From positions 1 to 64,000 of IMG/VR virus record IMGVR_UViG_3300003873_000004: a stretch of 64,000 nt of DNA; one strand, 5' to 3'. Every line of letters begins with the position of its first letter. Positions within the stretch are counted from its first letter, which is position 1. The translations under genes and the position numbers were made by a program. Under the pieces are notes generated by a model. The model did not search any database and was not told the DNA's origin. It saw only the letters and a list, made by a program, of their open reading frames with translations. Source of the DNA: a virus. Positions 1-64,000 of the stretch are shown here, piece after piece.

Positions 1-260
1 CAGCAGGTAGAAAGATGTTTGCCAAGGTAGCAATATCTAATTCTGCTTCTGTGAATCCGAGTGTCACAACAAGTAATTATTTATTGACTATGTTGACGCA
101 ATATGTCAAGAGTCTTATTATTGTCGCAAATAATGTTGTTATTTCGAATTTGCCCATCGTCGCTTCTACTTTGAGATTCAACAATCATACACCCCAACCG
201 GGATATGTGTCTTGGTCAAACAACGCACAATTATTTTCCAGTAATACAATCATAAGGTAA
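1..260 (+). CDS. C-terminal end of a structural (probably baseplate) protein, 5' end outside window
   Basis: The frame is open from base 3 to the stop at 258-260, so this is the tail of a longer gene and the ATG at 15 need not be a start. The visible 85 residues are rich in Ser, Asn, Val and Ile and look like a beta-rich structural protein. It ends 6 nt before gene 8. In T4-like genomes gene 8 follows other baseplate wedge genes (6, 7), so a wedge subunit is likely, but I do not recognise the family from this fragment. Confidence 0.5.
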   Translation, partial: AGRKMFAKVAISNSASVNPSVTTSNYLLTMLTQYVKSLIIVANNVVISNLPIVASTLRFNNHTPQPGYVSWSNNAQLFSSNTIIR

Positions 261-266
261 TCAATC

Positions 267-1106
267 ATGCCAGCTATTATAACAAAATCAAACAAAACAA
301 ATCAAGCAGTTCATTTTGTAGATTTCTACAAAACTTCAAATGTTTTATATTATGGCATAGGAAGATCGACGCCGTGGACAAATGAAGTTAATCCGCCTGC
401 CGCTTTAGTTGCTACTAGCGAAGAAACCGCCGCATACGATGCCTTAGAAGGCGCTCATAAAGTTGACCCGAAAGATATTGTTCCGGTAGTTCCTCGCAAA
501 ACATGGACTGTCGGCACTGAATATGTGACCAAAGATTTAGCTATTGCCAATACGCAAGCAACAAACTTTTATGTCGTAACGTCAAATGCAGAAGTTTATA
601 TGTGTGAAAGTAAAGACCTTACAGGTAGTACCTACGCCAATCCTCCACTATCAGTGAATGAACCTACAGGAACGGGTATCGTGAACACCTCCGATGGATA
701 TACTTGGAAATTTTTATATGATTTGTCCATTTATGACTCGTCTACCTTGCTATCTACAAACTGGTTGCCCGTCAACTATGCTGATCATATCAGTACACTT
801 CAAACAAGTTCTGGGGACATTCATGCGGCGAAAACTTTGGACTGTAATGCCTGTCTTGTCAGAGGTTCGATTTCTGACATTGCTTTGAACACAAATATCA
901 CATATCGTCAAGTGACTATCATATCAAACCCATTAGCCTCTGATGGTGTGACTCTAGCTTCCGCTGTTGATTACACTAAGCCTGTAGATCCAACCTTTCC
1001 AGAATGGACTTTGTATAGTGGTGATATTCTTTACATAGACAATCGTTCGCCGATCACAAGAACCTTCGGCCAAAACGAAGAAATGTACACTGTTATTGAA
1101 TTTTGA
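267..1106 (+). CDS. 8: Baseplate wedge subunit gp8
   Basis: A 279-residue protein (T4 gp8 is 334) recognisable along its length as the T4 gp8 wedge subunit, which links gp7, gp10 and gp6 in the baseplate arm. The shared landmarks are GRSTPW near residue 33, VPRKTW near 71, the DGYTWKFLYD segment near 139, the QVTIISNPL segment near 218, and a C-terminus with DILYIDNR, a conserved QNEE and a final VIEF, matching the T4 end (MENRPP, QTEE, ILFTF). It is followed by a late promoter and the giant baseplate gene. Confidence 0.88.
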   Translation: MPAIITKSNKTNQAVHFVDFYKTSNVLYYGIGRSTPWTNEVNPPAALVATSEETAAYDALEGAHKVDPKDIVPVVPRKTWTVGTEYVTKDLAIANTQATNFYVVTSNAEVYMCESKDLTGSTYANPPLSVNEPTGTGIVNTSDGYTWKFLYDLSIYDSSTLLSTNWLPVNYADHISTLQTSSGDIHAAKTLDCNACLVRGSISDIALNTNITYRQVTIISNPLASDGVTLASAVDYTKPVDPTFPEWTLYSGDILYIDNRSPITRTFGQNEEMYTVIEF

Positions 1107-1113
1107 TTTGTGC

Positions 1114-1121
1114 GCTAAATA
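1114..1121 (+). promoter_or_regulatory. Late promoter (GCTAAATA) for the DUF4815 baseplate gene
   Basis: GCTAAATA lies 20 nt before the ATG at 1142, with a GGAG ribosome site between them. It matches the recurring box found upstream of nearly all virion genes here and resembles the T4 late box TATAAATA read by gp55. Confidence 0.75.
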
Positions 1122-1141
1122 ATACAACGGAGATTTAATAG

Positions 1142-4100
1142 ATGCCATCTTATAACAGTTCACCATATTTTGACGATTTTAACGCAAACAAAAACTTTTT
1201 GCGTGTGTTGTTTCGCCCAGGCAGAGCAGTTCAAGCGCGCGAATTGACTCAGGCTCAGACCATTCTTCAAAATCAGATTTCCTCTATGGCTTCTACCATA
1301 TTCAAAGAAAATTCGAGAGTTGTTGGTGCCACCACTTCAATCAAAACAAATAAGATGACGTTAGTTTTGAACACTACAGATTCTAACCATGCCGCAGTAG
1401 ATGTCAACACATTACTCGGATTGACTATTCAAGATGATACGACCGCATCAACTCAAGCAATCGTCACAGATGTTGATACAGCACAGAATGCGATTTTGCT
1501 TGATATTAAAGGTGGCTCTTTTGCTACAGGTACAGTATTCAGATTTTTAGATGCTATCACTGGAGCAACGTCAGCTAACACTTTCACTGTAGCATCTACA
1601 CATTATTCAATGGTAGCACACATCGATGCTGGTATTGTTTTTGTCAATAGTAAATTTGTCACAGTTCCAGCGCAAAACATTGTGGTTGATAGTTCTACTA
1701 CAATGGCAACGAAAGAATTTAATGTTGGATATGTAGTAAACGAGCATACCGTAGATTCTACACAGGATTCGACTCTTGTTGATAATGCTTCTGGTTCTTT
1801 GAACTTCAATGCGCCCGGCGCGGATAGACTTTCCGAATCTATAACACTTTCGGCTTATGAAGTATTGCGGGACGTGGCCGGAATAGAAACTTCTATCACA
1901 CCAAACAATTTCAGAAAAACTATGTTGATCAAAAATGGAGCGGTTCTTTCCGATCTTATTCAAAATGTAAAATATTCTGACATTTTAGATTTGCTGGCGC
2001 GCAGAACTTCGCTCGAATCCGGTAATTATGTCGTTCGCCCTTATAGAGTGACGACAAAAGCATCTACAAATCCAGCAAATTTCTCAGTTGATATTGGCGA
2101 AGGATCTGCTTTCGTGAATGGATATGAACTAAACAATCAATTCACCAAAACATTAGAAATTCCCAAATCCAGAGATTTTTCTACAGCAACAAATCAACAG
2201 TTGTATTTTGGCGCTGGCGCGTATTTTGATGTTTTGAATTTCACTGGCGCATTTGATGTTGATAATGAAGAGACTCTAACTTTCTACAATGGTGTGGGCG
2301 GAACAGGAACCGTTTTAGGTACAGCCAAGGTTTTGTCTGTTGTTCGAAATACTTTTGGGGATTTGCGTGTATATATTCAAAATTATGACAATTTTATTTC
2401 ATCGTTTTCTAGCGTTTCGTCATTTGTTGGCACTACAAGCGGAGCGAAAGCTAACGTAATTATAAAAAACAATAAAGCCGTATATTCTATTACTAATCAT
2501 TCTGACGCTATTGTTGATGTTTATGGTACTTCTAGCTACAATAACATTAAATCCATTCCCGCAGCTAGTGTAAGTTATGATGTGGTAAAAACCTTCTCCG
2601 CTGTTGCGGAAACTACGACAGGCTCAATGACGTATATATTGCCGGCTCCAAACACGTCTACAGATTTTTACGTCAATGGTGGCGTATATGCTCTTACCAA
2701 TTCAACAGGTGTGGAACTTGTTTTGGGGACAGACTACAGCATTTCTAGTGTGATCAATACTAACGGTGGAATTTCCACTATGACAATCGCAACAGTAGCA
2801 GCACAAGGTGCCATATCTGCCATTGTCCCGATGTATAAATCTGCAACAACAGCCAGACTAAAAAATGTAGTGAAAGGAACTCAAGAGACTATCACATCAG
2901 ACGTTAATGGTACAGTAAAACTTCTGACCGCCTATGATATTATCAATTTTGTAAGTGTTGAGGATATGACTGTTCCGGCCAGTCCTGTTGTCGTTCCTAG
3001 TGCGTCGTATGTTACTGATAACGGGCAACGAAATTGGTTCTATGATTTTGGTTCCGTTACGGGGCTAACCGCGAATACGTCTTATCGAATCACAGTAGAT
3101 CATTTCGATCACACGACTACTGGTGATTATTTCTCAGTTGATTCGTATATGAGTTTGCCAGCCAACTTGGATAGTGTTACAGGGTTCACTGATTTATATT
3201 CACGAATTGGTGATTATGCTAATGGCACATCTAGTTATAAATTGATCAATTGTATTGACACTCGTATGACAGTTGCCAATGCTGGTAATTCTGATAAAAT
3301 TCGAGCAGAATCACAAAATTTACAGATCAATTACGATTATTATATTGGCAGAATAGACAAAGTTTACATGGACTCACGTGGAAACTTCAATGTTTTATCG
3401 GGTATTCCATCAGAAAGTCCGAAAGAACCTACTTCTATTCCGGGGTCGATGGAAATTGCTATGTTTAGTATTCCTCCATACACGCACTCTTTTTCAGATG
3501 TTAGCTATGTTGGATTCAACAACACTCGTTATACGATGGCCGACATTGCCCGATTGGAAGCAAGATTGAAAAATGTGGAAGATTATACATCCTTGACGCT
3601 GTTAGAGAAAACGGCGCAGTCTATGTCAATTACTGATGCTAGAGGCCTGAATCGTTACAAAAATGGTATTTTTGTTGATGATTTTTCTTCTCACGCGAAC
3701 GGCAACACCACCGACCCTAATTACAATGCCACTATTGACCCGCTGGGCGGGCTAATGGCAAAACAGTCAGAAAACTTTAATGCTCTGAATGCTCGAACAT
3801 TGAATCGAACAAACATAGCAGAGCAGAAAAATCTAACCGTTCCAGCATTGAGCGCAGATACCGTTTCTCTTGGATATGTAGAAGTTGAGTTTATTTCACA
3901 AAAATTTAATTCGAATACCATAAACGTAAATCCTTACGCCGCTGTTGTGTGGCATGGTCAGGCAGCAATCAACCCTTCATCTGATATTTGGGTAGACACT
4001 ACATATTTGCCAACTAGCAACAATGTTCAAGGCGCAGTTGTTCAGGCATCGAGTTCAACGTCTACGCATGTTTCTATTCGGGACAAGTATTCTATGGTGT

Positions 4101-6337
4101 ATAATCCATACAACCATACAAAAGACCCAGGAGTCCTGGCCGGAATTTCAGCACAGATACAGGCAAGGCGGGCTTTAGGTATACCTCACGCCACTGGCGT
4201 CGCGATGAGCCAGAAAAGTGTCAAACAAGCATTTAATGGCGAAACACAAACGCAGGGTTGGGTCGCCCTTCAATTTAAGCGCAATAGAACGACAACAACT
4301 ACTGCTAATACGGTAACTGTTGTTCCAACTTCTTATACGACAACCACGGATAGCCTTGTATCAACTTCGGCTATTCCTTATATGCGTTCCCGTGCTGTAC
4401 ATTATACGCTTAGTGGAATGCGTCCAAATCAGACATTAATTTCTTCTTTTGACGGTATCGATGTTACTTCTCACTGTTCGAATCTTGTCGCAGATCCACA
4501 TGGTGGCTGTTCTGGCGTATTTACTATTCCTTCGGGACAATTCTTGACTGGAACCAAAACTTTGAAATTCTATGATGCGGTTGCTACAACCGATGCCAGC
4601 GCGGATTATTTCGCGCAGGGAACTTTACAACATCGTTTGATAACGACAACTACAATTCGCGGAAGTAGAACAGTCAACACAACCTCCACGAAAGTCACAA
4701 CAAAAGAAAAGCATGCCACTGTTTGGCTTGACCCAATCGCAGAAAGTTTCTTGCCAGTTACACCAAACGGAGAGGCGGGTGTGTATGTCACAAGTATAGA
4801 TTTGTTTTTCTCTACAAAAGCAACAGATTTGCCGGTAAGAATTTTCTTGGTTCCGACAAGTTCTGGAGTTCCAACGCAAAATATAATTCCATTATCTGAT
4901 GTTTCTTTGAACCCGGCTCAAGTGAACACATCTACAAATGGTTTCGTAGCAACGAATTTCAAATTTCAAGCCCCTGTTTATCTCGAAGCAAACGTAGAAT
5001 ATGCCGTTGTAATCACATCAAACAGTAATAACTATCATGTTTGGTATGCGAAACAGGGTGAGCCCACTTTGTTGAATCTAGCAGGTCAAACAGAAACAAA
5101 TAGAGGCGGTCTAGCTACGTCTAAACAACCATATTTGGGTGTTATGTTCAAATCACAAAACTCTTCAACTTGGACAGAAGATCAAAGTTCGGATTTGAAA
5201 TTCGTCATTCATCGTTGTGAATTTAATACTGCCGCTGGGTCTATGTACTTCGACACAGAGGATATGTCTGTTGCAACAGGTAACGGAAATGAAGGCATGA
5301 AAGCTAGCAGACTTCAGCCAAAACTCGAATCCCTGATCGTTGACGGCACCAATGTAGCGTATGATTATTCATTAGATAATGGAACTACATGGCTTCCGTT
5401 TGAAAATATATCCAAAATTTATAGTCCTACAACGCTAACATTGTCGACTGCCGCCGGCAACAAACCATTCAGCGTTCGAGCAACGATGACGACGAATAGT
5501 AGTTGGTTATCGCCAATGATAGATTTGAATAGAACCGGATATGCCACTTCATACAATGTTTATGACGTTAATCATGTTGGTGGAACGTATATTTCAAAAA
5601 CTGTTCAATTACAAAATCCAGCACTCGATTTCAGAGTTATGATAGATTTGCTCGAACCAGCAGGATCGAAGATTGACGTTTCGTTCAGTACGCAGACTCC
5701 TCAAGTTCCTATGAGCGCGACTAATGATTCTTTGAGTTATAGCGCAATTGATCTTGGTTTGATTGGCTTAGATTGTTTTGTATATCACAGGCAAACAACT
5801 ACTGGAAGTGTGACTAATGTTGGCGGATTTGTTCCAACAAAAATAACTAGCATTGATACTTTCGCCACAAACATCAGTAATATTGATATGTTTGTATCGC
5901 CAGCATCTTCGACAACGTATGCTGCTGTGGATAAAGTATTCTATACCAATGTTGCTGGATTGACTAATGTTATAGATTGGGTTGCTGGAAGTCATACAAT
6001 AGGAAGTTATGTATTCTATAATAACGCTATGTGGAAAGCATTGAACACAACAACAGCGGCGCCCACAACGAATTCGATTGATTGGGTAGAAATTCCATCA
6101 ATTTCAACCACTAGCGCAATGATTACCAACAATACGATAACTTGGCGACCAATGACAAGAACAAAAACATTGCCTGCCGGAATTGATCCAGGTTCTAACT
6201 TTTTCACATATACTCTAATTCCAGATAGTATTATCGAACAACCATTCGATAAATTTGCTGTGAAAATTGTCTTGACAAGTACGAATGACGCTGTTACTCC
6301 TACAGCGCAAAATCTAAGGGCGGTGGCAGCAACATGA
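1142..6337 (+). CDS. Giant DUF4815-type baseplate/tail structural protein
   Basis: A 1731-residue virion protein. Its N-terminus carries the hallmark of the DUF4815 family of T4-like marine phages: PYFDDFNANKNFLRVLF followed by RPGRAVQARELTQAQ and ILQNQI (residues about 7-45). The remainder is long, Ser/Thr/Asn-rich and beta-rich, with a possible short helical stretch near residues 800-830. It takes the place of T4 gp9/gp10 between gene 8 and the fibre genes, so a peripheral baseplate role or a fibre-attachment role is inferred. It has a late promoter and overlaps the next gene by 4 nt (ATGA). The exact function is unproven. Confidence 0.8.
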   Translation: MPSYNSSPYFDDFNANKNFLRVLFRPGRAVQARELTQAQTILQNQISSMASTIFKENSRVVGATTSIKTNKMTLVLNTTDSNHAAVDVNTLLGLTIQDDTTASTQAIVTDVDTAQNAILLDIKGGSFATGTVFRFLDAITGATSANTFTVASTHYSMVAHIDAGIVFVNSKFVTVPAQNIVVDSSTTMATKEFNVGYVVNEHTVDSTQDSTLVDNASGSLNFNAPGADRLSESITLSAYEVLRDVAGIETSITPNNFRKTMLIKNGAVLSDLIQNVKYSDILDLLARRTSLESGNYVVRPYRVTTKASTNPANFSVDIGEGSAFVNGYELNNQFTKTLEIPKSRDFSTATNQQLYFGAGAYFDVLNFTGAFDVDNEETLTFYNGVGGTGTVLGTAKVLSVVRNTFGDLRVYIQNYDNFISSFSSVSSFVGTTSGAKANVIIKNNKAVYSITNHSDAIVDVYGTSSYNNIKSIPAASVSYDVVKTFSAVAETTTGSMTYILPAPNTSTDFYVNGGVYALTNSTGVELVLGTDYSISSVINTNGGISTMTIATVAAQGAISAIVPMYKSATTARLKNVVKGTQETITSDVNGTVKLLTAYDIINFVSVEDMTVPASPVVVPSASYVTDNGQRNWFYDFGSVTGLTANTSYRITVDHFDHTTTGDYFSVDSYMSLPANLDSVTGFTDLYSRIGDYANGTSSYKLINCIDTRMTVANAGNSDKIRAESQNLQINYDYYIGRIDKVYMDSRGNFNVLSGIPSESPKEPTSIPGSMEIAMFSIPPYTHSFSDVSYVGFNNTRYTMADIARLEARLKNVEDYTSLTLLEKTAQSMSITDARGLNRYKNGIFVDDFSSHANGNTTDPNYNATIDPLGGLMAKQSENFNALNARTLNRTNIAEQKNLTVPALSADTVSLGYVEVEFISQKFNSNTINVNPYAAVVWHGQAAINPSSDIWVDTTYLPTSNNVQGAVVQASSSTSTHVSIRDKYSMVYNPYNHTKDPGVLAGISAQIQARRALGIPHATGVAMSQKSVKQAFNGETQTQGWVALQFKRNRTTTTTANTVTVVPTSYTTTTDSLVSTSAIPYMRSRAVHYTLSGMRPNQTLISSFDGIDVTSHCSNLVADPHGGCSGVFTIPSGQFLTGTKTLKFYDAVATTDASADYFAQGTLQHRLITTTTIRGSRTVNTTSTKVTTKEKHATVWLDPIAESFLPVTPNGEAGVYVTSIDLFFSTKATDLPVRIFLVPTSSGVPTQNIIPLSDVSLNPAQVNTSTNGFVATNFKFQAPVYLEANVEYAVVITSNSNNYHVWYAKQGEPTLLNLAGQTETNRGGLATSKQPYLGVMFKSQNSSTWTEDQSSDLKFVIHRCEFNTAAGSMYFDTEDMSVATGNGNEGMKASRLQPKLESLIVDGTNVAYDYSLDNGTTWLPFENISKIYSPTTLTLSTAAGNKPFSVRATMTTNSSWLSPMIDLNRTGYATSYNVYDVNHVGGTYISKTVQLQNPALDFRVMIDLLEPAGSKIDVSFSTQTPQVPMSATNDSLSYSAIDLGLIGLDCFVYHRQTTTGSVTNVGGFVPTKITSIDTFATNISNIDMFVSPASSTTYAAVDKVFYTNVAGLTNVIDWVAGSHTIGSYVFYNNAMWKALNTTTAAPTTNSIDWVEIPSISTTSAMITNNTITWRPMTRTKTLPAGIDPGSNFFTYTLIPDSIIEQPFDKFAVKIVLTSTNDAVTPTAQNLRAVAAT

Positions 6338-6531
6338 TCAGAACAGGCTCAGGCTTAGTTTCCTCGAACACATCAGCATATCATGCTAGACTGAAAGAGA
6401 TCGAAAATTCAAAAGAGAAAGTTTCTATGGGGCATCAGATGGAAACTATGATGAATAAAATTCGTGAACTGGAAGAGCGAATCGATGTCCTTGAGACAAA
6501 GAAAACAAGAGTTCGCAGCGGGACTAAATAA
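6334..6531 (+). CDS. Small coiled-coil protein
   Basis: A 65-residue protein translationally coupled to the giant baseplate gene by an ATGA overlap. Residues 20-60 form a charged heptad-like helix (KIRELEERIDVLETKK) consistent with a short coiled coil. I do not recognise a family. Its position between the baseplate gene and the fibre suggests a small structural or assembly factor. The late box of the fibre gene lies inside its 3' end. Confidence 0.6.
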   Translation: MIRTGSGLVSSNTSAYHARLKEIENSKEKVSMGHQMETMMNKIRELEERIDVLETKKTRVRSGTK

Positions 6532-6565
6532 ATCATGGCACAACAAACGATAGATACTGTAGGCA
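6521..6565 (+). repeat. 45-bp direct repeat, copy 1 (late promoter plus first 10 fibre codons)
   Basis: Identical over 45 bp to 8334-8378. It spans the late box, the start codon and the codons for MAQQTIDTVG plus one more base. The sequences on both sides differ, so only the expression and attachment head of the fibre gene was copied. Confidence 0.9.
6524..6530 (+). promoter_or_regulatory. Late promoter CTAAATA for tail fibre 1
   Basis: CTAAATA sits inside the 3' end of the upstream gene, with only 4 nt before the ATG at 6535. The T4 late start site lies about 6 nt past the box, so the message would be essentially leaderless. The box is part of a 45-bp block repeated at 8334-8378. Confidence 0.65.
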
Positions 6566-7767
6566 ACACAGACACCATCCAAACGGGTGGGCAGAAAATC
6601 AACGCCAATTTTACAGAATTGTATGGACAAAAAGGCGCGCCAAACGGAACAGCACCTTTAGACGCTTCGTCGTTAGTTCCTGTTTCGAATCTTCCAAATA
6701 TTCCATCATCTTTGCTGCCTCCAATAGCAATTACAAATACAACGGTGGTCGCTTCTCAAGCCGCTATGCTCGCTTTGACTGCGCAGACTGGTGACGTAGC
6801 TATCCGAACAGATAATTCGAACACCTATATCCTTCGTGGGTTGAATTCGACTGTTTTGTCTGATTGGGAACTACTTCCAATACCTACAGTTCCAGTTCAA
6901 AGTGTGGCGGGCAAAACTGGAGTTGTTGTTCTAACTTCCGCCGATGTGGGATTATCTAATGTCGACAACACTACAGACGCAGGAAAACCTATATCCGCAG
7001 CTACACAAACTGCCCTTAATGCGAAAGAAAACACAGCGAATAAAAATGTAGGTGGTGGCTACGCCGGCACAGACGCAAACAACGAGGTTGCCCGACCCCA
7101 AGCAGGCGCAGCCGCCCAAGTAGCCATAGGCCGCAATGAAGCAACCAAACGCGCTAATGGCACATGGAGCGCGTTGGCAGTAAGTCTGCCTGATGGTTAT
7201 GACGTACATGCTTGGTCTGACGCTTTAGTCAGTAATGTAGTTTACGATGTTTTCAATCCTGTTAATGCGCCTTCTAGTGGCTGGTGGCATCTTGAAGTCA
7301 TCAGGCATGCCAGTGATACGCCCATCAACCAGTGGCGCACTTTACGGATGACGGCGTTTAATAATACTAGCTATCCAAACGGCACAGTATTTACATCATC
7401 TAATGCTCTCGGCGGCTGGACACCATGGGTAAGGATGGCAACGGATGAGGCTCTGACGTGGATTACGCCTACGTTTGTGAATGGGTGGACGAGTTACGAC
7501 ACATCATGGCCTGCAGGCATTGCGAAGGATTCTATGGGCATGGTACAAGGGCGGGGTCTAGCAAGGGCAGGCACACTGACAATAGGGACTACGCTATTCA
7601 CACTCCCTGTAGGGATGCGCCCAACAGTAAACATATACTCACAGGCGGTATCTTCGTCCAGAGGTGTTGCGTCGTTTCAGATAGTCGTTACTGGAGAAGT
7701 GCAAATCATCACTTTCACAGGCAACGGGGCTTTTGTTGGTCTATCTTTCATCTTTAAGGCGGCATAA
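6535..7767 (+). CDS. Tail fibre protein with pyocin-knob-like distal region
   Basis: A 410-residue tail fibre. The N-terminus (MAQQTIDTVG, then KINANFTELY) is the typical short virion-attachment segment of phage fibres. Residues about 120-150 contain the common shaft motif AGKTGVVVLTSADVGLSNV. Residues about 215-305 (LPDGYDVHAW, GWWHLEV, QWRTLRMTAF, GGWTPWVRM) resemble a pyocin-knob domain, and the last 100 residues are probably the receptor-binding tip. Base composition becomes clearly more GC-rich from about 7050 onward, suggesting the distal part was acquired by exchange. It is followed by its presumed assembly chaperone. Confidence 0.82.
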   Translation: MAQQTIDTVGNTDTIQTGGQKINANFTELYGQKGAPNGTAPLDASSLVPVSNLPNIPSSLLPPIAITNTTVVASQAAMLALTAQTGDVAIRTDNSNTYILRGLNSTVLSDWELLPIPTVPVQSVAGKTGVVVLTSADVGLSNVDNTTDAGKPISAATQTALNAKENTANKNVGGGYAGTDANNEVARPQAGAAAQVAIGRNEATKRANGTWSALAVSLPDGYDVHAWSDALVSNVVYDVFNPVNAPSSGWWHLEVIRHASDTPINQWRTLRMTAFNNTSYPNGTVFTSSNALGGWTPWVRMATDEALTWITPTFVNGWTSYDTSWPAGIAKDSMGMVQGRGLARAGTLTIGTTLFTLPVGMRPTVNIYSQAVSSSRGVASFQIVVTGEVQIITFTGNGAFVGLSFIFKAA

Positions 7768-7768
7768 C

Positions 7769-8311
7769 ATGAAACTAATCCATAAATACGACCCGACAAC
7801 AAAGCTCTACACAGAGGATTCATTCCTCACGGCTGACGCATCAACTAACATTACAGCACCAAAGACGTACACGCTGCCTGCCAGTTCTACCTACATCCAG
7901 CCAGTGGGTTTTCACAAGCCTAAGTGGAACGGCACGAAGTGGGTGGAAGGCGACAAGCCAGCCGTTCTAGTTTTAGCCAAGGCGGTCAAGAAGTCTGCAA
8001 TACTTGATGCCCACAGCAAAGCCCTTGATGCAGGCGTGTCATATCAGGGTGCGTTGTTTCAGTCGGATACACAGTCGATACAGACGCTCGCAGAAACGCT
8101 CACGGCACTAGGTAATGGCTGGACACTACCAGCAGGCTTCGCATGGATTGACGCGGCTAACACACCACACCCTGCAGACATTGTATTACTCAAAGGCTTG
8201 TCCACAGCCTTTGCCGATCATAAGTCAGCACTGTTCGCCCGGCTACAGGTGGCTAAAGCCGCCATTACAGCAGCCACTACAGCTATCGCTGTGAATCAGG
8301 TGGTATTGTGA
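7769..8311 (+). CDS. Tail fibre assembly chaperone (DUF4376-like)
   Basis: Starting at the ATG 1 nt after the fibre stop, this is a 180-residue protein. Its C-terminal half (GVSYQGALFQSDTQSIQTL, ALGNGWTLPAGFAW, then an alpha-helical tail with HKSALFARL) follows the pattern of DUF4376 proteins, which occur with tail-fibre genes and act as assembly chaperones or fibre-associated proteins. It is coupled to fibre 1 and shares the raised GC content of this island. An upstream in-frame start at 7733 would lie inside the fibre gene and is less likely. Confidence 0.7.
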   Translation: MKLIHKYDPTTKLYTEDSFLTADASTNITAPKTYTLPASSTYIQPVGFHKPKWNGTKWVEGDKPAVLVLAKAVKKSAILDAHSKALDAGVSYQGALFQSDTQSIQTLAETLTALGNGWTLPAGFAWIDAANTPHPADIVLLKGLSTAFADHKSALFARLQVAKAAITAATTAIAVNQVVL

Positions 8312-8333
8312 AACGAACACTACGGTCGAAATA

Positions 8334-8378
8334 GGACTAAATAAATCATGGCACAACAAACGATAGATACTGTAGGCA
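8334..8378 (+). repeat. 45-bp direct repeat, copy 2
   Basis: A perfect copy of 6521-6565, placing the same late promoter and the MAQQTIDTVG head in front of a second, unrelated fibre-like reading frame. Confidence 0.9.
8337..8343 (+). promoter_or_regulatory. Late promoter CTAAATA for fibre cassette 2
   Basis: CTAAATA lies 4 nt before the ATG at 8348, inside the duplicated block, with spacing identical to copy 1. Confidence 0.65.
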
Positions 8379-8763
8379 CAGCAGCCAACACATCAACCAC
8401 GGATTTAGACCAGCTTAATATCTTGTTTGGATCGGCAGTAGGCATGACGATGGTGGCTGCCAGCACTACAGCCATGAATGCAATCAGAGCATCGGCAACC
8501 GCTATTTCGGCGTTAGTGGCAGCATCAACCACTTTTTCTTGGGTTGGCACAACCTGGAACGCTCCCGGGTCGAACAGACTATCGTAGCGGCAAGGGGGTT
8601 ATTAACTGGTGTTACTGGGTTGGATAACAGCAGTTTGATATACGTCAATCACTCAAGTATTGGATATACCGGTTTCAATCCAGCTTTACCTGTAGAGTTC
8701 AAAACATCACTAGGATTTATGGCATACATTGGCCCAGTAACCATTTCCTACATCATATTATAA
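8348..8763 (+). pseudogene. Second fibre-like gene, split by a frame change near 8578
   Basis: The first frame (8348-8587, 79 residues) begins with the same MAQQTIDTVG head as fibre 1. It continues with an Ala/Ser/Thr-rich repeat (STTAMNAIRASATAISA) and WVGTTWNAPGSNR, then meets a TAG at 8585-8587. The -1 frame continues naturally as TIVAARGLLTGVTG and runs to a TAA at 8761-8763 with a fibre-tip-like sequence. A one-base shift around 8576-8581 would give one protein of about 138 residues. No classical slippery heptamer is evident, so a single-base mutation or a sequencing error is more likely than programmed frameshifting. The following gene looks like its chaperone. Confidence 0.6.
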
Positions 8764-8772
8764 GGAGCCAAC

Positions 8773-9222
8773 ATGAAACTATTATTTGATAAAACTACAC
8801 GCCGCATGGCTGGCACGATTGAAGGCTCTACTAAAGGCATGCCATCTAATCTTGTCGTCGTCACCGCTGGCATGCCAACCACACCGGAAACGGCGTATCT
8901 GAACGCGGATAACGCCACAGTCAGTACCAAAGCACTGACAGCGGCGGAGACTAAAGCGCGTAATGCTGGGCCTGGGGGTAAATTACCTCCGCTACCTAGA
9001 CCACCTATTTCCAAGCTGGAGTTCATGAGCCTATTCACTGATGCGGAATTGGCTGCCATTTTCACAGCGGCTAAAACCAATGTAACGATGGAAGTTTGGG
9101 CGGAAAAGTTGAAAGCAGCAACACAGGTACATCTGGACAATCCAACCCTGATTGCTGGTGTGAAGGCATTAGAAGCGGCGTCACTTATCAAAGCAGGTCG
9201 CGCTGCGGTGATACTGAAATAA
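8773..9222 (+). CDS. Putative assembly partner of the second fibre
   Basis: A 149-residue protein with a good AAGGAG ribosome site. It starts MKLLFDKTTRRMAGTI, reminiscent of the start of the fibre 1 chaperone (MKLIHKYDPTTKLYT), so both may be fibre-associated proteins of cassettes built alike. A Pro-rich linker (PPLPRPPISK, about residues 74-83) precedes an alpha-helical C-terminal domain (LFTDAELAAIFTAAKT). I do not recognise a named family. GC content is raised, as in its neighbours. Confidence 0.55.
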   Translation: MKLLFDKTTRRMAGTIEGSTKGMPSNLVVVTAGMPTTPETAYLNADNATVSTKALTAAETKARNAGPGGKLPPLPRPPISKLEFMSLFTDAELAAIFTAAKTNVTMEVWAEKLKAATQVHLDNPTLIAGVKALEAASLIKAGRAAVILK

Positions 9223-9229
9223 CTAAATA
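9223..9229 (+). promoter_or_regulatory. Late promoter CTAAATA for the small membrane-protein cluster
   Basis: CTAAATA abuts the stop codon of the previous gene and lies 28 nt before the TTG start at 9258. Confidence 0.6.
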
Positions 9230-9257
9230 ACTTCACCAAATTATCAAGGATTGAAAA

Positions 9258-9527
9258 TTGAGCGAAGAAATTACAAAAGAAGAATGGGCGCAGATAAAAT
9301 CTGCCTATCACGACCATCATGTGAGGATTCGAAATATCGAAGAGTATCTACATTTTCCTCCAGATTTCGGCCCCAGCGATCATGTTCATCAACATGTTAC
9401 GACGAAACTACAAGAAGAACGTAAAGCAGACAATCAAGCGCAGTTTATTAAATCGTTGTTTTTTGTTACAATGATTTTCATTCTCGGTTTAGTTGGATTG
9501 GGGGTGAAAGTATGGATATCTCAATGA
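9258..9527 (+). CDS. Small membrane-anchored protein
   Basis: An 89-residue protein with a TTG start preceded by AAGGA. The N-terminal two thirds is charged and soluble (EEITKEEWAQIKSAYHDHHV), with several His residues. Residues about 65-86 form one transmembrane helix (LFFVTMIFILGLVGLGVKVW), giving a C-terminal tail anchor. It overlaps the next gene by 16 nt. It could take part in lysis or superinfection control, but no family is recognised. Confidence 0.6.
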   Translation: MSEEITKEEWAQIKSAYHDHHVRIRNIEEYLHFPPDFGPSDHVHQHVTTKLQEERKADNQAQFIKSLFFVTMIFILGLVGLGVKVWISQ

Positions 9528-9886
9528 TGCTTTTAGATTCTACAGTCTGCGTGGCTAGTTTCATGTACATTAAAAAGGGACTAAAATTCATCGAAACAGC
9601 TAAGAATGACGACATTGTTCGCTATCCTGATTTAGTTATACGAGAACATTTTACAGATCATCTACAAGCGGTGGTCGTCGGATTAGTTGGTGGTTGTTTG
9701 TCATTGGTCTTTTCTATTGTTCATTTTATAGCACAGAATCTTTTTTTTATGGACGAGGAAGAATTGATCTTCATTGAGTATGGAACAGAGATTGGAATTG
9801 TTCTAGTTTTCGTTTCTGGAATAATGTTCATGTCTCATATGATCAAAGAAGAAACACCGGGGCACCCATTTTGTGTGAAGAATTAA
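9512..9886 (+). CDS. Small multi-pass membrane protein
   Basis: A 124-residue protein overlapping its upstream neighbour, so probably coupled to it. Two clear hydrophobic segments are visible, at about residues 50-70 (AVVVGLVGGCLSLVFSIVHF) and 93-112 (GIVLVFVSGIMFMSHM), with acidic residues between them. It has no recognised family. The cluster 9258-11367 lies where T4 has whisker or lysis-unrelated genes, so its function remains open. Confidence 0.55.
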   Translation: MDISMMLLDSTVCVASFMYIKKGLKFIETAKNDDIVRYPDLVIREHFTDHLQAVVVGLVGGCLSLVFSIVHFIAQNLFFMDEEELIFIEYGTEIGIVLVFVSGIMFMSHMIKEETPGHPFCVKN

Positions 9887-10046
9887 ATCGTTTCTAACGC
9901 GTTTGAATTTTCTTTTGATATAACCACTAAGGCTTACCTATAAAAACGTCACAGTGTTCATTCTACACGTCTTGCTGACTATGTTTCATAATGCTAACAC
10001 ATTCAATTTGACATGTCAAGTATTATTTTTGATCAAATCGTACGAA

Positions 10047-10054
10047 GCTAAATA
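10047..10054 (+). promoter_or_regulatory. Late promoter GCTAAATA
   Basis: GCTAAATA lies 25 nt before the ATG at 10080 and is followed by an AGGAG ribosome site. The 160 bases between the previous stop (9886) and this box contain no gene I can support. Confidence 0.7.
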
Positions 10055-10079
10055 ATATGACAGGAGAATATTATATAAT

Positions 10080-10244
10080 ATGGCAGCAAACACCACTGAC
10101 GGCACAGATGGAAAAATTCAAATCATTTCTGATGCCACTCTGTTCACTGTTCCGGGCGACTGGAAAATTCAAGCGTCAGTGACAATAGGAACTTCAACTT
10201 GGAATTCTAACATCAAGAATTTCTTGGTTCAAGCTAATCTATAA
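10080..10244 (+). CDS. 54-residue late protein
   Basis: A short frame starting at an ATG 8 nt after AGGAGA and driven by the late promoter at 10047. The product is acidic and beta-prone (DGKIQIISDATLFTV, then DWKIQASVTIG) and has no membrane segment. Its TAA overlaps the next ATG (TAATG), indicating translational coupling. The family is unknown. The good promoter, ribosome site and coupling argue that it is real. Confidence 0.6.
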   Translation: MAANTTDGTDGKIQIISDATLFTVPGDWKIQASVTIGTSTWNSNIKNFLVQANL

Positions 10245-10480
10245 TGGAAGAACCAAAAGAAGATGTCGATTTATGGAAACATCGTAGAGGTCTAGCTATG
10301 AAATCATTTTATTGTGCTGTGACTATTATGATTGCTGTATTGGTATTCTTTTTCTTTGGCAATCCAGAAAGAATCAAAGCGGCATCAGAAGTCGGCACGG
10401 TAGCAATAGCAATGTTCGGATTCTTTGCTTCTATTATCGGGGCATATATTGGGGCATCAGCGTGGACGGACAAAAAATGA
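10244..10480 (+). CDS. Two-helix membrane protein, holin-like topology
   Basis: A 78-residue protein with two hydrophobic segments (about 22-39 AVTIMIAVLVFFFF and 48-70 GTVAIAMFGFFASIIGAYIG) separated by a charged turn, and a charged N-terminus. Size and topology fit a class II holin but are not diagnostic. The stop codon overlaps the start of the next gene (ATGA). Coupling to a single-anchor exported protein makes a membrane or lysis module possible. Confidence 0.5.
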   Translation: MEEPKEDVDLWKHRRGLAMKSFYCAVTIMIAVLVFFFFGNPERIKAASEVGTVAIAMFGFFASIIGAYIGASAWTDKK

Positions 10481-11367
10481 AAATATTAGGAATTCTAAAA
10501 GAAATAATTTTGATTTCTTTGCTGGTATTTGCTGGATTTGCTTATTATACGTCGTCCCATAATACAACACAATTACATGGAACTACAGCACACAAGATTT
10601 CAGAAGGGGTAGCACAAGGCACTACAAAAATTGTTCATTCTATTTCTAAAACTGAAATAGATGCTAGAATAGCGGCAGAAGTATCAAAACAAGTAATCAA
10701 AGCAAAAGCAGAAATATATGCTCAAGTCAAAGGTAATTGGGCTGGCAAAAACAACGAACATTCAAAACTTGTTGATAGATATAAAACAAAGAAGAAAACA
10801 TTAGAATGGAAAGATGGAACAACTGGCGAAACCATGCCTATTGGTGTAGCTATATATTCACCAAAACATGACAGATGGACAGCTAAAGCATATAATCTAA
10901 AATTCAAAACTCAAATTGTTCGAACTATAGATAAAGATGGCGGTGTTCATAATACCGTAGCTTTGAGCGCGAAACCCGCACATTTGAAAGGCTGGGAGAA
11001 CAAAAACTTTCCGATCAATATGGACTTGAATCAGTCAGTTTTTACAGAAGTAGAAAATTCAATCTATTTCTGGTCGTGGTGGAATCCAACTTTGTCTCTT
11101 GGTGGTGTCAGTTTGATAGGGCCAAACGGGTTTCGAACTGGCGCGTTTTTGAAATTCAACTTTATGAATTATGGGTATAAAAGCCAACTTCCAGTCTGGC
11201 AAGTTCTTTCTCCATCATTGATATTGTCAAATTCAAATTTGATTTTTGGCATAGAATTCATCAGTTATAATCTTGGGGAAATTCTTCCGGTGATCAAGGA
11301 TTTACATATTGGCGCAGGAATCGACACAAACAAAGACGTTATATTTTCTATCGCATCAGTATTCTAG
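10477..11367 (+). CDS. Membrane-anchored exported protein of unknown function
   Basis: I choose the ATG at 10477 (ATGA overlap with the previous stop), which gives 296 residues; a longer frame from 10312 would run over the upstream gene. Residues 7-26 (LKEIILISLLVFAGFAYYTS) form an N-terminal signal anchor. Residues 45-90 are helical and charged. The C-terminal 200 residues are beta-rich with many aromatic residues (SIYFWSWWNPTLSLGGVSL). Exposure outside the inner membrane is inferred. The family is not recognised. Confidence 0.55.
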   Translation: MKILGILKEIILISLLVFAGFAYYTSSHNTTQLHGTTAHKISEGVAQGTTKIVHSISKTEIDARIAAEVSKQVIKAKAEIYAQVKGNWAGKNNEHSKLVDRYKTKKKTLEWKDGTTGETMPIGVAIYSPKHDRWTAKAYNLKFKTQIVRTIDKDGGVHNTVALSAKPAHLKGWENKNFPINMDLNQSVFTEVENSIYFWSWWNPTLSLGGVSLIGPNGFRTGAFLKFNFMNYGYKSQLPVWQVLSPSLILSNSNLIFGIEFISYNLGEILPVIKDLHIGAGIDTNKDVIFSIASVF

Positions 11368-11374
11368 CTAAATA
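11367..11374 (+). promoter_or_regulatory. Late promoter GCTAAATA for the neck operon
   Basis: The box begins at the last base of the previous stop codon and is separated from the ATG of gene 13 (11380) by 5 nt. No ribosome site fits in between, so the mRNA would be nearly leaderless. Confidence 0.65.
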
Positions 11375-11379
11375 CAGAC

Positions 11380-12555
11380 ATGGCTATTACTACTCAAGAC
11401 CAACTAATTCAATACTGTTATCGAAATCTTGGTGCCCCTGTTGTCAATATCGAAGTATCACTAGATCAGGCGATTGATCGAGTTTCCGATGCGGTTCAGT
11501 TTTTCACAGAACGACATTATGACGGCACTGAAGAAGTATGGTATCATCGAACCGTTTCTTATCAGGATTCTCTTAATGGTTATCTGACAATTCCGCCAGA
11601 ATATTCCGCTATGATTGATATTCTTGGCCCATCTGGAAATGGTTCTGGTGTTGATAATCTTGACAACTTTCAATTTCACTTCATGCAGAATCTTAACGCT
11701 GTGATGTCTAAGCATGGTGGAAATATTGGCGGGCAAATTAGCAACTATTATATTCAGATGTCTCATTTGGATATGATTCAAAACCTACTACAACAAGATC
11801 ACAATTTTGATTATAACGCCACGTCACATATTCTAAGACCAAGATTTCGTCTGAATAGTATTGGTTCAGCTAATTTATTGAAAGATTCGATTGATCTAAC
11901 CACTTCTAACTGGACTTATGCTAACAGCGCCCCAACAGCAGGCGTACTAGATCAAAATGGTACAAACAAAGCATATTCGGTCACTTCTACGGCCGTTGGA
12001 TTATTTTCTGTGTCACAGACAATTTCGACAAAACGATATGTTCGTGGTACATATACTGCTATAATTCCAATCTCGAAAGGAACATATGCGGGCAATCTTA
12101 CTATGACAGTATCAGACGCCAATGGAATTGTAGCAACTTCAACAATTGTACCCGGCACTTTATGGAATGATGAATTTTTAGAAGTGATTTTCCCCGCAAC
12201 ATCAGCAAATGATATTATTCTAAAAATTGAAGGGACAGCCACGGCAGGAACCGAAAATTTCAACATCTTTCAGCCAGTGCTATATCTTAACAAAACCTTG
12301 ATCATTCATGGATATAAAACTGTCACTCCGGGCAATAGTTCAGTTTATGATAATCGTTGGCTGAAAAAATATTGTACTTCTTTGATAAAGCGTCAATGGG
12401 GCAGCAATTTGAAGAAGATGAGCGGGATTCAAATGCCCGGCGGCGTAGAGCTGAATGGTCAGGCAATCTTCGACGAAGCAGAACAAGAAATAGAAAAACT
12501 GATGGAATCCTTCCAGCTTGACTTTCAGACTTTGCCAGTAGATACTTGGGCGTAA
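11380..12555 (+). CDS. 13: Neck protein gp13 with an inserted beta-sandwich-like domain
   Basis: The 391-residue neck protein that, with gp14, closes the filled head for tail joining. The N-terminus matches gp13 (YCYRNLGAPVVNIEVS, then DAVQFFTERHYDGTEEVWY). The C-terminal part also fits (DNRWLKKYCTSLIKRQWGSN, PGGVELNGQAIFDEA). T4 gp13 is 309 residues, while here about 140 residues (roughly 165-305) form an extra Ser/Thr-rich block beginning SIDLTTSNWTY and ending near FNIFQPVLYLN. That block has the look of a carbohydrate-binding-module-type beta sandwich. It is followed by genes 14-17 in T4 order. Confidence 0.85.
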   Translation: MAITTQDQLIQYCYRNLGAPVVNIEVSLDQAIDRVSDAVQFFTERHYDGTEEVWYHRTVSYQDSLNGYLTIPPEYSAMIDILGPSGNGSGVDNLDNFQFHFMQNLNAVMSKHGGNIGGQISNYYIQMSHLDMIQNLLQQDHNFDYNATSHILRPRFRLNSIGSANLLKDSIDLTTSNWTYANSAPTAGVLDQNGTNKAYSVTSTAVGLFSVSQTISTKRYVRGTYTAIIPISKGTYAGNLTMTVSDANGIVATSTIVPGTLWNDEFLEVIFPATSANDIILKIEGTATAGTENFNIFQPVLYLNKTLIIHGYKTVTPGNSSVYDNRWLKKYCTSLIKRQWGSNLKKMSGIQMPGGVELNGQAIFDEAEQEIEKLMESFQLDFQTLPVDTWA

Positions 12556-12559
12556 ATAA

Positions 12560-13198
12560 ATGATCAATCCGTTCATTCAAACAAATCTAGCAACAAACAC
12601 AGCAGAGCAAAATCTGATACATGATCTAGTGGCAGAGTCAATTCAATTTAATGGAATAGATTTTGTTTATCTTCCAAGAACAATGAACAACGATGATCCT
12701 TTATTTCATGAGTCAACACAATCTACCTTTTCACAAGTGTTCACTATAGAAGGATATCTTGAAAGTGTAGAATCATTCGAAGGTGACGGCGATATGTTAT
12801 CTGGATTGGGCTTGTCTATCAAAGATCAAGCATCCATCCAGTTCGCACAACGTAGATTTAGAACTGTTACAGGTAAATATCTTCCAATAGAGGGGGATTT
12901 ACTTTATTACAAAAACGCCAAGAGTATTTTCGAAATCAAATTTGTTCAGAATGAATCGCAGTTTTATCCTATGGGTACTTTACCATCGTTCAAAATGACC
13001 TGTGAAAAATATGAATATTCTGGCGAAACTTTCACAACTGGAATTCCAGAACTAGACGCATTGAATAACACGGTCGTAGATTCCGTGGGTGATACAGTTT
13101 CTGTCCCAGCAAATTATAATGATGCTAATATTCCTATTCAGATAGAAGCAGATACGGTGATGTCTTTCAGTGAAACAAATCCTTTCGGTCAAGCATAA
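12560..13198 (+). CDS. 14: Neck protein gp14
   Basis: A 212-residue homologue of T4 gp14 (256 residues), the second neck protein joining head and tail. The diagnostic stretches are AEQNLIHDLVAESIQFNGID followed by VYLPR, the FGxx-type middle with MLSGLGLSIKDQASIQFAQR, and the RPxEGDLLYY-like segment LPIEGDLLYYKNAKSIFEI. It begins 4 nt after gene 13. GTAAATA just upstream (12552) resembles a weak late box. Confidence 0.83.
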   Translation: MINPFIQTNLATNTAEQNLIHDLVAESIQFNGIDFVYLPRTMNNDDPLFHESTQSTFSQVFTIEGYLESVESFEGDGDMLSGLGLSIKDQASIQFAQRRFRTVTGKYLPIEGDLLYYKNAKSIFEIKFVQNESQFYPMGTLPSFKMTCEKYEYSGETFTTGIPELDALNNTVVDSVGDTVSVPANYNDANIPIQIEADTVMSFSETNPFGQA

Positions 13199-13209
13199 GG
13201 AGAATCTAA

Positions 13210-13944
13210 ATGTTAAGTGGAAATCCTTATTACTTCTCATCTATCAGAAAAGTTGTCGTTGGCATTGGAGCAATGTTCAACAATCTAAAATTGGTTGGTG
13301 GTGGTCAAACAATCAAAGTTCCTCTAGCTTATGCGGCGCGGGAAGCATATTGGTCTAAGTTACACGAACAGGACGCTACTGGCAATCGATTGTTCGAAAC
13401 AACTTTACCCAGAATGTCGTTTTATATGACAGGTCTTGACTATGATCCTACCAGACAGAAAAATGCGCTGAATCGTAATCAAACGCAAAGCACAACAAAT
13501 CCAAACAATCTATTTTCACAACTACAACCGATTCCATACAATCTGGCGTTCGAAGTAATTGTGTACACTCGAGAAATTGAGGATTCCCTACAATTGATCG
13601 AACAAATATTGCCTACGTTCACGCCATCGTATAACCTGTCTTTGAATATGATTCCACAGATGAATTTCTCTCAAGATGTGCCAATCGTATTAGACGGTGT
13701 AACAACAGAAGATAATTACGAAGAAGGCTTGTCTGGAAATAGAATTATTACATGGAATTTAGCATTGACCGCTAAATCTAACTTATATCCTCCGGTTGTT
13801 GATTCTGCCCGTATTTCGAAGCAAACTACAACAACATTTTTACAGCCATCTATGACTACGCAACTAGAACAGATTGGTGTTGCTGTTGTTCCGCTTACCG
13901 CCAAAATCACTGATCCACACACGATCAGTACCACAATAGCATGA
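13210..13944 (+). CDS. 15: Tail sheath stabiliser gp15
   Basis: A 244-residue homologue of T4 gp15 (272 residues), which caps the sheath and tube and connects to the neck. The N-terminal YYFSSIRKVVVGIGAMFNNL is the conserved gp15 start, followed by IKVPLAYAAREAYWSKL. Later come PRMSFYMTGLDYDPTRQ and YNLAFEVIVYTREIEDSLQL. It has an AAGGAG ribosome site and its stop overlaps gene 16 (ATGA-type). Confidence 0.85.
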   Translation: MLSGNPYYFSSIRKVVVGIGAMFNNLKLVGGGQTIKVPLAYAAREAYWSKLHEQDATGNRLFETTLPRMSFYMTGLDYDPTRQKNALNRNQTQSTTNPNNLFSQLQPIPYNLAFEVIVYTREIEDSLQLIEQILPTFTPSYNLSLNMIPQMNFSQDVPIVLDGVTTEDNYEEGLSGNRIITWNLALTAKSNLYPPVVDSARISKQTTTTFLQPSMTTQLEQIGVAVVPLTAKITDPHTISTTIA

Positions 13945-14354
13945 ATTCTATAGAAGAATCTTTCGATATTGAACCAGACGAAAATGTTGTCGTTAGAGTA
14001 CAGATAGAACCGGCCACAAGAAAGTCTAACACAGAAGAACCAACAAAGCAAGACTTCGTTGATGATTATAATTTTGCTCGAGATACCCTGAATACAGTTA
14101 TCAAGACTGGAGTAGAAGCATTAAATGGTGTTATGAACTCTGCTGCTGAATCCGGTCATCCCAGAGCATATGAAGTTGTTGCTACATTGTTGAATCAATT
14201 ATCTGGAGCATCGAAAGATTTGCTTTCTCTGTCAGAAGTCGCCACAAAAATTGCTCCTGTAGAATCAGAAAAGAAAGATAAGTCAGAAGATTATTTCGTA
14301 GGTTCGACAAAAGAATTGAACGCGATGATCGAAGATGGAAAAGATGGCAAGTAA
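13941..14354 (+). CDS. 16: Small terminase subunit gp16
   Basis: A 137-residue small terminase, regulator of packaging initiation and of the gp17 motor. Its central helical hairpin carries the typical pattern DYNFARDTLNTVIKTGVEAL followed by SGHPRAYEVVATLLNQL (residues about 40-90), which builds the ring oligomer. The N-terminus is acidic. It is nested between genes 15 and 17 by overlaps at both ends, as in T4. Confidence 0.85.
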   Translation: MNSIEESFDIEPDENVVVRVQIEPATRKSNTEEPTKQDFVDDYNFARDTLNTVIKTGVEALNGVMNSAAESGHPRAYEVVATLLNQLSGASKDLLSLSEVATKIAPVESEKKDKSEDYFVGSTKELNAMIEDGKDGK

Positions 14355-15933
14355 AACCGGATATCTTGGAAATAGAAATCTAAAGCCCGCGGGAACAGAA
14401 GTAAAATTTACCAAGAAACAAGTCGCTGAATATATTAAATGTAAAAACGATGTTTTATATTTTGCTGAGCATTATTTCAAAATTGTATCATTAGATGATG
14501 GTTTAATAACAATAAAACTTTGGGAACACCAAAAAAAGTTTCTAAACACCCTCAAGGACAATAGGTTCGTTATAGCCTGTTGTGGACGACAAACATCAAA
14601 ATCGACAACTCTAACCATTGATATTCTACACTATATGCTTTTCAACGATCATAAAACGTGTGCCATATTAGCAAACAAACTGGCAACGGCTAGAGAAATT
14701 TTCTCTAGAGTTCAACTAGCATATGAGAAACTTCCTAGTTGGTTGCAACAGGGAGTTATCGAGTGGAATAAAGGCAGTTGTTCTCTAGAAAATGGTTCGA
14801 AAGTAATTTGCTCTGCTTCTTCTGGTTCGTCGATACGTGGCATGAGTATAAATTTTCTTATGATAGACGAAGTAGCAATTTTCGATTCTAATATTTGGGA
14901 AGAATTTTACACATCGACATATCCTACTATTTCTTCTGGTAAAAAATCAAGAATTGTCCTTGTATCGACAATGAAAGGACTTAATCATTTTTATCATTTG
15001 TTTACAGATGCTAAACATGGAAGGAACGAATTTGCTTGGCACGAAGCAGACTGGACATGTGACCCAAGAAGAGACGAAGAATGGAAGCGTCAAACAATCG
15101 CCAATACATCAGAAGAAGCGTTCGCTCAAGAACATCTCAACATTCCGTTCGGCAGTTCTCTGTCTCTAATTTCTTCTACCAAACTACAAACGCTGACGAT
15201 ATTAGACCCAATCGAATTTCGTGACGCTCTAAGATTTTATGTGAAACCAGAAAAGGGTCATTCTTATGTCACTGTTGTAGACGTATCTCGAGGAAAGGGA
15301 TTAGATAATTCAGCATTTTCGGTAATTGATGTGACTGATTATCCTTTTAAACAAGTTGCTACATATTATGATGATTCAATTTCGCCTTTGATTTATCCGT
15401 CTATCATACAGACAATAGCTAGAACATATAACGAAGCTGCTATATTGGTCGAAACAAATGATATTGGTGAATCCATAGCAACAAAATTACATTATGATTT
15501 AGAATATCCAAATGTTGTATGGATTAGGCCAAAAGACGGAAAGAAATCCATTGGCGTTAGAACCACTAAATCTGTCAAAGCTAAAGGCTGTTCTAATCTA
15601 AAAGATATTATAGAGAAAGATGTTCTTATTGTCAACGATAAAAACACTATCACAGAATTAACCGGATTCATTCAGAAAGGTAGTTCATACGAAGCGGATT
15701 CTGGGTTTCATGATGACCTAGTGATGGGATTAGTGCTGTTTGCTTGGTTTGTAGAAACGGTAGAATTTGGAAACTGTAGAGAAAGTTTTTCGTTATCAAC
15801 TAATGCGTATGGACAAGAGATCAAAAAATTAGAAGATGAAATAGGAACAGCATTTTTCATAGATGACGGATTAGACGAATCAGAAAATATCATCGTTGGA
15901 GAAGTGGCAGCGTGGTCTAGCGCTGTTATATGA
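14335..15933 (+). CDS. 17: Large terminase subunit gp17
   Basis: The 532-residue DNA-packaging ATPase and nuclease (T4 gp17: 610). The Q motif is LWEHQKKFL. The Walker A region reads GRQTSKSTT (about residues 83-91); the usual Gly before the Lys is Ser. The Walker B region is FLMIDEVAIF. The C-terminal RNase H-like nuclease begins VTVVDVSRGKGLDNSAFSVI and has a late acidic motif in SGFHDDLVMGL. It overlaps gene 16 by 20 nt. An alternative start at 14344 would remove three residues. Confidence 0.9.
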   Translation: MEKMASKTGYLGNRNLKPAGTEVKFTKKQVAEYIKCKNDVLYFAEHYFKIVSLDDGLITIKLWEHQKKFLNTLKDNRFVIACCGRQTSKSTTLTIDILHYMLFNDHKTCAILANKLATAREIFSRVQLAYEKLPSWLQQGVIEWNKGSCSLENGSKVICSASSGSSIRGMSINFLMIDEVAIFDSNIWEEFYTSTYPTISSGKKSRIVLVSTMKGLNHFYHLFTDAKHGRNEFAWHEADWTCDPRRDEEWKRQTIANTSEEAFAQEHLNIPFGSSLSLISSTKLQTLTILDPIEFRDALRFYVKPEKGHSYVTVVDVSRGKGLDNSAFSVIDVTDYPFKQVATYYDDSISPLIYPSIIQTIARTYNEAAILVETNDIGESIATKLHYDLEYPNVVWIRPKDGKKSIGVRTTKSVKAKGCSNLKDIIEKDVLIVNDKNTITELTGFIQKGSSYEADSGFHDDLVMGLVLFAWFVETVEFGNCRESFSLSTNAYGQEIKKLEDEIGTAFFIDDGLDESENIIVGEVAAWSSAVI

Positions 15934-15951
15934 AAGCAAAAATGCCGTTTA

Positions 15952-15959
15952 GCTAAATA
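15952..15959 (+). promoter_or_regulatory. Late promoter GCTAAATA for gene 18
   Basis: GCTAAATA lies 31 nt upstream of the sheath ATG and is followed by a strong AAAGGAG ribosome site, as expected for a highly expressed protein. Confidence 0.75.
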
Positions 15960-15990
15960 AAATAAAGCAAATTTTTAAAGGAGAAAAATT

Positions 15991-17790
15991 ATGGGTCTAA
16001 GTTTAAGCCCTAGTGTGAATGTCAAAGAAATTGACCTAACTACATCTATCCCGGCCGTCGCAACATCTATTGGCGCAATCGTTGGTAATTATGTATGGGG
16101 GCCAGTCGACGAACATACGCTAGTCACACGCGAAGATGATCTTGTTTCGAGATTTGGTCTTCCAAACGATATAACGGCTGGGGATTTCTTTTCTGCCGCA
16201 AACTTTCTGGCGTATTCTGGTAATCTGCAGGTTATTCGAGTAACAGACGCGCTAGCACGAAATGCGTCTGATAATGCCTCCGCTACTGCTGTTGTCAAAA
16301 ATTTCACAGATTTCGAAGCAAAGAACGGCGCAGCCATTGTAGATGGTTGGGGTTCAGCTATTGTAGCCAAGTATCCCGGTGTTTACGGCAATGATATTAC
16401 AGTAGATGTTGCTGATGCGACCACTTTCAGCAATGTACGTCTAGTACACGGCGCTGTAACAGGCACAGCCTTTGCTCTTGCTGATACTTTAACAGGCGGA
16501 ACGTCTAGTGCTGTTGGTACGATTGTTCGACTGATTTCAGCAACAGAAGTAGAAATCACAGTAACGTCTGGCGTATTTGCTGACAATGAAACGATTACAT
16601 CTTCTGGTACTGGTACATCGGTTATTTCTATTGTGTCTGGTTGGGATAGCAACTCAATGTTCGACTTTGCTCCAACCGGAACAGAAATTGCGGTAGTTGT
16701 GTATAAAGCTGGTGCTGCTGTAGAAAACTTTTTAGCAGATACTAACATTGCGGCTAAGGATTATCAAGGCAATTCAACATTTGTAGACAATCTGGTTGGT
16801 CGTCAATCATCTTATATTTGGACAAACTCACCAATCATGACTGGCGCGGATGCTAATTTGGCCGCCCAACACTATGTTCTAAGCGGTGGTGTAGATTCCG
16901 GTGTTCCTACTGCTGGTGAGTACGAAGCTGGTTGGGTACTATTTTCCAATCCAGATGTTCTAGATGTCAATTTGCTGATCACTGGTGCCGCTGGCCCGAT
17001 TGTTGGTAAATATGTAATTCAGAACGTAGCAGAAACACGTCTTGATTGCGTGGCTTTCGTATCACCAAACGCTTCTGATGTTGTAAATAACGTATCGGCC
17101 GCAGCAAATGTCGCCGCATTGCGTGCCGTTGGCGGTTCATTGAATCTATCATCTTCTTATGGCGTAATGGATGGTAACTTCAAATATCAGTATGATCGTT
17201 ATAATGACGTTTATCGCTGGTTGCCACTAAACGGCGATATTGCCGGACTATGTGCTTTCACTGATCATGTAGCAGACGCTTGGTATTCACCTGCAGGTTT
17301 CAATCGCGGCAATATCAAGAATGTTGTCAAGTTGGCTTTCAATCCAAACAAAGCAGAACGTGATTTACTGTTCAAGAACAACGTAAATCCTGTTGTAACT
17401 TTCAAGGGTCAAGGAACCGTACTATTCGGCGATAAGACAATGCAGACCAAGCCAAGTGCTTTCGATGCTATCAATGTTCGTCGACTGTTTATCGTACTTG
17501 AAAAAGCAATCGCTACAGCGGCTAAGTATTCATTGTTCGAGTTGAATACGGCCTTCACGCGTTCGCGGTTTGTAAACGGCGTTTCTCCCTTCCTGCGCGA
17601 CGTAAAAGGACGTCAAGGTGTTTATGACTTTGCTGTTGTTGCTGATGAACGAAACAACACACCTCAGGTCATCGACAGCGGAGAATTTAGAGCGGATATT
17701 TATATCAAGCCTTCACGTTCTATCCGTAATATTTCACTATCTTTTGTTGCTGTTCGCACTGGCGTAAGTTTCAAAGAAGTAATTGGTTAA
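15991..17790 (+). CDS. 18: Tail sheath protein gp18
   Basis: A 599-residue contractile sheath protein (T4: 659). The N-terminus LSPSVNVKEIDLTTSIPAV is the typical sheath opening, followed by GNYVWGPVDEH. The C-terminal third carries the most conserved core: FKGQGTVLFGDKTMQTKPSA, FDAINVRRLFIVLEKAI, and IYIKPSRSIRNISLSFVAVR at the end. The middle (about 120-250) is the variable surface domain. Codon use and the ribosome site suggest high expression. Confidence 0.93.
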   Translation: MGLSLSPSVNVKEIDLTTSIPAVATSIGAIVGNYVWGPVDEHTLVTREDDLVSRFGLPNDITAGDFFSAANFLAYSGNLQVIRVTDALARNASDNASATAVVKNFTDFEAKNGAAIVDGWGSAIVAKYPGVYGNDITVDVADATTFSNVRLVHGAVTGTAFALADTLTGGTSSAVGTIVRLISATEVEITVTSGVFADNETITSSGTGTSVISIVSGWDSNSMFDFAPTGTEIAVVVYKAGAAVENFLADTNIAAKDYQGNSTFVDNLVGRQSSYIWTNSPIMTGADANLAAQHYVLSGGVDSGVPTAGEYEAGWVLFSNPDVLDVNLLITGAAGPIVGKYVIQNVAETRLDCVAFVSPNASDVVNNVSAAANVAALRAVGGSLNLSSSYGVMDGNFKYQYDRYNDVYRWLPLNGDIAGLCAFTDHVADAWYSPAGFNRGNIKNVVKLAFNPNKAERDLLFKNNVNPVVTFKGQGTVLFGDKTMQTKPSAFDAINVRRLFIVLEKAIATAAKYSLFELNTAFTRSRFVNGVSPFLRDVKGRQGVYDFAVVADERNNTPQVIDSGEFRADIYIKPSRSIRNISLSFVAVRTGVSFKEVIG

Positions 17791-17804
17791 GGAGAATATA
17801 ACTA

Positions 17805-18305
17805 ATGGCACAAAGTATAGATTCATTTCGAAGTCACATCGCAAACTTTGCTCGTCCGACCCTGTTCAGGGTTGAGGTGGCTGGCATTTTAGACGAAAGT
17901 CTAGAGTTTGTTTGTAAGGCAGCAAATTTGCCGGCATCCACTATGGGTGTAATCGAAGTTCCGTATATGGGGCGCAAACTGAAAATCCCAGGAGATCGAA
18001 CGTATTCTGAATGGTCTTTGACCATCATGAACGATTCTTCTATGCTCATTAAGAAACAGTTGGAAGATTGGCAGAATACAATCAACGACGTATTGCTTAA
18101 TGTTGGCCCAAATCAGGTGTTTAGTTCAATGCACGATGCTAAAGTTCAGCAACTAGGAACAGATAGCTCTGTATTGGCCGAATATATTCTGGAAGGCTGC
18201 TGGCCGATGGAAATTGGGGAAACAGAATTGTCATTTGAGTCAAATGACACAATCAGTGAGTTTTCCGTAACCTTAGCTTACCAACTTCACAGGCGAACAG
18301 TGTAA
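17805..18305 (+). CDS. 19: Tail tube protein gp19
   Basis: A 166-residue tube subunit (T4: 163). It has the characteristic segments FRSHIANFARPTLFRVEV, LPASTMGVIEVPYMGRKLK, DRTYSEWSLTIMNDSSM and a beta-rich end with LEGCWPMEIGETELSF. It polymerises into the hexameric inner tube inside gp18. An AAGGAG ribosome site precedes it. It is followed by an inserted homing endonuclease gene before gene 20. Confidence 0.93.
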   Translation: MAQSIDSFRSHIANFARPTLFRVEVAGILDESLEFVCKAANLPASTMGVIEVPYMGRKLKIPGDRTYSEWSLTIMNDSSMLIKKQLEDWQNTINDVLLNVGPNQVFSSMHDAKVQQLGTDSSVLAEYILEGCWPMEIGETELSFESNDTISEFSVTLAYQLHRRTV

Positions 18306-18313
18306 TAAATTTC

Positions 18314-18393
18314 GGTAACGTAGTCTATTCATTCAAAAATTAGTTTTTGCTAAATAGATGCATGAACTTTAAAGAATGGATAGACTACGTACC
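18314..18393 (+). promoter_or_regulatory. Long hairpin enclosing the late promoter and start codon of a homing endonuclease
   Basis: Bases 18318-18334 pair with 18374-18390 almost perfectly (one G-U), and the stem extends to 18314/18393 with one bulged base. The loop contains the late box (18349-18356) and the ATG at 18362. A readthrough transcript from gene 19 would fold the start region away, while a transcript started at the internal late box lacks the 5' arm. This is the logic known for T4 endonuclease genes such as I-TevI. Confidence 0.65.
18349..18356 (+). promoter_or_regulatory. Late promoter GCTAAATA inside the hairpin loop
   Basis: GCTAAATA lies 5 nt before the ATG at 18362, the same spacing as at genes 13, 20 and 29476. 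Confidence 0.65.
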
Positions 18394-20164
18394 TTTACCT
18401 AACGGAAAACTAGCAACATTAAGATTGTACAGCAAGAAAAATGAAGCCAATGCTAATATACTCATAGAAAAAACCTCTCAATTAGTTGGCAAGTTGACGC
18501 TTTCTGATCGTTATTGGGTTTATGTAAACAAAATAAAACAGCCAGTGTGTTCATCTTGCGACAATTATGTCGTAATGCTGAATCCAGAACACACCAAATT
18601 TAAACCGTCATGTTCTCAAAAATGTTCAAACGCTTTGTCACACAAGAGAAAGATGGAACGACTGAAGGATGAATCAGAAGCAAGAAAAGTTTCACTTGAA
18701 AGATATGTCGAAATGGCATACAGCAACGGTAAATTGTCTTCTAATTTTTCGGTAGATTTAACCATGAAAAAGTATGGTGTATTTGACGAATTCAATAACT
18801 GGAAATCTAATTTCAATATAGACGCAACAAATAGAATTTATTTGCATCTATACAAGTTGGGTCTATCACAAATTCCAAAATGTAAGTATTGTGATCGAGA
18901 AAGAGCAACAAAAGAAAAAGGGACATTAAAAAATTTCATTCTGCCTCATTGCGGGTTGCCAGCATGTATAAAATTATACAATACAGAACATCTTAAAAAG
19001 TCTAATTTAGAAAAATATGGAGTAGAAAGTAAGAGAGATAGACCGGAAAACATAGAACAAAGATTAGACACAGAGAGAAGGAGGACCGAAGAACAAAGAA
19101 AGAAAAGTATAGAATATTTTCACAATCTTCGAGTGAAAAGTTTTGGCGCAGCAAATACAATAATTCTTGAAAATAAAAATTCGTTAATTGAACTGTTTGA
19201 ACAATATAAAAATCCGCAGACGGTCGCTGCTATTATGGGAATGACACGGGAATCGTTGTCAGCATACGCCAAGAAATATGATATACATAAAATATATTAT
19301 AACAAGAATCATCAAACATCAGCAGTAGAAGATTGTATGTTTGCCTACGTCAAGACTATTGATCCTGACACAGAACAATCAAACAGAGGAACAATTGGCA
19401 AAAAGGAATTGGACATTTATTCCAAGAAACACGAGATAGCAATAGAAGTTGACGGGGTATACTGGCACGGCGAACTTAGAAACAATAACAGATATTCTCA
19501 TGTAGAAAAAACGAATATGTGTGAAAAATTAGGAATCCGACTATTTCATATTTTTGATTGTGAACTGAAAAGACATAAAAATATATGGAAAGATGTTATA
19601 AATAAAGCGTTCGACTACGAAATAACAAAGATTCCTGCGTCGACAACGATAGTGAAACCCATATCACAAAGTAAAGCAAATAAGTTTTTGACAAAAAATG
19701 ACATAGCAGGGAAAGCACAGAGTAGTATAAATTACGCACTGGAAGCAAATGAAGAAATATTAGCGGTTGTTTCCTTTTGCTTGTCTGCTAAGAACAAAAA
19801 TTACAAGTGGGAATTGCTGAGACTGTCAAACAAAATAGGTTCAATCGTTGTTGATGGAAATAGAATGTTGATTGATCGCTTTAGAAAAGACTATCCGGGT
19901 TCGATAGTAGTGTATGAAAATTTAAGATGGGCCGATGATGATAAATTTCTTCGTCTTGGGTTTTCAAAAATAGGAAATACTCAACCGCAGGAATTATTCA
20001 CGAAAAGCGGTTATAAATTATCTACGTTTGATGATATGTTAATTCGTGGAATACCAAAATTATGTGAGAATTTTAATGAAAGTGAAACAGAGGAAGAAAA
20101 TTTGTTAAGTAATGGCTATTATAGAATTTACGATTGTGGAAACACAATCTTTGAATTACGCTAA
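18362..20164 (+). CDS. Homing endonuclease with zinc-finger N-terminus and Vsr-like nuclease core
   Basis: 600 residues from the ATG at 18362 (an upstream TTG lies inside the late box). The N-terminal part has paired cysteines (CSSCDNYV, then CSQKCSNA; later CKYCDRE) typical of phage homing enzymes. After a helix-turn-helix-like segment (NPQTVAAIMGMTRESLSAYA) comes a nuclease core: RGTIGKKELDIYSKKHEIAI, EVDGVYWHGE and FHIFDCELKRHKNIW, matching Vsr/PD-(D/E)XK-like enzymes. The C-terminal 170 residues share the layout of the two paralogues at 26209 and 27913. It is inserted between genes 19 and 20. Confidence 0.7.
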   Translation: MNFKEWIDYVPLPNGKLATLRLYSKKNEANANILIEKTSQLVGKLTLSDRYWVYVNKIKQPVCSSCDNYVVMLNPEHTKFKPSCSQKCSNALSHKRKMERLKDESEARKVSLERYVEMAYSNGKLSSNFSVDLTMKKYGVFDEFNNWKSNFNIDATNRIYLHLYKLGLSQIPKCKYCDRERATKEKGTLKNFILPHCGLPACIKLYNTEHLKKSNLEKYGVESKRDRPENIEQRLDTERRRTEEQRKKSIEYFHNLRVKSFGAANTIILENKNSLIELFEQYKNPQTVAAIMGMTRESLSAYAKKYDIHKIYYNKNHQTSAVEDCMFAYVKTIDPDTEQSNRGTIGKKELDIYSKKHEIAIEVDGVYWHGELRNNNRYSHVEKTNMCEKLGIRLFHIFDCELKRHKNIWKDVINKAFDYEITKIPASTTIVKPISQSKANKFLTKNDIAGKAQSSINYALEANEEILAVVSFCLSAKNKNYKWELLRLSNKIGSIVVDGNRMLIDRFRKDYPGSIVVYENLRWADDDKFLRLGFSKIGNTQPQELFTKSGYKLSTFDDMLIRGIPKLCENFNESETEEENLLSNGYYRIYDCGNTIFELR

Positions 20165-20167
20165 ATA
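20160..20167 (+). promoter_or_regulatory. Late promoter GCTAAATA for gene 20
   Basis: The box overlaps the stop codon of the inserted endonuclease and lies 5 nt before the portal ATG (20173). Confidence 0.65.
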
Positions 20168-20172
20168 CAAAC

Positions 20173-21645
20173 ATGGAATTATTTGGATTTAACTCATCTA
20201 AGAAAGAAAAGAAGTTAGCACCGTCTTTTGTTGGGCCTACTGATCATGATGCCACAATAGATATCGTAACAGAAACAAATAGAACAGGTGTCAATTTTGG
20301 TTTCTCGCAAGACGACAAAGAAACTTTCACAAAATCGTCCATCAAAACATATAGAACTATGTCCGACAATTCTGACGTTGGTTCTGCTATCGAAGAAATT
20401 GTAGATGCGGCTATTGTTTCAAACACACGAGATAAGACTGTCTCTATCAATCTTGATGATGTGGATGACTTGTCAGAAAATATCAAAAAGAAAATATCAG
20501 AAGAATTCGAAGAAGCTCTAAAATTATTAAATTTCAATTCAAGCGCAGATGATTTGTTTCGTCAATGGTATATAGACGGAAGAATCCTGTTCCATAAAGT
20601 TACAGACAAGAATAAATCTGGAATTTTAGAACTACGTCCAATTAATCCAACAGAAATCAAAAAAGTTCAAGAAGTTCAGAAGAAACGCAATCAGAATGGC
20701 ATCGATGTTATTTCTGGTGTCGAAGAATATTATCTCTGGGAACCTTCTGATCTAGTTCGCACAAACAAAGCAGTCAAAATTGATCCAGAATCAATTCTAG
20801 TTTCAACATCTGGAATGAGATCAAGCGATAGAAAACATATTGTATCATATCTTCATCAGGCAATCAAGCCTTATAATATGCTCACATCATTAGAAGATTC
20901 GATTGTGGTGTATCGTATCGCGCGTGCTCCAGAACGCAGAGTATTTTATGTGGATGTTGGCAATTTGCCCCCTGCCCGGGCCGATCAGTATATGCGGAAG
21001 ATTATCAATGCCCATAAAAATAAAACGGTTTATGATGCTCGCACAGGTTCAGTGAAAGACAGTAAACATCTAGTTTCGATGTTGGAAAATATTTATCTTC
21101 CAAGGGTCGATGGCAGTCGTGGAACACAAATAGATACGCTCCCAGGCGGACAAGATTTAGGTGAGTTGTCCGATATTTTATACTTTCAAAAGAAGCTATA
21201 CAAAGCGTTACATATTCCAACTTCAAGATTAGATACTGATAATTCTATCATGGCTGTTGGTAGAGCAACAGAAATATCAAGAGACGAGATCAAATTCAAC
21301 TCTTTCATAAATAAGTTACGAACACGTTTTTCTAAATTGTTCTTAGATGTTGTCAAAACTCAGGTCATTATTAAGAAAGTTATGACAGAGGCCGAATGGG
21401 AAGATATTAAGCAAGACATTCGATTTGATTTCAATTCTAATTCTGATTTTGCTGAGAACAAGAAAGCGGAAATTCTAACAGCACGAGTTGAATTACTATC
21501 AAACGTAGTGGATTATGTAGGAAAATATATGTCCATTGATTTTGTTCGTAGAGAAATTTTACAGCAAACTGATGAAGATATAGAAAAAGAAGATAAGAAG
21601 ATGGCAGAAGAAAAGAAAGCCGGACTATACCCAGAGGAGCAATAA
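20173..21645 (+). CDS. 20: Portal protein gp20
   Basis: A 490-residue portal (T4: 524), the dodecameric vertex through which DNA is packaged. Conserved stretches include YRTMSDNSDVGSAIEEIVDA, FRQWYIDGRILFHKV, the ISGVEEYYLWEP segment, YRIARAPERRVFYVDVGN, LPGGQDLGELSDILYFQKKL and LYKALHIPTSRLD. The C-terminus is charged and helical. It is directly coupled to the core gene that follows (adjacent stop and start). Confidence 0.93.
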   Translation: MELFGFNSSKKEKKLAPSFVGPTDHDATIDIVTETNRTGVNFGFSQDDKETFTKSSIKTYRTMSDNSDVGSAIEEIVDAAIVSNTRDKTVSINLDDVDDLSENIKKKISEEFEEALKLLNFNSSADDLFRQWYIDGRILFHKVTDKNKSGILELRPINPTEIKKVQEVQKKRNQNGIDVISGVEEYYLWEPSDLVRTNKAVKIDPESILVSTSGMRSSDRKHIVSYLHQAIKPYNMLTSLEDSIVVYRIARAPERRVFYVDVGNLPPARADQYMRKIINAHKNKTVYDARTGSVKDSKHLVSMLENIYLPRVDGSRGTQIDTLPGGQDLGELSDILYFQKKLYKALHIPTSRLDTDNSIMAVGRATEISRDEIKFNSFINKLRTRFSKLFLDVVKTQVIIKKVMTEAEWEDIKQDIRFDFNSNSDFAENKKAEILTARVELLSNVVDYVGKYMSIDFVRREILQQTDEDIEKEDKKMAEEKKAGLYPEEQ

Positions 21646-22176
21646 ATGGAAGAACTAAATTTTGATTCTGCCAGTAACTTTACAGATCAGGTTGCTACAA
21701 TTTTACACGACAAAGCAGTGGCAGCTATTGACGATTTGAAACAAGATATGATGGGACAAGAGATCGAAGAATCAGAAATCGAATTCGACCCCGAAGATAT
21801 GAAAGCAATTATCAAGATTGCTGATTCTGTTGGTGTTGAATATGATATTGACGACAACGATGAAATTGAAATCACTGATGAAGATGAAGACAAAATTGAC
21901 GAATTTCTATCAGCATTAGATGATGCTGATATTGATTACGATATTGAAGACGAAGAAGATGACATTGACGAGGCGGCCGCACCAAAACGTGTTCATACTT
22001 CGGCGGCTGATAAATTAGCACACAAACAAAATTATCGAAAGAATCGTTCCAAGATCAAGATTAAAGCAAAGCGTTATCGTAAGACGGCCCACGCCAAGCG
22101 AATGAAGAAGATTTCGAAGCGTAAAGCCAAACTTGGTAAGACTGCTACTGGTCGCCGCATCATCAAAAGGATTTAA
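21646..22176 (+). CDS. 67: Prohead core protein, gp67-like
   Basis: A 176-residue protein with a strikingly bipartite charge. Residues about 45-112 are almost entirely Asp/Glu/Ile (DNDEIEITDEDEDKIDEF), and the last 50 are strongly basic (KHKQNYRKNRSK-type, ending TGRRIIKRI). Its position between 20 and 68/21 and this composition fit the T4 gp67 prohead core component, which is cut by gp21 during maturation. T4 gp67 is only 80 residues, so the long basic tail is notable. Assignment rests on synteny and composition. Confidence 0.7.
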   Translation: MEELNFDSASNFTDQVATILHDKAVAAIDDLKQDMMGQEIEESEIEFDPEDMKAIIKIADSVGVEYDIDDNDEIEITDEDEDKIDEFLSALDDADIDYDIEDEEDDIDEAAAPKRVHTSAADKLAHKQNYRKNRSKIKIKAKRYRKTAHAKRMKKISKRKAKLGKTATGRRIIKRI

Positions 22177-22177
22177 T

Positions 22178-22417
22178 ATGATTTCATTTTCAGAATATAT
22201 AACCGAAGGATCGGTCAAAGACCTTCTTATCAAATATGCCGATGCTATCGAACTCATGGGAAAGTTGAAATATGATGACGAAACCGTGATGGATGTTTTA
22301 GCTAAGCTGGCTAAGATCAAGAATCCTCAGAAAGTTGCTGTTGTTCGGATTCTGAAAGCGGCTGACGTAAAAGACACCGATCTCGATAAGATTAGAACTA
22401 AATTTCTAGGAGCATAA
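22178..22417 (+). CDS. 68: Prohead core protein, gp68-like
   Basis: 79 residues from the ATG at 22178, just after the preceding stop. It begins MISFSEYITEGSVKDLLIKY and is helical and charged, like gp68-type core proteins of this branch. The synteny 67-68-21 is the main evidence; sequence similarity to T4 gp68 (141 residues) cannot be judged by eye. It lies 4 nt before gene 21. Confidence 0.65.
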   Translation: MISFSEYITEGSVKDLLIKYADAIELMGKLKYDDETVMDVLAKLAKIKNPQKVAVVRILKAADVKDTDLDKIRTKFLGA

Positions 22418-22421
22418 TTCA

Positions 22422-23042
22422 ATGTTTATTATTACAGAGTTTGATGAATCAAATGAAATTCTTGTCGAAGCAAAAGACAAAGAGCTTTATATTTCTGGTG
22501 TTTTTGCTCAGGCAGAAAAGAAGAATCGTAATGGACGGATTTATCCTACAGCTATTCTCGAACGTGAAGTCAACCTGTACAACGAAAAATATATTAAGAC
22601 TTCCCGAGCGCTTGGTGAACTATCTCATCCTCAGTCTCCTTCGATCAATCCTGATCGAGCGTCACATCTGATCACTGAATTGAAAAAGTCTGGAAATGAT
22701 TTTGTTGGCAAAGCTAGAGTGCTGAATACACCAACAGGTAATATCGTTCGAGGCCTGTTAGAAGGTGGAGTTCGCATTGGTGTTTCTACACGAGGACTTG
22801 GTTCTATTCGTGAAGATAAAGGCACAAAATATGTCAATGAAGATTTCCGATTGATTTGTATTGACGCTGTGACAGACCCATCTGGAATTGATTGCTTTGT
22901 AGATGGTCTTGTAGAATGTGAATCATGGGCTAAAGTTGGTTCAGAAGAAAAGACAGACGTTATTCGTAAAAAGATTCTTCGTGTCAATCGTCGCCACTTA
23001 GAAGAAGAAAAATTGAAAGCGTTTTCTAGCATTTTCTCATGA
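22422..23042 (+). CDS. 21: Prohead protease gp21
   Basis: A 206-residue serine protease (T4: 212) with the herpesvirus-assemblin-like fold. It shows KKNRNGRIYP near residue 34, the catalytic His in RALGELSHPQSP (His69), and the catalytic Ser in GGVRIGVSTRGLGSI (Ser122), followed by FRLICIDAVTDPS. It matures the prohead by cutting core and shell proteins and itself. It overlaps the next gene by 4 nt (ATGA). Confidence 0.93.
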   Translation: MFIITEFDESNEILVEAKDKELYISGVFAQAEKKNRNGRIYPTAILEREVNLYNEKYIKTSRALGELSHPQSPSINPDRASHLITELKKSGNDFVGKARVLNTPTGNIVRGLLEGGVRIGVSTRGLGSIREDKGTKYVNEDFRLICIDAVTDPSGIDCFVDGLVECESWAKVGSEEKTDVIRKKILRVNRRHLEEEKLKAFSSIFS

Positions 23043-23746
23043 TCGAAAGATTAGAAGTAATTTCGACATCGTTATATCAAGCTAGAGCATACGTTTCAAA
23101 GCGTATGGAGAAATTTGGAACTCTGGATGACCAGTTTCCAAACTTCGATGCCAACTATAAATTACTACAGACATGGGCCGGCAAAGGGCATACTCTAAGA
23201 AAGGATATGCCAAGGATTCCTAATCGTCAAGTAAAAGATTTTCAGAAGGCATTAGAAAAAGGTCAGTTCGATCTACACAAGCCGTTCGCTAAATCAACTG
23301 ACCCTAAGAATTTATTTCCTGACGGGTTGACTGGTAATAAAGCCAAAGAGTTCGTCAAAGCGGGTAAACATGACGGTGATGAAAATGATGACAAAATCAA
23401 AACGAGTATTGAGAAAATTGCCGCAGGTAAATTGATTCCAATTCAGCAACAGATTTATCTTGATGCCGCTTTTGGTGATAAAATTACAACATCAGGAATC
23501 GAAGGGTTCTTGAAGATCGTTAAGAAAACAAAATTGATCGCATCAAAAGATCATTATTTGATTGATGGTCACCATAGAACCGCGACGTCTATTCTGATTG
23601 ACCCAAAGATGAAATTGAATGTTCTAGTTGTTGATATGCCAGCCGTATCGTTGTTGAAATTGTCAAGAGCCTATGGTGCTGCAAGAGGCAATAAACCCAA
23701 TGAATCTACAATATTATCGTTCAAGCAATATTTGAACATTTACTAA
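23039..23746 (+). CDS. ParB/sulfiredoxin-fold protein encoded inside the head operon
   Basis: A 235-residue protein coupled to gene 21 by an ATGA overlap and lying between 21 and 22, a place where T4 has no gene. The C-terminal half has the ParB/Srx-like core: KLIPIQQQIYLDA, then IASKDHYLIDGHHRTATSIL with the DGHHR motif, then LNVLVVDMP. Members bind or hydrolyse nucleotides or act as nucleases. The N-terminal 110 residues are basic and unrecognised. It could be a head-assembly factor or a protein packaged in the head; neither is proven. Confidence 0.65.
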   Translation: MIERLEVISTSLYQARAYVSKRMEKFGTLDDQFPNFDANYKLLQTWAGKGHTLRKDMPRIPNRQVKDFQKALEKGQFDLHKPFAKSTDPKNLFPDGLTGNKAKEFVKAGKHDGDENDDKIKTSIEKIAAGKLIPIQQQIYLDAAFGDKITTSGIEGFLKIVKKTKLIASKDHYLIDGHHRTATSILIDPKMKLNVLVVDMPAVSLLKLSRAYGAARGNKPNESTILSFKQYLNIY

Positions 23747-23748
23747 AT

Positions 23749-23756
23749 GCTAAATA
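23749..23756 (+). promoter_or_regulatory. Late promoter GCTAAATA for gene 22
   Basis: GCTAAATA follows the stop of the ParB-like gene and lies 23 nt before the ATG at 23780, with AAAGGAG between them. Confidence 0.75.
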
Positions 23757-23779
23757 AAACAAAACAAAGGAGTAACTAT

Positions 23780-24664
23780 ATGAAATTCGTATGTCAGAAG
23801 TGTGAATCTGAAATGGATTTACGCGAGGACAAACATGTTTGTCCAGATTGTGATTTCGAATTGTCGCTCGATGAAGCAACAAAGCTGTTTGAAGATGGCG
23901 AAATTGTAGGAATCGTTGACGAATCAGAAATCAAGGAAGGTTTAGATGAAGATACTGTTGTATCTAATCTTGACGAAGATATTGCGGCATTGGTAGAAGG
24001 CGAAGATTTATCTGAAGCATTCGTAGCCAAAGCTAAGACTATTTTCGAAGCGGCTGTTTCTACTCGCGTAGATGAACAGAAAGCAATCATTCAAGAACAG
24101 GCAGAAGACTACGCTGAATATGTCAAGGAAGAAACTGAAAAAGAGCTGATCGAAAAAGTAGACGGCTATCTTGATCATGTTGTTTCCGAATGGATTGAAG
24201 AAAATAAACTAGCAATCGAATCAGGAATCAAATCCGAAATGAACGAATCATTCGCGGATGGTATTGCCGAATTGCTCAAGACTCACTATATCAAAGCACC
24301 AGAAGATCGCTGGGATATTGTTGAAGGTCTGGCAGACAAAGTGGAATCACTTGAAGCCAAACTGGATGAAGAAATCGAAATCAACATCGAAGCTAAGAAG
24401 AAAATTCTCGAAGCTAAGAAAACGGTGAAATTCGCTGAACTCTCAGAAGGTTTGACTGATACACAGATTGAAAAACTAGAAAAACTAGCGGAGAACGTAG
24501 ACGCCGATTCAGTAGAAGATTATGCTGAAAAAGTAACTACGCTCAAAGAAAGTTATTTCAAAGATTCAAAGTCTGATGAAAAACTAGATGAAGAAGTAGA
24601 TGATAAACCCAAAGACAAGTACGACCTGTCCGAAGTTGTTCGTATGCTTTCCACCGATATGTGA
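23780..24664 (+). CDS. 22: Prohead scaffold gp22 with N-terminal zinc ribbon
   Basis: 294 residues from the ATG at 23780, which has an AAAGGAG site (T4 gp22: 269). Residues 80-294 are highly charged and helical (KAKTIFEAAVSTRVDEQKAI, ESLEAKLDEEIEINIEAKK), as expected of the scaffold core; its position just before gene 23 supports this. Unusually, residues 1-30 form a CxxC...CxxC ribbon (CQKCESEM, then CPDCDFEL), which I do not know from T4 gp22. Confidence 0.82.
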   Translation: MKFVCQKCESEMDLREDKHVCPDCDFELSLDEATKLFEDGEIVGIVDESEIKEGLDEDTVVSNLDEDIAALVEGEDLSEAFVAKAKTIFEAAVSTRVDEQKAIIQEQAEDYAEYVKEETEKELIEKVDGYLDHVVSEWIEENKLAIESGIKSEMNESFADGIAELLKTHYIKAPEDRWDIVEGLADKVESLEAKLDEEIEINIEAKKKILEAKKTVKFAELSEGLTDTQIEKLEKLAENVDADSVEDYAEKVTTLKESYFKDSKSDEKLDEEVDDKPKDKYDLSEVVRMLSTDM

Positions 24665-24680
24665 GCAAAAACGTAACTTT

Positions 24681-24688
24681 GCTAAATA
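24681..24688 (+). promoter_or_regulatory. Late promoter GCTAAATA for the capsid gene
   Basis: GCTAAATA lies 36 nt before the capsid ATG, followed by an AAAGGAG ribosome site. Confidence 0.78.
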
Positions 24689-24724
24689 AATAAAATACTT
24701 TTTAATATAAAGGAGAAACACAAC

Positions 24725-26008
24725 ATGACAACCAAAGCTCTATTGTCAGAAGAAGTAAAAGAAAAGTGGAAGGGCGTACTGGAAGCGGAAGGCGTAGCAC
24801 CAATTACCGACCGTAACATTCGCAATACCACTACAATCGTATTGGAAAATACAGCTCGCGAAACCATGAGTGAAGCTGCTAATACGTCAACCGCATTTGG
24901 CGCGGCTGCTCCTACAGATGGTACTTTCAACCCTGTACTAATCTCAATGATTCGACGCACAATGCCTTCACTGATCGCTCATGATCTAGTTGGCGTACAG
25001 CCTATGTCCATGCCTACTGGTTTGATTTTCGCAATGAAATCTTACTACGGCGGTGCCGGTTCAAACGGTGGTACAGCTACAGAAGCATTTGCTCTAAACG
25101 CTCCAGATAACACCTTTACTGGTGATGGTACTGGCGCTGCTGCTACTACTGCTGCTGGCGAAGTTCTTGGAACTAATGGTCAGGCGGGTGTTACTGCTGC
25201 TCAGGCTGCTGGTACTGCGGCATTCAATGCTCCAGTTACAGGTGCTAATCCTTGGCCAGAAATGAGCTTCGAGATTCAGAAAGTATCCGTTGAAGCTAAG
25301 ACTCGTAAGCTAAAAGCAAAATATACTCTGGAACTAGCACAGGATTTGAAAGCTATCCACGGACTAGATGCTGAGGCAGAACTTTCAAACATCTTATCCA
25401 CAGAAGTAATCGGTGAAATCAACCGCGAACTTGTTGGTACTATCACTTCGCAGGCCAAAGTTGGCGCTGTTGGTACTGCTGTTGCCGGTACATTCAACTT
25501 GGCTGTACTAGGCGACGCAGATGGGCGCTGGGAAATGGAAAAATATAAGAATCTGTATATGCAGATTGTTAAGGAAGCAACTCAGATTGCGCTTGATACC
25601 CGTCGCGGTGTTGGTAATACTTTGATTGTATCTCCGCTAGTAGCTGCTGCGCTTGAACAGGTTACTACTTTGAAGAATACATTGTCCGACGTTCCCGGTA
25701 GCATGAATACTCAGGATTTCTTGGGTGTCACTTATGCTGGTGTACTAGGTAATCGTTTCAAGATTTTCATCGATCCATATGCTGTTGGTAATTCTGTTAT
25801 TGTCGGTTATAAGGGCGCAAACGTGTATGACGCTGGTATCTACTATGCTCCATACGTAGGATTACAGTTCTTGAAAACGGTTGGCTCTGACGACTTTCAA
25901 CCAAGGGTTGGGATCGCGTCACGTTATGGCCTAACCACCAATCCATTCTTCACCGGTGCTGCTGGTACTAATGGTTATTATCGCAGATTTGCTGTAGCTG
26001 GTATTTAA
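24725..26008 (+). CDS. 23: Major capsid protein gp23
   Basis: A 427-residue HK97-fold capsid protein (T4: 521). Typical gp23 stretches are PVLISMIRRTMPSLIAHDLV, GVQPMSMPTGLIFAMKSYY, VEAKTRKLKAKYTLELAQDL, then LKAIHGLDAEAELSNILSTE and TLIVSPLVAAALEQ. The end is FFTGAAGTNGYYRRFAVAGI. The region around residues 105-165 is Ala/Gly/Thr-rich and variable (insertion domain). A gp21 cleavage site near the N-terminus is expected, probably within the first 70 residues. No gene 24 follows in this window. Confidence 0.95.
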   Translation: MTTKALLSEEVKEKWKGVLEAEGVAPITDRNIRNTTTIVLENTARETMSEAANTSTAFGAAAPTDGTFNPVLISMIRRTMPSLIAHDLVGVQPMSMPTGLIFAMKSYYGGAGSNGGTATEAFALNAPDNTFTGDGTGAAATTAAGEVLGTNGQAGVTAAQAAGTAAFNAPVTGANPWPEMSFEIQKVSVEAKTRKLKAKYTLELAQDLKAIHGLDAEAELSNILSTEVIGEINRELVGTITSQAKVGAVGTAVAGTFNLAVLGDADGRWEMEKYKNLYMQIVKEATQIALDTRRGVGNTLIVSPLVAAALEQVTTLKNTLSDVPGSMNTQDFLGVTYAGVLGNRFKIFIDPYAVGNSVIVGYKGANVYDAGIYYAPYVGLQFLKTVGSDDFQPRVGIASRYGLTTNPFFTGAAGTNGYYRRFAVAGI

Positions 26009-26040
26009 TTATACCTAAGCAGTAACAAACGCTAAATCGA

Positions 26041-26069
26041 AAGGGCGGCCAGCAATGGCTGCCCTTTTT
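26041..26069 (+). terminator. Rho-independent terminator after gene 23
   Basis: A 10-bp stem (AAGGGCGGCC pairing with GGCTGCCCTT, one G-U) around the loop AGCAAT, followed by a run of T. It closes the capsid transcript 32 nt after the stop codon. Confidence 0.85.
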
Positions 26070-26131
26070 CTTTGTCTAAAATTTGTCTTGACTTATTGAC
26101 GAGTTTAATATAGAATGAAAATTATGAATTT

Positions 26132-26139
26132 GCTAAATA
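26132..26139 (+). promoter_or_regulatory. Late promoter GCTAAATA for the first paralogous endonuclease
   Basis: The box is followed within 10 nt by a hairpin and then by a CAGGAG ribosome site before the ATG at 26209. Confidence 0.7.
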
Positions 26140-26148
26140 GATATAACA

Positions 26149-26180
26149 AAGCCTCAAAGTGCGCTAACACTTCAAGGCTT
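26149..26180 (+). promoter_or_regulatory. 5'-leader hairpin of a homing endonuclease mRNA
   Basis: AAGCCT pairs with AGGCTT and AAGTG with CACTT around the loop CGCTAA. It would lie at the very 5' end of the late transcript and may stabilise it. Similar hairpins occur at 27858-27887 and, on the other strand, at 61224-61256. Confidence 0.6.
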
Positions 26181-26208
26181 CTAATCAATCAGCAGGAGAC
26201 ACTGCCAA

Positions 26209-27849
26209 ATGACTGAATCTATTTATGATCAAAATTTAATTGATTTCTGTTTAGATCACAAACACAAAAAAGCAAAAACTATAGAAAAGAGTACGATGTT
26301 CGAGACTCTATTGAAAGCTACGTCGTGGCTTGATAGTCAGCATCCGAACACAAAAGACAGAATATGGATGGTATCGTACAACATTACAAAAATACCAAAA
26401 TGCCCTATTTGTAACAATGATAACATTTTGTCAAAAGACAAAGGCCGACACCGTTTTAGTAAATTCTGTTCAGAAAAATGTAAAGATATATTTCGTTCGA
26501 AACTTAATCCATTATTGAACGACAAGTCGTGGCTTTACGAACAGCGCATAACAAAGCATAGATCATATGAAGAAATTGCCAGAGAGTTAGATGTTAGAAT
26601 GCCAAGATTAAAACTGGCTCTTGAACGGTTTAATATACCAACGGAAAACCAAAAGCAAAAGATATTTGACGAAGATATTTTATCAATAATAAACAACAAA
26701 GACAGACTTGTTGATTTATACAAAAATCATACAATCAAGGAAATGGCAAAATTGATTGGAGTAGGTCATTCTTGTATAATAGAACGATTAGAAACTTTGG
26801 GAATTGATAGGAAAGCCAATTCTTATTGGTCTAGCCGCAGAGGTTCTTTGTTGACCAATAGCGCGAAATTGCTGGCTCTTCACAAAACAATGACTGTTGT
26901 CGAAATATCGAAGTTGCTTCATGTTACTGTAGATCACGTAAGGGGAAAGATAACTCAATATGAAATAGAAGAAGGTTTACGAGGGCCTAAGAAAAATCCG
27001 GGCAGAAGTTATGGGGAAATAAGTGTATTTGAATATATTATTTCGCTTATTCCCGAGGCAACTCACTCGAACCGGTCAATTTTAAACCACAAAGAAATCG
27101 ACATTTTAGTTGAATCGAAAAAGATTGGCTTTGAATACAACGGGCTATATTATCATTCTGAACTAAACAAAGATAAAGATTTTCATGTTAACAAAACGGC
27201 GCTGGCCGCCGAGAAGGGTTATACACTATTTCACATCTGGGAAGACGATTGGGTTTTTAATGAGAAAATTTGGAAGTCCAGAATAGCCAATCTGCTAGGT
27301 AAAACAGAACATAAAATATTCGCCAGAAAAACAAAGATTGTAGAATTACCAGCAAAAGAGAAAAATATATTTTTAGACAGCAATCATTTACAAGGTTCAG
27401 ATAGATCAACATGGAAATATGGTCTTATGAACGAAGGTATTTTAGTAGCGGTTATGACTTTCTCAAAATCATCAAAATACAACTATACTTTGTCGAGATT
27501 TGCTTGTTTACTGAACACGGCAATTGTCGGTGGGTTCTCTAAATTGCTAGCCCACTTTAGAAAAGAACATCAAGGAAGTATTGTTTCGTATGCTGATTTG
27601 TCCTACTCGAATGGTGATGTGTACAAGACTAATGGTTTTAAAGAAGAAGCACATTACACAGGAAATTACTGGTATCATTCCGGCGGAAATACAGGCAAAA
27701 GAATAGATAGAAGAAATTTTCAAAAGGATAATCTAAGAAAGAATTTTCCCAATTTTGATTTCAAAACAAATACAGAGTTAGAAATGGCACACGAACTTGG
27801 TTATTACAGAGTATATGGCGCAGGCTCAAAGACTTTCGTCTTATGCTAA
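26209..27849 (+). CDS. Homing endonuclease, zinc finger plus Vsr-like nuclease (paralogue A)
   Basis: 546 residues. The order of parts is: a Cys-pair finger (IPKCPICNNDN, then FCSEKCKDIF), three helix-turn-helix-like repeats (YEEIARELDVRMPRLKLALE; IKEMAKLIGVGHSCIIERLE; VVEISKLLHVTVDHVRGKIT), the nuclease core (NRSILNHKEIDILVESKKIG, FEYNGLYYHSE, FHIWEDDWVFNEKIWKSRI) and a C-terminal domain (HLQGSDRSTWKYGLM, GGFSKLLAHFRKEHQGSIVS). The E/D/H pattern fits Vsr-like (EDxHD-type) homing enzymes. It is inserted after gene 23, where T4 has gene 24. Confidence 0.72.
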   Translation: MTESIYDQNLIDFCLDHKHKKAKTIEKSTMFETLLKATSWLDSQHPNTKDRIWMVSYNITKIPKCPICNNDNILSKDKGRHRFSKFCSEKCKDIFRSKLNPLLNDKSWLYEQRITKHRSYEEIARELDVRMPRLKLALERFNIPTENQKQKIFDEDILSIINNKDRLVDLYKNHTIKEMAKLIGVGHSCIIERLETLGIDRKANSYWSSRRGSLLTNSAKLLALHKTMTVVEISKLLHVTVDHVRGKITQYEIEEGLRGPKKNPGRSYGEISVFEYIISLIPEATHSNRSILNHKEIDILVESKKIGFEYNGLYYHSELNKDKDFHVNKTALAAEKGYTLFHIWEDDWVFNEKIWKSRIANLLGKTEHKIFARKTKIVELPAKEKNIFLDSNHLQGSDRSTWKYGLMNEGILVAVMTFSKSSKYNYTLSRFACLLNTAIVGGFSKLLAHFRKEHQGSIVSYADLSYSNGDVYKTNGFKEEAHYTGNYWYHSGGNTGKRIDRRNFQKDNLRKNFPNFDFKTNTELEMAHELGYYRVYGAGSKTFVLC

Positions 27850-27852
27850 ATA
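27845..27852 (+). promoter_or_regulatory. Late promoter GCTAAATA for paralogue B
   Basis: The box overlaps the stop codon of paralogue A. Confidence 0.68.
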
Positions 27853-27857
27853 GATGT

Positions 27858-27887
27858 ATGGTTCACGAAGTATCAGCTTCCAACCAT
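27858..27887 (+). promoter_or_regulatory. 5'-leader hairpin of the second endonuclease mRNA
   Basis: ATGGTT pairs with AACCAT and GAAG with CTTC. The hairpin starts about where the late transcript should begin, with a GAGGAG ribosome site downstream. Confidence 0.55.
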
Positions 27888-27912
27888 TCTAAAACTATAG
27901 AGGAGTTTCAGC

Positions 27913-29397
27913 ATGCCAATTATTTATGATCAAGATTTGTACGAGTTTTGCGTAGAAAACAGAAATAAATCAGCAAACAAAATAGTGAGGCATCCGCTAA
28001 GGCCGAAACTCATTGAAGAAACTTCCATATTAAATGTATTGAACCCATGTCTGAAAGATAGAATTATGTTTGTCGCAGAAAACAGAGACAGTATTCCAAA
28101 ATGTCCAATTTGTGACAAAGATTTGCCGTTAGTTAGTCATCATTACAAGTTTGCGGAAGTATGTTCCGACAAATGTCGATCAATAGCGTCAGCAAAATAT
28201 CATGAAAAAATGGATGATCGAGATTGGTTATATGAGCAAAGAATAAATCTTGAGAGATCGTACGAATCTATTGCTGAAGAAATGAATATACCTGCGGTCT
28301 CTTTAAAAAAACAACTCAAAAAGTATGAAATTCCAGAGAGAAATTACAACGGGGACAGATATTTCGAAGTTCAGTCGATTTTATCAAATCGAGATTTTTT
28401 GTATGACTTATCCGAAAAAATGTCGGCGGCTGATATAGCGAAAAAACTAGAGTGTAACTCCGATATTGTTCTAAAATATTACAAAATTCATGGAATCGAA
28501 ACTAAGCCATGTAATAGTTGGCCTAGAAAATTTGTGAAAAGAAGTGCGGGCGAACTAGAAGTCCAAGCGTTCGTTGAAAGTTTTTACGACGGCGAAATAA
28601 AATCATCAGATCGATCAATCTTAGGTGGGTGCGAAATAGACATTTTGCTCCCAGAACTCAATGTAGGTTTCGAATTCAATGGCGTGTATTATCATTCAGA
28701 AATATTTAAGGAACGATTATTTCATTATAACAAAACCACCAAAGCAAAAGAAAAGGGGGTTGATCTATATCACATTTTCGAAGATGACTGGAAATACAAA
28801 AAGGATATTTGGAAATCAAGAATCAAAAGTTTGATGGGATTATCAGAAAGAAGGTTATACGCTAGAAAGTGTAAAACAAAAGAAATAGATGTCACAACAA
28901 AAAACGAATTTCTGAATCTTGCTCATCTACAGAAAAAAGATAGTTCAAAATACAAATATGGACTATTCTTTGAAGATGAGTTGGTGGCTGTTATGACATT
29001 TAGAGAAAACCCAAAATATGGTTTCGAATTGTTGAGATTTGCGTGCTTGAAAGGAACGTCTATCGTCGGTGGATTTTCAAAGTTGCTTGCGGCATTTAGA
29101 AGAGAACACGCTGGCGGTATTGTTTCTTATGCTGATTTAGCTTACTCCAATGGTGATGTGTATAGAAAAAACGGATTTGTTTCTATTGCTGTGAACAAAG
29201 CCAATTACACATACGTTAATGCCAACAAACTTCATCGAATCAATCGAAGATCATTTCAAAAGAATAATCTTAGGAAGAAATATCCCGATTTTGATTTCAA
29301 GACAAACACGGAACTGGGAATGGCACATGAATTGGGATTCTATCGTATTTGTGGAGTGGGGACTGAAACTTTCGTTTTATCTGACTATGACTTGTAA
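27913..29397 (+). CDS. Homing endonuclease, zinc finger plus Vsr-like nuclease (paralogue B)
   Basis: A 494-residue paralogue of the gene just upstream: same start (IYDQDLYEFC), same finger (IPKCPICDKD, CSDKCRSIA), the HTH-like segments YESIAEEMNIPAVSLKKQLK and MSAADIAKKLECNSDIVLKY, the core SDRSILGGCEIDILLPELNV, FEFNGVYYHSE and YHIFEDDWKYKKDIWKSRI, and the same C-terminal domain (LAHLQKKDSSKYKYGLFF, GGFSKLLAAFRREHAGGIVS). One HTH repeat fewer accounts for much of the length difference. Two neighbouring paralogues suggest tandem duplication or repeated insertion at one site. Confidence 0.72.
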   Translation: MPIIYDQDLYEFCVENRNKSANKIVRHPLRPKLIEETSILNVLNPCLKDRIMFVAENRDSIPKCPICDKDLPLVSHHYKFAEVCSDKCRSIASAKYHEKMDDRDWLYEQRINLERSYESIAEEMNIPAVSLKKQLKKYEIPERNYNGDRYFEVQSILSNRDFLYDLSEKMSAADIAKKLECNSDIVLKYYKIHGIETKPCNSWPRKFVKRSAGELEVQAFVESFYDGEIKSSDRSILGGCEIDILLPELNVGFEFNGVYYHSEIFKERLFHYNKTTKAKEKGVDLYHIFEDDWKYKKDIWKSRIKSLMGLSERRLYARKCKTKEIDVTTKNEFLNLAHLQKKDSSKYKYGLFFEDELVAVMTFRENPKYGFELLRFACLKGTSIVGGFSKLLAAFRREHAGGIVSYADLAYSNGDVYRKNGFVSIAVNKANYTYVNANKLHRINRRSFQKNNLRKKYPDFDFKTNTELGMAHELGFYRICGVGTETFVLSDYDL

Positions 29398-29462
29398 ACG
29401 CTTAAACTACATCTATTACGCTCCACTTCACCTCTAACAGTATTTCAAGCATATTATTTGTA

Positions 29463-29470
29463 GCTAAATA
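29463..29470 (+). promoter_or_regulatory. Late promoter GCTAAATA
   Basis: GCTAAATA lies 5 nt before the ATG at 29476; a nearly leaderless transcript is expected. Confidence 0.62.
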
Positions 29471-29475
29471 CTATC

Positions 29476-30021
29476 ATGAAAACAATCAAACTACTACTAG
29501 CATGCGCCACAGGCATCGTACTTCTACCATTCATTTTATTATTCACTAATTTCAATTCCAAAAAGTTGAAATTTCTGGATTCTATTTTTGGTAATACACA
29601 AGATGGAACAGGTTACGATTTTCTCAAAAATCCATGGATCACTATGCCGTCTAACGCGTTCACGCGGAAATTTCCAAGATATTACTGGTTGGCTATTAGA
29701 AATCCAGCGCACAATTTAGGCTGGTCGTATGGCGCTAATGGTATTATTCAAAGCGTATGGCGCAACAAAGACATGGAACATGAACTCGGAACATTTAGAT
29801 CAAAAATGACAATTGATGGTGTCGAACATAAATTTTACTACAGTATCAAAAAGATCGGGCCAAAATATCTAAGGATCGCTTATGGCCCGAAGTTGTGGGC
29901 TAAAAATCCTAAACCAATTATGGATTCAAATGGTTCAGGTCATCGGGACTTCTGGAAAGTTGGTGATGAAATTCACGAAGGATTTGCTTTGTCTATTGCT
30001 ATTAGAAGTTCTATCACATGA
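29476..30021 (+). CDS. Membrane-anchored conserved phage protein
   Basis: 181 residues. Residues 5-25 (KLLLACATGIVLLPFILLF) form an N-terminal signal anchor. A region with DSIFGNTQDGTGY and PRYYWLAIRNPAHNLGW (about 38-85) recalls a family of small phage proteins (DUF7338-type) with a conserved RNP.xN motif; this assignment is from memory and tentative. The rest is beta-rich. It has a late promoter and overlaps the HNH gene by 4 nt. The function is unknown. Confidence 0.55.
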   Translation: MKTIKLLLACATGIVLLPFILLFTNFNSKKLKFLDSIFGNTQDGTGYDFLKNPWITMPSNAFTRKFPRYYWLAIRNPAHNLGWSYGANGIIQSVWRNKDMEHELGTFRSKMTIDGVEHKFYYSIKKIGPKYLRIAYGPKLWAKNPKPIMDSNGSGHRDFWKVGDEIHEGFALSIAIRSSIT

Positions 30022-30362
30022 TTTTCGAATTCTTCCGTTCTATTGTTAGAAATCCTACACTTGCAACAAAACATGCCAGACGTCTGACTGCTTATCATAG
30101 AGCAATTAGAAATTTTAGGAAAACACATAAAGCATGTGCGTGGTGTGGAAGAACAAATAGAGTAGACGTTCATCATATTAAACCTGTTTCTGTTGCCCCA
30201 GAGTTAGCAGAAGATGAAAATAATATGATAATGCTATGTAGGAAACCACAGTGTCATCTAGTGGTTGGTCATCAAGGCAGTTTTAGAAATCGATATGTTC
30301 CAAATGTTCGTGAACTGTGCGCTGCTAGAAATGTAACACAGACAACTAAGAATCAGGGGTGA
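30018..30362 (+). CDS. Small HNH endonuclease
   Basis: A 114-residue HNH protein with one zinc-binding Cys pair (KACAWCGRTNR), the catalytic VDVHHIKPVSVAPEL, and the closing NNMIMLCRKPQCHLVVGH that completes the beta-beta-alpha-metal fold. The N-terminal 35 residues are basic. Such small HNH proteins in phages may be homing enzymes or packaging-associated nucleases. It converges with the uvsW.1-like gene, overlapping its 3' end by 10 nt. Confidence 0.75.
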   Translation: MIFEFFRSIVRNPTLATKHARRLTAYHRAIRNFRKTHKACAWCGRTNRVDVHHIKPVSVAPELAEDENNMIMLCRKPQCHLVVGHQGSFRNRYVPNVRELCAARNVTQTTKNQG

Positions 30363-30532
30363 TCTTTCTCTTCTTGTAATTCAACTAGAGTTTCATTTAT
30401 GATGTCTAATTGATATTTAATATTCTCAGAATGAACTTTAGTGACTGGTACACAATTTTCCATATCTCTTTTATGAAAATGTAGTGCCCATCGAATCGTT
30501 GAAATTTGTTCTAGTGTTAGATCAATGTTCAT
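30353..30532 (-). CDS. uvsW.1: UvsW.1-like small protein
   Basis: A 59-residue frame on the minus strand whose ATG overlaps the uvsW stop (ATGA), so it is translationally coupled. It begins MNIDLTLEQISTIRWALHFH and is helical and charged. T4 has a small helical protein, UvsW.1, right after UvsW, and the same position supports the name; sequence similarity is not certain by eye. Confidence 0.55.
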   Translation of the reverse strand: MNIDLTLEQISTIRWALHFHKRDMENCVPVTKVHSENIKYQLDIINETLVELQEEKDHP

Positions 30533-32061
30533 ATCGAAATCCTCGTGATATCGTAGTCAAATTTTTCTTTGTCGTAATACTGGGCACGCTCAACAAAATG
30601 TTTCATAGAATAGTTCTTGTGATTCTTCCACGATAAATCGTCGCACAGATCAAACAAAGTCACTGATGTTTTCTCAGCACTGATTCTAAGTCCGCGACCA
30701 ATAGATTGAAGTGTTCGAATTTTCGATTTGGTTGGTGAGCAGAAAAATACAGAATGAATACGTTTTATGGACACCCCAGTGCTCGTGGTTCCTATCGAAG
30801 CGACTAAGATAGAATCATTTTCGTTTTCTAATCTCTGTCGAATAGCATCTCGTTCTTCAGCTTTCGTTCCACCATCAATGAAATATACCTTTCTTTTGTT
30901 TCCAACTAATGATACAATTTTGTTGTATATTTCTCTACCATGTGATTTGTGATTGAACAGCAATAGAGAGTTTTTCTTTTGCACTGCCGCCAGTTTGGCG
31001 ATAAAATCATTCCGACGATTGTTGGTGTATAACCATTTCATTTCGTCTTGATATTTTACCCCTTTCATATTCTGTTTTTCTTCTTGTGTATAATCAAGCA
31101 TGATTGCTTTGATTGTCAAAGAAGCAACTTGTTTGTCGTCCATTAGCTTTCTGGTTGAAATAACATCAAAGACCTTTCCAAACATGCCCTCAAGTGTGAG
31201 TTGATTTGTAGCAAGATTATCTAATGTCCCAGTCAGCCCATATCGGTAAGCACAGTTTGGCAATTTTTCCATTATACCTTGTAGGGATTTGCTTGTTGCG
31301 AGATGAACTTCGTCGACGATCACCGCCTGAGGCATCATACCACCGTCAACATAAGGGGTATTCCAGTAAGACATGGGCATACGGAAAACCGACTGCCAGG
31401 TTGTTATGACAACCTGTTTATTTGTTATGCCAACCTGTTTATTTGTCTGTTTATCTCTACCAGACATGATTTGGTGACAATTTTGTTCTGCTTCCCACGT
31501 ATCTTCGCTAGAATAATCTTCAAAATCGGAATACATCTGATAAACTAATCCAGTGGTAGGTACAATAATGAAGATTTTATCGTTGGATAATTTCTGCAAA
31601 AAACGTGTAAGTATGTAAATAATTAAGGATTTTCCACTAGACGTAGGACTTTTCAGAATACAACGTCGGTTTTTTAACGCATGAACAGAGGCATTTCTTT
31701 GATAATCGTACGGATCAATTTTTACCCTTTTACAATGTACGTCAAGGCTATCTATGAATTTGTTGACCAGCTTATTATTGATTCTTGAATCTTGCTCGAG
31801 TACATTTTTGTCTATAGAACAAGAATAGTCTCGATCTCGAGCAAATTCGGCAACATAAGAAGCCAGACCTAAGTAGATTGTCCTGTCGTTTGAACGGAAC
31901 AAATGTATTTTTCCAGACCAGGATTTGTTCTTGAACTTCGGTGTGAACTGATACCCCGGCACTAGAAGGCTGAAAAAATCGTTTAATTCTTCCGCAATTC
32001 CTCTATCACACTCAATATAAGCGTAGACATCGTTTTTCTTATGAATTACTATTTCTGTCAT
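30529..32061 (-). CDS. uvsW: UvsW helicase (RNA-DNA/recombination helicase)
   Basis: A 510-residue SF2 helicase like T4 UvsW, which unwinds R-loops and branch structures and shifts replication to the recombination mode. The N-terminal domain (about 1-110) precedes YDYQRNASVHALKNRRCILK, Walker A SPTSSGKS, motif II VIVDEVHLATSK, motif III YGLTGTLD, and motifs V-VI in VASIGTTSTGVSIKRI, then IGRGLRIS. A 7-residue tandem duplication (NKQVGIT, NKQVVIT) precedes the TTWQS segment. It is encoded with uvsY on the minus strand. Confidence 0.9.
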   Translation of the reverse strand: MTEIVIHKKNDVYAYIECDRGIAEELNDFFSLLVPGYQFTPKFKNKSWSGKIHLFRSNDRTIYLGLASYVAEFARDRDYSCSIDKNVLEQDSRINNKLVNKFIDSLDVHCKRVKIDPYDYQRNASVHALKNRRCILKSPTSSGKSLIIYILTRFLQKLSNDKIFIIVPTTGLVYQMYSDFEDYSSEDTWEAEQNCHQIMSGRDKQTNKQVGITNKQVVITTWQSVFRMPMSYWNTPYVDGGMMPQAVIVDEVHLATSKSLQGIMEKLPNCAYRYGLTGTLDNLATNQLTLEGMFGKVFDVISTRKLMDDKQVASLTIKAIMLDYTQEEKQNMKGVKYQDEMKWLYTNNRRNDFIAKLAAVQKKNSLLLFNHKSHGREIYNKIVSLVGNKRKVYFIDGGTKAEERDAIRQRLENENDSILVASIGTTSTGVSIKRIHSVFFCSPTKSKIRTLQSIGRGLRISAEKTSVTLFDLCDDLSWKNHKNYSMKHFVERAQYYDKEKFDYDITRISI

Positions 32062-32836
32062 CAGAAAAACCGATCAATAGAAGTATAACTATTGTGTTCT
32101 ATCGAAGTAGAATTGATGCGTGAATCAGCAATATCAAAATATTTTTCGTCTTGTTCAATTCCAATAAATTTTCGATTGAGTTTTTTTGCTGCGACTCCGG
32201 TCGAACCGCTGCCCATCGTAAAGTCTAGAACCGTTTCTTCTTCGTTTGTGTATGTTTTTATTAGATATTTCAACAATTCTACTGGTTTCTGAGTAGGTGT
32301 AATTTACTACCACAATGAATAGAAAATTTTAGAATCGACAAGGGATAATATTCACCAGAAAGATTGCCTTTCTGTTTGAAATTCCCTTGTTTACCGTTGT
32401 TGCCTACAATAGAATTCGTATGTGTTCCGCCAGTTTTGGGACCTTTGTAAGATTTTCCTGTTCTCATTATTGGTTTATACATTGGTTGTTTGTTGTAGAA
32501 AGTCAATATGTTTTCATATGACCCCATTGGCCGCTTTTTTGCGTATAGCGGGTTACTTCCTTTGCCTTTATCCCATATCCAATCATACTTGTAGTTTTTG
32601 ATGTTACTCATTCTCAATGCGCTACTAAAAGGTTCGCAGCCAAACAAAACAATAGCTCCATTAGATTTGGTTATTCTATTTAATTGTTTCCACATTGGTT
32701 CAAAAGGAATTACATAATCCCATTTGCATGCTGTCGTTCCATACGGTGGATCGGTTAAAATAAAGTCGATAGATTTATCAGGCAAATCTTTCATTAGTTC
32801 TAGGCAGTCGCCTTTTAATAGTTTGGTGTCTGTCAT
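32061..32836 (-). pseudogene. DNA adenine methyltransferase (beta-class order), frameshifted
   Basis: The N-terminal frame (32279-32836, 185 residues) contains DFILTDPPYGTTACKWDY (catalytic DPPY) and the target region, then ends with a false tail. The next frame (from about 32300 down to 32061) continues exactly as expected: PTQKPVELLKYLIKTY, then VLDFTMGSGSTGVAAKKL (the FxGxG SAM motif) and FIGIEQDEKYF. The junction reads CACCTACTCAG; one more C (CACCCTACTCAG) would restore HPTQKP. The DPPY-before-FxGxG order is that of beta-class N6-adenine enzymes. Inactive as read, unless this is a sequencing error. Confidence 0.75.
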
Positions 32837-33235
32837 CTACATTCCATTCTCAAATTTTTTGAACTTCAAACAGTCCCGAATCAGAAATGACATTCCATTG
32901 ATTTGCTTGATTACTGATTCGAGATAATTAGCACAAGTTTTCTCATAGTCTAATTTCAGTCGTTTTGCTTGTAGTTCAGAATCACCAGATACCAGAACGT
33001 CTATCTCTGCTTTGTTTTTCAGCACAACAGGATAGTCATTTCTATAATACAGGTATTTATCACTATATGCCGAATCATATTCAGCTTGTAATTTCAGACA
33101 GTTCAATTGTGCTTCTGTGAACATCTGTAAATATTTCGAGTGTAGAATAGGAACACAGGCAGCAGCAGAATCAAGATGAAGTTGATCTATCTTCAAATCA
33201 CGTGATACCTGTTGTTGTATATGCTCTAAATTCAT
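32837..33235 (-). CDS. uvsY: Recombination mediator UvsY
   Basis: A 132-residue homologue of T4 UvsY (137), which loads UvsX recombinase on gp32-coated single strands. The N-terminus MNLEHIQQQVSRDLKIDQ, the middle KLQAEYDSAYSDKYLYYRND, and the end with YLESVIKQINGMSFLIRDCL, then FENGM parallel the T4 protein (helix-rich, ending FEAGK). It has a sigma70-like promoter just upstream. Confidence 0.82.
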   Translation of the reverse strand: MNLEHIQQQVSRDLKIDQLHLDSAAACVPILHSKYLQMFTEAQLNCLKLQAEYDSAYSDKYLYYRNDYPVVLKNKAEIDVLVSGDSELQAKRLKLDYEKTCANYLESVIKQINGMSFLIRDCLKFKKFENGM

Positions 33236-33241
33236 TTGACT

Positions 33242-33269
33242 ATTCTACACTATCTTGTGTAGATGTCAA
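33242..33269 (-). promoter_or_regulatory. Sigma70-like promoter of uvsY (minus strand)
   Basis: On the minus strand TTGACA, then a 16-bp spacer, then TAGAAT just before the uvsY ATG at 33235. The -10 lies only 6 nt from the ATG, so the leader would be very short. Confidence 0.6.
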
Positions 33270-33272
33270 GCG

Positions 33273-33737
33273 TTATTTTCGAAGAATAAATTGTTCGAAA
33301 GCAAATGTAGCTGAACCCATCAATACATCTGTTCCGTTCTGTGTAGTGAATTGTATCTCGCCTAAAATTGTGGGGAACATTCCAACAAAATCAAACGATA
33401 CAATTGGCGTTAGATTGTTGGTCAAAATATCAAGAGTAGCATCAGAAATAATATCTTTTGTTCTACCATTGACCAACGAACCAGCACGCATCTGCTGCAT
33501 CCAATTATAAATCTCCAAATAAGAAGTAAAATTTTCATCTACAACAAATTCTAGTGAGCATGGGTCGAAAGTTAGTTTCTCACCTGGAACTGGTATATCT
33601 TGTAGAGGTGTTGGTTGAATTGACTGCCCCATCGAAATAGTAGGCAGCGGACAATTAATAACCTGATAGGTAACATTAGGGATACGCCCGAAGTGAAATT
33701 GATAATTGCGTCCATAGGATTCGTTTGAAATAGCCAT
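33273..33737 (-). CDS. Tail-tube-fold structural protein (gp19/gp54-like)
   Basis: A 154-residue virion-type protein. NYQFHFGRIPNVTYQVINC, then IPVPGEKLTFDPCSLEFVVD and YLEIYNWMQQMR follow the layout of tail-tube-fold proteins that cap or start the tube in T4-like marine phages. It has a late promoter with the standard 5-nt spacing, which supports a structural role. Whether it corresponds to T4 gp54, gp3 or another tube-associated protein cannot be decided by eye. Confidence 0.6.
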   Translation of the reverse strand: MAISNESYGRNYQFHFGRIPNVTYQVINCPLPTISMGQSIQPTPLQDIPVPGEKLTFDPCSLEFVVDENFTSYLEIYNWMQQMRAGSLVNGRTKDIISDATLDILTNNLTPIVSFDFVGMFPTILGEIQFTTQNGTDVLMGSATFAFEQFILRK

Positions 33738-33742
33738 GTGAT

Positions 33743-33749
33743 TATTTAG
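33743..33749 (-). promoter_or_regulatory. Late promoter CTAAATA (minus strand)
   Basis: CTAAATA on the minus strand, 5 nt before the ATG at 33737. Confidence 0.65.
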
Positions 33750-33792
33750 TTTGAAGTTGCGATGAATATAGAGTCATAAGAAAAACTTATAG

Positions 33793-35010
33793 TCAGATAA
33801 AATATACAAATTTATCTTTTCGGACAACAGGAACTATAGATGCCTGTTCAGAAGACAACCAATAGAAACCAGTTCTATTTTGTTGTTTTCTACGAAGATC
33901 GGGCGCGATCGCCCGCAGTGGTGAAGCAATGTTTTTGGCTGCGTTCAAATCCGCGTCATCTAAATGACCGCATTTGTCGCACTCAAAAACTTTTCCTTTT
34001 CGGTTTGCTTTCTTCGTCCAACCGCATCCAGAACATCTTTGGCTTGTGTAAGTTGGGTTGATGTGCGTCACTAGAACGTCTAGTTCTTCACATCGAGCCT
34101 CGATCTTGTCAAAAATCTCTGGATATGTAAAATGAGAAAGGAATCTGGAACTTGTTTTTCCTTTCCTCATGTCTTTTATGTTTTCTATCTTTAGCTCTTT
34201 ACAACTGGACAGGTTTAGCCGGTTGATCGCCCAATTGATGTAGTTTGTTCTATGTTCTTGAGTCCTTCTAAATGCCTTCGAACCCTTTCTCTTTCTGGAT
34301 AAGGTTTTCATGATTGAATCGAGATCGTGACCGTGGCGGTCGATCTTCGAAACTTGATTGTCTGAACAAGAAATGAGAGTCTTTGCTCCAATGTCGATGC
34401 CTAGAGTTTCTGTTCCTACATTTTGTCTTGGTTCTATTTCGAACAACATAGTAATTTCCTTTTCGTTCAGTCTAATAGATTTTTTTAGCTCACCTCTTGT
34501 CAGCAAATTATTAAAATGTCTGTGCCGTTTGAAAGGCAATTCAATTTTTATTTTACTTCCTATTGATCGTAGAGTTATGTATCCGTCAAACGAAGTTTTG
34601 TTTTCTTGATCAATATGAACAAACCTAGAATCTAATTCCAAGTTTATCTTATCTAAAATTGGCTTAGATGGTGTATTGCGATCATAAACTTTTCTTAACT
34701 TGTTTGCTTTTTCGATGTTGCCTGATATTTCTAACTTATTAATCATCCATAAACGTTTCTTTTGCTTGGCTTTTGTTCCTTTAATGATGCCGATGGCCTG
34801 TTTTGTAGCACACTGTATCATTCTGGCAGAAAGCCAAGAAGTTATATTGTCAGTGAAGTCTCTCGTTGCGAACTTAGGGAGGGTTTCGTACCCCCAATAG
34901 AAGTCAATTGTTTTCTTCATAACATTTCTATATTCACAAACGATTGAAGACACCGTTTGTTTCTTCGATTTGTTTGTGAATTTAAGAGAAACTTTAGAAG
35001 ATTTAATCAT
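33793..35010 (-). CDS. tnpB: TnpB RNA-guided nuclease of IS607-type element
   Basis: A 405-residue TnpB (OrfB) with an intact RuvC-like site: Asp206 in TLGIDIGAKTLIS, Glu276 in CKELKIENIKDM, and Asp354 in DDADLNAAKNI. The zinc finger has CSGCGW (326-329) and CDKCGH (344-347). The N-terminal WED/REC-like region includes a helical HTH segment. TnpB cuts DNA guided by an omega RNA made from the element's right end and favours retention of the element. It overlaps tnpA by 8 nt. All key residues are present, so activity is plausible. Confidence 0.9.
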   Translation of the reverse strand: MIKSSKVSLKFTNKSKKQTVSSIVCEYRNVMKKTIDFYWGYETLPKFATRDFTDNITSWLSARMIQCATKQAIGIIKGTKAKQKKRLWMINKLEISGNIEKANKLRKVYDRNTPSKPILDKINLELDSRFVHIDQENKTSFDGYITLRSIGSKIKIELPFKRHRHFNNLLTRGELKKSIRLNEKEITMLFEIEPRQNVGTETLGIDIGAKTLISCSDNQVSKIDRHGHDLDSIMKTLSRKRKGSKAFRRTQEHRTNYINWAINRLNLSSCKELKIENIKDMRKGKTSSRFLSHFTYPEIFDKIEARCEELDVLVTHINPTYTSQRCSGCGWTKKANRKGKVFECDKCGHLDDADLNAAKNIASPLRAIAPDLRRKQQNRTGFYWLSSEQASIVPVVRKDKFVYFI

Positions 35011-35572
35011 TGTTCAATTCGTCAACGATTTTCGCCGTCTTTCTTTTTGATCTGCGTTTGCCATAGATTCTCGCACAGAACGAAGTTATTATAGAAACTA
35101 AATCTTCTACGATTTCTTTTTCCTCTTGTGTTCTGTTCACAACAACGATTTCACCGGCAAATAAAGTTTCTATATAATTAAATCCAAATCGTGTCAGTCT
35201 ATCCTTATGCTCGACAACAATTCTCCCTATTGTTGGGTCAGACAAAAGAGAAATCAGTTTTGGTCTATTGTCATTTAACCCAGAAGCACATTCTTTCGTC
35301 ACGATATTGACTACCCAGCCATTAGAACAACAAAAATCTTCTAGACGTTTTGCTTGGCTGTCCAAATTATTGCGATTTTGAGAAGAACTAACTCGCGCGT
35401 AAATAGCAGTACGAACATCTGTCTCGACTTCGCTGTCAACTTCAATTAGAATTGTACCCGACGGCAATTGTACATAATTATCAGGAAAATCCCCACGTTT
35501 CAACAATTGATAAGCTCCAGTGTATGTGTAGCCGTTTTCTTTTGCCCATTTTGACAGTTTAATTCGTTTCAT
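35003..35572 (-). CDS. tnpA: IS607-family serine recombinase TnpA
   Basis: 189 residues in the IS607 layout: an N-terminal MerR-like DNA-binding helix-turn-helix (MKRIKLSKWAKENGYTYTGA), followed by a serine recombinase catalytic domain with the nucleophile in AIYARVSSSQNRNNLDSQ (Ser62 region). It also has IGRIVVEHKDRLTRFGF and a basic C-terminus (KRRSKRKTAKIV). It catalyses excision and insertion of the element. Its start codon follows a late-type box, so it should be expressed late in infection. Confidence 0.9.
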   Translation of the reverse strand: MKRIKLSKWAKENGYTYTGAYQLLKRGDFPDNYVQLPSGTILIEVDSEVETDVRTAIYARVSSSQNRNNLDSQAKRLEDFCCSNGWVVNIVTKECASGLNDNRPKLISLLSDPTIGRIVVEHKDRLTRFGFNYIETLFAGEIVVVNRTQEEKEIVEDLVSIITSFCARIYGKRRSKRKTAKIVDELNND

Positions 35573-35577
35573 ATATC

Positions 35578-35584
35578 TATTTAG
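35578..35584 (-). promoter_or_regulatory. Late-type box CTAAATA upstream of tnpA (minus strand)
   Basis: CTAAATA then 5 nt to the ATG at 35572, the same spacing as phage late genes. Confidence 0.6.
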
Positions 35585-35676
35585 TATTATATGTTTTTAC
35601 ACATTTATGGCGATTGTACATTATACTTAATCGAAAAGGCATAAAAATCTTTTTATCGAAAATTGAAAGAAATCTC

Positions 35677-35705
35677 TTGACTTCTTGTTTCGAAACTGCT
35701 AGAAT
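35677..35705 (+). promoter_or_regulatory. Sigma70-like promoter into a non-coding region
   Basis: TTGACT-17 bp-TAGAAT. No convincing gene follows for about 490 bp, so the transcript would be non-coding or a long leader of dda. Confidence 0.6.
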
Positions 35706-35789
35706 GCTTCGAGTACATTAAGTAGACATAGAGATTGATAGAAAAGATCAATAAAAGAAATAGATAACTGCGCGGTTGCGTAGCAACCG

Positions 35790-35815
35790 TAGCTTCCGTA
35801 GCGCAGCGAAGGAAA
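35790..35815 (+). repeat. 26-bp inverted repeat, left arm
   Basis: The reverse complement of this stretch occurs exactly at 36100-36125, 284 bp away. It includes the core GTAGCGCAGCGAAGG. Confidence 0.88.
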
Positions 35816-36099
35816 CAATTCAGCGCTGTTAGATACATTTGGCGTAGCCAGAGTTGCTCAAGAGGTTTTAGACTTTGGTTTTATTCAGCGTCATTAGATC
35901 ACGGTAAACGTGATTAGCGCAGTTGGACTGCTAGTTAGGACACCTGTGCACTTCGAACAAGGATCTGGACAGTATCTTGACAACTCTAAACTACGCCTTC
36001 GGCACTTCGAGCTTCGCTCTCCGAACGTGTTATTTTCTTCATTGTATAGTGTAGAACAATCATTAACAACATCTGGACAACAGTCAACAACATTAGACT

Positions 36100-36125
36100 T
36101 TTCCTTCGCTGCGCTACGGAAGCTA
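36100..36125 (-). repeat. 26-bp inverted repeat, right arm
   Basis: Exact inverted partner of 35790-35815, followed by the CTACGCCTTCGGC motif also seen at 35991. Confidence 0.88.
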
Positions 36126-36158
36126 CGCCTTCGGCTTCGCAAATATGGATTATTTCTC

Positions 36159-36187
36159 TTGACAAGATCATCAATATGGTGTAGACT
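36159..36187 (+). promoter_or_regulatory. Sigma70-like promoter of dda
   Basis: TTGACA-17 bp-TAGACT. The -10 ends only 7 nt before the ATG at 36195, so the mRNA may be leaderless. Confidence 0.75.
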
Positions 36188-36194
36188 TACGTCA

Positions 36195-37400
36195 ATGAAT
36201 AATAAACCGACTTTAGATCAACAGAAGATTATAGACAAGATTATAGACAAGACTCTATCTGGTCATCATTGTTGTCTAGATGCTCCGGCGGGAACAGGTA
36301 AAACATTTATTCTTGAATTTCTTGTTGATGAACTTCGACACAACGGTAAAACTGTTCATCTGTGTTCTACAACTCATAAGTCTGTTGCTGTTCTCGAAAA
36401 TAATTCGTTCGAAGAAGTTTCTACAATCCATTCGTTACTTGGTATGAAACCACAAATCGACTATAGAACGGGTAAAGAAAAATATGTCATTGATAGAGAC
36501 GTGCCTCGTAAAGTCAAGAAAGGTGAAGTAGTCATTTGTGATGAAGCATCGATGATCAATAATGAAATGCTTGGTCTTATAGCAGAAGTGGTAAAAGAAT
36601 TGAATGTTGTGTTTATATTTGTTGGTGACTCGTATCAATTACCTCCAGTCGGCGAGGAAAGGTCTAATGCTTTATTCATGCCAAATAAATTCACTCTGGA
36701 CAAGATTGTTCGTCACACTAATTCTATTGTAGATTGTTCAGTCAAAATGCGGGAATATATAGAAGATGGATATGTTCCATCAATTAGAGATTTTGATGAA
36801 TTTCCTGATATAGAAGTTTTGAACAACACTAATTTTGATAAAATGTTTTTCGACAAGGTTAAAACTGGTCAATCTGTTCTTTTCGTAGCATGGACTAATA
36901 ATAGAGTGGATTGTCAAGCAGCAGACGTTAGAAATTTCTTAGGATATTCACCGACGTCATTTGAACGTGGTGAAACTTTGATTCTAAATGCTCCATTGAT
37001 CAAGAAGCGTTCGATTGTTGCTGGAAACAATTCTATTCATGTGGTAGATAAAGTTTCATCAAAAGAAATAGGCGGAATAGACTTCTGTGCTATTACAACA
37101 CAAGATGGTTTGAAATTCAACACAAAGATTGACTATAGTGATGTGAAAAATAGATTAGATGAAATGACAAGAGTGGCAACTTTTGATGGTACTTCGAAAG
37201 GCTGGAGAGCTTATTACAGATTTAAGGAATCAAGCGTTCCCGTTTCTTTTCATCATTCTGTGACTGTTCACAAATCACAGGGAAGCACAGTTGATGAAGT
37301 GTTTATCGACTTTAGAGATATTATTCGATCTGATATTGCTTCTAAATTATTATACGTGGCTATTACACGGGCGGCAAAAAGAGTTTATCTGTTAAATTGA
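36195..37400 (+). CDS. dda: Dda-like SF1B DNA helicase
   Basis: 401 residues from the ATG at 36195 (T4 Dda: 439). I reject longer in-frame starts because they lie upstream of the promoter in the repeat-rich region. Motif Q/I: LDQQKIIDKIID, then LDAPAGTGKTFILEFL. Also visible are CSTTHKSVAVL (Ia), VVICDEASMINNEML (II), FVGDSYQLPPVGEE (III), LFVAWTNNRVDC (IV), and FHHSVTVHKSQGSTVDEVFI with LLYVAITRAAKRVYLLN (V-VI). Dda is a 5'-3' helicase that acts at origin loading and removes proteins from DNA. Confidence 0.9.
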   Translation: MNNKPTLDQQKIIDKIIDKTLSGHHCCLDAPAGTGKTFILEFLVDELRHNGKTVHLCSTTHKSVAVLENNSFEEVSTIHSLLGMKPQIDYRTGKEKYVIDRDVPRKVKKGEVVICDEASMINNEMLGLIAEVVKELNVVFIFVGDSYQLPPVGEERSNALFMPNKFTLDKIVRHTNSIVDCSVKMREYIEDGYVPSIRDFDEFPDIEVLNNTNFDKMFFDKVKTGQSVLFVAWTNNRVDCQAADVRNFLGYSPTSFERGETLILNAPLIKKRSIVAGNNSIHVVDKVSSKEIGGIDFCAITTQDGLKFNTKIDYSDVKNRLDEMTRVATFDGTSKGWRAYYRFKESSVPVSFHHSVTVHKSQGSTVDEVFIDFRDIIRSDIASKLLYVAITRAAKRVYLLN

Positions 37401-37435
37401 TTCTAAGCCATTTTAGTTTCTTTCTAGTATGTTGG

Positions 37436-37531
37436 TATCAAAAAGAAATTCAAATTGTTTCTAGACACACTCTAGGGGCTAGAATTGTATTAAATAAAGT
37501 TCTTGACAAGTACAAAATAATAGTGTAGCAT
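37436..37531 (+). repeat. 96-bp promoter repeat, copy 1 (before gene 55)
   Basis: Starts with a TATCAAAAAGAAATTCAAA-type stretch, then TTTCTAG...CTAGAA hairpin arms around ACACACTCTAGGGG, then TAAATAAAGTTC and the promoter TTGACAAGTACA...TAGCAT. Near-identical copies lie at 52085-52180 (before folE) and 56038-56133. Confidence 0.88.
37503..37531 (+). promoter_or_regulatory. Sigma70-like promoter of gene 55
   Basis: TTGACA-17 bp-TAGCAT at the end of the 96-bp repeat, 24 nt before the ATG. Confidence 0.78.
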
Positions 37532-37555
37532 AAATCAATTGGAGTAAACAAAGAT

Positions 37556-38122
37556 ATGACACAGAAGAAAAAGAAGCCAGAACATTACGTTGATAACAAA
37601 AAAATGCTTGAGGTCGTAACTGACTGGAAAAATGAAATTCAGAAAGCGCGTGATGCTGGCGAAGATGACCCTCGTATGCCGGAAGAACTGGGAAAGATGA
37701 TTCTGTTAATTTGTAAACGACTGATGATGCGCCCAAATTTCTTGAATTATTCTTATAGAGAAGAATTTGTGTCTGATGCTATAGAAAATTGTATGAGATA
37801 TGCCAAGAATTTCGACCCCGAGAAGTCGAAAAATCCATTTGGTTATTATACGCAAATTGCGTATTTTTCTGCTATTCATCGAATCAACAAAGAGAAAAAG
37901 CAGTTCGCTACAAAGGCAAAGATGGTTCAGCAATCTGGAGTTCTAGCCATTGGCGCTGAATCCAATACACAGGGTCATGACAATGCTGAAGATTATTCTA
38001 ATGGCTATCGAGATTTTTTGAGAAACTTTTATGACGTGGAACTGGTATCAGATAAAGAAAAGAAACCAAGAAAGCCAAAACAATCAGCCCAACCTAATAC
38101 TATCGATGTTACTAAAGCATGA
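37556..38122 (+). CDS. 55: Late sigma factor gp55
   Basis: A 188-residue homologue of T4 gp55 (185), the reduced sigma factor that directs host RNA polymerase to TATAAATA-type late promoters. The conserved core is NYSYREEFVSDAIENCMRYA with NFDPEKSKNPFGYYTQIAYF and SAIHRINKEKKQF (residues about 60-125), the region 2-like part of the protein. A charged tail ends near a sliding-clamp-binding-type end. It is first of a 55-47-46 operon, as in related phages, and should recognise the CTAAATA boxes listed here. Confidence 0.92.
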   Translation: MTQKKKKPEHYVDNKKMLEVVTDWKNEIQKARDAGEDDPRMPEELGKMILLICKRLMMRPNFLNYSYREEFVSDAIENCMRYAKNFDPEKSKNPFGYYTQIAYFSAIHRINKEKKQFATKAKMVQQSGVLAIGAESNTQGHDNAEDYSNGYRDFLRNFYDVELVSDKEKKPRKPKQSAQPNTIDVTKA

Positions 38123-39180
38123 TCATACCTATCGTCGGCGATGCACATTATGGAATTCGAAATGATTCGGATAATTTCTACAATTATTTTAAGCGTTTCT
38201 ATGATAATATACTGTTTCCGTATATCGAAGAAAATAACATCAAAGCTATTATTCAAACAGGCGACTTCTTAGATAGAAGAAAAAATGTTGATTATAAGAC
38301 TTTGAACCGCGTATCTATAGATTTCTTTGACAAACTACATGAACTGGGTTGTGAAATTCATACGTTCCCCGGTAACCATGATATTTACTATAGACATTCT
38401 ACCAAAGTAAATTCTATCACAGAATTGTTTGATTGGCGAAAAGGTGTCCATATTTACAACGACCCAACTACTGTCAATTTTGATGGATTGAATATAGACT
38501 TTTTTCCGTGGATAACCAAAGAGAATCTTGCTCAGACAGAAGATTTTGTGGCTAAAACTTCATCGTCAATTTGTGTTGGACATTTCGAATTTTCTGGATT
38601 TGAAATACAAGCAGGGTTACTAAGCAAGTGCGGGATGGATACAAAACTGTTTGATAATTATTCTAGTGTGTTATCTGGTCATTTTCATCATAGGTCAACT
38701 ACAGGGAATATTCAATATGTCGGAACACCATACGAAATGACTTGGGCTGATTTTGCTGACCCTAAAGGATTTCATGTTCTCGATACCGATACACAGGAAT
38801 TGTCATTCATCGAAAATCCAGACAAAATGTTTCACAAAGTATTCTATGCTTCTACTGTTGATTATTCTGGATACGATTTCGAAGAATTGAGTGATACTAT
38901 TGTCAAATTGATTGTGAAAGACAGAGACGATATTTCTAAATTTGAATCTGTTGTTTCCAAGATAAATAGCGTGAAGCCATTGAATCTGACAATTGTCGAA
39001 AGTGATGTTACTGTGGTAGAAGGAATAGATCAAGAATCCATCGATGGCGTAGATACATTTAATGTACTGATGCGTGCAGCTAGGGCCACCGCCGAAACAG
39101 AAGGACTTGACCCAGACAAAACAGAGAGAATACTCACTGAATTATATCAAGAAGCCGTCGATATCAGTCGGGAAAACTAG
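38119..39180 (+). CDS. 47: Recombination nuclease subunit gp47 (Mre11/SbcD-like)
   Basis: A 353-residue Mre11-type metallophosphoesterase (T4 gp47: 339). The motifs are IVGDAHYGIRND (I), IIQTGDFLDRRKNV (II), TFPGNHDIYYRHS (III), then CVGHFEFSGFEI and VLSGHFHHRSTTG (IV-V), and YVGTPYEMTWADF. With gp46 it resects DNA ends for recombination-dependent replication. It overlaps gene 55 by 4 nt (ATGA). Confidence 0.95.
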   Translation: MIIPIVGDAHYGIRNDSDNFYNYFKRFYDNILFPYIEENNIKAIIQTGDFLDRRKNVDYKTLNRVSIDFFDKLHELGCEIHTFPGNHDIYYRHSTKVNSITELFDWRKGVHIYNDPTTVNFDGLNIDFFPWITKENLAQTEDFVAKTSSSICVGHFEFSGFEIQAGLLSKCGMDTKLFDNYSSVLSGHFHHRSTTGNIQYVGTPYEMTWADFADPKGFHVLDTDTQELSFIENPDKMFHKVFYASTVDYSGYDFEELSDTIVKLIVKDRDDISKFESVVSKINSVKPLNLTIVESDVTVVEGIDQESIDGVDTFNVLMRAARATAETEGLDPDKTERILTELYQEAVDISREN

Positions 39181-39188
39181 GAGAAACT

Positions 39189-40910
39189 TTGCTAATCATC
39201 AAAAGCGTAGAATATCGTAATTTTCTGTCTACTGGTAATGTGCCTATTAAATTGAATTTTGACAGTCGATGTACTGGAATCACTGGAAAAAATGGGCATG
39301 GCAAGTCGACATTTAATTCTGCCTTGTTCTTCGCTATGTTCGGCAAGACCCTTCGAAAATTGAAGAAAGAACAGATTGTTAATTCTATCAACAAGAAAGA
39401 CTTGCTTGTCACACTAGAACTTCGAGACGGCAAGAAAAACTATAAGATCGTTCGTGGTATCAAGCCAAACATTTTTGAAATTTATGTCGATGGTATTTTG
39501 AGAGAACCCCCAGCGTCAATCAAAGATTATCAAAACTGGCTTGAAAATTCTGTTCTAAAAATGAATGAAGCTGTAGCAAAGCAATTGATGCTTCTAAACT
39601 CGACTTCCTTTATCCCGTTCATGATGTTGCCAGCGAAACAACGTAGAACTGTAGTAGAAGAAATTCTCGACATTCAAGTTTTCACCACAATTTCAACACT
39701 GATTCGTGGTAGATCAACCATTCTTAGCACGCAATATAACGATCTGATTTCAGAAATATCGTTGTTGAAAAACTCTATCAAGCTAAAACAAGAGCATTTA
39801 GCTGACATTAGCGTGAAGAAAGAGACACTAATCAAAGAAAAGCAAGAAAGAATTGTAAGTTTGAAGACTGATATTACACGGATTGAATCTGGTATCATAG
39901 CAGCAACCGACGAAATCGCATTGAACAATGAGAAAATTTCTGATGCTGCGGCAAAAAGACAAAATAGGTCAGAACTAGACAAAATCATGACGGAAATTTC
40001 AGCAAAGAAATATCGTCTTGAAAAACATACAAAATTCGTACAGAATAATTCGTCTTGCCCTACATGTCAGCAGGAAATAGACGACAACTTTCGAGCAAAT
40101 ACAGTGAAGGAATCGGCGGAAGAATCAAAATCCCTAGAGACTGCCATAGACAAAGCAACAGAAATGCTTGACGAATTTGACAGTAGATTAGATGAAATAA
40201 CAGCAATAGAAAAAAATATACTCAATTTGAACATTGATATTTCAAATAGTCATACCAGAATAGATGCTATCGCTGAAAATATACGCGTGATAGAACTCGA
40301 TTTACGAAATATGTCATCGTCTAATGATGAAAATGATGAATCTATTTTATCTGATATACAAAAAATTGAAGATCAATTGACGAAAACAAAATTAGAACGG
40401 GATGAATTGGTAGATAATACACAATATCTTAGAACTATAAATTCGTTGCTGAAAGATTCTGGCATCAAGACCAAAATAATCAAGCAGTATTTACCAACGA
40501 TCAATTCGCTGATTCGCAAGTATCTTGAGATATTAGAGTTCCCTTGTGAGTTTACATTTGACGAAGAGTTCAACGAGACAATGAAATCACGGTATAGAGA
40601 CGTATTTTCATATGATAATTTCTCTGCGGGGCAGCGCTGCCGTATAGATTTGGCCTTAATGTTCGCATGGCGTGATTTATCAAGGCTTAGAAATTCATCA
40701 GCGTGTAATCTTCTTGTGCTAGATGAAATTGGGTCGTCTTCATTAGACGACAATGGTGTGGCCGCGTTTATGAAAATAGTTGGAAATTTGGATAAAACCA
40801 ATGTGATTGTTATTTCTCATGATCAAAATATATTCGATTCCGACGCCTTCGACAAGCATCTTACTTTCAAATTGCAAAATAATTTCACCATTGTCGAAGA
40901 AACCTCTTGA
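39189..40910 (+). CDS. 46: Recombination nuclease subunit gp46 (Rad50/SbcC-like)
   Basis: 573 residues (T4: 560) with a TTG start 5 nt after GGAGAAAC. Walker A is ITGKNGHGKSTFNSALFF. Long coiled coils flank a zinc hook SSCPTCQQEID (about 287-297), the signature SAGQRCRIDLALMFAWRDL and the Walker B NLLVLDEIGSSSLDDNG. It is the ATPase partner of gp47 and is encoded directly after it. Confidence 0.95.
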   Translation: MLIIKSVEYRNFLSTGNVPIKLNFDSRCTGITGKNGHGKSTFNSALFFAMFGKTLRKLKKEQIVNSINKKDLLVTLELRDGKKNYKIVRGIKPNIFEIYVDGILREPPASIKDYQNWLENSVLKMNEAVAKQLMLLNSTSFIPFMMLPAKQRRTVVEEILDIQVFTTISTLIRGRSTILSTQYNDLISEISLLKNSIKLKQEHLADISVKKETLIKEKQERIVSLKTDITRIESGIIAATDEIALNNEKISDAAAKRQNRSELDKIMTEISAKKYRLEKHTKFVQNNSSCPTCQQEIDDNFRANTVKESAEESKSLETAIDKATEMLDEFDSRLDEITAIEKNILNLNIDISNSHTRIDAIAENIRVIELDLRNMSSSNDENDESILSDIQKIEDQLTKTKLERDELVDNTQYLRTINSLLKDSGIKTKIIKQYLPTINSLIRKYLEILEFPCEFTFDEEFNETMKSRYRDVFSYDNFSAGQRCRIDLALMFAWRDLSRLRNSSACNLLVLDEIGSSSLDDNGVAAFMKIVGNLDKTNVIVISHDQNIFDSDAFDKHLTFKLQNNFTIVEETS

Positions 40911-40935
40911 CAAGAACATCGATATAGTCTAGACT
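40907..40935 (+). promoter_or_regulatory. Sigma70-like promoter
   Basis: TTGACA-17 bp-TAGACT, overlapping the stop of gene 46, upstream of the gene at 40990. Confidence 0.75.
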
Positions 40936-40989
40936 TAGTTTATTGACGAAGGATAACATGACTAACAATACTATAATTAAGGAGTTCAA

Positions 40990-41214
40990 ATGTCTGATAT
41001 TTTTTGGATAACTAATTATTGTGATCCACATAATCGACACGAAAAAATGAACAGAGAAATTTACGGCGTGATGCTGAAATATATTGATCATCCACATGAA
41101 ATGAAATCAATGCAAAACAAATTGTGGGAACTACATGTAGAAGGATATAACGTAAAGCATCTTTTGAATGTTATATGCTATCGAAAGTGGTTAGAGAAAT
41201 ATCTCTTGACATAA
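40990..41214 (+). CDS. Small unknown protein
   Basis: 74 residues with its own promoter and an AAGGAG ribosome site 5 nt before the ATG. It has a helical, charged and His/Tyr-rich sequence (DIFWITNYCDPHNRHEKMNR, then WELHVEGYNVKHLLNVICY). No family is recognised and there is no membrane segment. The next promoter lies inside its 3' end. Confidence 0.6.
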   Translation: MSDIFWITNYCDPHNRHEKMNREIYGVMLKYIDHPHEMKSMQNKLWELHVEGYNVKHLLNVICYRKWLEKYLLT

Positions 41215-41234
41215 TCATCGAAAGGGTCTAGACT
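41206..41234 (+). promoter_or_regulatory. Sigma70-like promoter of the CobT-like gene
   Basis: TTGACA-17 bp-TAGACT, then a leader with the recurrent TATTGAAAGAG element. Confidence 0.75.
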
Positions 41235-41269
41235 TAACTTATTGAAAGAGAAATTGAGGTGATTATATT

Positions 41270-43393
41270 ATGAAAAAGAAAACTGAATTGCTGGCTAAAA
41301 TGATGGCCGCAGAAGATATTAACGTCATCTTCTCAAATGCTAAAACCGCCAGTTTCAATCCCGTATCCAGAACATTAGCAATGCCAACATTTGTAGAAGA
41401 CTCACCAGAGTGTGTACGATTTGGTTTCGTAGCACATGAAATTTCGCATGCTATTCACACACCAGCGGTAGAAAAAGTTACCCCGATTCTGAACATTGTC
41501 GAAGATATACGCATTGAGAAGTTGATCAAGCGTAAATTTCGCGGTTCTGCCAATTACATTTCAAAAATGTATGAATACTTATGGAGCGAAAACTTTTTTG
41601 GTTGTAATGAAGATGGAATCAACACCAAGAATTTTCTAGATCGCTTGAATGTTTATGCTAAGACCAAAGATTCTAAAAACGCTCCTAGTGTTCATTTTTC
41701 TGATGAAGAACAAAAGTTGGTTGATCGTTCTTTCCTTACGACGTCATTTGAAGATGTGCTGTCACTATGTGAAGAAATCAAAGAGTTCATGAAAAATCAA
41801 CAGCAAAATGAAGAACCAGAAACTACAAAAGAAATTCGCCGCGATAGTGACGAATCAGAAGAACAGAAAGAAAGTCAAGTTGAAGAATCTGATGCTGACG
41901 AAGAAGAAACTGACGAAGAGTCAGAAGAAAGCGAAAAACAAGAGTCTGAAGTGGATGAAGAGGAATCCCAAGACGAATCAGAAGAACAGAAAGAAAGTCA
42001 AGTTGAAGAATCTGATGCTGACGAAGAAGAAACTGACGAAGAAGAAACTGACGAAGTCAAACCATCAGGTCAGCTTGACGGCGAGACGATTCAAGAAGAA
42101 TTTGAGCCAGAATCAGAAACTCAAGATCAACTAGATAACGCTTTCAATGAAATGGTAGATAAAGAAAAGAAAAGTGAAGATGTTGCTATGGTTGGAAGTT
42201 TTCCAGAAGATTTGATCCACAAAGACGGGGTTATCGAATTTCTCGAGAAGAAAATGAAATATACAAAAGGCGGTATCACGTATGGTACTGGCATACATCG
42301 TCGATATGTCAGCAATGTGGTTTTGCTTCTTGATTCAGATGACAGAACTGCGAAATTTATCAATGATGCTAAGGCTCAGGTAGCTTTGCTTTGTAAACAA
42401 TTCGACATGAAAAAACGGGCTTCTCTATTTTCGAAGAGTAAAATCGCATCTACTGGGGAACTTGATGTGAATTTGCTGTCAGAATATAAATTTAAAGATG
42501 ACCTATTCTTGAAAGATGAAATCTTACCAAAAGGAAAGAATCATGGTTTGGTGCTGCTGATAGACTTTTCGTATTCAATGGAGAGCCGAATAGATGCCAC
42601 GTGCAAACAAGCTGCTGTTTTGGCGCTGTTTGCTAGAAAGGCTAACATCCCATTGAAAATATATGGGTTTACGACAGCACGATGGCGTGGATTTGATGCC
42701 AAGAAATTTGATGTTTCTGAGCAGGAAATCAACATTGGCAAAGCTGTTATTTTTCAGATTATTGACACATCAATCAAAGTTTCAAAATCTGATTTTGTTC
42801 GCGTCATTAAATTGTTGACACATGCCCCGACATGGTTTTATGATATTTCTGGAATGACTCCAATGTCAACTACAGCAATGGTGGTCAGCGATGACGTTAT
42901 TCGCTGGAAATCAAAAAATCAAATCGAACGCGTTAGCACATTGTTTCTTACTGATGGTGCTTCACACTATCCGGTTAAGAAAAACATTGATCCTAAAATA
43001 GACAAAGATTTTCTAGTTTTTTATGGAAAATTGTTTGACACTAAAACCAAAAAGAAGCACGAAAGTTCCGATATGAGGTCGGCTTATAAAATATACAAAG
43101 ATCGTACACAATCATCAATTGGAACAATGTTTATCGCCACAAGAAAAGATTTTCGTTATATTGTTAATGCCAAAGACTTTTCTGAATTGAAAGCAGAAGG
43201 TATTGTGAAAGTTGATTATATGAGCGACGTTGTTGATGCCTATTTTTACATGACTGACGAAGATCGGCTTTCCGATGTCGCTGACATGGAAATCGAAGAA
43301 GGAAAAGCTGCTGGTCGATCGTTCACAAAGAAAGCCCGCGCTAAAGCCAAGTCGATAGTGTTTGTTACATACTTTGCTGAACTGCTCGGATAG
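41270..43393 (+). CDS. CobT-like protein with zincin motif and VWA domain
   Basis: 707 residues. The N-terminal domain has a zincin-like metal site FVAHEISHAIHT (HExxH, residues 56-60) and IVEDIRIEKLIKRKF, a layout seen in CobT-like proteins. Residues about 185-290 are an acidic linker built from a repeated unit (SEEQKESQVEESDADEEETD, twice). The C-terminal VWA domain has the MIDAS start LVLLIDFSYSMESRI (near 430) and the later FLTDGASHY. It pairs with the CobS-type AAA+ ATPase downstream, as in MoxR/VWA and cobaltochelatase systems. Its real role in phages is unknown; cobalamin synthesis is unlikely. Confidence 0.8.
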   Translation: MKKKTELLAKMMAAEDINVIFSNAKTASFNPVSRTLAMPTFVEDSPECVRFGFVAHEISHAIHTPAVEKVTPILNIVEDIRIEKLIKRKFRGSANYISKMYEYLWSENFFGCNEDGINTKNFLDRLNVYAKTKDSKNAPSVHFSDEEQKLVDRSFLTTSFEDVLSLCEEIKEFMKNQQQNEEPETTKEIRRDSDESEEQKESQVEESDADEEETDEESEESEKQESEVDEEESQDESEEQKESQVEESDADEEETDEEETDEVKPSGQLDGETIQEEFEPESETQDQLDNAFNEMVDKEKKSEDVAMVGSFPEDLIHKDGVIEFLEKKMKYTKGGITYGTGIHRRYVSNVVLLLDSDDRTAKFINDAKAQVALLCKQFDMKKRASLFSKSKIASTGELDVNLLSEYKFKDDLFLKDEILPKGKNHGLVLLIDFSYSMESRIDATCKQAAVLALFARKANIPLKIYGFTTARWRGFDAKKFDVSEQEINIGKAVIFQIIDTSIKVSKSDFVRVIKLLTHAPTWFYDISGMTPMSTTAMVVSDDVIRWKSKNQIERVSTLFLTDGASHYPVKKNIDPKIDKDFLVFYGKLFDTKTKKKHESSDMRSAYKIYKDRTQSSIGTMFIATRKDFRYIVNAKDFSELKAEGIVKVDYMSDVVDAYFYMTDEDRLSDVADMEIEEGKAAGRSFTKKARAKAKSIVFVTYFAELLG

Positions 43394-43395
43394 GT

Positions 43396-43500
43396 GCTTG
43401 ACAAACAGAGCAAAAGGGTCTAGACTTATTGTATTGACAGAGACAAACCACAGGAGATTTAATTATGGCACAAGAAGTATCAATTACAGATTTTGAAAAG
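43396..43500 (+). repeat. 105-bp duplication, copy 1 (promoter, leader and first 12 codons)
   Basis: Nearly identical to 43652-43756. From the -10 through AACCACAGGAGATTTAATT and the codons for MAQEVSITDFEK the copies are the same; differences are confined to the promoter spacer. Confidence 0.9.
43398..43426 (+). promoter_or_regulatory. Sigma70-like promoter, duplicated copy 1
   Basis: TTGACA-17 bp-TAGACT followed by the TTATTGTATTGACAGAG leader. Confidence 0.75.
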
Positions 43501-43650
43501 CAAGTGAAAAGAGCCAAAGACGTTTTTGCTTATGTTGAAGGAATTGGATACCTCAAGGTAACCAAACAATCTTTGCTTGCTACTGTCGACAACTATCCAG
43601 AAGACGACTATTTTTTCAGGCCCGACGAAAATGCGGTTTATATCAATTAA
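43465..43650 (+). CDS. Small protein sharing the CobS N-terminal tag
   Basis: 61 residues. The first 12 (MAQEVSITDFEK) are identical to the start of the CobS-type protein 256 bp downstream; the remaining 49 (QVKRAKDVFAYVEGIGYLKV and on) are unrelated. It has its own promoter and an AGGAG ribosome site. The sharing reflects a local duplication of promoter and gene head. The function is unknown. Confidence 0.6.
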   Translation: MAQEVSITDFEKQVKRAKDVFAYVEGIGYLKVTKQSLLATVDNYPEDDYFFRPDENAVYIN

Positions 43651-43651
43651 C

Positions 43652-43756
43652 GCTTGACAAACAGGTTAAAAGAGTCTAGACTTATTGTATTGACAGAGAC
43701 AAACCACAGGAGATTTAATTATGGCACAAGAAGTATCAATTACAGATTTTGAAAAG
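43652..43756 (+). repeat. 105-bp duplication, copy 2
   Basis: Second copy, heading the CobS-type gene. Confidence 0.9.
43654..43682 (+). promoter_or_regulatory. Sigma70-like promoter of the CobS N-part
   Basis: TTGACA-17 bp-TAGACT, upstream of the ATG at 43721. Confidence 0.75.
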
Positions 43757-44632
43757 GGCGTTCTTGCTGAATATGGAACCAACGAATTATGTCGTCGAAA
43801 GATTGTTGAGTTTGCTAAGAAATATGATTACCGGGTTCCAAAACAGGTTTGGAATAACAAAACGTCAGAGAAGCGCGGCGCGACATATATTGTATCGGAA
43901 CAACAAGTAACCAAGACTCAGACAGTAGATCAGAGTCAGCTAGTTGAAACACCAATAGCGGTAAAACCAAAGGCTGAAGTCGAAATGGTCGGTGGTATCA
44001 AAGCTATCCGTAGTACGGAAACACGTTACACCATCGACAAAGATCCAAACTTCATCCGTTGGGGCAACTTTTCAGACTTTCGAGCAATCATCAAAGCAAA
44101 TCGTTTCTTTCCCACTTTTGTCACTGGGTTGTCTGGTAACGGTAAGACTACAGGAATCGAGCAGGCTTGCGCGGCAGAGGGTCGAGAATGTATTCGATTC
44201 AACTTCACTCGTGAAACTGGTGCGGACGATTTGCTTGGCGGGCTTAGGCTGATTGACGGAGATACTGTTTTTCAGTATGGTCCGATTGCTGAGGCATATA
44301 TGCGTGGAGCAATCCTTATACTGGACGAATGTCTAGAAGAAAACGAAGAGGTTCGAGTTGGAAAGGTGAACGAATGGGTTCCAATGAAACTCAAGGATAT
44401 GAATTTTGGCCAAACTTACCCTGTAGTGTCATTTAATCAAGATACTGGAAAGTTTGAAAACGATACGGCTTCTATTATTTCGGATAAAGATGACGATCTT
44501 TACGAAGTTGAATTGGAAGATGGTTCGACAGTTGTTGTAAACTCGAAGCATCCGTTTGTGGTTGGCGACGGCAAAGAAACCAAAACAATAGAAGATGGAC
44601 TTATTGTAGGTGCCGAAGTGGTCGTTGCTTAA
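43721..44632 (+). CDS. cobS: CobS-type AAA+ ATPase N-terminal part fused to N-half of a split intein
   Basis: 303 residues. Residues 1-203 are the N-extein of a CobS/MoxR-type AAA+ ATPase with Walker A FVTGLSGNGKTTGIEQA (about 132-148), RETGADDLLGGLRL and Walker B AILILDE. The frame then enters an intein: Cys1 (codon at 44330) with CLEENEEVRVG, a middle YEVELEDGSTVVVNSKHPFV (block B with its His), and ends at 44632 with GLIVGAEVVVA, 100 intein residues in all. The matching intein C-half and C-extein are at 45885. Alone it lacks the sensor and arginine-finger parts. Confidence 0.88.
   Translation: MAQEVSITDFEKGVLAEYGTNELCRRKIVEFAKKYDYRVPKQVWNNKTSEKRGATYIVSEQQVTKTQTVDQSQLVETPIAVKPKAEVEMVGGIKAIRSTETRYTIDKDPNFIRWGNFSDFRAIIKANRFFPTFVTGLSGNGKTTGIEQACAAEGRECIRFNFTRETGADDLLGGLRLIDGDTVFQYGPIAEAYMRGAILILDECLEENEEVRVGKVNEWVPMKLKDMNFGQTYPVVSFNQDTGKFENDTASIISDKDDDLYEVELEDGSTVVVNSKHPFVVGDGKETKTIEDGLIVGAEVVVA
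44330..44629 (+). mobile_element. Split intein N-half (CobS Walker B site)
   Basis: 100 residues beginning with Cys1 directly after ILILDE and containing the block B-type SKHPF. It ends at a natural stop rather than a frameshift, and a separate endonuclease gene follows, as in fractured genes with split inteins. Confidence 0.85.
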
Positions 44633-44659
44633 TTCATGTAATTCCAAAAACTGAAATTA

Positions 44660-44667
44660 TATAAATA
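44660..44667 (+). promoter_or_regulatory. Late promoter TATAAATA for the intein-associated endonuclease
   Basis: An exact T4-type TATAAATA, 5 nt before the ATG at 44673. Confidence 0.7.
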
Positions 44668-44672
44668 AAGAT

Positions 44673-45821
44673 ATGGATATAAATTATATAAACTTCGTTA
44701 AAGAAAATTTGGATTGGTATATAGAAAATGTTACGATTCCTGGGACAGTAGACATATATGATGGTGTTTATCACAATAGGTCTATTGCCCGGGACAAGTA
44801 TAAAGAAATACAGCAAATAGATGTCGAGAAAGCTTGCCCAACGTGTGGTAAGAAATTCACCAGAAATATTCGACACAAGAAAATATATTGTGGTTCCACC
44901 TGTCGTTATGGAGCAAAGAGGTCGACAAAGAAATATAGAACAAGAGAGAAAACCAACATCGTAACATACTCAGGATTACAGGAAGTTCTCACAGAACTCA
45001 GAAAAATTAACGCTATCGAATATTTAAAAAACTACACCTTCCAAAATAAACCAATACAAAAGACAAACACCAAGAAAATCCGAGAGATACTTACGTTGTT
45101 TTCTAAAGACGACACCTTCGATGTTATTTTTGTAGACGGTTCGTTTGGGAAGATACCAGTGAAAAGAACCCAGTTTTCTGAGGATTATTTAGCAAAGGCC
45201 ATAAAATTAGGCATTCTCAACGAAGGTTCATCATACGACGAAATATACAAAACGAAATTTCCAGACGCGTATGCCAAATGTATAAAATGCGGAAATGACT
45301 TTTTGAAATACAAATATAGTCAAACCGAGAAACGGTTAATTAGGAATATTATGTATGACCTTTGTTCTTATAAATGTATATGTGATTCAAGAAATGAATT
45401 ATATCCAGTATCAGACGAAACAAGGCAGCGGCAGTCGAACACTACAAAGTCTATTATAGCCAAAGGGCTGTTTACGCCAATCAACAATGCTATGAGGGGC
45501 AGAAAACAATCAACCAGCGAAAAATACGGAGAGGAAGTAAAATTCGATAGTTCCTGGGAGAAAAAGTTTTACGAGGAATATGAATATGAATTAAAACGAA
45601 GCACCCCTAGAATAGAATATATCTCTCCAATCGACAACAAATCCCACATATATGTTGTTGATTTTTTCGACAACAGAACAAAAACGATGATAGAAATCAA
45701 GCCGTCTTGCCACGTTTCTGATGAAGTTATAGTTGCTAAGACGGCAGCGGCAAAATTATGGGCAGAAGAACACGAGTGTACATTTAAAATTATCACGGAA
45801 AAAGATTATGATTTCTCTTGA
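44673..45821 (+). CDS. Free-standing homing endonuclease between split-intein halves
   Basis: 382 residues. The N-terminal part has a Cys finger (ACPTCGKKFTRNIRHKKIYC, then GSTCRYGAK) and a second pair (AKCIKCGNDFLKYK, then LCSYKCICD). The C-terminal 100 residues fit a PD-(D/E)XK-like nuclease: VKFDSSWEKKFYEEYEY, IEYISPIDNKSHIYVVDFF, TKTMIEIKPSC. It lies between the two intein halves and has its own late promoter; no splicing domains are present. It probably moves the whole fracture into intein-less cobS genes. Confidence 0.75.
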   Translation: MDINYINFVKENLDWYIENVTIPGTVDIYDGVYHNRSIARDKYKEIQQIDVEKACPTCGKKFTRNIRHKKIYCGSTCRYGAKRSTKKYRTREKTNIVTYSGLQEVLTELRKINAIEYLKNYTFQNKPIQKTNTKKIREILTLFSKDDTFDVIFVDGSFGKIPVKRTQFSEDYLAKAIKLGILNEGSSYDEIYKTKFPDAYAKCIKCGNDFLKYKYSQTEKRLIRNIMYDLCSYKCICDSRNELYPVSDETRQRQSNTTKSIIAKGLFTPINNAMRGRKQSTSEKYGEEVKFDSSWEKKFYEEYEYELKRSTPRIEYISPIDNKSHIYVVDFFDNRTKTMIEIKPSCHVSDEVIVAKTAAAKLWAEEHECTFKIITEKDYDFS

Positions 45822-45846
45822 CAAAGTGTTCGAAAGGGTCTAGACT
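45818..45846 (+). promoter_or_regulatory. Sigma70-like promoter of the CobS C-part
   Basis: TTGACA-17 bp-TAGACT with the TTATTGTATTGAAAGAG leader; it starts inside the endonuclease stop region, so the C-part is transcribed independently. Confidence 0.75.
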
Positions 45847-45884
45847 TATTGTATTGAAAGAGACAAATCAAAGGAGAATTTATT

Positions 45885-45998
45885 ATGGAAACAAAAAAAG
45901 TAGTTTCAATCAAAAAAGTAGGTCGCGGGCATGTCCGCAATTTGTGTGTAAACAAAAATCACACGTTCGTCACATCTAACGGAATAGTTACCCACAAT
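45885..45998 (+). mobile_element. Split intein C-half
   Basis: 38 residues with its own ATG, ending THN followed by the nucleophile Cys of the C-extein. The length is typical of natural split-intein C fragments. Confidence 0.85.
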
Positions 45999-46553
45999 TG
46001 CGACCTAGCAGATGCTAGAATAATGTGCCTTCAATCAGTTCTCGAAGGCAAGCCAATTTTCCTGCCAAAACTTGGTAAGAAAATTCATCCGGCTAAGGGA
46101 TTCAATGTGTTTGCTACTGCTAATACCAAAGGTAAAGGTTCAGATAGTGGGCAATTCATGGGAACAAATGTCATGAATGAAGCATTTCTTGATCGGTTTT
46201 CAATCACCATTGAACAGAGTTATCCAGCCGCGGCGATTGAGAAGAAGATCGTCAGTAAATATGCCACTGACTATTTCGGCCATGTTCTCAGTTTGCGAGA
46301 TCAGACGGTTTGTGATAACTTGGTAACTTGGGCACAGATCACCCGCAAGAGTTTCCTGGAAGGTTCAATTGACGAACTGATTTCGACTCGTCGACTGATT
46401 GCTACGGTTGAGTCGTATGCCATTTTCGGTTCAAATATCGAAAAGAGTATTGAATATGCTACGAACAGGTTTGATGACGATACTAAGGAAAGCTTCGTGG
46501 AACTGTACAAGCAAATCGATTCTGGTATGAAAACATTTGAGGAGGACGAATAA
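45885..46553 (+). CDS. cobS: Split intein C-half fused to C-terminal part of CobS-type ATPase
   Basis: 222 residues. Residues 1-38 are the intein C-half (METKKVVSIKKVGRG, VRNLCVNKNHTFVTSNG) ending in block G IVTHN, with Asn38 followed by Cys+1. Residues 39-222 are the C-extein: CDLADARIMCLQSVLEGKPI, FNVFATANTKGKG (sensor 1 area), LDRFSITIEQSYP and the lid helices. Joining at ILDE/CDLADAR rebuilds the normal MoxR/CobS motif LDExDLAD. The predicted spliced protein has 387 residues. Confidence 0.88.
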   Translation: METKKVVSIKKVGRGHVRNLCVNKNHTFVTSNGIVTHNCDLADARIMCLQSVLEGKPIFLPKLGKKIHPAKGFNVFATANTKGKGSDSGQFMGTNVMNEAFLDRFSITIEQSYPAAAIEKKIVSKYATDYFGHVLSLRDQTVCDNLVTWAQITRKSFLEGSIDELISTRRLIATVESYAIFGSNIEKSIEYATNRFDDDTKESFVELYKQIDSGMKTFEEDE

Positions 46554-46564
46554 GGAGATAAAAT

Positions 46565-46825
46565 ATGAAGAAAACAATGATCACATCAGCATTGCTAGTT
46601 TTTGGAGCAACCACAGCACAGGCAGGATGGCTTGGAAATGCCGCAATGAATGCTGTATCGGGCAGTAGCGAAACAAAACAGCCGACGGCACAATATCAGC
46701 TAGAAGTAACAGGTACGAACGTACGGGTATATGAATGGCAACCGAAAGGTAGCAATAATGTTCGATGTGTGTTCGTTACTGGTTCTAAAAATTCATCTGG
46801 CGTTGCTTGTTATCGAGTGAAATGA
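46565..46825 (+). CDS. Small secreted (periplasmic) protein
   Basis: 86 residues with a classic signal peptide: basic start MKKT, hydrophobic core ITSALLVFGATT, and cleavage after AQA (residue 20). The mature part is short, Ser/Asn/Val-rich and beta-prone, with two Cys (RCVFVTGSKNSSGVACYRVK) that could form a disulfide. It is coupled by an AAGGAG site to the CobS operon. An export role such as superinfection interference is possible, but no family is recognised. Confidence 0.65.
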   Translation: MKKTMITSALLVFGATTAQAGWLGNAAMNAVSGSSETKQPTAQYQLEVTGTNVRVYEWQPKGSNNVRCVFVTGSKNSSGVACYRVK

Positions 46826-46830
46826 TTGCG

Positions 46831-46917
46831 TGGCAGGTTGGCGAATGGTTGAAACCGCCCGGCTCATAACCGGATTGCGAAAGCACACTGTAGGTTCGAA
46901 TCCTACCCTGCCGACCA
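46831..46917 (+). tRNA. tRNA with CAT anticodon and long variable arm (class II-like)
   Basis: A closed cloverleaf: a 7-bp acceptor stem (46831-46837 with 46907-46913, first pair U-G), T arm GTAGG-TTCGAAT-CCTAC (46890-46906), discriminator A and encoded CCA (46915-46917). The anticodon loop CTCATAA gives CAT (46865-46867) on a CCGG/CCGG stem with a mismatch at the fifth pair. Between anticodon and T arms is a 15-nt variable arm with the TGC-GAAA-GCA hairpin, as in Ser/Leu/Tyr tRNAs. The D stem is short (GCG/CGC). Confidence 0.8.
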
Positions 46918-46925
46918 ATTGATCC

Positions 46926-46954
46926 TTGACAATAGCATCAGAATAGTTTAGATT
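46926..46954 (+). promoter_or_regulatory. Sigma70-like promoter of gene 45
   Basis: TTGACA-17 bp-TAGATT, 9 nt after the tRNA and 23 nt before the clamp ATG. Confidence 0.75.
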
Positions 46955-46977
46955 ATCAAAATACAAAAGGAGAACGA

Positions 46978-47655
46978 ATGAAAATTTCAAAAGAAACACT
47001 GGAAGCACTAAAAAACTTTTCAGAGATCAATCAGAGCTTGGTCTTACGTGAAGGTCAGACACAGAAAACTATCGCGCTGGCGAAAAATATTCTCGCAGAA
47101 GTATCGTTGACAGACACTTTTCCGAAAACTGTAGGGATTTATGACCTGTCAGAACTATTATCCATCCTGTCTATCATGCCGGATGCGGATGTAGAATTTG
47201 GTGACACTTCGATGAACATTACATCTGGAACAATGAAGACGAAGTTTGTCTATTCTGATGTTTCTAATATTCATCCAGAAACACCAGCAAAAACTATCGA
47301 TGAAATCATGCCGGCAGTAGATGTAGAATTTGATCTTACTAAAAAGACACTAAATTCAGCATTGAAGATGTCTGGTGTGATGAATCTTGAAGATTTACAG
47401 TTCACAGTGGTTGCCGGTAAGCTGGTTCTTCGTGTGACTGATCTATCATCAAGTTCAAGTAATAGTTCAGATATCGAAATTTGTGATATGGCGGGCACCT
47501 TTGATTTCAATTTCAAGTCAGAACGATTACAGAAATTGCTCGCAGACGATTATCATGTGAGTATTAGTTCGAAGTTTGTGTCCCGATTTGTTGGTTCAAA
47601 CATCGATTCTGATTATCTGGTATCTCTGGAACAGACTTCTACATATGAGGCGTAG
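46978..47655 (+). CDS. 45: Sliding clamp gp45
   Basis: A 225-residue trimeric clamp (T4: 228). It has the N-terminal MKISKETLEALKNFSEINQS, then the DTFPKTVGIYDLSELLSILS region, and the second domain with LNSALKMSGVMNLEDLQFTV, ending in SSKFVSRFVGSNIDSDYLVS. It tethers gp43 and, in T4, activates late transcription through gp55 and gp33. It is followed by clamp-loader genes in T4 order (45-44-62-regA). Confidence 0.93.
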   Translation: MKISKETLEALKNFSEINQSLVLREGQTQKTIALAKNILAEVSLTDTFPKTVGIYDLSELLSILSIMPDADVEFGDTSMNITSGTMKTKFVYSDVSNIHPETPAKTIDEIMPAVDVEFDLTKKTLNSALKMSGVMNLEDLQFTVVAGKLVLRVTDLSSSSSNSSDIEICDMAGTFDFNFKSERLQKLLADDYHVSISSKFVSRFVGSNIDSDYLVSLEQTSTYEA

Positions 47656-47658
47656 TTT

Positions 47659-48618
47659 ATGTCAATGAAAAATTTATTTCGAAATGACGACTACTTATTT
47701 ACGAACAAATACATGCCAAATCATGTATCTGAGATGATACTTCCAAAGAGAATCAAAGATGTATTTCTGGAAATGGTGAACAACGGCAAAGGTCAGACAC
47801 TATTATTGAATGGGCCTCCTGGAGTAGGTAAGACGAGTGTTTCTCTTTGTATTGCTAATGATCTAAATGCTGATGTGATGTTCGTAAATGCTTCTCTTGA
47901 AGGAAACATGGACTTATTGCGAAATAAGGTCTCTGACTTTGCTTCCAGTGTATCGATGGAAAATTCCGGCAAGAAAAAGGTTATTATACTCGACGAAATC
48001 GAGGGGGTTTCCCCAGCGGTTCAATTATCTTTGCGTGGAATGTTAGAAAAGTTCTCAAAAAATGTGATTTTTATTCTAACCACAAATTTCAAGAATCGTC
48101 TAATTCCACCCCTGATTTCTAGGTGTAATGTGACCGACTTCATTTTTGACAATGACGAAAAGGTCGAGATGCAAGCTGGAATGTTTGAACGGGTGTTGTA
48201 TATTCTAAAACAAGAAAATATAACGGCAGAACCAAAGGTGATCGCGCAGTTAGTCAAGAGGTTCTTTCCAGACTTTAGACGCTTGCTGAACGAACTCCAG
48301 AAATATGGGGCTACTGGTTCCATCGATACTGGAATTCTAGGTGTAGTTGGCGATGCTCGTATTTCTGATTTGATGAATTTGCTCAAGAATAAGAAATTTA
48401 CAGAAATGAGAAAATGGGTGGCCCAATCTGATGTTGGTGATGTTCAAATCTTTCGATCAATTTATGATACATCTTATGATTATATTGCACCAGCTTCTAT
48501 TCCAGAACTGGTTTTGATCATTGCTGATTTTCAGTACAAGGCAGCATTTGTAGCAGATGCGGAAATTAACCTTGCTGCCTGTCTAACAACCATTATGACA
48601 GAGTGTCAATTCCAATAG
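47659..48618 (+). CDS. 44: Clamp loader large subunit gp44
   Basis: A 319-residue AAA+ protein (T4 gp44: 319). The N-terminus FTNKYMPNHVSEMILPKRIK is followed by Walker A LLNGPPGVGKTSVSLC (about 50-65), Walker B VIILDEIEGVSPA, sensor 1 FILTTNFKNRLIPPL and the SRC motif in LISRCNVTDF. Four copies with one gp62 load gp45 onto DNA. Confidence 0.95.
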   Translation: MSMKNLFRNDDYLFTNKYMPNHVSEMILPKRIKDVFLEMVNNGKGQTLLLNGPPGVGKTSVSLCIANDLNADVMFVNASLEGNMDLLRNKVSDFASSVSMENSGKKKVIILDEIEGVSPAVQLSLRGMLEKFSKNVIFILTTNFKNRLIPPLISRCNVTDFIFDNDEKVEMQAGMFERVLYILKQENITAEPKVIAQLVKRFFPDFRRLLNELQKYGATGSIDTGILGVVGDARISDLMNLLKNKKFTEMRKWVAQSDVGDVQIFRSIYDTSYDYIAPASIPELVLIIADFQYKAAFVADAEINLAACLTTIMTECQFQ

Positions 48619-48619
48619 C

Positions 48620-48648
48620 TTGACAAGAGCATCAGAATAGTATAGCAT
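48620..48648 (+). promoter_or_regulatory. Sigma70-like promoter
   Basis: TTGACA-17 bp-TAGCAT, immediately after the gene 44 stop. Confidence 0.75.
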
Positions 48649-48668
48649 AAACAAACAAGGAGAATATT

Positions 48669-48911
48669 ATGAACATTGAAAAAGCGGTAAAAGAAATTAT
48701 ATATCTTGCTGGCGACGAATCCGCCTTGACGGAAGATTTACTTTGGGAGGATTTTGACAACAGTGACACAGAAGATTGGGTGACGTTAGTTGATATTGTA
48801 TCAAATCATGTTGGAAATATTTCTGATGCCAATGAAACAGAACTACAGATGATGTCTTTGGCCACTGGTTTCAGTGTAGTGGAATTGGAATCTGGGTTTC
48901 TAGACAACTAA
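48669..48911 (+). CDS. Small acidic protein between 44 and 62
   Basis: 80 residues, strongly acidic (EDLLWEDFDNSDTEDWVTLV), helical and without membrane segments. It has its own promoter and AAGGAG site, and its TAA abuts the ATG of gene 62. T4 has no gene here. Acidity could suggest a DNA mimic or an inhibitor, but nothing specific supports this. Confidence 0.6.
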   Translation: MNIEKAVKEIIYLAGDESALTEDLLWEDFDNSDTEDWVTLVDIVSNHVGNISDANETELQMMSLATGFSVVELESGFLDN

Positions 48912-49358
48912 ATGGCACTTGATATTTTTGGTGAGGAAATCGAACAGGAAGAAGTGTTTGACATTTCTAGAAAGAAATACAAAATGTTCGATTTCCTCGG
49001 GGATATTACAAAGACAAAGCGAAATATTCTAAGACAAGATTCAGATGCGGAACGTGATTATTCGCCATGGATTATCAATAAAATGTTGTCGATGAATATA
49101 GAAACTGTATTATACTCTCAAGAGATGAACTCTAACTATGTCGCAACAAAACAAATGCAGTATGATTTCTATATATCTGCTATTCGCCCCGGATATAGAA
49201 AGATGAATTGGGTGAAGGATATAAACAACAAAGACGTGAAACTATTACAGGCTTATTATGAGATCAATAGAGAAAAAGCAACAGACATACTTTCCGTGTT
49301 GACCAAAGAACAATTGGGAGAAATTAAAATGAAAATGGATAAAGGTGGGAAGAAATGA
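48912..49358 (+). CDS. 62: Clamp loader small subunit gp62
   Basis: 148 residues (T4 gp62: 187, so shorter). The recognisable features are DYSPWIINKMLSMNIETVLY, then TKQMQYDFYISAIRPGYRKM and a Lys-rich C-terminus. It completes the gp44/62 loader. It overlaps regA by 4 nt (ATGA), as in T4, where regA follows 62. Confidence 0.87.
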   Translation: MALDIFGEEIEQEEVFDISRKKYKMFDFLGDITKTKRNILRQDSDAERDYSPWIINKMLSMNIETVLYSQEMNSNYVATKQMQYDFYISAIRPGYRKMNWVKDINNKDVKLLQAYYEINREKATDILSVLTKEQLGEIKMKMDKGGKK

Positions 49359-49813
49359 ATGATAGTTATACAATTGACGATCTACTAGAAATCGAACTAC
49401 CAAATGATGACTCTTTTCTACAAATCAAAGAGACTCTGACTCGTTGTGGTGTGGTAAATTTCAAGACAAAAACGCTATATCAGACTTGTCATATTCTTCA
49501 CAAGCATGACAGATATTTCTTAGTTCACTTCAAAGAAATGTTTGCTCTGGATGGAAAATGTGCTAGGTCACATATTTCAGAAGAAGATTATGATCGCAGA
49601 AATCGAATTGCTCAGATGCTAGAAAAATGGGGATTGTGTTCACTAATCAAATCTGTGATTGTTTTTGAAGGAGAACATCGAACCAAACTGTTTGTGCTAA
49701 AATATCAGGAATCGAAAGAAATTGTTCCAGAAACAGGCAAACTGAAATGGACACTAGAAACAAAATATGATTTCGTGTCGGATAAGGAGAAAGAAATTGC
49801 CATTGACAATTGA
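49355..49813 (+). CDS. regA: Translational repressor RegA
   Basis: 152 residues (T4: 122; here with a 12-15 residue N-terminal extension). Clear matches to RegA are FLQIKETLTRCGVVNFKTKT, LYQTCHILHKHDRYFLVHFK, EMFALDG, EEDYDRRNRIAQMLEKWGL and the final WTLETKYDF. It binds ribosome sites of early messages to repress translation. The dUTPase start lies within its 3' end. Confidence 0.92.
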   Translation: MNDSYTIDDLLEIELPNDDSFLQIKETLTRCGVVNFKTKTLYQTCHILHKHDRYFLVHFKEMFALDGKCARSHISEEDYDRRNRIAQMLEKWGLCSLIKSVIVFEGEHRTKLFVLKYQESKEIVPETGKLKWTLETKYDFVSDKEKEIAIDN

Positions 49814-50312
49814 ACCTACATTAGGAATTTATCGGATATCCGAAAGCGTAGTGATGCCAAAATTTGAAACACAAGGTGCCGCCTGCTTCGATTTGAGATA
49901 TCAGCCAACAGATTGGAAAGTATTGGTTTATGATGCGCTAAACTACAAACAATATCTACAGCAACGTGAAAATGGAGAATTGTTCATCAATCCTAATGAA
50001 CGGGTTCTTGTTCCAACTGGAATTATATTTGATATTCCAGAAGGATTTAGTGTTCGAATTCATATTCGAAGCTCTATGGCACTGAAACTTGGTCTGTCTC
50101 TGGCTAATAGTGAGGCCGTCATTGATTCGGATTACACACATGAATCATTTGTGATGCTTCAAAATAATTCACAAGCGTTAGTACAGATCAACAAAGGTGA
50201 CCGTATCGCACAAGCAGAATTGGTTCGAAATCAACCGGTCGAGTTAGTAAGCGTAGATCGACCACAGCAGAAAACTGACCGCACTGGCGGATTCGGAAGC
50301 ACAGGAAAATGA
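49797..50312 (+). CDS. dut: dUTP diphosphatase (trimeric)
   Basis: I choose the TTG at 49797, which has AAGGAG 8 nt upstream, giving 171 residues. All five trimeric dUTPase motifs are visible: GAACFDLR (I), RSSMALKLGL (II), AVIDSDYTHESFV (III, usually GVIDSDYRGE), GDRIAQAEL (IV) and RTGGFGSTG (V). An insert of about 25 residues (WKVLVYDALNYKQYLQQREN) follows motif I. It keeps dUTP out of DNA and supplies dUMP. It overlaps regA by 17 nt. Confidence 0.92.
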   Translation: MPLTIEPTLGIYRISESVVMPKFETQGAACFDLRYQPTDWKVLVYDALNYKQYLQQRENGELFINPNERVLVPTGIIFDIPEGFSVRIHIRSSMALKLGLSLANSEAVIDSDYTHESFVMLQNNSQALVQINKGDRIAQAELVRNQPVELVSVDRPQQKTDRTGGFGSTGK

Positions 50313-50566
50313 AAATCTATGTTGTTCGAGTGAGTGGAAAATATCTGAAAGGTGGTGGATGTCGATATGAATTGGTAGACGACATTTCGAACGCTCGAAC
50401 CTATTCGGCTAAAAGATATGCTAAAAATTCAATCAGACAAACTATGGAATATGAATTGGATGAAAACAAGATCAAACAGTTCGAGAACGCAGAAATATTG
50501 GAATGCGATATGGTCATTGGTGGATTTCAAGTTGACCGATTAATATTTCTGATTGACATGACCTAA
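50309..50566 (+). CDS. Small unknown protein
   Basis: 85 residues, coupled to dut by an ATGA overlap. Alpha/beta composition, basic middle (ARTYSAKRYAKNSIRQTMEY). No family is recognised. The next promoter lies inside its 3' end. Confidence 0.58.
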   Translation: MKIYVVRVSGKYLKGGGCRYELVDDISNARTYSAKRYAKNSIRQTMEYELDENKIKQFENAEILECDMVIGGFQVDRLIFLIDMT

Positions 50567-50581
50567 ATATTAGTGTAGAGT
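50553..50581 (+). promoter_or_regulatory. Sigma70-like promoter of queD
   Basis: TTGACA-17 bp-TAGAGT, 34 nt before the queD ATG. Confidence 0.65.
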
Positions 50582-50615
50582 AGAGTAGATAAAGTTTTAA
50601 TCAAAAGGAGAAAAA

Positions 50616-51158
50616 ATGTTTGAAATTTCAAAGAATTTTCAAATTTGTTATGCACATAGAGTATTTTCTCAGAATGTAAATGAGAAGTATTCTGGGTCTT
50701 CTGATTGTCCATGTCAAAAAATTCATGGGCATGGAGGAGTCATTACGGTAAGTTTATCTGCTCCTAGTTTAGACACTAGAGGATTTGTTATTGACTATAA
50801 GGAATTATCATTCGTTCGAGATTTTCTTGATAATAACATCGACCACAGGTTTATTATATCAGATTTGGACCCAGGGTTTTTGAGATTGGTCGGCTATACC
50901 CCAGCACAGTTTAAAGCTATGTCATCTAAAATTTCGCTTCTTGATGAAGTAGGAATGGGATATCGAACATTTGATGATTCTGATGTTCATTTAGATTCAT
51001 TTGTGATGATAGAAAACATTAATCCAACCAGTGAGAATTTATCGAAGTGGGTTTACGAAGGCATAGAAAAGGTCATAAATTTGTCCGAATTCGATTGCAC
51101 TGTGAATTATGTCGATTGGTCAGAAACAGCAAAAACACACGCAAGGTACTCTAAATGA
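50616..51158 (+). CDS. queD: QueD, 6-carboxy-tetrahydropterin synthase
   Basis: A 180-residue PTPS-family enzyme that turns dihydroneopterin triphosphate into 6-carboxytetrahydropterin, the second step to 7-deazaguanines. The zinc ligands His14 (YAHRVF), His37 and His39 (KIHGHGG) and the Cys pair 31/33 (DCPCQKIHGHG) are visible, as is VIDYKELSFVRDFLDNNIDH; the family Glu is in NPTSENLSKWVYE. It is coupled to queE by an ATGA-type overlap and belongs to the DNA-modification block ending with dpdA. Confidence 0.9.
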   Translation: MFEISKNFQICYAHRVFSQNVNEKYSGSSDCPCQKIHGHGGVITVSLSAPSLDTRGFVIDYKELSFVRDFLDNNIDHRFIISDLDPGFLRLVGYTPAQFKAMSSKISLLDEVGMGYRTFDDSDVHLDSFVMIENINPTSENLSKWVYEGIEKVINLSEFDCTVNYVDWSETAKTHARYSK

Positions 51159-52054
51159 GCAAAGAACAAGAGATTTTAGTGTTCGAAACATTCTATTCGT
51201 GTCAGGGGGAATCGCTACGAGTAGGAGTACCGTCGATTTTCATTAGAGTGTTTGGCTGTTCTGCCTCTTGTCCTGGATTTGGTCAGCCAAAAGGGAAACT
51301 AATTCCAATCGAAGAAATGCCGCACAATACTTTCGATGCCTCTAAGATCACTAGAGTTGATCAATTACCTGTTTCGAATATTGGATGTGATTCGGCGGCA
51401 GCATGGTCGAAGAAATATCGACACTTGGCTAAGAAATATACAGTAGATTCACTGATAGAACATATCGAATCACTTGTTCCTAAATATGCGTACGAACGTC
51501 CAGATATTGTTATTACTGGTGGGGAACCGCTTCTACCAAAATTTCAGAAGTTCTGGGTAGAGTTTCTGAAAAAAACTCCAAATTTTTCTGAGATTACGTT
51601 TGAAACCAACGGCACGCAAAGGCTATCTACAGATTTGTTCGAAGCTATTACCAACGGAAATATCAGATTCACGTTTTCGGTTTCACCAAAGCTGGAAATT
51701 AGTGGAGAACCACAGAGCAAGATGTTGAAACCAGAAGCAGTCACATCATACAGGATGCTATATGCTTTTGATTGGTCTGAAACTGGACATAATGTTTATC
51801 TAAAATTCGTAATTCGAGATAACGATGATGTGGAAGAAGTTTATCATTTTATCAACGAATACCAGAAAGATTACAAGGAAGAATTGTCACTCAAAACATG
51901 TGAGAAGCCTACCGTTTATCTCATGCCAGAAGGCGCCACAATAGAAGGGCTAAAGTTGACAGAAACACAGGTGGCCAATATCGCGCTCGAAAATGGTTTC
52001 CGATATAGCCCAAGACTTCACTGCTCTTTGTTTGGCAATTCATGGGGCACGTAG
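51155..52054 (+). CDS. queE: QueE, 7-carboxy-7-deazaguanine synthase (phage-type radical SAM)
   Basis: 299 residues. YSCQGESLRVGVPSIFIRVF is the typical QueE start. The cluster motif is unusual: Cys35 and Cys39 (FGCSASCPGFGQP) lack the third Cys of CX3CX2C; Cys78 in NIGCDSAAAWSKKY is the likely third ligand, a layout I associate with phage QueE proteins. IVITGGEPLLPKF is the GGEP SAM motif. It makes CDG from 6-carboxytetrahydropterin. No queC follows in this window. Confidence 0.85.
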   Translation: MSKEQEILVFETFYSCQGESLRVGVPSIFIRVFGCSASCPGFGQPKGKLIPIEEMPHNTFDASKITRVDQLPVSNIGCDSAAAWSKKYRHLAKKYTVDSLIEHIESLVPKYAYERPDIVITGGEPLLPKFQKFWVEFLKKTPNFSEITFETNGTQRLSTDLFEAITNGNIRFTFSVSPKLEISGEPQSKMLKPEAVTSYRMLYAFDWSETGHNVYLKFVIRDNDDVEEVYHFINEYQKDYKEELSLKTCEKPTVYLMPEGATIEGLKLTETQVANIALENGFRYSPRLHCSLFGNSWGT

Positions 52055-52084
52055 AGACATTTTACTCTTGATTTGATACCAGTA

Positions 52085-52180
52085 TATCAAAAAGAAATTC
52101 AAATCGTTTCTAGACACACTCTAGGGGCTAGAAACACATTAAATAAAGTTCTTGACAAGTACAGATTAAGAGTGTAGCAT
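52085..52180 (+). repeat. 96-bp promoter repeat, copy 2 (before folE)
   Basis: The closest copy to 56038-56133, including the arms TTTCTAG and CTAGAAA and the end TTGACAAGTACAG; similarity continues about 20 bp further upstream (ACTCTTGATTTGATA). Confidence 0.9.
52152..52180 (+). promoter_or_regulatory. Sigma70-like promoter of folE
   Basis: TTGACA-17 bp-TAGCAT, 27 nt before the ATG at 52208, with a GAGAGG ribosome site. Confidence 0.78.
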
Positions 52181-52207
52181 CAATAGATCAAATTCGAGAG
52201 GTAATCC

Positions 52208-52834
52208 ATGCTCAAAGCCAATTCAAATATAGTAAAATATATGGAAGAAAACGGAATCACAAAACAAGCAATTCGGGATAATGTTGAGAAAGCATATCAG
52301 GGGGTCTTAGATGCCCTGCTGATCGACACTGAACATGATCACAATACGCGGGAAACCGCGCATCGAGTAGCTAAAATGATGGTGAATGAAATATACAAGG
52401 GCAGATATGAAGAAATGCCGAAAGTAACTTCTTTTCCAAACGACAAACATTATGATGGGTTGTATTCAGTTGGCCCTATCGAAGTTCGTGCCACCTGCGC
52501 TCACCATTCGATGCCGATTGTTGGCAATGCTTGGGTTGCTGTACTTCCGGGCAAGAGAGTTATTGGATTATCAAAGTTTTCTCGAATAATTGATTGGCTT
52601 TCTTCCCGCCCGACAATTCAAGAAGAACTTTGTGAACAGGTAGCAGACACACTGGTAGAAGTGACCGAAGCAAAGGGGATTTATGTTGTTATCAAAGCAT
52701 CTCATGGATGCTGTACCCAACGTGGTATCAAAGCATCGAATTCAAATATGACAACCGCAGTGATTCGTGGAGAATTTCGGGGCAACTCTGATTTGAAGCG
52801 CGAAGCTCTAGAACTGTTTGACGAGTTCAAATAA
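52208..52834 (+). CDS. folE: GTP cyclohydrolase I (FolE)
   Basis: A 208-residue type I GTP cyclohydrolase, the first step of deazapurine synthesis (GTP to dihydroneopterin triphosphate). Zinc ligands are in RATCAHHSMPIVG (Cys97, His100) and ASHGCCTQRGI (Cys168/169). RVIGLSKFSRIIDWLSSRPT and IQEELCEQVADTLVE are family signatures. It feeds queD and queE located just upstream. Confidence 0.93.
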   Translation: MLKANSNIVKYMEENGITKQAIRDNVEKAYQGVLDALLIDTEHDHNTRETAHRVAKMMVNEIYKGRYEEMPKVTSFPNDKHYDGLYSVGPIEVRATCAHHSMPIVGNAWVAVLPGKRVIGLSKFSRIIDWLSSRPTIQEELCEQVADTLVEVTEAKGIYVVIKASHGCCTQRGIKASNSNMTTAVIRGEFRGNSDLKREALELFDEFK

Positions 52835-52838
52835 TAGC

Positions 52839-52867
52839 TTGACAAGAGCATCGAAATAGTTTAGAAT
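52839..52867 (+). promoter_or_regulatory. Sigma70-like promoter of the PTPS-like/glycosyltransferase/dpdA operon
   Basis: TTGACA-17 bp-TAGAAT; three coupled genes follow without another promoter until 55463. Confidence 0.75.
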
Positions 52868-52886
52868 CACCAATAAGGAGATTAAA

Positions 52887-53237
52887 ATGAGTTTATATAC
52901 TGAAATTTTTGTGACATTTTCGTTCGAAGGGGAACATTGCTATCCAGACGCCCCAGACGAAGTGTCATATTTGAGGAATGTTCATCGTCATCTGTTCAAT
53001 GTTCGAGTTGACATTGATGTGGAGCATGACGAACGCGAGATTGAGTTTCACATGTTCAAACATGAACTACAATCTAGGTTTCGATCATATGAAGATTGCT
53101 CTAACAAATCTTGCGAGACGATGGCGCGTGAACTGGCTGGATACTTGCTTGCCAATTATCACGGTCGAGATTTCTCTGTGACTGTAGACGAAGATGGCGA
53201 GAACGGCGCCATCGTAACTCATATTAAGGACTTTTGA
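52887..53237 (+). CDS. Divergent PTPS-like small protein
   Basis: 116 residues. FSFEGEHCYPDAP followed by YLRNVHRHLFNVRVDIDVEH places three His (EH, HRH) in the arrangement of the zinc site of PTPS/QueD proteins, but the catalytic Cys-HGH pattern is absent. It is the first gene of the operon carrying the glycosyltransferase and dpdA; its stop overlaps the next ATG (TGATG). It may be a structural or regulatory QueD relative, or a protein of another fold with similar residues. Confidence 0.5.
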   Translation: MSLYTEIFVTFSFEGEHCYPDAPDEVSYLRNVHRHLFNVRVDIDVEHDEREIEFHMFKHELQSRFRSYEDCSNKSCETMARELAGYLLANYHGRDFSVTVDEDGENGAIVTHIKDF

Positions 53238-54286
53238 TGAGAAATTTATTTATCTTACCAATCGAACCAATCGAGAACCGTTACCCTGCAGACTGGTATC
53301 GATATGTTCCAAACCAGTTTCGAGATTATATTGCTGAAAATGGTCTAGACTTCGTGGTTCATCAGATCGATGGAATCTTTTCTGCTTCTAATTCGGGGAA
53401 TACAAATTTTCTAAACTTTGTCGATTCTCATGGATATAAAACATCTCAGATGTTTGCTGTATCTGAGCTGATTCAGAAGGGCGAGGTTCACGATGGTGAT
53501 GTGTTCCTTCTAACGGACGGCTGGAATCCTTGCGTCAACAATCTGAAAACGATGCTTGAAATGTCTAATATCGACGCTCGAATTGTTGGTGTGTTTCATG
53601 CGGGCGGCTGGGACTCGGCAGATATTATTCCAAATACAGTCAAAAATAAAGATTGGTTGTATGAATCAGAACTTGGAATGTTCTCCGCATACGATGACAT
53701 TATTGTGGCGACAAAGTTTCATGCCGATCTGATTATAGAATATAGTAACATTGAAGTTTACCCTATCACCGTTTGCCCTTTCCCGATGGAATATATGAAG
53801 GACACATTGAAGAAATATGTCATCCCAGATTCAAAAAAACGAGATATTGTGGTGTTTCCTCATAGAAATTCACCAGAGAAGCAGCCAGATTTGGCAGACG
53901 AAATCGGCAAGCGTTTGAAACTGCTAGGAATAACGTACATCAATTGCCGCGATTACAATTTCACTAAAGATGAATATTATCAACTACTGGCACAATCAAA
54001 GGTGTGTTTTTCTGTATCGTTACAAGAAACTCTTGGCATTGCACAATTTGAAGCCGCTCTGCTCGGAGCCATGCCATTAGTGCCGAATCGTTTATCCTAC
54101 ACAGAAATGTACCATGATGCGTTTAAGTATGTCAACGATAACGATATTGTTCAGCGAATAGTCGATATGTTGGAATTTCCTAAGCACAAACAGGATGCTT
54201 ATATCCATAATGTTGATTATGTTGGAAACAATTTTTTTGACGGCAACAATGGATTTTATCAAACGGTCTTGGGAGAACAACGATAA
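53237..54286 (+). CDS. GT-B-type glycosyltransferase
   Basis: 349 residues from the ATG at 53237 (AAGGA upstream, TGATG overlap). The N-terminal half includes DVFLLTDGWNPCVNNLKTML and GVFHAGGWDSADI. The C-terminal Rossmann half has DIVVFPHRNSPEKQPDLADE and YYQLLAQSKVCFSVSLQETL followed by GIAQFEAALLGAMPLVPN, the donor-binding E-x7-E pattern (Glu in LQETLG and QFEAALLG) of GT4-like retaining enzymes. Its stop abuts the dpdA ATG. The operon context suggests it may act on a modified base; the substrate is unknown. Confidence 0.8.
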   Translation: MRNLFILPIEPIENRYPADWYRYVPNQFRDYIAENGLDFVVHQIDGIFSASNSGNTNFLNFVDSHGYKTSQMFAVSELIQKGEVHDGDVFLLTDGWNPCVNNLKTMLEMSNIDARIVGVFHAGGWDSADIIPNTVKNKDWLYESELGMFSAYDDIIVATKFHADLIIEYSNIEVYPITVCPFPMEYMKDTLKKYVIPDSKKRDIVVFPHRNSPEKQPDLADEIGKRLKLLGITYINCRDYNFTKDEYYQLLAQSKVCFSVSLQETLGIAQFEAALLGAMPLVPNRLSYTEMYHDAFKYVNDNDIVQRIVDMLEFPKHKQDAYIHNVDYVGNNFFDGNNGFYQTVLGEQR

Positions 54287-55459
54287 ATGAAAAGAAAATC
54301 AATATATTTTGCCTCTCTGAGTTGTGCAACTTCGAGTTATCTAAAGAAAACAGATGAAGAATTTCGAGCGATGGATCCTGCGCTATGGGAAGTTTCCCCG
54401 AGATTTGTCAACAAGAATGATACGTTTTATCACAAAGACGCTCTATTTTCTGCCTCACTTCACCAGAAACTTTATCCAGACTTGCGTAAACAACTTCATT
54501 TAGATGACGATGTTAATATTTTTGTCGATAGTGGTGGATACTCTTTGGTTGCTGGTACGATTACAGAGAAGACTTGGAATAACGAAACTGCGCTAGCTTA
54601 TTCAGAACGCAATGGTAATATCTTTCCTATCTTAGATAGACCAGTGAGTAACGCGGTAACACCAGCAGATATCCAAGCATGTCTCGACAAGACCATGATC
54701 GCTGCGAAATATTATGAAGAACATAGAACGAAAGATTCTTGTGACATTCTCAATGTGTTGTCTGCTCGGACTTCACATGACATGGAACATTGGTATAATT
54801 CAATGAAGGAATTTTCTTTCGAAGGATGGGCACATGGTGGTCATAGTGGTAATCTGAAAGTTGCCCTCAAAGGTATATTGTTTCTTCTAGCGAAAGGGGA
54901 ATACGACAAAGATCGAATTAAATTTCATCATGTTTTTGGAATATCTGGAATGGCCGCGATTGTTTACTTTGCTTTGGTTCAGCAATTGCTCAATAAAATG
55001 GGCGTAGATATCCAGCTAACCTTCGACAGTTCTTATTTCCAGAGACAGATGGGATTTGGGGCAGTGTTTATCAACCCAAAATGGACAGGCATGGGAATCT
55101 TACCATATTCTAATAAGAACGATTATTCGCATATGGATGACGTGCCAATGGTCTGTGACTGTGCCATCTGTAAGACTGTGCCATCTGTCAAGAAGTTCCT
55201 AGAGTCATCAATGACATTTTACATGAAAGGTTTGACTCATAATTTGTTGATGATGGATCGAATCAAACATCAAGCAGAATCAATTTTCGATACAGAAATA
55301 TTAGAACAGCAGAAAACTGTATTCGGAGCAGAAATATACAATAATACACAACTTCTTCGTAAAGCGTTCGCAAACCCAAAAGCTGGCATGGAATATATTG
55401 ATCGAATGTCGTTGAAAGACTTGGGCAACTCCCCTGTCAGTTTAGAAAATTTGTTTTAG
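54287..55459 (+). CDS. dpdA: DpdA-type deazaguanine DNA transglycosylase (TGT family)
   Basis: 390 residues of the tRNA-guanine transglycosylase superfamily. Seen: the base-site Asp in IFVDSGGYSLVAG (Asp81), FPILDRPVS, GWAHGGHSGN, HHVFGISGM, the nucleophile Asp in LTFDSSYFQRQMGFG (Asp247), and zinc Cys in VCDCAICKT (290, 292, 295). DpdA enzymes exchange guanine in DNA for a 7-deazaguanine. Together with queD, queE and folE it indicates modified genomic DNA. Directly coupled to the glycosyltransferase. Confidence 0.85.
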   Translation: MKRKSIYFASLSCATSSYLKKTDEEFRAMDPALWEVSPRFVNKNDTFYHKDALFSASLHQKLYPDLRKQLHLDDDVNIFVDSGGYSLVAGTITEKTWNNETALAYSERNGNIFPILDRPVSNAVTPADIQACLDKTMIAAKYYEEHRTKDSCDILNVLSARTSHDMEHWYNSMKEFSFEGWAHGGHSGNLKVALKGILFLLAKGEYDKDRIKFHHVFGISGMAAIVYFALVQQLLNKMGVDIQLTFDSSYFQRQMGFGAVFINPKWTGMGILPYSNKNDYSHMDDVPMVCDCAICKTVPSVKKFLESSMTFYMKGLTHNLLMMDRIKHQAESIFDTEILEQQKTVFGAEIYNNTQLLRKAFANPKAGMEYIDRMSLKDLGNSPVSLENLF

Positions 55460-55462
55460 TGC

Positions 55463-55491
55463 TTGACAAGACCAGCAAAAGGGTTTAGACT
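55463..55491 (+). promoter_or_regulatory. Sigma70-like promoter
   Basis: TTGACA-17 bp-TAGACT. The next ATG (55498) is only 6 nt past the -10, so a leaderless message, or a start at the ATG at 55510, is likely. Confidence 0.72.
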
Positions 55492-55497
55492 TGGCTT

Positions 55498-55680
55498 ATG
55501 AAGAAAAAGATGACTGAAAAAGTTTTGCGTGATTTGTTTCAAGAGCAAATTGACAGGATAGATTCAAAGATGGAGGATCTTCAAGATATTCTCTACGATT
55601 TAGACAGCATAAAAGATGGTCTTAGAGATACACTTGGTAGAATAATTTATGAAAATTTTGAGGAGAATGAAAATGTATAG
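55498..55680 (+). CDS. Small coiled-coil protein
   Basis: 60 residues, helical and charged (EQIDRIDSKMEDLQDILYDL) with heptad spacing suggesting a short coiled coil. The start at 55498 is close to the expected transcription start; an internal ATG at 55510 would give 56 residues. It overlaps the next gene by 8 nt. The function is unknown. Confidence 0.55.
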   Translation: MKKKMTEKVLRDLFQEQIDRIDSKMEDLQDILYDLDSIKDGLRDTLGRIIYENFEENENV

Positions 55681-56008
55681 TTGTCCAGTAGAAGATTATA
55701 CTCCAGATGCTTGGAAAATTATGAAAATATCAGGCGACAACGGGCCCGCATATAAAGTTTTGTCTGGATGGAATAGCGGTTATTTGACCACTGATGGCTG
55801 GCGTCTTAATAGTGGTATAGAAAAGGTCGAAGAATCCGGCGAGTTTTATTATATCACTGGCAGAAGTGGGTCTATCATAAAGGCTAACAAGAAAGCGGAA
55901 GGCTTTATTTCGGCTAATCGAAGTATTTTTGATAAGCTAAAAGAGCAGGAAACAGAATCTCTGAAAATTGAAACAATTGATATGAAAGATTATTTGAATC
56001 AATCCTAA
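55673..56008 (+). CDS. Unknown small protein
   Basis: 111 residues from the ATG at 55673, 7 nt after AGGAG. Beta-rich N-terminal part (YKVLSGWNSGYLTTDGWRLN, FYYITGRSGSII) and a helical charged tail. No family is recognised. Coupled to the preceding coiled-coil gene. Confidence 0.6.
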   Translation: MYSCPVEDYTPDAWKIMKISGDNGPAYKVLSGWNSGYLTTDGWRLNSGIEKVEESGEFYYITGRSGSIIKANKKAEGFISANRSIFDKLKEQETESLKIETIDMKDYLNQS

Positions 56009-56037
56009 GCCACTTTACTCTTGATTTGATAGCAGTA

Positions 56038-56133
56038 TATCAAAAAGAAATTCAAATCGTTTCTAGACACTCTCTAGGGGCTAGAATATCAGTAAAGAAA
56101 GTTCTTGACAAGTACAGGACGGGAGTGTATCGT
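56038..56133 (+). repeat. 96-bp promoter repeat, copy 3
   Basis: Highly similar to 52085-52180; the promoter part has drifted (-10 TATCGT). Confidence 0.88.
56105..56133 (+). promoter_or_regulatory. Sigma70-like promoter, degenerate -10
   Basis: TTGACA-17 bp-TATCGT. It ends 1 nt before the likely TTG codon of the next gene, so it may instead serve an internal start. Confidence 0.5.
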
Positions 56134-56134
56134 A

Positions 56135-57100
56135 TTGACAAAATTACAACCATTTAGTAGCGCGATTGCGGAGATACAATTTGGCAGTCATCTCTACAAA
56201 TTAAACACAGAAAACTCTGATCGAGATTATGCTGGAATTTATCTTCCTACGATCGATGATATTTTACTCGAAAATGTAACAACGGTTATCGACATAAGTG
56301 ACAATAAGAAAACAAAGAACGGCCCAGAAGATATTGATCGAAAGTTTTATTCGCTTCGAAAGTTTATGTCACTGGCAGCAAAAGGCGATACCAATGTGAT
56401 GGACATGCTTCATTGCTCGGATTCGGATATTCTAACCACATCTGATATTTTTGACACACTTCGAGCAAATCGTTCAAAATGTTATACGAAAAACTGCTCG
56501 TCGATGGTTGGATATGTGAAAGCACAAGCCAATAAGTATGGCGTAAAGGGTTCCAGATTATCAGCAGTAAACAAAGCCTTGAAAATGTGCGAGGCAATAC
56601 GCGACAAATCACAGACCCTTTCTGACTACTGGGATTTTATTCCTGTATCAGAATTTTCTAAGTTGATCAGCACAGATACAGAAAACTCGGGCGTTCAAAG
56701 ATTCTATGAAGTATGTGGTAGAAAATATCAGGATTGTTTGACGTTTGAAGAGTTTGAAGAAAATATGACTGCTTTGAAATCGAAATATGGAAGTCGGGCG
56801 GAGAAAGCAGAATCTAATGATGGTGTAGATTTCAAAGCGATTTCACATGCTCTACGCGTAGGATATCAGACACAGGACATATTAACCAAAGGAACATATG
56901 GTTTCCCTCTTGATCAAACAGAATATATCAAAAAAGTAAAAGCAGGTGAAGTAAACATTGGCGATGTTCGACAAGTCTTAGAAGATTTGGTGAAAAATAT
57001 CAAAGTACAGATTGAGGAATCAGATTTGCCAGAAGAACCAGACACAAAGTTCTGGGACGATTTGTATTTGAAAATTTGTAGAGATCATTACTCAATATGA
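56135..57100 (+). CDS. Predicted nucleotidyltransferase
   Basis: About 321 residues. FGSHLYKLNTENSDRDYAGI near the N-terminus is the GS...SDxD metal and nucleotide site of the MNT/Pol-beta-type nucleotidyltransferases common in T4-like phages. The rest is helical (KFMSLAAKGDTNVMDMLHCS; KAISHALRVGYQTQDILTKG). The start is uncertain: the TTG at 56135 directly follows the -10 of the nearest promoter, so translation may begin downstream or the gene may be read from 55463. It overlaps the next gene by 4 nt. Confidence 0.75.
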   Translation: MTKLQPFSSAIAEIQFGSHLYKLNTENSDRDYAGIYLPTIDDILLENVTTVIDISDNKKTKNGPEDIDRKFYSLRKFMSLAAKGDTNVMDMLHCSDSDILTTSDIFDTLRANRSKCYTKNCSSMVGYVKAQANKYGVKGSRLSAVNKALKMCEAIRDKSQTLSDYWDFIPVSEFSKLISTDTENSGVQRFYEVCGRKYQDCLTFEEFEENMTALKSKYGSRAEKAESNDGVDFKAISHALRVGYQTQDILTKGTYGFPLDQTEYIKKVKAGEVNIGDVRQVLEDLVKNIKVQIEESDLPEEPDTKFWDDLYLKICRDHYSI

Positions 57101-57363
57101 ACCAATCTAAATTAGAATCTTTCATCGAGTCAATGATGAACACGCTGTCTGGATTTGTAATATCTTGGATGGCATGGGCGTTCGTTGTGGCTCCTCTATT
57201 TGGCTTACCTGTTGATATGACACAATCGTTCTGGATTACTGTTGTTTTCACTTTCATTTCTCTTGGTCGAAATTATATGGTTCGTCGAATATTTGTTGGT
57301 GGATTTCATCAGAAAGCAATCGAGTTGGCTAAAAGATTAAAGCCGATATTGGCGAGGTACTAA
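57097..57363 (+). CDS. Small two-helix membrane protein (DUF7220-like)
   Basis: 88 residues with two transmembrane helices (about 14-33 MNTLSGFVISWMAWAFVVAP and 45-60 FWITVVFTFISL), a Gly-Leu-Pro turn (LFGLPVD), and a basic C-terminal tail (RNYMVRRIFVGGF, KAIELAKRLKPILARY). The layout QSKLESFIESMMNTLSGFVI recalls a family of phage membrane proteins (DUF7220); the assignment is tentative. Coupled to the nucleotidyltransferase. Confidence 0.6.
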   Translation: MNQSKLESFIESMMNTLSGFVISWMAWAFVVAPLFGLPVDMTQSFWITVVFTFISLGRNYMVRRIFVGGFHQKAIELAKRLKPILARY

Positions 57364-57364
57364 A

Positions 57365-57550
57365 ATGCGCACATTAGACATAGAAAGACTACACAAAGTT
57401 CATTTTAATGTACTTAACGGGAAATTGTATCGCGGACAAGGAACAACAACATATCAGTTGGTTTGCCTTGCTCAAAGTTTAGAATTTGTAGATATGTTTC
57501 GTTATAAAAGATCACAATTCTACACTATATTTAATTCCGATGCTGTTTGA
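57365..57550 (+). CDS. Small unknown protein
   Basis: 61 residues, starting 1 nt after the previous stop. Basic and aromatic (KVHFNVLNGKLYRGQGTTTY, then FRYKRSQFYTIF). No family is recognised. It overlaps the next small gene by 11 nt. Confidence 0.5.
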   Translation: MRTLDIERLHKVHFNVLNGKLYRGQGTTTYQLVCLAQSLEFVDMFRYKRSQFYTIFNSDAV

Positions 57551-57701
57551 TATTCTCAAACTATTCGGATACGTTCGCTTTCGAAAAACATATGCCGATG
57601 AAGTGATAATCAACGATACAAAAAGAATTCGTTTTATTCCTGTGTGTCAACCAAACAGATTACGTGGTCTAAAGACAGAAATAATTGAAGAACTAAGATA
57701 A
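57540..57701 (+). CDS. Small basic protein (53 residues)
   Basis: An ATG inside the end of the preceding frame gives MLFDILKLFGYVRFRKTYAD and a basic remainder ending at the TAA 3 nt before the next promoter. The compact packing with its neighbours supports it; there is no strong ribosome site and no known family. Confidence 0.45.
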   Translation: MLFDILKLFGYVRFRKTYADEVIINDTKRIRFIPVCQPNRLRGLKTEIIEELR

Positions 57702-57704
57702 TTC

Positions 57705-57733
57705 TTGACAAGAGCAAAGAAATAGTTTAGACT
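57705..57733 (+). promoter_or_regulatory. Sigma70-like promoter
   Basis: TTGACA-17 bp-TAGACT with the TTATTGTATTGAAAGAGG leader, upstream of the receiver-like gene. Confidence 0.78.
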
Positions 57734-57768
57734 TATTGTATTGAAAGAGGAATAGAGAGGAAATAATA

Positions 57769-58092
57769 ATGTTCAGCATGTTATACATTGATGATATTCG
57801 GATGCCAAAAGAGTTTGGATATGATATTGTTCGAACCAGTCGCGCCGCCGTTACATACATGAAACGAGAAGGCTGCCCGCGCTACATTTCTTTCGATCAT
57901 GATTTGGGGGGTGAAGACAATTCTATGATCATTGTTCGCTGGATGGTTGAAACAGACATGGAGAAAGATGGGAAGTTCATTCCAGAGAATTTTGAGTGGT
58001 TTGTTCATTCTGCCAATCCAGTTGGCGTAGAAAATATCAATGGTTTGCTGAAAGGCTATCTCACATTTAGAAACGAATCGGAGAACGAATGA
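57769..58092 (+). CDS. Receiver-like protein (cyclic-phosphate-processing REC family)
   Basis: 107 residues. MLYIDDIRMPKEFGYDIVRT, SRAAVTYMKREGCPRYISFD and HDLGGEDNSM match the receiver-like domain family associated with cyclic-phosphate or RNA-end processing in phages and bacteria. The acidic pair IDD and the FDHDLGG segment would form the metal site. Coupled to the dNMP kinase gene by an ATGA overlap. The specific substrate is unknown. Confidence 0.7.
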   Translation: MFSMLYIDDIRMPKEFGYDIVRTSRAAVTYMKREGCPRYISFDHDLGGEDNSMIIVRWMVETDMEKDGKFIPENFEWFVHSANPVGVENINGLLKGYLTFRNESENE

Positions 58093-58688
58093 GAATTATT
58101 GGACTTGCCGGGAAGGCGAGAAGCGGCAAAGACACTGTCGCCGGTATGATTCAAGACACATTAGAGCTAGATTTCCAGGAACTTGCCGTAAAATATGCTC
58201 TAGCTGGCCCATTGAAAGAAGCAGCAGCAAAAATGTTTGGAATTCATCTAGACGATTTCTACAACGATAATAAAGAAACACCAAACGATTTCTGGGGCAT
58301 CTCCCCTAGAGAAATTGCTCAGAAATTCGGGACGGAATGTGCTCGCGAAGTATTTCGAGAGGATTTCTGGTTGAAGCGTATGGAAATGGAAATGACGAGC
58401 ACAAATTGCGACGTGTTCGTTATCACAGATATTCGATTTCGAAATGAAGCTGATTGGGTACGATCACATGGCGGGGAAATTTGGCATGTTGTCCGACCTT
58501 CTATTGGTGATGGTGTTGTTCGAGATCACGCATCAGAAGCGGGAATTGAATTTGTTGAAGGTGACGTTTCTATTTCAAATGACGGTTCATTGCCGCAGCT
58601 AGAAAAACGTGTCCTGACCTTTTTAGATAATATCTTGACAAAAACTAAGATTTCTGATAGTCTCAGCGTAGAGAAGGAGAACAAATGA
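58089..58688 (+). CDS. 1: Deoxynucleoside monophosphate kinase gp1
   Basis: A 199-residue homologue of T4 gp1 (241), which phosphorylates dGMP, dTMP and modified dCMP. Seen: P-loop IGLAGKARSGKDTVAGMI (about 3-20), the LAGPLKEAAAKMFGI segment, GTECAREVFREDFWLKRM, and the ITDIRFRNEADWV motif. It overlaps the polymerase start by 4 nt. In a phage with deazaguanine DNA, note that the modified base is made after replication, so this kinase need not accept it. Confidence 0.85.
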   Translation: MRIIGLAGKARSGKDTVAGMIQDTLELDFQELAVKYALAGPLKEAAAKMFGIHLDDFYNDNKETPNDFWGISPREIAQKFGTECAREVFREDFWLKRMEMEMTSTNCDVFVITDIRFRNEADWVRSHGGEIWHVVRPSIGDGVVRDHASEAGIEFVEGDVSISNDGSLPQLEKRVLTFLDNILTKTKISDSLSVEKENK

Positions 58689-60217
58689 CAAAATTTTACA
58701 CATCAGTTGAACCCTATGGCAATGCTTTCCGTGTCAGACAGGTAGATGATGGAATCAGATCGAACAGAATCGTTCGTGGGTTTGTTCCAGACTTATTTCG
58801 ACCAACAAACGACGAATCAGAAAAGCAAGCAATCGGAATGGACGGAAAGACTATGCTTGCCAAATTGCCTTGTTCTAACGTCAGAGAGGCCAAAGATTTG
58901 ATTCAACAATACTCTGGGACGTCTTTTGATGTTTATGGCTCACCAAACATGATTTCTCAGTTCATTTCGAAAACATATCCAGGAACTATTGATTTCGACC
59001 CGTCTAACATTCGAATCTTCTACCTAGACATGGAATGTTACACTAGGAATCCAGATGGTTCGAGTGCTGGATTTCCTCACTCAAAGGATGCCAAGTTTCC
59101 GATCAATCTAATTCAGGTCATTGACAGTCAAGATGTCGAGGGTGATGTTGTTAGAATTTGGGGACTACAGCCATTCGATGATTCAGAAAGTGACATTATC
59201 TACACAGTATGTCGAGACGAGAGCGACTTACTATGTCGATTTGTACAATTTTGGCAGAGTAACTGCCCAGACGTCATGACTGGCTGGAACGTAAAAGGAT
59301 TCGATGTTCCTTACATTGTCAATCGTATTATGTCAGTGTTAGGCGAAGATGAAGCGAAGAAATTGTCTCCATGGGGCGAAGTTCGTCAGCGCAATTATAC
59401 AAACGATTTTCAGCAAGAAGAACAGACGTATATTATTTCTGGGGTTGCTGTACTCGATTATCTTGAACTCTATAAGAAATACACATACCATAATCTCGAA
59501 AATTATAAATTGGACAGTGTCGCACATTACGAATTGAAAAGTAGGAAGGTAGACTACTCAGATTTAGGCTCTCTGTTGCGTTTGTGTGACGAAGACCATG
59601 ATAAATTTGTGGAATATGGAGCAACCGACTCCCGGCTGATTTTACAGTTAGAACAGAAGATGAAGTTGATCAATTTGGTATTCGAGCTTGCTTACCATAA
59701 CAAGACGAATTATGCTGATACTTTTTCTCCGGTTAGATCATGGGAAGCAATCATTTTCAATACGATGCTTGATCGAAATATGTATTCTACGGTCGAAAAT
59801 ACAGACAACACAGAACAATTTAGAATAGAAGGCGGTTTTGTAAAACAACCAACAACTGGTAAAATGTTAGAGTGGGTAATATCAGAAGATTTTGCTAGCC
59901 TATATCCGTCGCTTATTATGCAGTATAACATTTCGCCTGAGACATATCTAGGGCAGGATTATCTTGACGTACCACAGTTTGAACGTGAAGACTTGATAGC
60001 GGGCAGTGTTGATTTGTCGAAGTTGACAGGAACAAATATCACAATGACACCAAACAGATCATTTTTCAATACAGAAAACGAAGGAATATTACCCTATTTG
60101 ATGGGGCTGATGTATGCGGAACGAAAATCAATCAAGCGAGAAATGTTATCTGTGGAACGGGAACGAGAGATCGTTCGAGATAAAATAAGAAGCTTATCGG
60201 ATGAGACTGCCGGATAG
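58685..60217 (+). CDS. 43A: DNA polymerase gp43, N-terminal part (exonuclease and motif A)
   Basis: 510 residues of the family B replicative polymerase. Exo I FYLDMECYTRNP (about 115), Exo II MTGWNVKGFDVPYIVNRI (about 197-214), Exo III VEYGATDSRLILQLEQK (about 309) and polymerase motif A SEDFASLYPSLIMQYNI (about 400) are intact. It ends in the fingers helices (LMYAERKSIKREMLSVERE) with a short tail DETAG. Motifs B and C are in the separate gene at 61345. The two products must associate, as described for split gp43 of some T4-like phages. Confidence 0.92.
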   Translation: MTKFYTSVEPYGNAFRVRQVDDGIRSNRIVRGFVPDLFRPTNDESEKQAIGMDGKTMLAKLPCSNVREAKDLIQQYSGTSFDVYGSPNMISQFISKTYPGTIDFDPSNIRIFYLDMECYTRNPDGSSAGFPHSKDAKFPINLIQVIDSQDVEGDVVRIWGLQPFDDSESDIIYTVCRDESDLLCRFVQFWQSNCPDVMTGWNVKGFDVPYIVNRIMSVLGEDEAKKLSPWGEVRQRNYTNDFQQEEQTYIISGVAVLDYLELYKKYTYHNLENYKLDSVAHYELKSRKVDYSDLGSLLRLCDEDHDKFVEYGATDSRLILQLEQKMKLINLVFELAYHNKTNYADTFSPVRSWEAIIFNTMLDRNMYSTVENTDNTEQFRIEGGFVKQPTTGKMLEWVISEDFASLYPSLIMQYNISPETYLGQDYLDVPQFEREDLIAGSVDLSKLTGTNITMTPNRSFFNTENEGILPYLMGLMYAERKSIKREMLSVEREREIVRDKIRSLSDETAG

Positions 60218-61195
60218 TCCTCTATGTGTTTTCTGCCGTTTTGCAGTTAAGTCACAAATACCTTGAGAACTAATATTCATATGAGAATACTTGTGTTTTA
60301 TTTCATACGTAGTGCCAGTGAATTTATTTCCTGAGTCTATTTCGTACACCGTGTGAATTTTCTTATATTTATCTATTTGTTGATCGTATTTTCTTGGTAG
60401 ACTATCATCGTTTATCTTCATCCAGCCATCAGATTGACCATTAGGTTTTCTAAGAATATAGTATATGTTTACCTCCGGGTATTTGTCTGAGAATTCATGG
60501 TTTGTGCCATCGAAGCGTTCCTCGGTGTCTAAGTTATATAATGATATTTTCTTTGCTCCGTGGAACAATCGTGAAGCCTCAGTGTTAGATTTTGTACTGT
60601 AAGTTGGTATGATGTTGTCGTGTGTGAGCATCCAGTCGTTTGATTTTGCTCCTTTATGTGATAGCATATAATTCATGGAAACGTGTTCCCGTTTTCTGAA
60701 CTCGTATACTGTACCGTTGAAGAATTTTTTCGTCTTAAGATTGTATGCTTGTATTACCTTTTTGTTGTTTGGTGATTCTTTCGCCCTTTCTATAATCCCT
60801 TCTGTCATTAGTCTTTTTGCCTCTACGCGCTGGCGCAAGGAACGATAGTTTCGGTTTATCTTTTGTGAACAAATAAGCCCATAGGATAGATACATCTTTG
60901 TTTTACTTTTGCCCGTTGTTATTCTACATAGAAGGTGGTGAGCGAACAAATGCTCTCTGATGGATAGCTGCACAATATTATCTTCAGACTCGCCGGTTCC
61001 GGGAATAACTGCAAATTTAGATTGTCTAGGCGAGTCTAAGAAGAAACTTGCTGGAATGATGTGGTGTAATTCCAGACGAGGAGCCTTGCTCGGAAACGCT
61101 TGTCTAGTCGTTATAAAATCGTCATAAATTTTAAGGTATTTGTTTTCTTTGAACGCTGCGAGATTATACTCTCGATCATAAATAGATTTAGTCAT
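60194..61195 (-). CDS. HNH homing endonuclease with modular DNA-binding repeats
   Basis: 333 residues on the minus strand, lying between the two polymerase genes and overlapping the end of 43A by 24 nt. The HNH site is LELHHIIPASFFLD with EDNIVQLSIREHLFAHHLLC. It is followed by three NUMOD-like repeats: YNLKTKKFFNGTVYEF, YNLDTEERFDGTNHEF and YEIDSGNKFTGTTYEI, each with a downstream S.GWM or similar segment. It probably recognises the uninterrupted polymerase gene and caused the split. It has its own late promoter and leader hairpin. Confidence 0.82.
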   Translation of the reverse strand: MTKSIYDREYNLAAFKENKYLKIYDDFITTRQAFPSKAPRLELHHIIPASFFLDSPRQSKFAVIPGTGESEDNIVQLSIREHLFAHHLLCRITTGKSKTKMYLSYGLICSQKINRNYRSLRQRVEAKRLMTEGIIERAKESPNNKKVIQAYNLKTKKFFNGTVYEFRKREHVSMNYMLSHKGAKSNDWMLTHDNIIPTYSTKSNTEASRLFHGAKKISLYNLDTEERFDGTNHEFSDKYPEVNIYYILRKPNGQSDGWMKINDDSLPRKYDQQIDKYKKIHTVYEIDSGNKFTGTTYEIKHKYSHMNISSQGICDLTAKRQKTHRGLSGSLIR

Positions 61196-61223
61196 TTCAA
61201 TACTCCATTATTGTTTTGATTAG

Positions 61224-61256
61224 AAGGCTGTTTGTGTTACTAGCACAGGCGGCCTT
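61224..61256 (-). promoter_or_regulatory. 5'-leader hairpin of the HNH gene (minus strand)
   Basis: AAGGC and GCCTT arms with an inner TGTG/CACA stem around CTAGTAA. Between the late box and the ribosome site, as at 26149-26180. Confidence 0.55.
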
Positions 61257-61271
61257 CGTTGTTTCTGATAG

Positions 61272-61279
61272 TATTTATA
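61272..61279 (-). promoter_or_regulatory. Late promoter TATAAATA of the HNH gene (minus strand)
   Basis: An exact T4-type TATAAATA on the minus strand, about 77 nt before the ATG at 61195; a GGAG ribosome site precedes the ATG. Confidence 0.68.
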
Positions 61280-61296
61280 AAAAGTTAAATTTTCGC

Positions 61297-61325
61297 TTGA
61301 CAACTAATGTAAATAAATGTAGACT
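61297..61325 (+). promoter_or_regulatory. Sigma70-like promoter of gene 43B
   Basis: TTGACA-17 bp-TAGACT, 19 nt before the ATG at 61345, with a GGAGG ribosome site. It gives the detached polymerase half its own expression. Confidence 0.78.
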
Positions 61326-61344
61326 ACACAAACATGGAGGAAAA

Positions 61345-62681
61345 ATGACATTAGAAAAACTAAAACAGCAGGAGCAGGATTTGACATCGAAGATTTCAAG
61401 TCTTAATAATGCTCAAATGGCTAGAAAAATCCTTTAATTTTGGAGGCTTTGGTCGGGAACGACCATTGTACATCGTGTGAATTGCTGGAAAGCTAAGTCG
61501 AAAGATATGCCAATCAGCAGCCAAGCCCACATAGGGAAGGTTCAGAGACTATCCGTAAGGAGTAGGAATCAAGTGGTTCCGAAGCGCACGACAACCAGAA
61601 CGGTTGATGATATAGTCCGATCTTGCGCGAAAGCGTAAGCTGCGAAAGCGAGGCAATAGTAACGTCATTGTCTGAACATGTGCTAAATTCCTGTTTTGGT
61701 GCCCTAGCATCAAAATATTATAGATATAACAATTCATATATTGCTGAGTCCATAACTACGGCGGGACAAGTTGGTATCCAGTGGACAATGAGAAAAACAA
61801 ATGAATATTTGAACCTTATTCTAAAAACTGACGATGTGGATTATACCGTCGGGGCAGACACAGATTCCGAATATGTTGAATTAAATCAGCTAGTTATGAG
61901 ATATTTCAAAGATAAGCCAAACGCGACAGATCACGACAAAGTTGAATTTCTTGATCTGTTCTGTAAGACCCAGCTCGACCCCGCGATTCAAAAGTCTTGT
62001 ATTGAGATGAAAGATTATATGAACGCAAGATTAAACAAGCTAGATATGGAAAGAGAAGCCATATCTTCACGTGGTTTTTTCACCGCGAAAAAACGGTACG
62101 CTCTACTGGTACATGACATGGAAGGCGTCCGCTACGCCAAACCAAAACTAAAAATCATGGGATTAGAAACTCAGAAATCTTCTACACCAAAACCATGTAG
62201 AGATTTGCTAAAAGATATGATCATGGTAATGTTGACCAAAGGGGAAACAGAAACCCAAGAGTTCATCGAGAATGCCCATGATGATTTTATTGCTCTTGAC
62301 ATTGGTGAATATGCCGTCCCGCGTGGTATCAATGGTCTAGAAAAATATTGTATCGAAAATGGCAAAGCTATCAATGGTACACCAGCGCACGCTAAAGCAG
62401 CTTTAGTTTACAATATGATGATCAAACGAAAGAATTTACCGCTTGACCCAATCAAATCTGGGGACAAGTTGAAATATGTTCCACTGAAAGAACCAAATCC
62501 TTGTGGATTTCCAATTGTTGGATTCCCGTCACATCTAGGATTGCCAAAAGAATTTGGATTAGATGAATATGTGGACGTAGAAACTGTGTATTATAAAGCA
62601 TTTTTGAAGCCGGCAGAAGCCATGCTTGGTGCTGTCGGATGGAATGTAGAGAAAACATCTAGTCTGGAGGACTTTTTCTGA
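61345..62681 (+). CDS. 43B: DNA polymerase gp43, C-terminal part, interrupted by a group I intron
   Basis: Exon 1 is 61345-61434 (30 codons, ending NNAQMARKIL) and exon 2 is 61683-62681 (332 codons, beginning LNSCFGALASKYYRY). Joined, they restore polymerase motif B, ARKILLNSCFGAL (K-x3-NSxYG, here with Phe in place of the usual Tyr). Motif C VGADTDSEYVEL lies about residues 84-95, and the thumb follows, ending in a clamp-binding-like tail SLEDFF. The spliced product is 362 residues; with 43A the total is 872, close to T4 gp43 (898). Confidence 0.88.
61435..61682 (+). mobile_element. Group I intron in polymerase motif B (ORF-less)
   Basis: 248 nt. The conserved cores are present: P/Q (AATTGCTGGAAAGCT; AATCAGCAGCCAAG), R (GTTCAGAGACTATC) and S (GATATAGTCCGA); GACTAT and ATAGTC form P7. 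Exon 1 ends CCTT, whose last U pairs with G of GAGG just downstream (P1), and the intron ends in G before CTAAATTCC. This boundary choice restores the protein frame exactly. It carries no endonuclease; the HNH gene next door may supply mobility. Confidence 0.9.
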
Positions 62682-62905
62682 TGAAAGAAGTCGATTACTC
62701 AAAAGAAGTAGCCAAAATTAACAGTAATTTGAAGATTCTGTCGATGACAAATCATTTTGCTGATCGATATGTGCATATGGTTCAGAGTGGATATGATAGA
62801 GCAGATACCGCCGAAGCCATTTTAACAATGGTAATTGACACGCTGGATGAACTTGAAGAAGAAAATTTGAAATATGAACAAGAATCTAAGTTTGGTTGGG
62901 ATTAA
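62681..62905 (+). CDS. Small helical protein
   Basis: 74 residues, coupled to 43B (TGATG overlap). Helical and acidic at the end (DTLDELEEENLKYEQESKF). No family is recognised. It is followed immediately by a promoter. Confidence 0.55.
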   Translation: MKEVDYSKEVAKINSNLKILSMTNHFADRYVHMVQSGYDRADTAEAILTMVIDTLDELEEENLKYEQESKFGWD

Positions 62906-62908
62906 CAC

Positions 62909-62937
62909 TTGACAAGAGCAAAGAAATAGTTTAGACT
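62909..62937 (+). promoter_or_regulatory. Sigma70-like promoter
   Basis: TTGACA-17 bp-TAGACT with the TTATTGTATTGAAAGAGAAATTGAGG leader; nearly identical to the promoter at 57705. Confidence 0.78.
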
Positions 62938-62967
62938 TATTGTATTGAAAGAGAAATTGAGGATATT

Positions 62968-63276
62968 ATGAAAATTTATAGATCAATGTGTACAGAAGAA
63001 TTCGAAAGAACAATTAGAAATCAGACTTTCGACTTCTCTAAATCCCGATTCAAGTGGTTCACACCAAACTTAGATTATCAATCTAGAGTTCGAGATGGGA
63101 GTTTCAACAATTCAAATATTAAATCTGAACGATATGAACATTTGATCGAATTTGAAATTGATGATTCCAAATCAAAATGGTTTTTTAAAATTGGCCGCCG
63201 TGAATTGTTGCTGGACAGAAGGACAGCCAACCAAGTTCCGGTCAAAAATATACAAGTAATATTGAAGGAGATTTAG
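62968..63276 (+). CDS. Unknown 102-residue protein
   Basis: Basic and aromatic, mixed alpha/beta: YRSMCTEEFERTIRNQTFDF, then RFKWFTPNLDYQSRV, HLIEFEIDDSKSKWFF and GRRELLLDRRTANQV. The arrangement Y-R-S near the start, FT in the middle and a late strand faintly recalls small ADP-ribosyltransferase-fold proteins, but there is no clear catalytic Glu motif and I do not assign it. It has its own promoter and a GAGG site. Confidence 0.55.
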   Translation: MKIYRSMCTEEFERTIRNQTFDFSKSRFKWFTPNLDYQSRVRDGSFNNSNIKSERYEHLIEFEIDDSKSKWFFKIGRRELLLDRRTANQVPVKNIQVILKEI

Positions 63277-63278
63277 TT

Positions 63279-63452
63279 ATGAACATATCACTAACGGAAG
63301 AAGAACGAAAAACATTGGCTCATTTACTGTTCTACATTGAAAAGGACGCGGTTTACGATTCTCTTCAATATGATACCGATGAAGGAAAAGAAAGATCGAT
63401 AGAAGTAATTGGTCGGATTTATGACAAATTGTATATTAGGAGCCCGCTATGA
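63279..63452 (+). CDS. Small acidic protein (57 residues)
   Basis: An ATG 2 nt after the previous stop with an AAGGAG site, and an ATGA overlap with the next gene. Helical (MNISLTEEERKTLAHLLFYI), acidic. Tight spacing at both ends supports it. Confidence 0.55.
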   Translation: MNISLTEEERKTLAHLLFYIEKDAVYDSLQYDTDEGKERSIEVIGRIYDKLYIRSPL

Positions 63453-63703
63453 CATCGTGGTACGCTTTACTAAAAGAAAAAGATGACAGTTTTGAACACT
63501 CTCATATGACAATAGTATTGTACGAAGGAAAAGAATACGTTAGGTTCGCTTCATATGGCAACGCCTTGTACAATACCGCTCTGAGTGTAGCCCGCGCTAA
63601 CCGAGCCACTTTGTTGAAAGTTACTTGTGAGGACGAAGACGTGTTCGATTTCTTATCTGGCACATTTGTCGAAATTTTACTAGGGGCCGAATATGAACAC
63701 TAA
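63449..63703 (+). CDS. Small unknown protein
   Basis: 84 residues between overlapping neighbours (ATGA upstream, 11 nt downstream). Beta-alpha sequence (SHMTIVLYEGKEYVRFASYG, ALSVARANRATLLKVTCEDE). No family is recognised. Confidence 0.55.
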   Translation: MTSWYALLKEKDDSFEHSHMTIVLYEGKEYVRFASYGNALYNTALSVARANRATLLKVTCEDEDVFDFLSGTFVEILLGAEYEH

Positions 63704-64000
63704 AGAAATATTTCTAAACGCGTTAGCCGATATTAACAAAGATGGGCTACCTTTCAGCGTACAGATTCATTGTGTTGTAAACGAAGCAATGGAAATTCCA
63801 GAAGCAGTCAGAGCGCAGAATCCAAATCAGATCATGTTTCGACTTTCTTCTGATTTGTCGCCAAACATATTCTATGATTTCGATAGCCGAACATTTTCGT
63901 TTGATTGTACTTTCAGTCATAATCCTACACGAGTTTATATGAATCTTGATAATATTGCTGGAGTTGTAGACGATCTGGATAATTCTACAATGATGTTTGG
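63693..64000 (+). CDS. SspB-like protein, 3' end outside window
   Basis: The frame from the ATG at 63693 is open to the window end (102 codons seen). The pattern is that of the ClpXP adaptor SspB: a leading helix (IFLNALADINKDGL), VQIHCVVNEAMEIPEAVRAQ, an IMFRLSSDLSPNIFYDFDSR strand pair, FSFDCTFSHNPTRVYMNLDN, then IAGVVDD and MMF. In SspB this fold binds ssrA-tagged or similar peptides and ClpX. A phage version could redirect host proteolysis. The match is by pattern only. Confidence 0.5.
   Translation, partial: MNTKEIFLNALADINKDGLPFSVQIHCVVNEAMEIPEAVRAQNPNQIMFRLSSDLSPNIFYDFDSRTFSFDCTFSHNPTRVYMNLDNIAGVVDDLDNSTMMF

What the first reader, a model, noticed from the sequence alone, without database searches (positions are those of the whole stretch)
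43721..46553. CobS-type AAA+ gene fractured by a split intein with an endonuclease gene between the halves
Seen: the ATPase frame reaches Walker B (ILILDE), switches into a 100-residue intein N-half starting with Cys, and stops. A 382-residue nuclease gene follows. Then a new gene starts with a 38-residue intein C-half ending THN/C and continues as the missing ATPase half (CDLADAR). Joining gives the standard MoxR/CobS motif LDExDLAD. Known: the fractured-gene arrangement with split inteins (gp41-1, NrdJ-1, IMPDH-1 types) was described from marine metagenomes, and those inteins splice very fast. Inference: this is a trans-splicing intein at a Walker B site in a CobS gene, where splicing decides ATPase activity.
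Basis: partly seen in the sequence, partly recalled or inferred. Interest (0 to 1): 0.85.

Follow-up and report, generated by a model that had tools for sequence, protein, structure and literature searches.

The report
Split intein breaks phage ATPase gene
A marine-type phage carries an ATPase gene cut in two by a self-splicing protein element with a DNA-cutting gene lodged between the halves, and relatives show that the same element invades the same ATP-binding motif in other phage ATPases, which is a new variant of a known arrangement and not a new kind of system.

Summary
A CobS-like AAA+ gene reads to Walker B (ILILDE), runs into a 100-aa intein N-half and stops. A 382-codon nuclease gene follows, then a gene opening with a 38-aa intein C-half (THN/C) and the rest of the ATPase. 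Joined, the exteins (387 aa) align without a gap to uninterrupted phage CobS. Best reading: a class-1 trans-splicing intein with its own homing nuclease, the known 'fractured gene' arrangement.

Added here: (1) It belongs to a family: of 33 inteins analysed, 32 sit at or within five codons of the same Walker B 'DE/C' spot, 6 in CobS and 27 in the gp44 clamp loader; contiguous, split and split-plus-nuclease forms all occur. (2) Inteins resemble each other more than their CobS hosts do (83% vs 60%) and are scattered among empty CobS genes: horizontal mobility. (3) The nuclease core is TnsA-like; the same type also splits terminase gp17 at Walker B. (4) Both CobS halves have the same early-type promoter; the nuclease has a TATAAATA late-promoter-like box. 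Splicing and homing remain untested in the laboratory.

The parts
43654..43682 (+). sigma-70-like (early-type) promoter of the cobS N-half gene: TTGACA-N17-TAGACT
   Evidence: Read from sequence; one of 14 + strand copies in the 95-kb record; 7 copies in the window vs 0.03 expected. Promoter activity is inferred.
43721..44329 (+). CobS-like (MoxR-type AAA+) N-extein, residues 1-203, ending at Walker B ILILDE
   Evidence: phrog_249 E 2e-36, Pfam AAA_5 E 2.4e-8; alignment to S-CAM1 and HTVC008M CobS
44126..44149 (+). Walker A GLSGNGKT
   Evidence: Sequence; invariant in the CobS alignment
44330..44629 (+). Intein N-half, 100 aa, Cys1 (CLEENEEVRVG...SKHPFVV...)
   Evidence: NCBIfam intein_Nterm E 1.8e-4; 50% identity to the LR756500 intein N-half; family profile E 3.8e-41, window included in training
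44660..44667 (+). TATAAATA box, late-promoter-like, starting 13 nt before the nuclease start codon
   Evidence: present before 9 of 15 nuclease genes vs 0.53 expected by shuffling
44673..45821 (+). Nuclease gene, 382 aa: Cys-rich (zinc-finger-like) N-terminal part and TnsA-like PD-(D/E)XK core
   Evidence: Pfam TnsA-like E 3.1e-9; conserved E296, D330, E341, K343; structure match to TnsA, Z 9.7
45501..45812 (+). Nuclease catalytic core (residues 277-380)
   Evidence: Mostly pLDDT 82-95 in the AF2 model; VIA-align to TnsA 1t0f/1f1z
45818..45846 (+). Early-type promoter of the C-half gene (TTGACA-N17-TAGACT); its -35 box overlaps the nuclease stop codon
   Evidence: leader 57 of 69 nt identical to the cobS leader
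45885..45998 (+). Intein C-half, 38 aa, ending His-Asn (...NKNHTFVTSNGIVTHN)
   Evidence: NCBIfam intein_Cterm 25.2 bits, cut-off 15.6; family profile E 7e-19, window included in training
45999..46553 (+). CobS-like C-extein, starting Cys+1 (CDLADAR...), 184 aa plus stop
   Evidence: phrog_249 E 3.2e-57; TIGR01650 E 2.4e-16

Best explanation
A CobS-like MoxR-type AAA+ gene of a T4-like phage is fractured by a naturally split class-1 intein inserted directly after the Walker B glutamate (ILILDE/C). Shown from sequence: the two precursors are 203 aa of ATPase + 100-aa IntN, and 38-aa IntC + 184 aa of ATPase, with a nuclease gene between them. Inferred: the two intein halves bind each other and splice (Cys1 acyl shift, transfer to Cys+1, Asn38 cyclisation) to give one 387-residue ATPase; unspliced, the ATPase is inactive. 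Inferred: the TnsA-like nuclease cuts intein-free alleles so that repair copies the whole intein-nuclease cassette into them. Inferred from sequence elements: the two halves are made early from matching promoters and the nuclease late. The CobS inteins most likely descend from the larger population in the nearby clamp-loader gene gp44, which has the same Walker B site.
For: Motifs and coordinates. Gap-free joined extein and empty-site relatives. Independent relatives with the same order: L006, L007, L036 in CobS and many gp44 loci. A contiguous form at the identical CobS codon (L037), 84% identical in extein to split L007, so the halves really are one intein. HINT-fold model of L037 (pLDDT 95.7; top PDB matches are all inteins, best E 1.9e-9). 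Mobility: in 14 of 15 pairs of CobS loci the inteins are at least 7 points more identical than the exteins (L006/L007 83% vs 60%; window/L036 66% vs 46%), while the close pair L007/L037 is equal (85% vs 84%); the extein tree needs 5 changes of intein presence. Nuclease family and fold. Low dN with saturated dS in IntN, dN/dS 0.055-0.144 in IntC where measurable. Regulation.
Against: No splicing or cleavage was measured. The block-B position usually Thr is Asn in the window (NSKH) and in related CobS inteins, and the block-F Asp is Asn; both occur across the family, so they probably do not abolish splicing, but this is untested. The N-terminal 270 residues of the nuclease are poorly modelled (mean pLDDT 58.9 for the whole protein). 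The window nuclease is only 25-29% identical to those of the other CobS loci although the inteins are 59-66% identical, so nuclease and intein may have separate histories. Split phage enzymes can also work without splicing (Aeh1 NrdA, T4 topoisomerase, gp43A/B; PMC2988022).
Confidence: 0.88

Rival explanations
1. The two products stay separate and assemble non-covalently into an active ATPase, as Aeh1 NrdA and T4 topoisomerase do after endonuclease insertions; the intein halves are relics.
For: Precedent in T4-like phages (PMC2988022). Each half has its own promoter and ribosome-binding site.
Against: Both intein halves are full length with Cys1, block-B His, block-F His, His-Asn and Cys+1 intact, and amino-acid changes are rare relative to silent ones. 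The break falls inside the ATP site. The closest CobS relative of a split form has the intein contiguous and in frame, which requires splicing for function (L037).
Confidence: 0.06
2. The locus is a dying or dead intein: splicing or the nuclease is inactive and the phage lives with a broken cobS.
For: The window nuclease is divergent from those of other CobS loci; the hairpin found before nuclease genes of relatives is not supported in the window (z -0.77).
Against: All three ORFs are open, nuclease catalytic residues are conserved, the C-half has a well-formed promoter and Shine-Dalgarno sequence, extein halves keep conserved residues.
Confidence: 0.05
3. Splicing is regulatory: the split couples ATPase assembly to timing or conditions and benefits the phage, instead of being only a tolerated parasite.
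For: Matching early-type promoters on both halves and a TATAAATA box before the nuclease.
Against: Scattered presence among hundreds of intein-free CobS genes and higher intein than extein identity point to a mobile parasite. A promoter on the C-half is also what is needed simply to restore expression.
Confidence: 0.1
4. Assembly artefact or chimeric contig.
For: Single metagenomic virus record, no raw reads available.
Against: Same gene order in independent contigs L006, L007, L036 and in the 462-kb LR756500 phage at gp44.
Confidence: 0.01

Closest known systems
Fractured genes with split inteins (Dassa et al. 2009, NAR 37:2560; paper not held, described from general knowledge; cited in papers read)
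   Same: Conserved enzyme interrupted by a canonically split intein with a separate endonuclease gene between the intein halves; phage and metagenomic origin.
   Different: Target is a CobS-like AAA+ (and gp44) at Walker B; the nuclease core is closer to TnsA than to I-Bth0305I, which (from memory) represents the family described there (Z 9.7 vs 6.3); contiguous, split and split+nuclease forms occur at one site.
AceL-TerL / GOS-TerL atypically split inteins (PMC11766414) and the gp17 loci of Thanatos-2, TB34 and phiR1-RT
   Same: gp17 of these phages is split at Walker B (IYIDE/C), and the same TnsA-like nuclease type lies between the halves.
   Different: Atypical split (short N-fragment, about 105-aa C-fragment); in two of the three phages the nuclease is fused in frame to the N-fragment; the extein is a terminase.
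Mycobacteriophage TerL Walker B intein (TerL1-e, PMC5050341)
   Same: Intein in a Walker B motif of a phage P-loop ATPase.
   Different: That paper does not mention split inteins; different extein.
gp41-1 and NrdJ-1 split inteins
   Same: HINT fold (Foldseek hits 6qaz and 8ubs); split into a long N-half and a short C-half.
   Different: Low sequence similarity (gp41-1 E 0.002); other exteins and sites.
T4 intron-encoded and free-standing homing endonucleases I-TevI, segB, mobE (PMC2988022)
   Same: Late-promoter box just before the nuclease gene; in relatives L006 and L036 an RNA hairpin encloses it.
   Different: Tied to a split intein; TnsA-like, not GIY-YIG or HNH; hairpin not supported in the window itself.

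Membership tests
Class-1 intein | Nucleophile at positions 1 and +1, C-terminal His-Asn | tested here: met
   Cys1 (codon 44330), THN/C at 45990-46001
Class-1 intein | Sequence models of intein N- and C-terminal regions | tested here: met
   C-terminal model above cut-off; N-terminal model just below cut-off (22.4 vs 24.5 bits) with E 1.8e-4
Class-1 intein | HINT fold | tested here: met
   For the same-site contiguous relative L037: pLDDT 95.7, top PDB matches all inteins. The window's two-chain form was not modelled.
Class-1 intein | Splicing activity | not testable with these tools
   Needs expression
Fractured gene (Dassa type) | Conserved enzyme split by a canonical split intein with a separate endonuclease gene between the halves | tested here: met
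Fractured gene (Dassa type) | Endonuclease of the I-Bth0305I family | tested here: inconclusive
   Same PD-(D/E)XK superfamily; TnsA Z 9.7, I-Bth0305I Z 6.3, Vsr Z 6.1; no sequence match to I-Bth0305I in PDB
Mobile intein driven by a homing endonuclease | Sporadic distribution and transfer between host lineages | tested here: met
   L006/L007 intein 83% vs extein 60%; 5 state changes on the extein tree
Mobile intein driven by a homing endonuclease | Nuclease cuts the intein-free allele | not testable with these tools
   Biochemistry needed
TnsA-like PD-(D/E)XK nuclease | E...D...(E/Q)xK catalytic core and fold | tested here: met
   Pfam PF08722 37.7 bits, cut-off 26.5; conserved residues; Z 9.7
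Cobaltochelatase CobS (TIGR01650 equivalog) | Score above curated cut-off 558.55 bits | tested here: not met
   13.9 and 59.8 bits for the halves; so 'CobS-like MoxR-type AAA+', not shown to be a cobaltochelatase subunit
T4-type late-regulated homing endonuclease gene | Late-promoter box directly upstream | tested here: met
   TATAAATA at 44660, enriched across loci 9 vs 0.53
T4-type late-regulated homing endonuclease gene | Hairpin masking the start on early transcripts | tested here: not met
   Window z -0.77; relatives L006 -3.2, L036 -4.2, L007 -1.7

The most novel reading that the evidence does not exclude
One split-intein and nuclease system specialises on the DNA that encodes Walker B: it uses the conserved hhhhDE motif as a landing site shared by different phage P-loop ATPases (gp44, CobS and, with a related nuclease, gp17) and so jumps between genes, not only between alleles. 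It keeps the host gene alive by giving both halves matching early promoters and confining the nuclease to late infection.
Probability: 0.35. Interest if true: 0.75.

Novelty: new variant of a known kind. Interest (0 to 1): 0.6.

Why it matters
It gives a series of phage loci in which the same intein exists as contiguous, split, and split with a nuclease at one codon, even within the same gene (L037 and L007), so the origin of natural split inteins can be reconstructed and tested. It suggests that inteins move between paralogous ATPases through a shared catalytic motif. The halves are natural, with Cys1/Cys+1 and canonical sizes, so the family is a source of new split inteins for protein engineering.

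Tried and rejected
Single-protein scans of viral contigs with the window C-half or nuclease found nothing usable; alignments were needed. Origin of the C-half promoter by copying from cobS itself: the C-half leader is 57/69 identical to the cobS leader but equally 57/69 to the leader at 74.08 kb, so only 'same promoter class' is claimed. A hairpin before the window nuclease: not supported. A single jump of the intein into CobS versus several: undecided (one CobS clade not rejected, AU p 0.112). Profile search of the nuclease against PDB sequences gave only weak hits that look like composition matches. Foldseek alone had no hit at E <= 0.001 for the nuclease; the TnsA match rests on VIA-align and Pfam. 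TATAAATA is not enriched in the window as a whole (4 vs 4.5 expected); the claim rests on its position before nuclease genes. The Dassa 2009 paper is not in the library, so I could not check whether gp44 or CobS loci were among those it lists. I found no held paper joining inteins with phage CobS or describing a phage gp44 intein.
Full report
What is there. The window is bases 1-64000 of a 95,268-bp virus record. It has T4-type head, tail and replication genes: portal, scaffold, major head protein, terminase, an SbcC-like gene, gp45 and gp44. In the replication block the order is SbcC-like, a VWA/CobT-like 'peptidase' (41270-43393), cobS, gp45 (46978), gp44 (47659). The cobS gene is in two pieces. 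Piece one (43721-44632) has the ATPase up to ILILDE and then 100 residues beginning CLEENEEVRVG. Piece two (45885-46553) begins with 38 residues ending NGIVTHN and then CDLADARIMCLQ. Between them lies a 382-codon gene.

Is it an intein? NCBIfam's C-terminal intein model passes its cut-off and the N-terminal model is just below. The N-half is 50% identical to a segment in the corresponding place of the 462-kb phage LR756500, where the broken gene is gp44. Removing both segments leaves a 387-aa protein that aligns to S-CAM1 and HTVC008M CobS with no gap at the junction, and to L072, the closest uninterrupted relative (59%), which has the same neighbours. In L037 the CobS intein is contiguous: 521 codons, one reading frame, same codon. 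L037 and the split L007 differ by the nuclease region. AlphaFold gives the L037 intein pLDDT 95.7 and Foldseek's top hits are all inteins.

A family, not an oddity. Scans of IMG/VR with the intein N-half alignment and with the C-half alignment gave 61 loci, some on the same contig and some unrelated inteins. Taking one per contig, I analysed 33 inteins of the family, the window included. Six sit in CobS: window, L006, L007, L036 (split with TnsA-like nuclease), L037 (contiguous) and L040 (split, site shifted two codons, with a reverse-strand ORF of another, HNH-like type between the halves). Twenty-seven sit in gp44-type clamp-loader genes. Most break exactly after the Walker B DE; exceptions are L040, L012 (five codons on) and L053 (further on, near sensor 1). 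Contiguous, split without nuclease, and split with nuclease all occur; the intein tree needs at least seven cis/split changes, though many branches are weak. L048 has an empty cobS and an intein in gp44, the mirror image of the window.

Direction and mobility. In the intein tree every CobS intein lies inside the gp44 ones, and a divergent all-gp44 clade lies outside them at 100/100 support. This favours gp44 as the source. One origin in CobS is not rejected (AU p 0.112). Among CobS loci the inteins are more alike than the exteins in 14 of 15 pairs by 7 points or more: L006/L007 83% vs 60%, window/L036 66% vs 46%; only the close pair L007/L037 is equal at 85% vs 84%. On a tree of 80 CobS exteins, intein presence needs five changes and well-supported branches force all five.

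The nuclease. The twelve intervening nucleases aligned share a C-terminal core with S(S/T)W(E/D), D and E(I/V/L)KP, and most have Cys pairs in the N-terminal part. Pfam and VIA-align both place the core with TnsA (Z 9.7), ahead of I-Bth0305I (6.3) and Vsr (6.1). The same nuclease type lies between the halves of gp17 in Thanatos-2, TB34 and phiR1-RT, where gp17 is split at its own Walker B, IYIDE/C, by what looks like an atypically split intein. So three kinds of phage P-loop ATPase are broken at the same point of the same motif. That the nuclease reads Walker B DNA is my inference.

Expression. TTGACA-N17-TAGACTTATTGTATTGA or a near copy occurs 14 times on the + strand of the record (7 in the window vs 0.03 expected). 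One copy precedes each cobS half; the -35 box of the C-half promoter overlaps the nuclease stop codon. A TATAAATA box starts 13 nt before the nuclease start codon, and across 15 loci 9 have one within 75 nt, against 0.53 expected. In L006 and L036 (weaker in L007) a hairpin encloses this box, which is the design of T4 I-TevI, segB and mobE (PMC2988022). In the window the hairpin is not supported. The reading 'halves early, nuclease late' is inferred from these elements.

Novelty. Fractured genes with split inteins and an intervening nuclease are known; Walker B inteins of phage terminase are known (PMC5050341) and so are atypically split terminase inteins (PMC11766414). What appears new is the CobS/gp44 family itself, its TnsA-like nuclease, the shared Walker B position across three ATPase families, and the contiguous-to-split series in one gene. 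I could not read Dassa 2009, so some gp44 loci may already be listed there. Rating: new variant of a known kind.

Limits. No activity was measured. The nuclease N-terminal region has no reliable model. Some branches of the intein tree are weak with 137 columns. All relatives of the window's CobS intein are metagenomic; none turned up in the phage collection.

Noticed in passing
window 43396-43650: Small ORF (61 aa, 43465-43650) directly before cobS whose promoter, leader and first 12 codons (MAQEVSITDFEK) are a 96% identical copy of those of cobS; then the sequences diverge. Looks like a partial tandem duplication.
   Followed up: partly
window 26209-27849: 546-aa homing-endonuclease-like gene (phrog_3339, E 9e-91; weak REase_MTES_1575) next to the major head protein gene.
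   Followed up: no
virus record positions 93170-95268 (L071 13170-15268), outside the window: NrdA-like ribonucleotide reductase with a contiguous mini-intein at SNL/C...VHN/CSEI; runs off the contig end.
   Followed up: partly
L012 1071-1460, L016 5476-5860, L028 5455-5860: The same gp44 genes also carry a second intein at Walker A whose C-fragment is about 130 aa, i.e. apparently an atypically split intein, so some gp44 genes are in three pieces.
   Followed up: partly
L042 5085-5963: Between the split-intein halves of gp44 lies not a nuclease but a 292-aa ORF with a weak ADP-ribosyltransferase match (Pfam E 0.01, below cut-off).
   Followed up: partly
L040 4664-5973: Between CobS halves a reverse-strand ORF of about 390 aa with a treble-clef-like Cys motif and an HNH-like motif; no family above cut-off.
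   Followed up: partly
L033, L034, L035: gp17 terminase of Thanatos-2, TB34 and phiR1-RT is split at Walker B with a TnsA-like nuclease; annotated as two separate terminase genes.
   Followed up: partly
window 33793-35010 (- strand): Transposase-like gene (phrog_506, E 2.8e-30) in a T4-type phage.
   Followed up: no
window 46831-46917: tRNA-Met gene shortly after the fractured cobS block.
   Followed up: no

Follow-up and report, generated by a model that had tools for sequence, protein, structure and literature searches.

A T4-like phage gene block predicted to join 7-deazaguanine insertion and glycosylation in DNA

A six-gene block of a T4-like virus probably constitutes a DNA hypermodification module, in which 7-carboxy-7-deazaguanine (CDG) would be made, a QueD-fold protein (PT) would process it, a divergent DpdA would place it in DNA, and a GT4-type glycosyltransferase (GT) would add a sugar. 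We put the probability of this reading at about 0.62. It is built on the genes themselves, their coupling, their conserved association across genomes, and the folds and active-site motifs of their products.

Results

Organization of the block

The window analysed is a 64,000-nucleotide stretch of IMG/VR record IMGVR_UViG_3300003873_000004, an incomplete 95 kb record of a T4-like virus. All six open reading frames of the block were found at 50616-55459 on the (+) strand, in the order queD-queE, folE, and then a coupled trio of PT, GT, and dpdA. The queD gene (50616..51158; 180 aa) encodes a canonical 6-carboxytetrahydropterin synthase-like protein (PF01242, 6e-21; phrog_2389, 5e-25) that by inspection keeps the CQKIHGH, DH, and SE motifs. 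Its stop codon is overlapped by the start of queE (ATGA; 51155..52054; 299 aa), which encodes a radical SAM 7-carboxy-7-deazaguanine synthase-like protein that matches phrog_2076 (2e-45) and scores below the cut-offs of the QueE NCBIfam models. The folE gene (52208..52834; 208 aa) encodes a GTP cyclohydrolase I (PF01227, 3e-45; phrog_2197, 3e-51). Thus, the queD, queE, folE, and DpdA-type genes of the original prediction are all present, the first three with family matches, and the block encodes FolE, QueD, and QueE together with a DpdA-like protein, as 7-deazaguanine systems do.

The remaining three genes are tightly coupled. The PT gene (52887..53237; 116 aa) ends in a TGATG overlap with an ATG start of GT at 53237 (53237..54286; 349-350 aa). 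This ATG is better placed than the TTG at 53234 that had been assigned as the GT start. The stop-to-start coupling claimed for GT and dpdA was borne out, as the dpdA start (54287..55459; 390 aa) directly abuts the GT stop. A phage promoter-like motif, TTGACA-N17-TAGNNT, has 18 matches in the window, compared to 0.26 expected. On the (+) strand, copies lie upstream of queD (TTGACA-N17-TAGAGT; 50553..50581) and folE (TTGACA-N17-TAGCAT; 52152..52180), and the trio has its own copy (TTGACA-N17-TAGAAT, 11 of 12; 52839..52867). PT-GT-dpdA is probably one transcription unit.

A QueC-free pathway with a QueD-fold protein

Neither QueC nor QueF was found when the search was extended beyond the block to the whole, incomplete 95 kb record. 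QueC is also absent, at the cut-off used, from five of six full GT-bearing phages, and nearly all phages that carry PT are without QueC, with one exception at most. Because of this distribution, the CDG branch is favoured among the two options first proposed, and reliance on a host QueC is disfavoured.

The PTPS-like protein noted ahead of GT belongs to phrog_17812 (3e-25), a family of unknown function. In fold comparison its model (pLDDT 87.8) resembles E. coli QueD, with a TM score of up to 0.75, and alignments show that it keeps zinc-type residues H17, H33, and H35 as well as E77 and E102. PT therefore has the T-fold and zinc-binding His triad of QueD. It has neither the catalytic Cys, whose position is occupied by an invariant L29 in 45 sequences, nor the Asp-His pair, the DH motif being missing in the alignment. 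By these comparisons, PT is a conserved core component without the catalytic residues of QueD, a point that goes beyond the original prediction. Cui and colleagues reportedly proposed in 2023 that DpdL is a CDG decarboxylase. DpdL would then act on CDG in phages lacking QueC, which is the role we propose for PT.

Folds and motifs of GT and DpdA

Sequence searches of the PDB with GT, DpdA, and PT returned nothing meaningful (nanobodies and bacterioferritin), and a fold search was therefore needed. The GT model (pLDDT 92.3) shows a confident retaining GT-B/GT4 fold, and its best PDB match is BshA (E 7e-13). In an alignment of 59 relatives, the EX7E motif is intact (E265-E273) and R211 and K216 are invariant, so that the GT-B fold, EX7E motif, and Arg/Lys diphosphate site that mark GT4 enzymes are all present. 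At the sequence level, GT matches phrog_4356 (7e-7), and PF00534 matches 10/59 relatives at E<0.01, with the window GT itself below the Pfam cut-off. BshA and MshA, of bacillithiol and mycothiol synthesis, are the closest solved folds; however, GT is only 12-13% identical to them, lies in another context, and presumably has another acceptor.

The window DpdA-like protein has no family match in Pfam, PHROG, or NCBIfam. Of the residues named for it beforehand, D81, which lies in the DSGG motif, and D247, further along the chain, do not vary in either DpdA alignment, and C290-x-C-x-x-C295, followed by a later His seen by inspection, is present in this protein and absent from the other frames among 121 DpdA-like frames checked. 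In profile comparisons, the window family matches a DpdA2-like set (prob 96.6, E 6e-10), which in turn matches TGT (prob 95.4); the direct match of the window family to TGT is weak (prob 14.8). Similarity to the DpdA/TGT superfamily is thus statistically supported by way of the DpdA2-like set, and the putative DpdA activity is assigned purely by this remote similarity. Among studied proteins, DpdA2 of phage nt-1 comes closest to the DpdA set paired with GT in ACP17, X1, and BUCT-ZZ01 (27-30% identity), whereas the window DpdA sits in a separate, more divergent set. A scan of IMG/VR with the window DpdA as a single protein found no relatives, because the protein is too divergent.

Association of GT with the deazaguanine pathway

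IMG/VR contains at least 598 stretches with a relative of the window GT. Among the matches listed, every GT locus (80/80) carries at least two pathway genes, both dpdA and PT are present at all 59/59 loci with 4.5 kb or more of upstream sequence, and 407/407 pathway genes lie on the strand of GT. All 17/17 matches in cellular genomes adjoin DpdA, PT, FolE, or QueE. Several of these are GT-DpdA pairs without synthesis genes, and in those examined a VUT_1/YhhQ-like transporter precedes GT; the Shimia GT has no plasmid homologue. DpdA and QueD are encoded in all isolated phage lineages with GT (6/6), even where the genes are far apart, and GT is paired with members of two distinct DpdA sets, in varied gene orders. 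A control scan with a neighbouring nucleotidyltransferase found a single locus and was therefore unusable as background. Instead, we used the unseeded overlap in a collection of 50,697 phage records, where 20 records carry GT and 27 carry PT, with 16 carrying both. Comparative genomics thus strongly supports a functional link of GT to the deazaguanine pathway, and GT is no chance neighbour, because it accompanies the pathway in three collections, also where the gene order is rearranged. This part of the original prediction stands; placement of the sugar on the base inserted into DNA is our inference.

Sugar-nucleotide genes (nucleotide-sugar epimerase, phosphomannomutase, GFO/IDH/MocA, ADH, and DegT classes) are present in 76/127 GT-positive PT loci compared to 1/31 GT-negative PT loci (p 2e-9 by locus; 1e-8 after 90% dereplication). 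With single-linkage dereplication at 70%, which leaves 18 groups, the enrichment loses significance (p 0.11) and therefore serves as supporting evidence only. HMMs built here detected no nucleotide-sugar genes in the record of the window, and this phage would therefore rely on those of its host.

In PhiXhv-12, a divergent GT adjoins a Gat-QueC fusion and a PIG-L (GlcNAc deacetylase-type) gene, an arrangement that mirrors the pairing of BshA with BshB. This locus was considered as a counter-example, a surface-glycan cluster, and rejected: its "aminotransferase" gene is the Gat-QueC fusion, and a DpdA-like match and QueD are found elsewhere in the genome.

Discussion

We propose that FolE, QueD, and QueE would convert GTP to CDG, and that PT, in the expected place of QueC, would bind and process CDG or aid its delivery. 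The divergent DpdA would then put the deazaguanine in the place of guanine in phage DNA, and GT, with a nucleotide sugar as donor, would glycosylate it, most likely after insertion. The resulting bulky bases would shield the DNA from host nucleases. Neither the acceptor nor the donor can be read from the sequence, and one chemical consideration speaks against the proposal: the sole obvious acceptor at C7 of CDG is its carboxylate. If PT removed this group, as proposed for DpdL, no obvious hydroxyl or amine would be left at C7. PT is missing from the bacterial GT-DpdA pairs, so GT may use different acceptors in different systems.

Other acceptors for GT have to be weighed. Cyanobacterial pterin glucosyltransferases act on pterins, and with FolE and two QueD-fold proteins adjoining GT, pterin-like metabolites are at hand. 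GT could therefore act on a pterin or on free deazaguanine, both soluble intermediates, with the sugar staying out of DNA. We consider this unlikely, because a pterin glycosyltransferase should not track DpdA, and alphaproteobacterial elements carry GT with DpdA and have no FolE, QueE, or PT nearby. That the deazaguanine is inserted plain and GT decorates a different base or another part of the DNA would fit the acceptor diversity of retaining GT4 enzymes and the silence of the sequence on this point. The strict association of GT with DpdA makes it quite improbable, and a scan of the conserved families from these loci recognised no enzyme that would make a different modified base.

Glycosylated deazaguanine is known in tRNA as queuosine glycosides, and the match of the DpdA2-like set to TGT would also suit a transglycosylase that acts on tRNA, followed by GT modifying the tRNA base as eukaryotic QTMAN and QTGAL do. 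This reading is very doubtful, since bacterial carriers of GT-DpdA already have their own separate TGT, and since the nearest relative studied by experiment, DpdA2 of nt-1, goes together with dPreQ0 in phage DNA (PMC6884629). Phage glycosyltransferases frequently target host glycans, and PHROG labels the GT relatives merely as moron glycosyltransferases; yet, given the survey across three collections and rearranged gene orders, a surface-glycan or seroconversion enzyme placed next to dpdA by chance is scarcely credible.

The preferred reading, a sugar on the inserted deazaguanine, has partial counterparts. The DpdA systems of phages 9g, CAjan, and nt-1 share FolE, QueD, and QueE synthesis and a DpdA transglycosylase, whereas the window block lacks QueC and adds PT and GT. 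Like the alpha- and beta-glucosyltransferases of T4, GT is predicted to place a sugar on a hypermodified base; however, the acceptor would be deazaguanine rather than hydroxymethylcytosine, and GT is GT4-like, with the T4 enzymes missing from the best fold matches listed. QTMAN and QTGAL add sugar to a 7-deazaguanine nucleoside, but in eukaryotic tRNA, and act on the cyclopentenediol of queuosine, a group not expected in this phage system. Literature searches for glycosylated deazaguanine returned tRNA queuosine papers only, and no description of a sugar-decorated 7-deazaguanine in DNA was found in the papers searched.

It is an even bet that widespread marine and other phages and elements of Alphaproteobacteria carry glycosylated 7-deazaguanine DNA, with the phage versions QueC-free, using a repurposed QueD-fold protein acting on CDG, and many members having dedicated nucleotide-sugar supply genes. 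We propose PT (phrog_17812) as a core protein of deazaguanine systems, and glycosyltransferases labelled "hypothetical" in such phages are predicted to act on DNA. Culturable GT-bearing members include PA5oct-like phages on PAO1, ACP17, Phosso, X1, and BUCT-ZZ01. If the proposal is true, a single base would combine two of the main ways in which phages camouflage their DNA, replacement by deazaguanine and glycosylation, and the combined modification would gain a gene signature, in which the GT relative is already encoded by those 598 or more IMG/VR stretches.

Organization of the deazaguanine block

The six genes of the original prediction are all present on one strand at 50616-55459, where the ORF listing gives queD, queE, folE, a gene for a small, PTPS-like (QueD-like) protein (PT), a glycosyltransferase gene (GT), and a dpdA-like gene. 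Family searches clearly named QueD, QueE, and FolE, matched PT to phrog_17812 (function unknown), matched GT weakly to glycosyltransferases, and gave zero matches for the dpdA-like protein. The noted absence of queC from the block extends to the whole virus record (95,268 bases, incomplete), of which the window covers the first 64 kb; neither QueC nor QueF was found in searches across these 95 kb. GT and dpdA abut, as had been proposed, and the PT stop overlaps the GT start (TGATG), for which ATG 53237 is the better placement. The motif TTGACA-N17-TAGNNT resembles an early/middle phage promoter and has 18 copies in the window compared to 0.26 expected, at sites spanning 9991-62937 (17 of 18 on the + strand, at 36-63 kb). 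Because copies lie upstream of queD, folE, and PT and another lies downstream of dpdA, the block probably consists of three units: queD-queE, folE, and PT-GT-dpdA.

By inspection, T4-type replication genes (sliding clamp, clamp loader, and PolB) adjoin the block. DNA polymerase B is encoded in two ORFs (58661-62681) split by an opposite-strand 337-aa ORF (60194-61207); the polymerase of phage PA5oct is likewise split, by a homing-endonuclease gene. Elsewhere in the window, genes for a TnpB-like protein (Cas12f1-like TNB domain, 3e-18) and a serine resolvase (3e-15) overlap at 33793-35596 (- strand) and constitute an IS607-type element inside the phage, and an AAA-ATPase-like ORF (45885-46553) starts with a sequence resembling an intein C-terminus (VTSNGIVTHNC). 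An N6/N4 DNA methylase-like gene (32279-32836, - strand), slightly under the Pfam cut-off (1e-5), is a possible second DNA modification.

Identity of the DpdA-like protein

Asp81 and Asp247, noted as intact in the original prediction, are invariant both in an alignment with relatives from phages ACP17, PA5oct, X1, BUCT-ZZ01, and Vibrio phage 2.275.O and in a second alignment of 56 sequences. The putative zinc motif CxCxxC is also present in the window protein, but in no other of 121 DpdA-like frames. Profile comparison matched the protein's family to a set including the ACP17, X1, and BUCT-ZZ01 proteins (probability 96.6, E 6e-10), and this set to bacterial TGT (probability 95.4); its identity to DpdA2 of phage nt-1, whose genome contains dPreQ0 (PMC6884629), is 27-30%. 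We infer that the window protein has DpdA activity.

Linkage of GT to the deazaguanine pathway

Linkage was surveyed in isolated phages, IMG/VR, and cellular genomes. Among 50,697 isolated-phage records, GT was matched in 20 and PT in 27, with 16 common to both. The GT records form six lineages, all of which encode a canonical QueD-type PTPS. DpdA and PT adjoin GT or lie within one gene of it in ACP17, PA5oct, X1, and BUCT-ZZ01, and Phosso groups PT, GT, and FolE, with DpdA apart at 323-325 kb. PhiXhv-12, which has a divergent GT, fits this linkage as an exception: PIG-L deacetylase and GFO/IDH/MocA oxidoreductase genes lie close to GT, while other parts of the genome encode QueD and give a DpdA-like match (E 1e-8). 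The neighbour of its GT annotated as an aminotransferase is instead a glutamine amidotransferase-QueC fusion (PF06508, 2e-49).

GT relatives occur in at least 598 IMG/VR stretches; the best 80 contain PT (77), DpdA (71), FolE (61), and QueE (50), counts that are not independent because these loci rank highest among the matches and are often related to one another. DpdA and PT are both present in all 59 of these loci whose upstream sequence extends for 4.5 kb or more. Across GT-bearing loci, 407 of 407 pathway genes lie on the GT strand. A family of about 180 aa (f4) precedes PT in 88 of 129 GT loci (e.g., L127:5426-5944) and adjoins DpdA in ACP17; it had no Pfam or PHROG match and was not found in the window.

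All 17 GT matches in cellular genomes adjoin DpdA, PT, FolE, or QueE; some of them come from short metagenome-assembled contigs of possibly viral origin. GT is paired with DpdA alone in Shimia, Sulfitobacter, Thalassobius, Azospirillum, and others, with a VUT_1/YhhQ-like transporter upstream of GT in the loci examined, and these hosts have their own TGT (8 of 8). Tyrosine-recombinase-like ORFs close to these pairs (by inspection) suggest that the loci are integrative elements. A protein of ~530-580 aa without a Pfam match adjoins DpdA in these elements (L185:10570-12321 in Shimia; L188:10616-12196) and is possibly a partner. BUCT-ZZ01 (L005:5010-6353) and Shimia (L185:12287-13543, - strand) encode, close to GT and DpdA, a second glycosyltransferase-like protein whose N-terminus is similar and which could extend the first sugar.

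PT and a probable QueC-free branch

Modelling gave PT a fold (pLDDT 87.8) that matches that of E. coli QueD (TM up to 0.75). Invariant positions include zinc-type histidines 17, 33, and 35 and glutamates 77 and 102, but an invariant Leu29 occupies the catalytic Cys position, and the Asp-His pair is missing. QueC had no match in 10 of 12 PT-bearing isolated lineages; X1 had a sub-threshold match and D479 a partial one over the cut-off (6e-9). Strong QueC matches occur in three phages (nt-1, 2.275.O, and PhiXhv-12), all without a PT match, and only 2 of 20 longer IMG/VR sibling contigs exceed the cut-off, both weakly. Since PT phages lack QueC, PT probably acts on 7-carboxy-7-deazaguanine (CDG) or on its use. 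PT is also found with QueD, QueE, and FolE in loci lacking GT. A frequent neighbour in 31 of these (e.g., L009:10056-11345) carries a DNSGFE motif, and its LDNSGFELYKQG and PDYPGE motifs recall TGT; we suspect a further DpdA subfamily, which profile comparison, with a profile from 3 sequences, did not support.

Predicted fold of GT and candidate sugar-supply genes

The AlphaFold2 model of GT (59 sequences, pLDDT 92.3) best matches BshA, LmbT, sucrose-phosphate synthase, and MshA in the PDB, all GT-B retaining enzymes, and Glu265 and Glu273 (EX7E), Arg211, and Lys216 are invariant; this predicted fold and its motifs do not specify a donor or an acceptor. Recurrent neighbours in 129 GT loci include genes for nucleotide-sugar epimerase (52), phosphomannomutase (20), GFO/IDH/MocA oxidoreductase (18), alcohol dehydrogenase (18), and DegT aminotransferase (15). 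At least one of these five families occurs in 76 of 127 GT-positive PT loci compared to 1 of 31 GT-negative loci, and in 57 of 93 compared to 1 of 29 after 90% dereplication; after 70% single linkage, the difference (5 of 12 compared to 0 of 6) loses significance. The same HMMs found none of these families in the window's own record. A phosphoribosyltransferase, present in 75 of 129 GT loci, may salvage guanine freed by DpdA.

The deazaguanine system of PA5oct was noted earlier in a jumbo-phage survey, with GT unmentioned in the passage concerned (PMC7824862). We found no description of a glycosylated deazaguanine in DNA in the accessible literature; because that coverage is partial, its novelty is provisional. 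Candidate acceptors are the CDG carboxylate, a PT-made derivative, or another position. Taken together, a role for GT in the deazaguanine DNA pathway is well supported, and the simplest reading, with a probability of roughly 0.6, is that the base in DNA ends up carrying a sugar added by GT.
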